Source of the DNA: Candidatus Gribaldobacteria bacterium
GTDB taxonomy: Bacteria > Patescibacteriota > Minisyncoccia > Minisyncoccales > CG1-02-41-26
Direction of reading: 5' to 3'
Assembly (NCBI GenBank): GCA_026396775.1
Contig: JAPLWD010000045.1
Location: forward strand, 1 to 13,353
Length of the DNA stretch: 13,353 bases
Position 1 is the stretch's first letter. Each line of letters starts with the position of its first letter. The notes below the pieces were generated by a model. It made no database searches, was not told the DNA's origin, and saw only the letters and a list, made by a program, of their open reading frames with translations. The translations under genes and the position numbers were made by a program. This document shows positions 1 to 13,353 of this stretch, piece by piece.

Positions 1-4
1 TCAA

Positions 5-37
5 GTCAAAATTCCCGGCGTGTCAAAATTCCCGGCG
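5..37 (-). repeat. Two tandem copies of a 16-bp repeat, period 17
   Basis: The unit GTCAAAATTCCCGGCG (plus strand) occurs at 5-20 and again, identical, at 22-37. The first overlaps the region just past the stop of the pilin-type gene; the second covers its last five or so codons. It is more GC-rich and less codon-like than the upstream gene. It probably extends beyond or belongs to a dispersed repeat element that reaches further left (inference). Confidence 0.85.
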
Positions 38-2035
38 ACAAAGGGAACAGACCCGCTCTCTTCGCAAGAAGGAACTGTACTTATCAGCAAGCCCAGACTG
101 CGACCCAGGACTGTCATTTTCCCAAGCTAGTGGTATATCTATGGCTTCTATGGCACTGTCATCAGATGGATTACTTGAAAACGCCTTTTTCCAATTATTG
201 ATTATATCTTTAGTACCCTTAATTAAGTCTAAGAACGCATCTTTCCAATTAACTGTGTTATGTAAAATTCGTAAACCCGCAGCCAGAATTTTTTCCGAAG
301 TTCCGTTTTTAACGATAGGATTCTCAAATAAAACCACAGCACAATTACCTTCGATTTCTATTGACCTGATATTATTTTCAAAATTGATTTTTTTTGTTAC
401 CTCCTTGCCATCACTATCCAATTCTTTTACTTCTATATTTTGGTAATAGATATCTTCCGGGATAAAGCTAGGAATCCACCCCCTAGCTAAAACCGACTTA
501 TCCCCCTTATCTCCAGTAGTTACATCAGAGTCATAAACTATACAATAGCCAGTAAAATTTTTCTCAGTGCAAAGCTTAACCCTATTGCAATCAGCATAAT
601 TGGGAGATAACTCAAAAATCTGTAGAGAGGAGGGCTTTTCAACTTTACCAAACTGGCTATAAAGCCAAAATGGTTTAGAGCCTTCGCTCTTGCCGTAAAC
701 ATTAAATGATCTAGGGGTCTTAAAATCTAAACCGCTCACTATTTTTTTAGTTGGTTGTGACCCAGTCATCTCGCCTTTTTCCATACAGGTTGCGTCGCAA
801 ACCCAGTCATCGTGAGGGTGGTCTTTGCCTTGGAAAAATATCTTTAATTGGCCAGAGTAATTAGCATTTTCGTGCAGAATGGCTAGGTAGTCGTGTGAGT
901 CAATGGTTTCGGTGTCAAATTTATTTTTAATGGCAATAAAACGCGCGTCGTCGTTAAATTTAACGCTATCAGCTCCAAAATCCGGCACCGATGCCATAAA
1001 ATATTTTTCGTTCTTAACTCCTTTCTTCCAATCCTTATCGTCTTTAGCTGAATACAAGTAAACCCCAGGGCCATTGCCATGCAAGGCTAAAGAAAGGGGT
1101 GGGTGCTTTATTTCTTTAGTGTTACACCCAATAATGCTAATTTCTTTGTCATTATTATTAGCAGAACATTTAATATCTTTGCCAGGCGAAGGTATGGTTT
1201 TAAAAAACCCAAAGTATGGATCAACTAATACAGTCGCGGTCAAATCAATCACCTTAATCTCCCCAACCATTTTTGTCCCAATCCCCGAGGAATTATATAA
1301 ATATTCTTTTGGTTCGGATTTATCTGTAGACTCAAAATTAAGTTGATCATACAATACCACTTTAGTCCTTTGGCCATAATCACCCCAAAAACCAATCCCG
1401 CCTAATGGAAAACTTTTAAAATCCAATACGGCCTGATCATCGTATATAATCGTTACTTTATCAGAACCAGAAACTGCTTGCGTTGTGCCACTAATTAATT
1501 TAAAATCACCGAAGATTTTATTCATATCGGGGATGTCGTTGGTAACATAGTAGGCTTCGTTGAGTTTCACCATTGCTCCAATAGATATTTCACCAGCTAA
1601 AAACTTAGTATAATTATCGCCGGCCTTAAATAAAAATATGCCTGAGGCCACGGGTTTAGTTTCAATGTTCACAATATTGATTTTGGGGTCAATCACTTTA
1701 AAAACAATAAACGAGCTGAATAAAATTACCACCCCAATAGCCGAGTTCACAATCCGCGACCTGGCCATTGTCATTCGGCCTGTATCGCCAGCCGCTGTTA
1801 AATACAAAAAGCCTGCCCCAATTAGTGAAAGAAAAGCCACAACGCCTGCAGCAATCAAGGCCCAACCCACAAAGTATTTAATCATTTCGCCCAAAGGGCT
1901 GGCCTTGGTAATAGAAATATTAACCACATCCGGATAATCACCCTCAAGCCCAATTTGAGCTACAGCCACACCCGCTAAGCCCAAAAAAATCAAAATGGCA
2001 ATAAACCCAAAAACATTTTTTTTAAATAGTTGCAT
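23..2035 (-). CDS. VirB2/TrbC-like pilin-type membrane protein with large exported crystallin-like region
   Basis: 670 residues, starting at ATG 2035, five bases after the TAA of the transglycosylase gene; no Shine-Dalgarno site is visible. Residues about 8-27 are a signal peptide or first helix ending AVAQ. Two further hydrophobic helices (about 51-73 and 96-113) are joined by a short AAGDTGRMTMARSR loop. This hairpin is the layout of VirB2/TrbC-type T4SS pilins and the pilin-like proteins common in CPR genomes. Unlike a true pilin of about 100 residues, it continues for some 550 residues of beta-rich, presumably exported sequence. Motifs resembling beta/gamma-crystallin Greek keys occur there: GVYLYSAKD (324), YLAILHENANYSG (383), RVKLCTEKNFTGYC (485), and NNIRSIEIEGNCAVVLFENP (554). 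The C terminus (RRERVCSLCRREF) is encoded by repeat DNA and looks foreign. A likely role is a membrane-anchored surface protein of a secretion or attachment apparatus; this is inferred. Confidence 0.87.
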   Translation of the reverse strand: MQLFKKNVFGFIAILIFLGLAGVAVAQIGLEGDYPDVVNISITKASPLGEMIKYFVGWALIAAGVVAFLSLIGAGFLYLTAAGDTGRMTMARSRIVNSAIGVVILFSSFIVFKVIDPKINIVNIETKPVASGIFLFKAGDNYTKFLAGEISIGAMVKLNEAYYVTNDIPDMNKIFGDFKLISGTTQAVSGSDKVTIIYDDQAVLDFKSFPLGGIGFWGDYGQRTKVVLYDQLNFESTDKSEPKEYLYNSSGIGTKMVGEIKVIDLTATVLVDPYFGFFKTIPSPGKDIKCSANNNDKEISIIGCNTKEIKHPPLSLALHGNGPGVYLYSAKDDKDWKKGVKNEKYFMASVPDFGADSVKFNDDARFIAIKNKFDTETIDSHDYLAILHENANYSGQLKIFFQGKDHPHDDWVCDATCMEKGEMTGSQPTKKIVSGLDFKTPRSFNVYGKSEGSKPFWLYSQFGKVEKPSSLQIFELSPNYADCNRVKLCTEKNFTGYCIVYDSDVTTGDKGDKSVLARGWIPSFIPEDIYYQNIEVKELDSDGKEVTKKINFENNIRSIEIEGNCAVVLFENPIVKNGTSEKILAAGLRILHNTVNWKDAFLDLIKGTKDIINNWKKAFSSNPSDDSAIEAIDIPLAWENDSPGSQSGLADKYSSFLRRERVCSLCRREF
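38..54. repeat. Interrupted palindrome next to the tandem repeat
   Basis: GGGAACAGACCC at 43-54 has GGG and CCC arms around a six-base centre, preceded by ACAAA. Similar GGGxCxGxxCCC modules are known at the ends of REP/IS200-associated elements in several bacteria. Here it abuts the 16-bp tandem repeats and may be part of the same element. The identity is uncertain. Confidence 0.35.
311..1066 (-). other. Beta/gamma-crystallin-like region of the pilin-type protein
   Basis: Codons about 324-575 contain repeated motifs of the type hydrophobic-x-L-[HC]-[TE]-[EN]-x-N-[FY]-[ST]-G followed by strands and a R-S-I-x-[IV]-x-G turn, as in beta/gamma-crystallin Greek-key pairs. At least two such pairs can be drawn. 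The match is by eye; the classic Ca2+-binding N/D-N/D-x-x-S/T-S signature is not clearly present. Confidence 0.45.
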
Positions 2036-2040
2036 AGTTA

Positions 2041-3972
2041 TTATTTAAAAACATTTTTACAAGCAGGAACATCCTTTAAAGCTGTTTTTTGACACTCGGG
2101 TTTTTGCTCGTCCTCAAAACAACCAGTATCAATAGCCACTTGAAAACAGTCCATATAACCTATAACAGCTGTTGAGTAGGCCAGCCCAACCGCATCATTC
2201 AATCTTGCATCACTGCTACCAGGGCCTCGGGTATATCTTTTAGCGCCATTAGCTTCATCCCCAATAGACTTACACTCTTCAGTTAAGTAGGTCATCCCCC
2301 CAATCAAAGAAGGAATTGGCTCCCAAGGATTTGGATAAGGAGGCATAGTCTTATTCTCATTCATAGCGTTTACTACTCTCTGCTGAAGACTTAGCCAAGT
2401 TGTAGGTAGAATTTGCATTGGCCCCATCGCCCCCGCTCCTTTAGAAACCTTATAAATATCTAAATTTAAAATATCGTCTGTCAACTTATCTACAGTAATA
2501 CCCCGCAGTTGAGAAATGATTTCTTTTAAAGCCGTCATTTGCGATGTTTTCATCCCTGCTTTAAGAGGTAATACACCCATATAACTAGCCATTCTAGTTT
2601 CTCTAGCCATAATGCCTAGAACATACGCCGAAGATATTGTTGCCACTTTAGAAGCTCCTAGCGCCTTTTTAGCTTCGCCAATCATTTTATAAACATCGCC
2701 AGCTCGCATTAACATATCACCCGTTAAAGTGGGGAAGTTAATTTGAAAGTCAGCTAGGTTGGCTAGCTGGGTGCGAGGCACTCCAGCCTCTCGGCAACAC
2801 ACCCAATTGTTTTGGCTACCTCCGCACAGCCAAGCCAAACATTCTTCATCAGTAAACTTATCATTGCCCGTGCCTTTTTCGCAAAGACATTTGGCGCATT
2901 TATCGTCATCCAAAATCCCATTTTTACACTCTCCAAGACATTGATTGTAAATTACATAGTTAAGTTTAGCCAATGAAGAGGCTCCTTTTTCTTCCATCGC
3001 TTTTTTAATCAACCCTTGTGACAACAAGGTTGCAGGATTTTTTGACCAAAGTTCTGCATTCCCCAAGCAACCTCTGCACTCAGCACTAGTATCGTTTTCA
3101 TCCGTGCATTTATCTTGGCATTTTTCCGACCAGGCTCTAGGCCAATACATATTACTTTCTCTGGCTTCTTGGCACAAAGCTGGGCCCCACATTCCACCCA
3201 TTCCATCACTAGCTATTTTGCGATCCAATTCAGTCATCGCGCACGACCGCCGATCACCTGTGGCTGGAGTTAGCCAATTCCGCGCCAATTCAATTTGCCG
3301 TTTAATTTTTTCGGGCTGGGTAATTTTATCATCGGCTTGCTCTGCCCCACTAACACTTAATAAATCATAACCAATCGGTGTATTTTTTGCATACAACAAG
3401 TCATGCACTATTGTTTGGCGTTTTTTAAAATTATCCCTCAAAGTTATCAACTCTTTTATTTTCACTGTTAAATCAGCGCACGGCTGGCCGTTACATTTAA
3501 CCTGGCCACACAATGGCAAGTTCCAAGTTAATAAATTTAGAGTCATTAAATTAAAAACATCTAATTTTAAAGCTAAAGGTGGCCCCGGATTGTCAATTTC
3601 TCCAGTGGCAGGGTTAACTGGAGACTGGCAAGCCTTAAAATCGCAAACTTGAGCTGAATCGTTAGGCGAAGTTAAATCGGCTAACTGCGAAACTAAGTTG
3701 GCAATCGCTAAATCCAAATCAGTTTGAGCGGTGGTATACTCTTGATAAATAGCCTCCATTAAAATTTTAGTATTATCAAAAGCACTCCCAATTGGAATAA
3801 CTTCATCGCAAACAATGTCCCCCGACAAATCCGGAGCAACATCCGTAAAGCTTTGTGCTTGAGCCCTAGATTCAACAGCCGCCCGAGGTAAATAATAAGC
3901 CAAAGCCAACCCCAAAACCACCACAATACTAGCCAGCATTAAAGTAAAATTCCATTTTATTTTTATCTTCAT
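2041..3972 (-). CDS. Exported lytic transglycosylase (MltB/SLT-like) with Cys-rich N-terminal region
   Basis: 643 residues from ATG 3972; a TTG at 4008 in the same frame would add 12 residues and overlap the previous gene by 11 bases. I prefer the ATG because it gives a compact signal peptide (MKIKIKW, hydrophobic core about residues 9-27). Residues about 244-393 are Cys-rich (15 Cys, for example CQDKC, CRGC, CAKCLC, VCC). The C-terminal domain has hallmarks of soluble/membrane-bound lytic transglycosylases: GIMARETRMASYMG matches the MltB-type GI-x3-ET pattern with catalytic Glu at about residue 458 (codon 2599-2601), and GAMGPMQILPTTW at about 514-526 matches the conserved G-A-M-G-P-x-Q motif. 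Such enzymes cleave the MurNAc-GlcNAc bond of peptidoglycan, releasing 1,6-anhydro ends. In secretion and conjugation systems, VirB1-type members open the wall for assembly. The neighbouring pilin-like gene, five bases downstream, supports that role. The Cys-rich part is not typical of the family and probably serves for docking. The fold assignment is fairly firm, the partner role inferred. Confidence 0.87.
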   Translation of the reverse strand: MKIKIKWNFTLMLASIVVVLGLALAYYLPRAAVESRAQAQSFTDVAPDLSGDIVCDEVIPIGSAFDNTKILMEAIYQEYTTAQTDLDLAIANLVSQLADLTSPNDSAQVCDFKACQSPVNPATGEIDNPGPPLALKLDVFNLMTLNLLTWNLPLCGQVKCNGQPCADLTVKIKELITLRDNFKKRQTIVHDLLYAKNTPIGYDLLSVSGAEQADDKITQPEKIKRQIELARNWLTPATGDRRSCAMTELDRKIASDGMGGMWGPALCQEARESNMYWPRAWSEKCQDKCTDENDTSAECRGCLGNAELWSKNPATLLSQGLIKKAMEEKGASSLAKLNYVIYNQCLGECKNGILDDDKCAKCLCEKGTGNDKFTDEECLAWLCGGSQNNWVCCREAGVPRTQLANLADFQINFPTLTGDMLMRAGDVYKMIGEAKKALGASKVATISSAYVLGIMARETRMASYMGVLPLKAGMKTSQMTALKEIISQLRGITVDKLTDDILNLDIYKVSKGAGAMGPMQILPTTWLSLQQRVVNAMNENKTMPPYPNPWEPIPSLIGGMTYLTEECKSIGDEANGAKRYTRGPGSSDARLNDAVGLAYSTAVIGYMDCFQVAIDTGCFEDEQKPECQKTALKDVPACKNVFK

Positions 3973-3979
3973 CTTCCTT
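3973..3979 (-). promoter_or_regulatory. Shine-Dalgarno-like AAGGAAG before the transglycosylase gene
   Basis: AAGGAAG directly precedes the ATG at 3972, leaving only about 2 bases between AGGA and the start, which is shorter than usual. It is the best purine-rich site near this gene, but the tight spacing leaves some doubt about which start is used. Confidence 0.35.
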
Positions 3980-3997
3980 ATTGTAACTAATTTATTA

Positions 3998-5008
3998 TTA
4001 TTTACCAAGCAACGAGTTTTCCAATCTTTCGGCCATTGATTTTAAGGGTTCTCTCATAATATAGGTAACGTAGCAAAAAGGTTGAGTGATGGGGTCGGGT
4101 GTTAGAGGCACGCCCGTAACGCACACCGGTGCCCAACAAACCATTTCACAAGGCTTGTCAGGGTTACCATCTGGGCAGTTAGGATCTTTTTTCTTCTCAT
4201 ACAAACACAATTTACAAAAACTTTGGCCACAATTGCACTGTTGTTGAGCAAAATCAACGGCTGTACCCATTGCCCATAAAAGCTGGGTTTGTTGCTTGAT
4301 GCTATAAGCTTTTTTGTACACAGAATCAACCAACGGAAAAACAGTAGGAGCTTTTTTGAGGATATCCAAACCCAAGGGGCCAAGCTCCAAACGCGCCATA
4401 TTTTTTCGCTCTAAATCAATGTCAAATAAATATTTTCGCACCTGCGAAAAATGAGCCTCTATAAGTTTAAAGTGAGCACCAGCATCCGGGCAAACCGAAC
4501 CACCCTTCACTCCCACATCGGTAACCCCAGTTACCACGCTGTAACTGGTGGCCGGCTTAGTTTCACAGGTTGGCGCATCAAAACTAAAGCCACTTTCTTT
4601 TTTCATATCAGGAGCATCTTTAGATTTAACAGCGTCCCTTAATTGCTTACTTAAACCTAAAATGGTATCTCTTAAATCATAAGCAGCCTCAACCGCTTTT
4701 TTAGTATCTTGTTGTAAATCTTTGGGGCCATCAAAACCATTAAACTTTACGCCCTTTTTCAAAGAAAAACTAATATCGGGTTGAGCTAAAGCGGTAAAAG
4801 CTTGAATGCCAGTAATAATGGAAAAAGCTTTCATCACTTTGCCTAAGTTACTTTTAATATCGGTGAGTTGGGTTGAACAAACCTCAATCAATTTTTCCCG
4901 TTGAGCTGTTTGAGCTTCGTTTAACGCTCTTAACACAGTCTTCGTTGTCACCACAGGCTTGGTCTTTACAATAGCTACTCCATGTACTACTAATTTTATC
5001 GCATTCAT
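3998..5008 (-). CDS. Exported Cys-rich giant protein, C-terminal fragment (frame-broken)
   Basis: 336 residues as read from ATG 5008, but the first about 28 residues overlap the preceding gene and look like an out-of-frame shadow, so the real coding part probably starts near 4930 as a continuation of that gene. The genuine part begins with a helix (LNEAQTAQREKLIEVC), followed by a weakly hydrophobic segment (AFSIITGIQAFTALAQ) and helical stretches. It ends with a Cys-rich region of about twelve Cys (CNCGQSFCKLC, then CPDGN...CEMVCWAPVC...FC) and a short helix (SMAERLENSLLGK). The stop is TAA, 25 bases before the ATG chosen for the next gene. There is no signal peptide of its own, which fits a downstream piece of the protein that starts at 9030. 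The combined product would be about 1,680 residues, exported and disulfide-rich. Family unknown. Confidence 0.75.
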   Translation of the reverse strand: MNAIKLVVHGVAIVKTKPVVTTKTVLRALNEAQTAQREKLIEVCSTQLTDIKSNLGKVMKAFSIITGIQAFTALAQPDISFSLKKGVKFNGFDGPKDLQQDTKKAVEAAYDLRDTILGLSKQLRDAVKSKDAPDMKKESGFSFDAPTCETKPATSYSVVTGVTDVGVKGGSVCPDAGAHFKLIEAHFSQVRKYLFDIDLERKNMARLELGPLGLDILKKAPTVFPLVDSVYKKAYSIKQQTQLLWAMGTAVDFAQQQCNCGQSFCKLCLYEKKKDPNCPDGNPDKPCEMVCWAPVCVTGVPLTPDPITQPFCYVTYIMREPLKSMAERLENSLLGK

Positions 5009-7226
5009 TATTTAAAGCGCCCATTAAAATTCCAAACTGCCCACAAGACTTTTCTGTTTCTTTTTGGTTGGCCAAATCGCCCTCGCTAGTTAAGCTTGCA
5101 TAATCTGCTAAACAAGCGGCCTTAAAATCTTGCGGATTTTGATCTAAAACAACCTTCAAGCTATCACAAGCCGACCGCAAATCATTTTCACCAAAAACTA
5201 AACGGGTTAAATTAGCTGATTGAGTTCCAACTAATTTTTCGGGTTCCTGATAGGCATCGTGAAAAAAATCTTTGATACCCCCCATAGAGAATTCAAACCA
5301 TTGCCTAACTCTCTCTTGGGTTTGATTAATTTTAGTAAAAGATTTTTCAATGTACGACAACGGGTTTTCAGTCATAGAGCTAAAATACTCATCCACCGTT
5401 TTGGCTCCCGAGCCATCATCTTTAGCCATATCAATCATTGGCTCCAACCCTAAAACCAATCTTTTAACCGATGAAGTGGCCGGGCTAGTTAAAAAATATA
5501 AGGCATCTTCTAAAACAGAAGCTTTAGTAAAGAAATTATACAATTGATCAAAGTTTTTCTGGATTTTCTTTTCTTCAAAGCACTTAATTTGGGGTAAAAA
5601 TCCTAAGTCGTTTTCGTCGCATACATATTTCTTGCCTAAAAGCTTCTCTATTTTTTGCAAAACATCTATTTTATTAGTTATGCTATCTCCCACAAAAATA
5701 CCTTTCCACGCCTCAAGCGAAGCTTGGCTAACAGAACCACTGCTATTTAAACGATTATAGGCATCTTGAAGGTTGCTCCAAGCCTTGGTGGCATCTGGTA
5801 ATAATTTCTCATTGATTTCTCGCGACAATTCAATCATCCGTTTAACCTGCCAGGTATAAGTTTCAGCCACATCTAATTCAAAGTTAGGCCTTTCATCGGC
5901 GGTAGGCGAACCAGGGCTAGTTGTACTCCAAGTTTCTTGAATCTCTTTCAAACGGTTACCAATCTTAGTTAAATTACCAACAAAAGAATCTAAATTTTCT
6001 TGAATTTTATACGAAGCCAGAACGCCTCCGCTAGAACAAGCTGAATTACCTGCTTTGCAAGCATCTTTACATTGAGAGGTTGAACAAGAGTTTTTACTGG
6101 TGGTACAATTATCCGTACAATTCTGACGACAAGCATCTCTGGCTGAACCAGCAGTTCCGAATTCTTTGCAAGCATCTCGACAAGCCGTTCGATCTTTATA
6201 CTTAGTAAAGGCCGTACTTCCACAAAAAGTATTACACTTACCTAAGGCTCCAGTGGGGCATCTGCTCGAATCCCCCACAGTTTTAATAAAGGCATCTGTT
6301 TTACTTTCAACAACCGCCGAAGCCCCACTAATCTCAAACAAAATAGCCGAGCTAGTAGGTGATAAACATGGAGCAAGCGTGCAACCAGGATAAGCAAGAC
6401 CTTGAAACATTAAGTTTAAATTATCAACTGCTAATATTAAATTTTCTATTCTAGCCTCCCAATCAACCCCCATCAAATCAACCTGATAACCATTCTTTTT
6501 AGCGTTATTAATAGTGGTAATATTAACTAAACAAGAGTCTTTGGGAATGGGGTCACCCTTAGTAATAACTCGCCCATCATACCAAACATACTCTTGCCAA
6601 TATGCTGTACCAGAACATTTCTGCTCTTCTACAGTACAAGGATATTTAGCGCAATCCTTAATTTTAGTTTTACAACGACTCTCAAAATTATCTCTTAAAT
6701 TTTTATCGTTTGTGCTTAGTTTGCCAAGATCAGTCTTGATGTCGCCAATTAAGCCCAGGGCTGTTTTCCACTTTAAAACATCAGGATATTTCTGATCATC
6801 AAGGGTACCATTGAAAATTTTACTGATAGCCCCAATATATTGCCCCGCATCATTTGGGTCAGCATTAACATTTTCTATAAGCACTCCAGCTGTGCTTAAA
6901 TAATCTTTAAGTCGCAATAGTTTCGCTGAGGCTACTTGATAAATTTTAAACCAATTTTCAGTATCTCCATCCACTAATACTCTTGGGGCAACACGGCTGG
7001 GGATAGAACAAAAAACTTCATCTACAGCTGGGGTGTTTTGATAATCCAACGGAACCTTACTAACAGTAACTTGGCTTTCATAATCAGGGTCAAGTTCACC
7101 GGGATGCCGGTACAAAACTAAAGTTTTGCCTCCATTATTTAAAGATGCAATATCTATAACAGTTGGTGAGCCATCGATTAAATCTTTTATCAATATTTCT
7201 TTCTTCTTTATTTTCGAATAAACCAT
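4884..7226 (-). CDS. Exported Cys-rich giant protein, central fragment (frame-broken)
   Basis: 780 residues as read from ATG 7226, but this start is doubtful: it lies 92 bases inside the preceding gene, with a stop codon just before it and no visible ribosome binding site. Its first 9 residues (MVYSKIKKK) are probably not made. The genuine part, from about residue 10, is soluble and largely helical with no membrane segment. Residues 323-397 form a cluster of 12 Cys dominated by C-x3-C pairs (CNTFC, CRDAC, CRQNC, CKDAC). Long helical stretches with coiled-coil character follow (about 405-530 and 550-660). The C-terminal part again has Cys pairs (ECDKISSTWSSYC...CGDNEDC). The last about 13 residues (VKRSSNSSTGKID, then TGA) are low-quality and overlap the next frame, which offers a better continuation. 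I interpret it as the central about 760 residues of one exported protein. No known family is recognised. Confidence 0.8.
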   Translation of the reverse strand: MVYSKIKKKEILIKDLIDGSPTVIDIASLNNGGKTLVLYRHPGELDPDYESQVTVSKVPLDYQNTPAVDEVFCSIPSRVAPRVLVDGDTENWFKIYQVASAKLLRLKDYLSTAGVLIENVNADPNDAGQYIGAISKIFNGTLDDQKYPDVLKWKTALGLIGDIKTDLGKLSTNDKNLRDNFESRCKTKIKDCAKYPCTVEEQKCSGTAYWQEYVWYDGRVITKGDPIPKDSCLVNITTINNAKKNGYQVDLMGVDWEARIENLILAVDNLNLMFQGLAYPGCTLAPCLSPTSSAILFEISGASAVVESKTDAFIKTVGDSSRCPTGALGKCNTFCGSTAFTKYKDRTACRDACKEFGTAGSARDACRQNCTDNCTTSKNSCSTSQCKDACKAGNSACSSGGVLASYKIQENLDSFVGNLTKIGNRLKEIQETWSTTSPGSPTADERPNFELDVAETYTWQVKRMIELSREINEKLLPDATKAWSNLQDAYNRLNSSGSVSQASLEAWKGIFVGDSITNKIDVLQKIEKLLGKKYVCDENDLGFLPQIKCFEEKKIQKNFDQLYNFFTKASVLEDALYFLTSPATSSVKRLVLGLEPMIDMAKDDGSGAKTVDEYFSSMTENPLSYIEKSFTKINQTQERVRQWFEFSMGGIKDFFHDAYQEPEKLVGTQSANLTRLVFGENDLRSACDSLKVVLDQNPQDFKAACLADYASLTSEGDLANQKETEKSCGQFGILMGALNNECDKISSTWSSYCKDQACGDNEDCVKSVKRSSNSSTGKID
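4918..5008 (-). other. Apparent +1 frameshift junction 2 (giant exported protein)
   Basis: The central and C-terminal frames overlap by 125 bases. Within the overlap the upstream frame gives a plausible Cys-containing sequence (STWSSYCKDQACGDNEDC), while the downstream frame gives a low-quality one (VVHGVAIVKTKPVVTTKTV). Past about 4930 the reverse is true: the downstream frame reads LNEAQTAQREKLIEVCSTQL, the upstream one VKRSSNSSTGKID and stop. A one-base skip near 4918-4935 restores a single reading frame. Confidence 0.6.
6036..6260 (-). other. C-x3-C cysteine cluster in the giant exported protein
   Basis: Codons 323-397 of the central fragment encode 12 Cys in 75 residues, with four C-x3-C pairs embedded in Lys/Arg/Asp/Ala/Thr-rich sequence. 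C-x3-C pairs of this kind are compatible with disulfide-linked helical hairpins. This is a structural inference, not a family match. Confidence 0.6.
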
Positions 7227-9030
7227 TTACCCATCCAAAAAATCCTTCATTAGTTTCAGCTATAAAGTCTTGATTGGGCTTAAAAAGAGGATCACAAACT
7301 TGATTCCATCCGTCACGCACATCCCTCCCAGTACCTGAGCTTGGCAGGGGGCAAAAATAAGGGAACCTTCTAAATAAGTTTCCACATCTTTTCGCATCAG
7401 TTGACGGTCCTGTAAATATTTCAGGGAAAGAAAAAAGGTCTGTCAACTTAGGATTAGGATTTTGAATACAACTATAGCAACTGATACATCTGTCTCTTAA
7501 ATCCATAGACGGCACATCGGCTCCGCATTCTTGTTTTTGATATTGTCGTGAAGGCACGGTTAAAATGTTGGTGATAACATCATCAAAAATCGTATTCATA
7601 CTGGTTAGGGCTTTGAAGTAATTATTCATCATTTGGTTAAGAGCTTTTTTGTTGGCGTTATCTTTGGCAAACAAAAAGCTTAATTCAGGTGCCTCCATTA
7701 TTTTGCCCTTAATGTTGCCTCGCATATTTTGTTCAATTACATCAATCGTTGATATTGCCTCGGACTTTGCCACACTAAAACCCGCCAAACCACTAGCAAA
7801 ATCATCGATAATTTTCATCAACCCGCCCCAAGCCGCCACCGGCCCCCGATCTTCACCCTGAATAGCTGAACTAGCCAAAGGCCCCAAAGCGTCTGACCAT
7901 TTCAAGCCAATGTTGTCTAAAGACAAATATAGATTAGAGGCTTGTTTAATCAACCCCCAAACATTATTCACCAAAGTATCTACAGCTTTATAAAGGCCTT
8001 TCGCTGTGTCTACAGCGCTTTTAATTTTTTGAAAAATCTTAACTAATTTGTAAATTTTCTGTGCCCATAGCAAAGCCCCTCCGGGAACTACAGTTTTTAA
8101 AACATCGGCCATCGTAACGGTGTAAGCAATGGTGCCAAACTTTAAAAAACAAGCTGATTTACAGGTGCCCAAAAAGTTGCAAGTAGAAAATGGATCGGTG
8201 GCGTTATAAAGCAACTTAGCCTGAAAAACCGCTTGAGCCGCTTCTCTTTGCAATTGCTCTAAACTTAAACACGAGCGAGCTTTAGATAACCTCTCGGCTT
8301 GGGTTTTTGAGGTGGGCGTTGCGTTTGGATCGGTTTCAACCATTCCAAGCTCGCATTCACTTGGCAAAACAGGAGTTGGCACTTTAAACCGCCCAGTCTG
8401 GTCATCCAGTACGGCGGTTTGGAAATAATCTTTAGTTTTGCCATTTTTATCTGTTATTCGCCAGGTGTCTTGAAATTGGTTAAAAATATTTTCACATCTC
8501 TGGCATTTTCCATTTGCCTTTTTAAGACATTTGTCAGACTCTTTAATAATCGGACACATTGTTTTATTGACACCATTCTCAATAAAAGTACAGTTAGGAT
8601 TTGCATCAGCAGGCCAACCAAGGGCGTATTTTTTATCCTCACAACTAGCGCAAGCGCATATCCCTTCGTTGTTGTTCCTAGTATCTTTATCACCACTTTT
8701 GTTGCAAAATTTTGTACCTGTCTCGCAAGTAATGTTTTTGCAATCGCCATTGCTATTGCACTTATCCGCTCTGATACAGTTAGGATCAGTACAATCCTCT
8801 ATTTCTTCTTTATAAGGGCATGCTTTAAAAATTGTGCCAAAAAATAAACTACCATTATTATCATAAATGATACTCCCAGGAATCGGCAACATTTTAGTCA
8901 ACTTAGCAATATTTTCTTCAAGCCAACCCGCCTTAACCTGTTGAATCGGCATTAAAACCAAAATCAAAACCCCCAAGATCATCAATCCGGTTAATCCAAT
9001 TTTTATTTTTAATCTTGATATTTTCAACAT
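7135..9030 (-). CDS. Exported Cys-rich giant protein, N-terminal fragment (frame-broken)
   Basis: 631 residues as read. It starts at ATG 9030, three bases after the upstream TAG, with no obvious Shine-Dalgarno site. The N terminus is a textbook signal peptide: basic residues 1-10, hydrophobic core about 11-28, and a likely cleavage after VKA near residue 34. Residues 71-179 hold 15 Cys, including C-x5-C and CxC spacings. A long helical region follows (about 270-440), including IAYTVTMADVLKTVVPGGALLWAQ, which is only moderately hydrophobic. Another Cys group lies near the C terminus (CISCYSC, then CGNLF...YFCPLP). The final 21 residues (RNIDKRFNRW...) look unlike the rest and lie in the overlap with the next frame, whose reading there is a good continuation. 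I therefore read this as the first about 610 residues of a longer protein joined to the following two frames. The family is unknown. Confidence 0.85.
   Translation of the reverse strand: MLKISRLKIKIGLTGLMILGVLILVLMPIQQVKAGWLEENIAKLTKMLPIPGSIIYDNNGSLFFGTIFKACPYKEEIEDCTDPNCIRADKCNSNGDCKNITCETGTKFCNKSGDKDTRNNNEGICACASCEDKKYALGWPADANPNCTFIENGVNKTMCPIIKESDKCLKKANGKCQRCENIFNQFQDTWRITDKNGKTKDYFQTAVLDDQTGRFKVPTPVLPSECELGMVETDPNATPTSKTQAERLSKARSCLSLEQLQREAAQAVFQAKLLYNATDPFSTCNFLGTCKSACFLKFGTIAYTVTMADVLKTVVPGGALLWAQKIYKLVKIFQKIKSAVDTAKGLYKAVDTLVNNVWGLIKQASNLYLSLDNIGLKWSDALGPLASSAIQGEDRGPVAAWGGLMKIIDDFASGLAGFSVAKSEAISTIDVIEQNMRGNIKGKIMEAPELSFLFAKDNANKKALNQMMNNYFKALTSMNTIFDDVITNILTVPSRQYQKQECGADVPSMDLRDRCISCYSCIQNPNPKLTDLFSFPEIFTGPSTDAKRCGNLFRRFPYFCPLPSSGTGRDVRDGWNQVCDPLFKPNQDFIAETNEGFFGWVNGLFENKEERNIDKRFNRWLTNCYRYCIFK
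7190..7226 (-). other. Apparent +1 frameshift junction 1 (giant exported protein)
   Basis: The frame ending at 7135 and the frame starting at ATG 7226 overlap by 92 bases. The second frame has a TAA directly before its ATG and no signal peptide or ribosome binding site. Skipping one base in the A/G-rich tract (minus strand AAAGAAGAAAGAAA, about 7195-7208) joins ...GLFENKEE to EILIKDLIDGSPTV... without a break. Either the assembly or genome carries an indel in this low-complexity tract, or a +1 frameshift occurs there. Confidence 0.6.
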
Positions 9031-9033
9031 AAA

Positions 9034-12000
9034 CTACTTAGACAAAGGCAAACCAGTCAACGAGCTAACTGGCACAGCATTTTTGGCAATCATTTCAGCT
9101 AAAATAGATAGGTTGTCTACAAATTGATTAGTGATACAGTCGGTTACCGAAACGCAACATTTCTTTTCGCCCGTGGCTACTCCATTTACATAAACATCGC
9201 TACTGGCTCTTTTAATACAGCAAGCAAACTTAACACCACCAAAAGCATCCTTAACTTCCACGGGCTTACTTTTGTCGGGGCAAGTTTTAGTGTATTCTTC
9301 TCTAGCGTTAGCTAAGCGACACTGCCGACATTCATCTTCTTTACGGCCTGTTAAGCCTTTATAGCAACATTGCCCCTTATCTTTGATCTCTATTTCGCCT
9401 TTTTCAAACAAACAATTTTCTTTGGCCGGTTTCACTCGGCATTGAGGTTCACAAACCAAGGGCTGCCCTCCCGAACAACACTCCATCACCTTACTGCCAT
9501 CAGGCTGAACGGTTTCGCGATAAATTTCTTTTAAATTTGTAGTGTCACAAGCCGAATCAGTTACAACCTTACGACAAGTTCCCGAAGTGTTATCACCAAA
9601 ATTTTGACCCACTTTTTTAGTCCACAACTCCGAGATTTTATCCCACAGCCAATTAGGAGCTTCAACCAAAGCCTTATCAAACCCTTCCTGCACCTTACTT
9701 TGAAAAGCTGACACAGCCTTGTTAATTGGGTTTTCTATATAATTTTTATACCGCGTAGAGGCATTATAATACTGTTTGGCTGTGGCTTGTTGCCAAGATT
9801 TTGGAATTGTATTAAACAATAAATCCAAATACGGAGTTTTTAGCCAAGTATACCGGTTAGATAAAAGACCCATCACCGAATACTTCGGATCAGTTATTTT
9901 TTTTAGTAAATCGCTATCAAATAATTCACCCTCAAAATTGTCAGCTATTAAATTAAGCAGTGTTTTGCTGGCAAATAATTTCTGCCAATCTTTACCGCAC
10001 AACAACTCGGTTTTCGGGCAAACCAATGTTTTGTTGTCAACTATATAACTAACCAATTTCTTATTATTGGGTATATGCGACCCAATTGTACTACCTAAAA
10101 AGCTAGCTAAACTTTTAATGGCTTCGCCGGTACCTGTATCAGCATACAAATAAGCATCAGCTGTAAGTGCTTTCTCCCAAATTTGATAATCGGTGTCTTT
10201 AACCTGCCAAACCGCAATCACCTTTCCATCCCCGCCGGCTTTTTTATCAATTTCTTGCGCATCCTTTAGGGTTGGAGTTGCTGGTGTTTCAAGTTGTGCT
10301 TCGCCTTCTTTCTTTACATTCTGCGAAGTAATAATGGGCTCCAGCTCTTTACTGACATCACCCGCCCTAAAACGAGGGTCACTTTTTTTAGCCTTTGGAG
10401 TCCAATATGTAAAATTGATGGAAAAAATACCTAATTGATTTCTGGTGGCTAGCTCGGTTCCAATTTTACTTAAAGTGCTAGCAGGAGTATCACGATAAAT
10501 AAATCTAAAAAGCTGGTTTAAAATTTCTGGTAACTGTTCGGGCTTTGAATTTTTATTAATTAAATCAAATAAAATCCGAAATTCGGGGGGATAAATATAG
10601 TGTTCCATTGTTTGATCTAGCCCCATTAGTTGGGCGGGCGAATAATCCAAAGACAAGCAAGTAGAATAAGCGATCAATTCTTCTGGTTCTATATCCACAG
10701 CCTCAACATTCAAATCAGCTAAAGCCTTAAACACATCTGCAGTGGTTACTTCAGCCAGGCTTTCCACCGAATAAGGCAAAGCGTCTTTAGGTAGTTTTTT
10801 CAATTCTCCTGACTTTAAGGATTCAAAAGTGTACTTAGGATGCTGGTCTTTAAAATCTAACACTATTTTACCACAAACATCATTATGTAAAAATTCATAA
10901 GGTGTTCGACTTAAAAAGTTTTTAGTTGATCCCTGACCCTTTCCTCTTAACAAGCTGGCCTCTCCTGTCTTAAAGGGTTTGATTACTCCAAAAGGAATAT
11001 CGATTAGCACGTCATCAATGGTTTTATTCGGCGTAGTGAACATTGCCAAAACTGTTTTACCGGCCGCGTCAACATTACTGGGTATCCCAATTAAACTAGT
11101 ATAGGGCTCCATTTTACTCACATCAATTTTTCTTTCCTGCGCCACCAATTTGGCATCATTGCACCAGTCTGGCAGGCCAGCACAAATCCATTCGTAAGTG
11201 TTAATTTCTTCAACCTCATCTTTTGGCTTATTGCTGTAGTAAGCTTCAATGGCTGTTCTAATCATCAAATAGGCTCCATTGTGTTTTTCCATTAAATCAC
11301 AAGTTTGACAGTAAGGTTGCCAATCCTTGCCTAGCTGGGTTTTTGTAAAATCTGGCTTATCCCAATTAACGCAAGTTAAACCTTGTTGACCTATTTTTAC
11401 CCTAGCCTCCACAATACTACAACTTAAAGCCAGCATTTCAGCTGTGGTGTTGCCTAGTTGACGGTTAAAAGAGACTAGAGGGTTCTGGCAAGCGTAATAA
11501 TTAAAGTAGCAAGCGGCTTGTTTAATTTGATCTGCTGTAGTTTTAACCGTAAATTTTTCTTTGTCTATTACCGGGAAAAATCCAAAGCCTTGTTTTTGTA
11601 ACTCTTTAGCTCGCTGGGCCTTAGTTTTCTCTCTTGAATTTTGGATTATTTTAACAGCACCAGTTAGTTGAGTCGGCACCAATTTAATCGTTTGGCAATA
11701 TTGAGCTAAGGTTTTCTTTGCTGGATTGTCAACATCTATAGTAATGCCAAAATCTTGATCTAAAACCTCACCACAAACCATTTGCTTAATATTGCCTTTA
11801 GCAAACCTACTAATTAACCCACCAAAAACTAATTCTTGGATCGGACTGTTGATATATTCCTTAAAACTTTTACATCCTAATTTATCTTTAGTGCACTCAG
11901 CCTCTGGCTTATACTTCTTACAATCTGCTATGTCTTTGTCACAGTGAGTATCATATTGATCAATCAGGTCTTCGATTCGAGAGTTTAAAGTTTCAGCCAA

Positions 12001-12288
12001 ACTTTTACAAGGATAGGTGCCATCAGGATTTTTGTCGCAGGGGTAGACAGTATCCAAAGCTCCCATTGGAGTTTTATGCAAATTAGCATAAAGATCGCAA
12101 GCCTTCTCACCTATATTGGTACACCCTTGAGGATTTGAACCATTAGTATTCCTATAGGTTTTACCATCAACACATTGCGTCCAGGTATCATAACTTATTT
12201 CCAGCCCCTTCCAGCTGACCGCCTTCCCAGGCTCATCATCTTTCGTGTTGTCATCCCAAGTAATATTATCCCACGATAAAGGCTTCAT
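9034..12288 (-). CDS. Large Cys-rich protein of unknown family with C-terminal CC repeats
   Basis: A 1084-residue protein that I cannot assign to a family. It starts at ATG 12288, four bases after the upstream TAA; the only in-frame stop just upstream is a TGA at 12298-12300. The N terminus (MKPLSWDNITWDDNTKDDE) is polar and acidic and has no signal peptide or membrane helix, which is odd for a protein this rich in cysteine. Residues 40-170 have scattered Cys (about ten). A mostly helical middle follows, with Cys pairs such as CQTC and WICAGLPDWC. A Pro/Glu/Lys-rich linker (ETPATPTLKDAQ) lies near residue 650. The C terminus, residues about 905-1051, is a dense Cys block with four vicinal pairs (ECC, QCC, ACC, KCC) separated by CxxC-R units. 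The gene ends in TAG, three bases before the next ATG. Context points to an exported surface or secretion component. The missing signal peptide could mean it is the continuation of the upstream gene, or that it uses another export route. Confidence 0.88.
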   Translation of the reverse strand: MKPLSWDNITWDDNTKDDEPGKAVSWKGLEISYDTWTQCVDGKTYRNTNGSNPQGCTNIGEKACDLYANLHKTPMGALDTVYPCDKNPDGTYPCKSLAETLNSRIEDLIDQYDTHCDKDIADCKKYKPEAECTKDKLGCKSFKEYINSPIQELVFGGLISRFAKGNIKQMVCGEVLDQDFGITIDVDNPAKKTLAQYCQTIKLVPTQLTGAVKIIQNSREKTKAQRAKELQKQGFGFFPVIDKEKFTVKTTADQIKQAACYFNYYACQNPLVSFNRQLGNTTAEMLALSCSIVEARVKIGQQGLTCVNWDKPDFTKTQLGKDWQPYCQTCDLMEKHNGAYLMIRTAIEAYYSNKPKDEVEEINTYEWICAGLPDWCNDAKLVAQERKIDVSKMEPYTSLIGIPSNVDAAGKTVLAMFTTPNKTIDDVLIDIPFGVIKPFKTGEASLLRGKGQGSTKNFLSRTPYEFLHNDVCGKIVLDFKDQHPKYTFESLKSGELKKLPKDALPYSVESLAEVTTADVFKALADLNVEAVDIEPEELIAYSTCLSLDYSPAQLMGLDQTMEHYIYPPEFRILFDLINKNSKPEQLPEILNQLFRFIYRDTPASTLSKIGTELATRNQLGIFSINFTYWTPKAKKSDPRFRAGDVSKELEPIITSQNVKKEGEAQLETPATPTLKDAQEIDKKAGGDGKVIAVWQVKDTDYQIWEKALTADAYLYADTGTGEAIKSLASFLGSTIGSHIPNNKKLVSYIVDNKTLVCPKTELLCGKDWQKLFASKTLLNLIADNFEGELFDSDLLKKITDPKYSVMGLLSNRYTWLKTPYLDLLFNTIPKSWQQATAKQYYNASTRYKNYIENPINKAVSAFQSKVQEGFDKALVEAPNWLWDKISELWTKKVGQNFGDNTSGTCRKVVTDSACDTTNLKEIYRETVQPDGSKVMECCSGGQPLVCEPQCRVKPAKENCLFEKGEIEIKDKGQCCYKGLTGRKEDECRQCRLANAREEYTKTCPDKSKPVEVKDAFGGVKFACCIKRASSDVYVNGVATGEKKCCVSVTDCITNQFVDNLSILAEMIAKNAVPVSSLTGLPLSK
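9136..9576 (-). other. C-terminal vicinal-cysteine (CC) repeat block within the 1084-residue protein
   Basis: Codons about 905-1051 encode a block in which CC pairs recur (ECCSGG, QCCYKG, ACCIKR, KCCVSV). At least two units share the order CC, Gly-containing turn, C-x2-C-R, single C, then the next CC. The order and spacing look like a diverged tandem domain repeat, probably a small disulfide-stabilised fold. I cannot match it to a named domain. Confidence 0.6.
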
Positions 12289-12292
12289 AATT

Positions 12293-13353
12293 TTAATTCA
12301 CCGAGCTAGGCAAAATATCAGCCAATGTGCCCTCGGTTACAAACTTATGGAATTGAGTTTGCCAAGCCTGCATTTGGCTGATAAAAGGCCTCAAGGGAGT
12401 TAAGATGTTATCTTGCACATAAACTTCAGTATATTTAACGGCTGTATAAATAATAGTTTGCAAAAAAGCGGATAAAAGGCTACTAAAACCATTCACAGCC
12501 CCAGCAATAATTGTGCCCTTGTTAATCCCCTTAAGGTTAGCATCTTTAACAGTCACATAGGCACACTCTTTGCATTGGCCTGCTTTATTGGAACCACCAT
12601 CGTAGTCCCAGCAATACCCAGCCGACTGGCAAATTCGAGGCCGATTGCCTCCAGCTGCTTTACATACGCCCCAAGTCAACGAGAATAGCCCAGTCGCCTC
12701 GTCTCCCGTAACCTTTGCATCTCCCGTAAAGCTAACTAATTTAGTAATCTCCTCGGGGGTTAACTTCAAACATCTTAGTCCAATTCTAGCCAACTCCGTA
12801 TCAATTATTGGACTAGTCTTATTGCAAAGGTTTTCACGAGAACCATTCTCCATCAACGCCTCCCCTGTATTTAAAGTGTCGTTGCAATTAGCCAAATCGC
12901 GATCCGAAAAATACATCGGGTTGTCATTTTTATAATTCTCAACAATCTGATCTAACGACCCAGTCAATTTTCCACTTAAATATATTCCAACATCTTTGGC
13001 CGCATTTTTTTCCAAACCATCTAAATTGGTTAGCATCCCAGCGGTGCTAGAAGCCACAAACTTATCAATTTTGCCTAAAATTCTCATTACTACATCCAAG
13101 TACTGGGTTTCGCTAAGTTTTTGATTTAGTTTTTTCTGAATCAGCGGAAATTGTTTTACAAAACTTTGAGTTAAAATGTTGTGAGCGGTTACTCCCACCA
13201 AATTAATCGCCTCGGTATCTAACTTGACATTTAAGCCATCTTTAAAAATCCAATCCCGTAAGTCGCTATTTAAAAAGTTTTGTAAAGTGCTGGGCAAACG
13301 AGATTCAATAGTGCCCGACAACAAACCCGTAATTAAATTAGAAAAAAACTTAT
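12293..13353 (-). CDS. Helical Cys-containing protein of unknown family, 5' end outside window
   Basis: I do not recognise the family. The frame is open to the right edge of the window: codons upstream of a TTG near 13324 continue as ...KFFSNLITGLLSG..., so that TTG is not a convincing start and the true N terminus lies beyond the window. The visible 350 or so residues are mostly predicted helix, beginning with an amphipathic stretch. The middle holds about eleven Cys, with the densest run at CQSAGYCWDYDG...CKEC. A weakly hydrophobic, Gly/Ala-rich stretch (GTIIAGAVNGFSSLLSAFLQ) lies near the C terminus; it could be membrane-associated, but it is not a clear transmembrane helix. The gene stops with TAA only four bases before the ATG of the next gene, so the two are co-transcribed. 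The spaced Cys suggest an exported, disulfide-bonded protein (inference). It may be the N-terminal part of a protein continued in the downstream gene, because the next frame is offset by +1. Confidence 0.75.
   Translation of the reverse strand, partial: KFFSNLITGLLSGTIESRLPSTLQNFLNSDLRDWIFKDGLNVKLDTEAINLVGVTAHNILTQSFVKQFPLIQKKLNQKLSETQYLDVVMRILGKIDKFVASSTAGMLTNLDGLEKNAAKDVGIYLSGKLTGSLDQIVENYKNDNPMYFSDRDLANCNDTLNTGEALMENGSRENLCNKTSPIIDTELARIGLRCLKLTPEEITKLVSFTGDAKVTGDEATGLFSLTWGVCKAAGGNRPRICQSAGYCWDYDGGSNKAGQCKECAYVTVKDANLKGINKGTIIAGAVNGFSSLLSAFLQTIIYTAVKYTEVYVQDNILTPLRPFISQMQAWQTQFHKFVTEGTLADILPSSVN
12298..12302 (-). promoter_or_regulatory. Possible ribosome binding site (GGTGA) for the 1084-residue gene
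   Basis: On the minus strand GGTGA lies 9 bases before the ATG at 12288, inside the last codons of the upstream gene. The spacing is suitable, and it is one of the few Shine-Dalgarno-like sites in the window. It supports independent or coupled initiation at this ATG. The match is short and could be chance. Confidence 0.4.

Follow-up and report, generated by a model that had tools for sequence, protein, structure and literature searches.

Judged by the genes that flank it in related genomes, the cluster analysed here is the far half of one type IV secretion system (T4SS) locus, and we lean towards reading its four genes (A, B, C, and D) as the outward-facing, host-contact cassette of the Paceibacteria T4SS. 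The analysed stretch, hereafter the window, is an entire contig (C42) of 13,353 bases from a MAG of 749,637 bases in 126 contigs, which is 88% complete. A previous reading of the sequence alone had linked the cluster to type IV secretion and to CPR bacteria, and this interpretation is partly supported: VirB4, PrgI-like, and TrbL/VirB6-like genes flank the cluster in a relative and have counterparts on other contigs of the window genome, the gene order is conserved, and D has a pilin domain that scores above the Pfam cut-off. It was probably also right on exposure. Its description of the system as unassigned or undescribed, however, was wrong, as Patescibacteria T4SSs with VirB2-like pilins are in print (PMC12102498, PMC10633639, and PMC12857230, here and below cited for the portions consulted).

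Between 23 and 13351 the ORF listing contains seven long ORFs, all on the minus strand and head to tail, with 4 bases separating the pieces of A, 3 separating A from B, and 5 separating C from D, while the pieces of B overlap at 7135-7226 and 4884-5008. The reference relative is L003 (JAQTPV010000002.1, Candidatus Paceibacterota bacterium), which belongs to the same genus as the window genome and was the sole relative returned from public genome contigs by a query with gene A. The L003 region consists of four ORFs: A of 2075 aa (60 Cys), B of 1761 aa (80 Cys), C of 631 aa (27 Cys), and D of 720 aa (10 Cys). Because A and B are single ORFs there (tblastn), the seven ORFs of the window stand, by this comparison, for four genes in the order A-B-C-D. 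The first piece of A (12293..13351, minus strand, 352 codons, 5' open at the contig end) aligns with residues 619-979 of the 2075-aa L003 protein, and the second (9034..12288, minus strand, 1084 aa, 40 Cys), with the C-terminal Cys-dense domain, aligns with residues 1004-2075; both fall within one ORF of L003. The break between them (12288..12297, minus strand) runs from the stop codon that closes the first piece over 4 bases to the ATG of the second, and about 24 L003 codons are absent from the window there. The start of A, with its pilin anchor, is found on another contig of this genome, at the end of C64. As for B, its first piece (7135..9030, 631 aa, 29 Cys, with a hydrophobic, signal-peptide-like N terminus), middle piece (4884..7226, 780 aa as listed, 29 Cys), and last piece (3998..5008, 336 aa as listed, 12 Cys), all on the minus strand, form one 1761-aa ORF in L003. 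The frame changes within 7135-7237, where practically no codons are missing, and again near 4920-4975, where about 43 are missing relative to L003; residues ~1293-1367 of L003 B are without a counterpart in the window. The sequence-only reading, which listed five co-directional genes with almost no spacing, was thus correct on direction and spacing and wrong on the count. Its three signal or membrane N termini correspond to the hydrophobic ones of the first piece of B and of C and D, the other window ORFs having none, and cysteines are indeed present throughout, with 8-40 residues in each of the seven ORFs (1.5-4.6%), so that its observation is partly confirmed, being real but miscounted.

The gene order in L003 is dnaA, rnpA, yidC, and jag, then PrgI-like, TrsD-like, VirB4, a small membrane protein, and A, B, C, and D, and further along this contig, past D, come a TrbL/VirB6-like gene and KsgA (locus L016). 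According to Pfam, dnaA, rnpA, yidC, jag, and KsgA are identified and VirB4 is sure (P-loop_TraG, E 2.5e-24). The PrgI-like protein has 21.5 bits for PF12666, below the cut-off of 27, and the TrbL/VirB6-like protein has 18.1 bits for PF04610 in L016 and 19.8 in L017, below the cut-off of 25.9; the TrsD-like gene, for which Pfam gives nothing, is named by position and by PMC12102498. In the window genome, VirB4 and its partners are encoded on C64, a contig that breaks off among the first residues of A, and a TrbL-like gene, 55% identical to that of L016 and itself without a TrbL match in Pfam, lies on C102. These flanking partners in L003 and L016, together with their window counterparts on C64 and C102, are the reason for placing the cluster in the far half of the locus. 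Identity to L003 reaches 85% for VirB4, 91-92% for TrsD, and 71% for the PrgI-like protein (which has no Pfam match at E <= 0.01 in the window genome), in contrast to 43-63% for A-D. Of the neighbours looked for, VirB4 is in place next to the cassette in L003, and the candidate TrbL/VirB6-like gene is a match below cut-off.

The order A-B-C-D is conserved in 8 of 11 relatives, i.e., in all whose contig spans the cassette, since the contigs of G008, G014, and G022 end early. The profiles were partly built from these relatives' proteins, which makes the scores, but not the gene order, partly circular. Gene A is present in 12 of 60 genomes, one of them the window's own and every one among the 24 of this family; the C-terminal profile of A matches 2 of 383 class-wide genomes, again counting the window's own. 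A profile search with A yields no match at E <= 1e-5 among 8000 candidates scored. Of the 383 genomes, 8 contain the D ectodomain, and three of these lie outside the window's family. VirB4 itself is detected in 59 of the 60 genomes. Among 20 further loci downstream of VirB4 from these genomes, 14 have a protein with the anchor of A or D and 6 do not (G012, G041, G024, G045, G031, and G026), although contig ends truncate several of the 20 and, in G012, D-like stretches occur at another place on the contig. These 6 loci suggest that a T4SS can do without the cassette at that place. By these gene neighbourhoods, many loci of the order have an anchored cassette of putatively exported proteins downstream of VirB4, while part of the order has none; among the loci read, the cassette is largest in the window's family.

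Gene D (23..2035, minus strand, 670 aa as listed, 10 Cys) carries the T4SS pilin anchor at 1691..1897 (minus strand), where residues 47-115 form two hydrophobic helices. The window protein scores 27.5 bits for PF18895, above the cut-off of 26.6, and L003 D scores 20.8, below it. In the structure search the hairpin aligns to 8dfu with a probability of 0.82 and an rmsd of 2.5 over 68 columns, but with an E of 3.2. Residues ~323-641 (113..1069, minus strand) correspond to a predicted beta/gamma-crystallin pair, the last part of which is lost at the contig end. This fold comes from a model built on L003 D, whose residues 319-715 are recognised by the structure search as two tandem Greek-key beta/gamma-crystallin domains, and was carried to window D by alignment. 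The model is of middling confidence, with 13 of 41 ten-residue blocks of residues 311-720 at pLDDT >= 80 and two inserts below 50, and D residues 131-318 are barely covered by the structure search. By sequence, Pfam reports a weak crystallin match in 1 of 26 D members (Crystall_3, E 0.035) and none in the other 25, and a PDB sequence search with the D profile returns no crystallin. The motif [ND][ND]xx[ST]S, which we take to be the usual calcium motif of beta/gamma-crystallins, occurs in only 3 of 26 D sequences; to our knowledge, lens crystallins are also without it. Copies of D stand side by side in G007, G010, and G021, and some copies carry wall-active domains. The final bases of the window (1..112, minus strand) are unlike all D relatives and probably represent an assembly edge, and the contig tail (1-120) has no second occurrence in the window genome. 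A conserved CASAIAIYPIK-like tail ends the other 25 of the 26 D sequences and is lacking in the window, so the stop at 23 is unlikely to be natural and the true C terminus of D appears to be missing.

Gene C (2041..3972, minus strand) has one hydrophobic N-terminal segment, then a Cys-rich domain, and then an SLT-like domain; its listed start is TTG at 4008, but ATG at 3972 agrees better with relatives. The SLT-like stretch (2215..2445, minus strand) covers residues 522-598 of the 655-aa ORF, and the ARETR and GAMGPMQILPTTW motifs are aligned within and just before it. All corresponding scores stay under the Pfam cut-offs: window C matches SLT with E 0.047 and 13.7 bits (cut-off 21.3), relatives match SLT_2 with E 0.017-0.082, and L003 C has no SLT match. 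A structure model of this part (2 sequences) is too poor (pLDDT 40.7), and a PDB sequence search with C gives no credible relative, nor do those with the A and D profiles. Nothing speaks for a phage origin, since PHROGs has no match at E <= 0.01 to any of the four proteins and no viral structure matches the D model at E <= 0.001.

The cysteines of A-D can hardly be due to chance, because in cross-genus alignments a much larger share of Cys columns than of other columns is conserved in 80% or more of the rows: 27 of 34 vs 47 of 702 in A, 25 of 47 vs 170 of 1315 in B, 20 of 21 vs 35 of 305 in C, and 6 of 6 vs 80 of 506 in D. The label disulfide-rich, however, had been assumed, and the lack of VKOR and DsbB in all 24 family genomes counts against it. 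Among the 60 genomes overall, VKOR is detected in 5 and DsbB in 1, while the DsbA-like Thioredoxin_4 is above cut-off in 2 of the 24 and 13 of the 60 (7 and 20, respectively, at E <= 0.001). The presence of very Cys-rich, putatively exported proteins in a family without detected VKOR or DsbB is a puzzle; the cysteines might bind metal, or their oxidation might be left to an unrecognised enzyme or to the surroundings.

In comparison with known systems, the locus is most like the chromosomal T4SS of Patescibacteria (PMC12102498; Southlakia epibionticum SEML1_0006-0019, PMC10633639), with which it shares VirB4, PF18895 pilins, and a place near dnaA, together with candidate PrgI/VirB3-like, TrsD-like, TrbL/VirB6-like, and SLT-like genes. 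The consulted portions of these two papers, however, make no mention of giant Cys-rich A and B or of the D crystallin ectodomain. The VirB2-like pilin arrays of Patescibacteria similarly have a hairpin encoded near virB4, with several adjacent copies in some genomes, but here the hairpin anchors ~550 residues (D) or ~1,500 to 2,100 (A) rather than a short pilin. As for the predicted fold, D resembles bacterial beta/gamma-crystallins (RbmC of Vibrio, Protein S, and Clostridium and Flavobacterium domains) and, with two domains in tandem, vertebrate lens crystallins; it differs from the bacterial ones by being joined to a T4SS pilin anchor and by mostly lacking the calcium motif. PrgB-type adhesins of Gram-positive conjugation and extended VirB6 proteins also tie large surface or hydrophilic parts to a T4SS (PMC12102498, PMC12857230), but by their descriptions they are set apart from A and D, which sit on pilin hairpins beside a separate TrbL/VirB6-like gene. 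Within the sections consulted, neither PMC12102498, PMC12857230, PMC10633639, PMC10936435, nor PMC10903470 describes giant Cys-rich or crystallin-bearing proteins at a T4SS locus. As far as our searches show, with preprints, most subscription papers, and supplementary tables outside their scope, a crystallin-bearing pilin with giant Cys-conserved partners is apparently undescribed at such a locus.

According to the reading we favour, A-D would be the exported, outward-facing cassette of the Paceibacteria chromosomal T4SS locus, assembled on a membrane base that VirB4, PrgI/VirB3-like, TrsD-like, and TrbL/VirB6-like proteins would build for secretion. The VirB2-like two-helix anchors would hold A and D in the membrane or pack into a filament, displaying on the outside the giant Cys-rich ectodomain of A and the predicted beta/gamma-crystallin pair of D. 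B would be a giant exported Cys-rich partner, and the putative peptidoglycan-cutting domain of C would open a path through the wall. Anchors, outside ectodomains, a wall-cutting part, and a slower-changing base are in keeping with a secretion machine that has a host-contact surface, and A-D together would most likely be that surface, replacing the adhesins of Gram-positive conjugation systems. The extracellular attachment part suggested earlier fits this arrangement, in which adhesion would serve a presumably host-dependent life of the window organism. Epibiotic growth of one Patescibacterium requires its T4SS genes (PMC10633639), whereas the 2025 survey, in the portions consulted, reports no PrgB and no adhesin for Patescibacteria T4SS (PMC12102498); crystallin-fused pilins and giant Cys-conserved partners provide concrete, expressible candidates for the contact surface in Paceibacteria. 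Some Paceibacteria parasitise archaea, and in such Paceibacterales T4SS pilins rank among the secreted genes with the highest expression (PMC10936435). In Vibrio, a crystallin domain of the adhesin RbmC binds mucin (PMC10903470), which is a precedent for adhesion by D and not a test of it, and a crystallin-bearing D may help the cell grip its host. More speculatively, the T4SS filament could consist of pilin-type subunits bearing host-binding ectodomains (D crystallin pairs and a giant Cys-armoured A), the fibre or sheath serving as a lineage-specific adhesin, and the interchangeable SLT, 3D, and DUF5675 wall-cutting domains might act on the host envelope and not on the cell's own.

A purely structural cassette, i.e., a conduit or wall scaffold through the cell's own envelope with no host-binding role, is the foremost alternative, although we find it doubtful. 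Wall-active domains on C and some D copies would suit it, as would Cys conservation in a rigid structure and the fact that monoderm T4SSs are without an outer-membrane core (PMC12102498, portion consulted). However, ectodomains of 1.5-2.1 thousand residues far exceed the apparent need of a thin monoderm wall, and both their strongly varying size across the order and their much faster divergence than the base suit outside contacts better. That the T4SS imports DNA or nutrients, with A-D as capture proteins of an uptake apparatus, appears improbable. In the portions of PMC12102498 consulted, the VirB4 clade of Patescibacteria falls together with the MPF-FATA class, which also serves archaeal conjugation and DNA-import systems, and most of these loci are without a relaxase; no DNA-binding or nutrient-binding domain, however, is recognised in A-D by sequence searches including Pfam and PHROGs, and wall-cutting modules are more typical of delivery. 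We give equally little credence to A and B as secreted effectors acting on the host, with C and D alone as the machine proper: both are giant, Cys-rich, lineage-restricted, and fast-evolving, but A bears a membrane pilin anchor, B has a Sec-like N terminus, and sequence searches including Pfam recognise no toxin or enzyme family in either. By sequence, A and B are not accounted for by any well-known unrelated family.

Regarding the breaks in A and B, assembly error seems the likeliest cause. TrsD on C64 is interrupted in a like manner, with a loss of 15 codons, and the MAG contains runs of N, including in VirB4 and other C64 genes. A natural or programmed split is less likely than such an error, as L003 is unbroken and TrsD is broken alike. 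Decay of A and B in the window organism, to which the three window breaks and the splits of A in G014 and of B in G013 and G007 might point, is very unlikely given that Cys columns are preserved on both sides of the breaks, TrsD is broken in the same way in a MAG with runs of N, the same-genus L003 is unbroken, and the B copies of G013 and G007 hold X letters from N. Nor do A to C appear to be unrelated decayed genes, A and B being open in relatives. As for the B of more than 4,687 aa in G016, it was set aside as an artefact, 4,395 of its letters being X.

Among the relatives' genomes, D, the protein with a predicted crystallin pair on a T4SS pilin-type anchor, occurs as two or three tandem, divergent copies in G007, G021, and G010 (loci L027, L030, and L021, respectively), with an SLT-like tail on one of the G007 copies and a DUF5675 tail on another. 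The contig end (window positions 1–112) diverges from all D relatives and contains a short near-repeat, and this sequence has no second occurrence in the window's own genome.

As for A, one of the two giant Cys-rich proteins, it is represented by two ORFs in G014 (L029, 6909–11474). The second of them begins with a signal-like N terminus of its own, and this could be a true gene split.

According to the scan used for intein identification, an intein bearing a LAGLIDADG domain splits VirB4, the ATPase of the T4SS base encoded ahead of the A-B-C-D cassette, in G007 and G018 (L063 and L064, respectively), the insertion point being near residue 265–275, close to the P-loop. VirB4 of G044 and G058 has the same split signature.

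Regarding Cys oxidation, neither VKOR nor DsbB was found in the 24 genomes of the window's family (G000–G023), and DsbA-like proteins are few among them; despite this, the family encodes putatively exported proteins that contain as many as 117 Cys. A further Cys-rich gene (780+ aa, 57 Cys), adjoined by a 154-aa pilin-like gene, lies away from the T4SS locus in the window's own genome, at 9749–12565 of contig C81 (L037).
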